Below, piece after piece: positions 1-5,659 of a stretch of DNA of 5,659 bases. Both the position numbers and the translations under genes were made by a program. Every line of letters begins with the position of its first letter. Positions within the stretch are counted from its first letter, which is position 1. The notes beneath the pieces were generated by a model. That model made no database searches. It saw nothing but the letters and a program-made list of their open reading frames with translations, and was not told the DNA's origin. The stretch is from positions 1 through 5,659 of the forward strand of contig JAKBSX010000235.1 of NCBI GenBank assembly GCA_021844725.1, given 5' to 3'. Source of the DNA: Actinomycetes bacterium (GTDB taxonomy: Bacteria; Actinomycetota; Acidimicrobiia; Acidimicrobiales; Acidimicrobiaceae).

Positions 1-110
1 CCTTCAGAGAGTTGACGCTTCGCTGGGCCGCTGTGCTCAGCCCTAACAGGCTTTTGCTGCAGTGTCCCTCTGCGTCCTGTGACCCCCCAAAGGGGACCCA
101 GTCCTGCGGT
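1..110 (-). ncRNA. Possible 5' part of the omega RNA overlapping the tnpB 3' end
   Basis: In characterised TnpB elements the omega RNA scaffold overlaps the 3' end of tnpB and runs to the right end of the element, where the guide is read from flanking DNA. Here the coding strand after RuvC-III becomes GC-rich and hairpin-prone, for example CCCC-TTT-GGGG (plus-strand 85-95), and the encoded tail (residues 374-407) is low in recognisable protein motifs. The boundaries are inferred; the right end and guide are outside the window. Confidence 0.3.
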
Positions 111-1223
111 GAGAATGTTCTGTGCTGTGTTGATATCTGCATTAGTGGTATGTCCACAGACGATGCAGCTAAAGACCGCTTGGCTCTTACGGTTGTCTTT
201 AGCTACTTCTTCGCACTGGGGACAGGTTTGAGATGTGTGCTTAGGATTTATGGGTATAACAAGTACGGGAGAACTAACGTTAGCTGCTTTGTCCTCCAGT
301 CTTTTTCTAAATAGCGACCAGGCTTGGGATCTATTCAGCCCTCTCTTCTGGGCTACGTTCTTATCTGGGTTGTCTTTGGTTCCCTTAGAAGAACGGGACA
401 TGTTCTCAACTTTTAGATCCTCTATGACAATCAGGTCATAACTACAGACCAATTCAGTAGTAGTCTTTTCTACCCAGTCCTTACGCCCACCGGATTCTCT
501 GGCGATAAGTTTGGCTATCTGGAGCTTGGTTCTGGTTCTAGGCTTCGAACCTTTCTTCTGTCTTGAGAGTTTTCTCTGTAACCGTCTCTTTCGTTGTTTC
601 TCGCCAGAACTTAGCAGCTTTGGCATATTGAGATGTGTGCCATCTGAAGTAGTGACACTTGAAGCTATTCCCATGTCCAGTCCAACCAGAGTTCCAGTTA
701 GTTCTCTTTGTAGTTCGGGCTTAGATTGAGTAAAACTTATATGCCACCGGTCAGAGCTATCCAGAGTTATTCTGGCTGAGCTTGAAGCTTGTATTTCAGT
801 CCATGTGCGTGTAAGGCGAAACCTAACCCATCCGGCTTTTGGAACTAATACTTCTCCCCACTTACGATTCAACTTTCTAACTGAAAGATCTCTAACGTAA
901 AAGCCCTCATTTATACCTGATTTACGCCAAGTGGGATGGGAGAAATGTCTTGGGTTCTTCCACCAATTTCTAAAGGCTATATCTAGATCTCTCAGAGCAG
1001 CCTGTTGAACTACGGATGAGCCTTCAGCCAACCAGGAGAATGACTTGCGGGCTTGCGCCAGTTCTCGCATCTGGGTGATATAGGTGATCTTTTGAGTACT
1101 TTGCTTAGGCAAGAAGTTTCTCTGTTCTAGACCCAGATTGTAGACAAACCGGGAATCAGAGCAGTGGCGGACTAAGACCACCTCGTTCTCTCGGTTTGGG
1201 TACAATCTCTGTCCGATACTCAT
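1..1223 (-). CDS. tnpB: TnpB, RNA-guided nuclease of an IS200/IS605-type element (3' end outside window)
   Basis: The frame is open from ATG at 1223 to the window edge: 407 codons, no stop or frameshift. TnpB is an RNA-guided DNA endonuclease, the ancestor of Cas12, encoded in IS605/IS1341 elements; it cuts at a TAM next to a sequence matching its omega RNA. Seen: an N-terminal OrfB-like segment (RLYPNRENE, residues 6-14), RuvC-I GLDMGIAS with D183, a basic bridge region (about 208-240), RuvC-II VIEDLKVENM with E268, a zinc ribbon with C334/C337 and C353/C356, and RuvC-III NADINTAQNIL with D363. Residue spacing and length are close to ISDra2 TnpB (408 aa), so the stop should lie just outside the window. 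An in-frame TAA 12 nt upstream fixes the ATG; the Shine-Dalgarno is weak (AGGA, 14 nt away). No tnpA is seen here; it may be outside or absent. The intact active site suggests a working protein. It is transcribed away from the dap operon. Confidence 0.93.
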   Translation of the reverse strand, partial: MSIGQRLYPNRENEVVLVRHCSDSRFVYNLGLEQRNFLPKQSTQKITYITQMRELAQARKSFSWLAEGSSVVQQAALRDLDIAFRNWWKNPRHFSHPTWRKSGINEGFYVRDLSVRKLNRKWGEVLVPKAGWVRFRLTRTWTEIQASSSARITLDSSDRWHISFTQSKPELQRELTGTLVGLDMGIASSVTTSDGTHLNMPKLLSSGEKQRKRRLQRKLSRQKKGSKPRTRTKLQIAKLIARESGGRKDWVEKTTTELVCSYDLIVIEDLKVENMSRSSKGTKDNPDKNVAQKRGLNRSQAWSLFRKRLEDKAANVSSPVLVIPINPKHTSQTCPQCEEVAKDNRKSQAVFSCIVCGHTTNADINTAQNILTAGLGPLWGVTGRRGTLQQKPVRAEHSGPAKRQLSE

Positions 1224-1251
1224 GTAGTTATCTTAATTCCTGGGTGTTACA

Positions 1252-1268
1252 TCCTGGCTTTGCCAGGA
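1252..1268 (-). repeat. Perfect 7-bp hairpin in the tnpB leader
   Basis: TCCTGGC, a 3-nt loop, then GCCAGGA form a perfect stem 28 nt upstream of the tnpB start. No U-run follows in the tnpB direction, so it is not a standard terminator. A second CCAGGA copy (minus strand, 1243-1238) sits at the weak tnpB ribosome binding site, so the first arm could pair with either copy. IS200 uses leader hairpins to limit its own transposase expression; a similar role here is an inference. Confidence 0.55.
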
Positions 1269-1279
1269 CTGGCCCTTGA

Positions 1280-1300
1280 CCCCACGGATAAATCCGGGGG
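1280..1300 (-). repeat. Subterminal hairpin of the IS left end (TnpA recognition type)
   Basis: On the tnpB strand the hairpin reads CCCCCGGATTTATCCGTGGGG: nine base pairs with a single unpaired A (T on the plus-strand view is 1284 = a) and a very small AT loop. C1280-C1283 pair with G1297-G1300, and 1285-1289 pair with 1292-1296. CCCCCGG...CCGTGGGG hairpins are characteristic of IS605/IS1341 ends, where the HUH transposase TnpA binds the stem on one strand. Family recognition is from memory. Confidence 0.65.
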
Positions 1301-1363
1301 CTTGCGGGATTATTTCGGTCAATTTGAATGCGCCAACGTAGAAGTAAAAGCTGCTGCCGTGCC

Positions 1364-1390
1364 TTGGAGCCAGTCATTTGATAATACAAT
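1364..1390 (+). promoter_or_regulatory. Weak candidate promoter of the dapCDE operon
   Basis: TTGGAG (1364-1369) and TACAAT (1385-1390) could serve as -35 and -10 elements. The -10 is one base from consensus, but the spacer is only 15 bp. GATAAT (1380-1385) is an alternative -10. It lies about 55 bp before dapC and just outside the proposed IS boundary. An inverted repeat AATCGA-N6-TCGATT (1388-1405) overlaps the end of the -10 and could be an operator. No known lysine riboswitch structure was recognised in the 50-base leader, which is too short for one. Confidence 0.35.
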
Positions 1391-1405
1391 CGAACTATCT
1401 CGATT
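1388..1405. repeat. Inverted repeat AATCGA-N6-TCGATT, possible operator
   Basis: The arms (1388-1393 and 1400-1405) are perfect and separated by ACTATC. The repeat begins at the candidate -10 of the dap operon, a usual place for a repressor site. A 6-bp arm can occur by chance, and no regulator is named. Confidence 0.25.
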
Positions 1406-1430
1406 TGAATGTTGAATTTTACCTAAGCTT

Positions 1431-1434
1431 GGAG
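1431..1434 (+). promoter_or_regulatory. Ribosome binding site of dapC
   Basis: GGAG lies 10 nt before the TTG at 1445. It supports this non-ATG start, since an in-frame TAA at 1424-1426 rules out anything further upstream. Confidence 0.55.
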
Positions 1435-1444
1435 ATCAGCTAAG

Positions 1445-2572
1445 TTGTCATCTGAAAGTGCCTCAGGGTTTAATCCGCCGCCATATCCATACGATCGATT
1501 GGATTCGATTATTGAAATTGCTCAATCCTGGACGGGGGGCATGGTTGACTTGAGCGTCGGTACCCCTGTGGATGCCCCGATTGCAAAAGTTGTCGATGCG
1601 CTTTCGAGTTCAAATATGGAAAGAGGCTATCCAACCTCGCTAGGGTCTAAGCAGTTACGGGAATCCATGGCTCGTTGGTTGAATAGAAGCTTTGCAGTTA
1701 CCATTTCTGAGGCCAATATAGCGAGCTGCATAGGTACCAAAGAGTTTGTGGCTAGTGCGCCCTGGTATTTAAAGCTCCGTTACCCGGGAAAAGATACTGT
1801 ATTGTATCCTGCTGTTTCTTACCCCACCTACGCATTTGGAGCAGATTTGGCACAGTGTCGTGCGGTACCGGTCCAAATTGATGAGTCTGGTCGATTGGAG
1901 CTTGAGAGAATAGGCAAAGAAGACCTTAACCGAGCATTAATGCTGTGGTCTAATTCGCCTTCGAACCCGACTGGCAAACTGGACGATTTGGCCAAACTGT
2001 ATGAATTTGCCAATGAGACTGGAATTCCTGTGTTTTCGGATGAATGTTATAGTGAGTTCACTTGGACCCAGGACCCAGATTCAATTCTGAAATATGGGAG
2101 CAGCAACGTGGTTGCCGTGCATTCTCTATCCAAAAGATCGAACCTTGCGGGAGCAAGGGTAGGATTTTACGCTGGAGACCGCAATCTGGTTGATTATTTG
2201 GGGCTTATTAGAAAACATGCCGGAATGATGGTTCCAGGGCCCATCCAACACGCGGCTAAGTTGGCGTTTGATGACGATGATCACGTGGCCAGGCAAAGGC
2301 GCACCTATCTGAACCGCTTGGATTTCATGGTGGCGGTTCTTCGCCAATGTGGCTACAAAGTAGAAAAGCCAGATGGCGGATTTTACCTATGGTTCAGGTC
2401 TGAGTTGGAAGATGGCTTTGAGCTGGCTGCTGAGTTGGCACAAAGGTTAGGTATCTTGGTTTCTCCGGGTGAATTTTATGGTGATAAGTCGCGTCCTTAT
2501 GTTCGGATTGCGATGGTTGCTAGCATGGACAAACTTGAATTGGTGGCGGAGCGGGGGTCAAAGAAGGGTTGA
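1445..2572 (+). CDS. dapC: N-succinyldiaminopimelate aminotransferase (class I/II PLP enzyme)
   Basis: The product is a 375-aa cytoplasmic fold-type I aminotransferase, the usual length for DapC. It moves an amino group from glutamate to N-succinyl-2-amino-6-oxopimelate, giving N-succinyl-LL-diaminopimelate. Seen: DLSVGTPVD near the N-terminus (35-43), typical of actinobacterial DapC; GTKE (97-100) for cofactor phosphate; SNSPSNPTG with N174; FSDECYSEF with D199, which pairs with the PLP pyridine nitrogen; SLSKRSNLAGARVGF with K230 as the Schiff-base lysine; and R354 in YVRIAM for the substrate carboxylate. The start is TTG at 1445, with GGAG 10 nt upstream and an in-frame TAA at 1424. The stop overlaps or abuts dapD, so the two are very likely translationally linked. 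On sequence alone other class I aminotransferases are possible, but dapD and dapE directly downstream settle the role. Confidence 0.9.
   Translation: MSSESASGFNPPPYPYDRLDSIIEIAQSWTGGMVDLSVGTPVDAPIAKVVDALSSSNMERGYPTSLGSKQLRESMARWLNRSFAVTISEANIASCIGTKEFVASAPWYLKLRYPGKDTVLYPAVSYPTYAFGADLAQCRAVPVQIDESGRLELERIGKEDLNRALMLWSNSPSNPTGKLDDLAKLYEFANETGIPVFSDECYSEFTWTQDPDSILKYGSSNVVAVHSLSKRSNLAGARVGFYAGDRNLVDYLGLIRKHAGMMVPGPIQHAAKLAFDDDDHVARQRRTYLNRLDFMVAVLRQCGYKVEKPDGGFYLWFRSELEDGFELAAELAQRLGILVSPGEFYGDKSRPYVRIAMVASMDKLELVAERGSKKG
2561..2568 (+). promoter_or_regulatory. Ribosome binding site favouring the GTG start of dapD
   Basis: AAGAAGGG, inside the last dapC codons, lies 9 nt before GTG 2578 but directly touches TTG 2569. 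The spacing therefore favours the shorter dapD. Confidence 0.5.
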
Positions 2573-2577
2573 AGATA

Positions 2578-3405
2578 GTGTTGGAACTTGAAATGCAAAT
2601 CGAAGAGCTTTGGGCAGTCCGCAGTGAGCTAGATCCAGCGGATTCAAATGCCAGGGCGCTTATAAAACAAGCTATCGATCTTTTGGATAGAGGTGAGGTT
2701 CGTGTGGCTGAAATTGACCCAGCCTCGGATCAAGTGAAAGTGAACGAGTGGCTGAAGCACGCAATCTTGATGCTATTTAAATTTTCTGATATGAGAACTA
2801 TGGAACTTGAGCCGTTCGAATTCGTAGACAGGGTTCCATTGAAAAAGGATTTTATGGCTCAGGGCGTAAGGGTGGTGCCCGGCGCTTCGGTGCGATGGGG
2901 TTCTTACCTTGAGCAGGGTGTAACTTTAATGCCCAGTTATGTAAATATTGGTGCGCGGGTTGGATCAGGAACCATGGTGGACACATGGGCGACAGTAGGC
3001 TCTTGTGCTCAGATAGGTAAGCGAGTTCATCTTTCGGGTGGAGTAGGCATTGGAGGTGTCTTGGAGCCAGTCCAGGCTTCTCCGGTTGTGATAGAGGATG
3101 AGGCATTTATTGGCTCTCGTGCGATGATCACAGAAGGAGCCCGAGTTGGGGAAGGCGCAGTCGTTGCGGCGGGAGTAATTTTAAATCCTTCAATTCCGGT
3201 AATTGATTCGGAATCGGGTGAGGAAATTTCCAGAGGACATATTCCACCTTGGTCTGTGGCTATCAGCGCGACTCGGCCGAGAAAATTCAATGGTGGTGAG
3301 TTTGGACTTCCATGCGTACTTGTTATCAAACGTCTTAACGAGGGTGAGAGGCATGATAAGGCTCAGGTAAACGACTTGCTTCGTGATCACGGGATTGCGA
3401 TGTAA
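2578..3405 (+). CDS. dapD: Tetrahydrodipicolinate N-succinyltransferase, E. coli type
   Basis: This enzyme transfers succinyl from succinyl-CoA to L-tetrahydrodipicolinate, the committing step of the succinylase branch. It is a left-handed beta-helix (hexapeptide repeat) protein that acts as a trimer. The signature block is MPSYVNIGA, then GTMVDTWATVGSCAQIGK and VHLSGGVGIGGVLEP; the D of MVDTW and the E of ITEG match catalytic D141 and E189 of E. coli DapD as I recall them. Length is about 275 aa, as in E. coli, whereas actinomycete DapD is over 310 aa and different in sequence. A TTG at 2569 gives a 278-aa form overlapping the dapC stop as TTGA. I prefer GTG at 2578 because AAGAAGGG lies 9 nt upstream and the N-terminus then lines up residue for residue with E. 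coli DapD; ATG 2593 is a third option. The family call is secure, the start is not. Confidence 0.95.
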   Translation: MLELEMQIEELWAVRSELDPADSNARALIKQAIDLLDRGEVRVAEIDPASDQVKVNEWLKHAILMLFKFSDMRTMELEPFEFVDRVPLKKDFMAQGVRVVPGASVRWGSYLEQGVTLMPSYVNIGARVGSGTMVDTWATVGSCAQIGKRVHLSGGVGIGGVLEPVQASPVVIEDEAFIGSRAMITEGARVGEGAVVAAGVILNPSIPVIDSESGEEISRGHIPPWSVAISATRPRKFNGGEFGLPCVLVIKRLNEGERHDKAQVNDLLRDHGIAM

Positions 3406-3421
3406 TGTGGCTGGGTAAGTC

Positions 3422-4477
3422 ATGGATTTAGTCAAACTTTGCAGTGATCTTATTGCAATACCCTCGCCTTCTCACTCCGAGGAGAAGATTTCTAATTTTA
3501 TATTTAATCTGCTTCGGAGTTTTGAAGGATTATCAGTTGATCGCATTGGCAACAATGTAGTTGCGACTTCGCATCTGGGCCGGAGCCGGAAGGTTATATT
3601 AGCAGGACATATGGATACCGTTCCAGCCGATGGTAATGAGCTGCCCCGCATTTCTGACCGGATCATCAGCGGGCTTGGAAGTGCTGACATGAAGTCTGGT
3701 TTAGCTGTCATGATCGGACTTGCCCAGAAGGCGGCATCGCTCAAAAGCGACGTGACGTTTTTATTTTACGTGTGCGAGGAAGTTGCATCTAAATTCAGCG
3801 GGTTGGTTGAAATTGGCTCAGTTGATTCATCGATCTTGACTGCGGATGCTGCCATTTTGCTCGAGCCAACTAGCTGTAGGATCGAAGCTGGCTGCCAGGG
3901 AACTATGAGGGTTAGGATAGAAGTATTGGGACGTTCGGCCCATACTGCCCGCCCTTGGATGGGAGTCAATGCAATCCATCGCTTGGGGGACCTAATCAAG
4001 GCCGTAGCTTCATTTGAACCTCGCCAACCGGTTATAGACGGTTTGGTTTTTAGGGAATCACTTCAGGTGGTCAAGGTCGAAGGGGGCAAGTCAAACAATG
4101 TGGTGCCCGATCGTGCTTCCATAGTGGTGAATTATAGATTTGCACCAGACAGAACTCTGGTTCAAGCTGAGACATATCTAAGGGATTTGTTTGGCGAGTT
4201 TATATTTCCCGAGCATGGTGACAATTTCGAACTCATTGAAGGTGTGGAGGGGGCACTTCCGAATCTCGAACGCTTGGTAATAGAAGATCTCGCTAAGGTG
4301 TCAAACCTTCCGCCGAGAGCAAAACTTGGTTGGACCGATGTGGCTTATTTCTCCTCAAGGGGGATACCGGCTACTAATTACGGTCCTGGGGATCCATTGG
4401 TTGCACACACAAAAGACGAATATGTAAATATTGATGAAATTGAGCTTGCATTTAATCTTCTGTTGCAGATTTTATAG
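3422..4477 (+). CDS. dapE: Succinyl-diaminopimelate desuccinylase (M20 metallopeptidase family)
   Basis: DapE hydrolyses N-succinyl-LL-diaminopimelate to succinate and LL-diaminopimelate with two zinc ions in the cytoplasm. At 351 aa it fits the shorter Gram-positive/actinobacterial DapE group. Metal and catalytic residues in order: GHMDTVP with H63 and D65; GSADMK with D89, the bridging ligand; YVCEE with E119 as general base and E120 as ligand; LLEPT with E148; and VAHTKDEYV with H329. The dimerisation domain carries GRSAHTARPW with H174, the substrate-contacting histidine of M20 enzymes, and GGKSNNVVPD. ATG 3422 follows dapD by 16 nt; its Shine-Dalgarno is poor (GGGTAAG), so translational coupling is likely. 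Related M20 deacylases such as ArgE are alternatives, but the neighbours make DapE the clear choice. It ends 3 bp from the lexA stop on the other strand. Confidence 0.93.
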   Translation: MDLVKLCSDLIAIPSPSHSEEKISNFIFNLLRSFEGLSVDRIGNNVVATSHLGRSRKVILAGHMDTVPADGNELPRISDRIISGLGSADMKSGLAVMIGLAQKAASLKSDVTFLFYVCEEVASKFSGLVEIGSVDSSILTADAAILLEPTSCRIEAGCQGTMRVRIEVLGRSAHTARPWMGVNAIHRLGDLIKAVASFEPRQPVIDGLVFRESLQVVKVEGGKSNNVVPDRASIVVNYRFAPDRTLVQAETYLRDLFGEFIFPEHGDNFELIEGVEGALPNLERLVIEDLAKVSNLPPRAKLGWTDVAYFSSRGIPATNYGPGDPLVAHTKDEYVNIDEIELAFNLLLQIL

Positions 4478-4480
4478 CGG

Positions 4481-5110
4481 TTAGAGGGATCTCAGCACAT
4501 TGACGACTCTCCCGTAGATTGTTATTTCCGAAGCAGGATATATCATGGGCGAGTAATTTTCATTCGAGGGAAGCAAGGTGACGTATCTACCATTTGTCGT
4601 GACCCTCTTTATGGTTGCTTCATCATTGGGAGTTCCGACCACAGCAATTTGATTGGGTTCAACTTGCTGTTGTCGTCTCACGACAACATAGTCTCCGTCC
4701 AAAATTCCGTCCCCGGACATTGAGTCCCCTTTGACGCTAAGCATAAAGAGTTCACCTTTCCCGGTGAAGGCGCGCGGCAGTATAAATGAGTCTGTAAAGT
4801 CCTGGGACGCCAAGACTCCAGTTCCAGCTGCCACTTGTCCTATCAATGGTATATGTGCCAATTCTGAGTCACTTGAAGAATCGGACGTCTCGGCGGTGTC
4901 CCAGTTAATTGATATGCTTCGTGGTTTCGTTGGATCTTTGGTCAAATAGCCAAGCTCCTGGAGAGCCTTTAGTTGGGCATGCACCGACGATGATGACGTT
5001 AGACCAACCGCTTCGCCGATCTCACGGACCGATGGAGGGTATCCCCGCAGCCGCTGCTGGGAAACAATGAACTCCAGGATCGCTCTTCTCATTGGAGTCA
5101 GGGCTTTCAT
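4481..5110 (-). CDS. lexA: LexA, SOS-response repressor and self-cleaving protease
   Basis: LexA represses DNA-damage genes; RecA on single-stranded DNA triggers its self-cleavage. Counting from ATG 5110 (209 aa): a winged helix with GYPPSVREIGEAVGLTSSSS (about 23-42) and the wing GYLTKDPTKPRSI; a Ser/Asp-rich linker (73-83); the cleavage site in QVAAGTG at A95-G96; catalytic S130 in VKGDSMSGDG; and catalytic K168 in ATIKRV. All needed residues are present. ATG 5110 gives MKALT, the same first five residues as E. coli LexA, with AGGA 6 nt upstream. GTG 5125 (behind GGGAGG, 4-nt gap) and TTG 5137 are possible longer starts. Two LexA boxes lie in the upstream region, so it should repress itself and the divergent gene. 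The dapE stop is only 3 bp from its own, leaving no room for a terminator between them. Confidence 0.96.
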   Translation of the reverse strand: MKALTPMRRAILEFIVSQQRLRGYPPSVREIGEAVGLTSSSSVHAQLKALQELGYLTKDPTKPRSISINWDTAETSDSSSDSELAHIPLIGQVAAGTGVLASQDFTDSFILPRAFTGKGELFMLSVKGDSMSGDGILDGDYVVVRRQQQVEPNQIAVVGTPNDEATIKRVTTNGRYVTLLPSNENYSPMIYPASEITIYGRVVNVLRSL

Positions 5111-5182
5111 TCTTGGTCCTGTCACTTGGCCTCCCAAATTGTCACACCCACAATAGATAATGGTGCAGTTCCATTAGAGGAA

Positions 5183-5210
5183 ATAATACCATCGATTTTA
5201 AATAAGGCAA
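5183..5210 (-). promoter_or_regulatory. lexA promoter
   Basis: On the minus strand TTGCCT (5210-5205) and TATTAT (5188-5183) form -35 and -10 elements with a 16-bp spacer. The -35 overlaps the end of LexA box 1, so bound LexA would block polymerase. The predicted leader is about 65 nt before ATG 5110. Confidence 0.55.
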
Positions 5211-5221
5211 ACAAATGTTCG
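5208..5221. promoter_or_regulatory. LexA box 1 (one mismatch), at the lexA promoter
   Basis: CAAACAAATGTTCG differs at one base from the symmetric CGAAC-N4-GTTCG operator (A in place of G at 5209). It overlaps the -35 of lexA. The imperfect half suggests weaker binding than box 2, compatible with lexA being partly expressed when uninduced. Confidence 0.75.
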
Positions 5222-5226
5222 AAATA

Positions 5227-5258
5227 TTGATACAAACGAACACATGTTCGGTTAGAAT
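5227..5258 (+). promoter_or_regulatory. SOS-controlled promoter of the small membrane protein gene
   Basis: TAGAAT (5253-5258) is a good -10 directly after LexA box 2. The best upstream hexamer is TTGATA (5227-5232), but the 20-bp spacer is long, so the -35 is uncertain. LexA on box 2 would cover the space between the elements. Confidence 0.45.
5237..5250. promoter_or_regulatory. LexA box 2 (perfect), at the promoter of the small membrane protein gene
   Basis: CGAACACATGTTCG fully matches the Gram-positive SOS consensus CGAACRNRYGTTYG. It lies in the spacer just before the candidate -10 TAGAAT of the rightward gene. Its centre is 29 bp from that of box 1. Confidence 0.9.
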
Positions 5259-5282
5259 ATATCTGGATCAAGCAATATTGGA

Positions 5283-5289
5283 GAGGAGG
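5283..5289 (+). promoter_or_regulatory. Strong ribosome binding site of the small membrane protein gene
   Basis: GAGGAGG lies 7 nt before ATG 5297. It is the best Shine-Dalgarno in the window and strongly supports this short ORF as a real gene. Confidence 0.8.
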
Positions 5290-5296
5290 AACACAA

Positions 5297-5578
5297 ATGG
5301 CAGCAGTGATACGCGATAGGAACGTAAGCCTGGGATCCCTTGAGCGATTTGAAGTAATCCAAGGTCAGATCGGTCAAAGACGTAAAATGATTAGGGAACG
5401 GAAGCGTTTAGAGACGATTTTGCGACTAGTGATTGAGTTCGGATTTATTTTAATTCTGGTTCTAAGTGCCTATTCACTTGGTTTTACTAATGCTTCTGCG
5501 AAACAGACGGTGTCTCCTCGGCCAGCTAATGCGAGTTCGCTTTACGTCTCTCCGTCTACAAGCAGTGTCAGCAATTAG
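5297..5578 (+). CDS. Small single-pass membrane protein, SOS-controlled; possible cell-division inhibitor
   Basis: I do not recognise the 93-aa sequence. Residues 1-40 are hydrophilic and rich in Arg/Lys (a dense stretch at 28-37), residues 41-63 form one hydrophobic helix with an embedded Glu (E47), and residues 64-93 are a Ser/Thr/Pro/Ala-rich tail. The basic N-side predicts an inside N-terminus and an outside tail; there is no clear signal-peptidase or lipobox site. It has a strong ribosome binding site and a perfect LexA box at its promoter, divergent from lexA. In other Gram-positives this position holds SOS division inhibitors (YneA, ChiZ/Rv2719c, DivS), several with one membrane helix and an outer LysM domain. 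Topology and context agree, but no LysM is present here or in the bases after the stop. The gene is well supported; a role in halting division under DNA damage is inferred from context. Confidence 0.8.
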   Translation: MAAVIRDRNVSLGSLERFEVIQGQIGQRRKMIRERKRLETILRLVIEFGFILILVLSAYSLGFTNASAKQTVSPRPANASSLYVSPSTSSVSN

Positions 5579-5596
5579 ACTGCGTTCTTATTGTTA

Positions 5597-5626
5597 TTGG
5601 TTGTCATTTGGGTAACTTAATATGAT
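5597..5626 (+). promoter_or_regulatory. Candidate promoter for a gene starting at the window edge
   Basis: TTGGTT (5597-5602), an 18-bp spacer and TATGAT (5621-5626) form a plausible promoter, ending about 28 bp before ATG 5654. TTGTCA (5601-5606) is a better -35 but is only 14 bp from that -10. The bases 5579-5596 after the small gene contain no clear terminator hairpin. Confidence 0.35.
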
Positions 5627-5653
5627 TTACTATGCTCGGTAGCTGGAGTGGTC

Positions 5654-5659
5654 ATGAAT
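5654..5659 (+). CDS. Possible start of a gene running off the right edge
   Basis: Only two codons (ATG AAT) are visible, preceded by GGAG (5645-5648) at a 5-nt spacing. The product cannot be told. It does not begin with the Met-x-Cys-Pro of NrdR, which is often found near lexA in actinobacteria. Confidence 0.35.

Follow-up and report, generated by a model that had tools for sequence, protein, structure and literature searches.

A lexA-divergent membrane protein gene without a LysM domain in Acidimicrobiia

Small SOS division inhibitors encoded divergently from lexA are a kind of gene that is already known, and experiments dispute whether these proteins require a LysM domain: YneA is inactive without it, the N-terminus and helix of ChiZ are reported to be enough, and SosA never had one. 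A 5,659-nt stretch of DNA from a member of the Acidimicrobiia (hereafter the window) has at this place a gene for a 93-aa membrane protein without LysM, and such a LysM-less variant in Acidimicrobiia is the new part. This locus raises the question whether the protein represents a new, unrelated family, is the remnant of an inhibitor that has lost its activity, or still stops division.

The 93-aa gene, lexA and the region between them

The gene lies at positions 5297–5578 on the forward strand and lexA at 4481–5125 on the reverse strand. A first-pass annotation of this DNA had described a single-helix protein of YneA/ChiZ-like size and topology divergent from lexA, and this description holds: the protein contains a single hydrophobic stretch (Kyte–Doolittle peak 2.26) that corresponds to a helix at about residues 44–62, preceded by an N-terminus (about residues 1–43) and followed by a conserved juxtamembrane segment (about residues 63–72) and a short variable tail. 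Residues 1–44 include 11 K/R and have a net charge of +6, and from these basic residues preceding the helix we predict a protein that crosses the membrane once, with a cytoplasmic N-terminus and the juxtamembrane segment and tail outside. The earlier suggestion that the basic region is a working part stands insofar as extracts of PMC7355643 credit the N-terminus plus helix of ChiZ with activity; the region itself is not special, as relatives have 7–12 K/R in it.

The absence of LysM that had been claimed was borne out by Pfam and by a frame scan of the lexA upstream region. The protein has no match in Pfam at E ≤ 1 and none in NCBIfam, including the YneA model NF010723, and only weak matches in PHROGs (E 0.18). 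The window yielded nothing at gathering scores in Rfam, and viral contigs scanned with the alignment of the 93-aa protein and with the two-box pattern described below gave no match. A frameshifted LysM domain was rejected, because the three divergent-strand frames from the lexA upstream region to the window end contain no LysM match. An assembly artefact is also unlikely, the LysM-less form being common to four protein clusters, one of which is present in 20 contigs.

The lexA product matches TIGR00498 (E 8e-55, above the curated cut-off) as well as the Pfam models LexA_DNA_bind and Peptidase_S24. The listed start, TTG at 5137, adds four residues that are absent from homologues, and because aligned homologues mostly open with MTGPR, GTG at 5125 is the most likely start. 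Genes for dapC-like aminotransferase, dapD-like and dapE-like proteins occupy positions 1445–4477 on the forward strand, oriented towards lexA, and many Acidimicrobiia loci likewise have dap genes in this order on the far side of lexA.

Two LexA boxes, 29 bp apart, lie between lexA and the 93-aa gene. The perfect box CGAACACATGTTCG at 5237–5250 is the only site in the window that matches all 14 bases exactly, against 0.0045 such sites expected from base composition, and the second box CAAACAAATGTTCG at 5208–5221, on the lexA side, has one half-site base changed. The shorter core GAAC(4)GTTC has two exact copies in the window, the other one inside dapE at 4152–4163. Directly after the perfect box, TAGAAT at 5253–5258 on the forward strand is a putative −10-like promoter element; a simple sigma-70 scan of this strand reported no promoter for the 93-aa gene, so this assignment rests on conservation, the TAxxAT columns being invariant across the window and its eight nearest relatives. 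The perfect box at the promoter and LexA control had both been proposed, and the box anatomy supports them, giving the gene the promoter arrangement that, judged by its sequence, lexA-divergent SOS division inhibitors would be expected to have. The putative ribosome-binding site GGAGAGGAGGAA (approximately 5279–5290, forward strand) has a predicted duplex energy with the anti-SD of −12.0, and it is, as had been stated, the strongest among the six window genes tested (the other five have −10.2, −9.3, −6.4, −4.9, and −4.3).

Homology to LysM-bearing neighbours of lexA

A search of genome contigs with a single LexA sequence found no relative, and a search with a LexA alignment found 80 loci. We next searched the family of one locus-bearing genome, in which 38 of 42 genomes encode LexA at E ≤ 1e-20. 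The nearest genomes found number eight, with LexA 72–76% identical to that of the window, and in them the check for homologues next to lexA that the first-pass annotation had proposed came out positive. All eight divergent genes encode a membrane helix followed by LysM, with nrdR next downstream, and both LexA boxes with their 29-bp spacing align in the window and these relatives; among the eight, L091 differs by a single base in its second box. In the window the gap after the 93-aa gene (5579–5659, forward strand) probably leads into nrdR. The similarity of the last 50 bases to the relatives is weak, and between 5 and 120 of 500 shuffles equal it, according to which relative is compared; because the relatives have nrdR at this place, it probably begins just past the window end. 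The gene for ChiZ (Rv2719c) presumably lies beside lexA and nrdR in Mycobacterium.

At the protein level the first search returned only three close homologues, giving four LysM-less clusters (the window protein and P0002–P0004) of 90–93 aa, the latter three sharing 87%, 69%, and 66% identity with the window protein. P0004 probably lies beside lexA as well, as the contig statistics common to it and the LexA protein P0006 suggest. So few homologues, together with the lack of Pfam and NCBIfam matches, could point to a new, unrelated family that has replaced the LysM gene beside lexA, and a new family of damage-induced inhibitor is what the first-pass annotation had put forward. This proposal did not survive a profile–profile comparison of the four LysM-less with the eight LysM-bearing proteins, which match over residues 1–69 of both at 97.0% (E 1.2e-10). 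As a control, eleven other lexA-divergent helix-plus-LysM proteins gave 2.1% (E 0.023); between these eleven and the eight LysM-bearing proteins there is a match in LysM, at 95.8%. The LysM-less and LysM-bearing sets have in common the start x-A-V/I/L and the helix end L-x-[AG]-Y-S-x-G, and in the joint alignment of 12 members the positions A3, L42, G49, L56, Y59, S60, and G62 are invariant. Pfam LysM is found in eight of these 12 and in none of the window protein and P0002–P0004. An unrelated origin is largely refuted by the profile match and its control, and we regard it as very improbable.

A final protein search with the joint alignment collected 18 proteins, four of them LysM-less. The 13 longer proteins (135–180 aa) all have, by eye, the GDS-x-W start of LysM; Pfam placed three of four of them above the LysM cut-off and P0125 below it. 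The search also brought in one 94-aa LysM protein (E 0.005). The LysM-bearing relatives score 16–23 bits against NF010723, the cut-off of which is 60.

Because the window protein is homologous over residues 1–69 to LysM-bearing proteins encoded at the same place, we read its gene as a known gene minus LysM, and loss of the domain within this lexA-divergent family is very probable. By homology of N-terminus and helix, the protein would belong to the Acidimicrobiia lexA-divergent family represented by L085–L092. It resembles the members with LysM (P0125–P0137 and L085–L092) in place, LexA boxes, start region, and helix end, and differs from them in lacking LysM and in having 93 aa where they have 130–137 aa when counted from the start used in the alignment (their database entries have other starts and 135–180 aa). 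Small lexA-divergent proteins that match no family can thus be assigned through their place and profile comparison.

In the lexA tree, 24 other family rows are separated from the window, P0005, and P0006 with support of 100/100. P0005 and P0007 have no neighbour assignment. Mapping of LysM loss onto the tree involves two LysM-less rows only, with P0005, which carries no label, between them, and the two changes that it needs are for that reason uninformative about loss.

Constraint and probable loss of LysM beside lexA

If the inhibitory activity had gone together with LysM, the protein might be a decayed or silenced brake, perhaps still localised to the septum, a relic or on its way out. This is the main rival to continued activity, and the conservation of the LysM-less proteins bears on it. 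The four clusters, 65–87% identical in pairs, retain length, helix, and juxtamembrane segment while the tail varies, and this is no pattern of general decay; the window retains intact promoter boxes and a strong ribosome-binding site. Across the six LysM-less pairs, identity is 84–95% in the helix, 73–91% in the juxtamembrane segment, and 32–74% in the tail. A Ser/Thr/Pro-rich tail had been singled out earlier as a distinguishing feature, and no part of the protein varies more across the four clusters. Pairs that carry LysM are 17–75% identical in the corresponding outer linker (75% in the closest pair only) and 43–83% in the LysM part. These differences between segments, drawn from small numbers, suggest a shift of constraint towards the membrane edge in the LysM-less proteins. 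Clustering of invariant residues on one face of the helix was not established (p 0.071 with all six residues, p 0.007 only with one left out; conservation moment p 0.18).

We also surveyed 198 lexA upstream regions, reduced to 194 by removal of four duplicates, using a LysM profile built from two seed sequences in three iterations. LysM is present in 168 of them, 13 were flagged as having a helix but no LysM, seven are short, and six have none. Since the best LexA matches were taken first, followed by 60 further regions (two rows with short upstream sequence were skipped), and since 27 loci (L053 and L055–L080) are mostly from Firmicutes, the LysM share is no census. Among the 13 flagged cases, for which we chose the ORF start codons ourselves, six are clear besides the window (L009, L138, L021, L051, L186, and L203), apparently representing five lineages with L009 and L138 as one. 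Four are not true cases (L011 has LysM beyond the cut, L057 has a degenerate LysM, and L071 and L078 are other genes), and L177 and L198 are unsure. nrdR follows the gene directly in four of the six clear cases (L009, L138, L021, and L203).

Some of these lineages lend weight to decay. The L009/L138 pair has a dN of 0.57 and a dS of 0.68 (two LysM-bearing pairs have a dN of 0.11 with a dS of 0.46, and a dN of 0.16 with a dS of 1.31), a high dN/dS and thus a weak constraint that counts against a working protein in that lineage. L051 and L046 are a close pair of lexA loci that share their promoter. LysM is intact in L046 and cut short in L051, and comparison of the two suggests that a stop and a rearrangement removed the LysM region of L051, possibly recently. 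Extracts of PMC13396833 further report that YneA without LysM is inactive though localised. With the retained features of the four clusters and the intact promoter set against these points, we judge decay of the window gene unlikely.

A predicted brake on septal wall synthesis

The reading that we favour, and consider rather likely, is that the 93-aa protein is a still active, LexA-repressed, LysM-independent division inhibitor, because it has what ChiZ reportedly needs and a conserved outer edge like that of SosA. Its gene would have originated from a YneA/ChiZ-type protein minus the LysM domain. In the undamaged cell LexA would sit on both boxes and block the promoter of the 93-aa gene, and upon DNA damage RecA filaments would bring about self-cleavage of LexA and switch the gene on, the strong ribosome-binding site giving a burst of protein. 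The protein would insert so that the basic N-terminus faces the cytoplasm and the tail points outward. Its helix may dock on FtsW, the synthase of septal peptidoglycan, in the neighbourhood of FtsI/FtsQ, and the conserved end of the helix together with the outer juxtamembrane segment would then impede wall synthesis at the septum until the cell clears the protein.

Comparison with known systems, as described in extracts of the papers cited, shows where this proposal has precedent. YneA of B. subtilis is likewise lexA-divergent and under SOS control, with one helix and the C-terminus outside according to the literature. Its helix is reported to bind TM7 of FtsW, which is enough for localisation, and without LysM it localises yet does not block division, the block requiring LysM binding to peptidoglycan; the window protein, in contrast, has neither LysM nor a match to the NCBIfam YneA model (PMC13396833). 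ChiZ, from the same phylum, also has one helix and a basic N-terminus, and its N-terminus and helix are described as sufficient for filamentation (PMC7355643, citing others) and its LysM as seemingly unnecessary (PMC3989709, citing others). Unlike the window protein, ChiZ has LysM, and we liken the two by description, not by sequence. SosA of Staphylococcus (77 aa) is lexA-divergent, lacks LysM, and has a conserved segment just outside the helix, the membrane-proximal outer residues of which are reported to be essential, and a small truncation at the far end is reported to make it stronger (PMC6851548). SosA is from another phylum, and its likeness to the window protein is one of design. By description, DivS of Corynebacterium glutamicum is similar in being encoded near lexA, SOS-induced, and without LysM (PMC6851548, PMC3989709), as is SidA of Caulobacter in that this small membrane protein is SOS-induced and inhibits late division proteins (PMC6851548).

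That the YneA helix alone reportedly binds FtsW without blocking (PMC13396833), and that conservation of the LysM-less proteins is highest in the helix, would also suit a repurposed septal protein, SOS-induced and attached to the divisome through its helix, that serves as a marker, competitor, or antagonist of another inhibitor and is no brake itself. The lineage has no other known inhibitor; this reading needs an extra assumption, and we consider it quite improbable.

The LysM-less loci invite a wider and tentative reading, which we hold to be possible but somewhat doubtful: Acidimicrobiia may have lost LysM repeatedly (in the window clade, L009/L138, L021, L051, L186, and L203), giving rise to convergent SosA-like brakes in which the helix and its outer edge, and not LysM, would be the ancestral working core. 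Septal synthase would then be inhibited without peptidoglycan binding, with a short outer tail left each time. Searches of the open-licence literature turned up no description of LysM loss in a lexA-divergent family of Acidimicrobiia. A gene that occurs behind one and the same promoter in both a LysM-bearing and a LysM-less form offers a natural pair for asking which part stops the septal wall synthase.

A gene for a TnpB RNA-guided nuclease (NF040570, E 9e-63), cut by the window edge, lies at positions 3–1223 on the reverse strand and adjoins the dap genes. In the class of genome G002, 63 of 296 genomes have no LexA match at E ≤ 1e-30; among 20 such genomes listed, 17 are about 0.9–1.1 Mb, and LexA may therefore be missing in small genomes.
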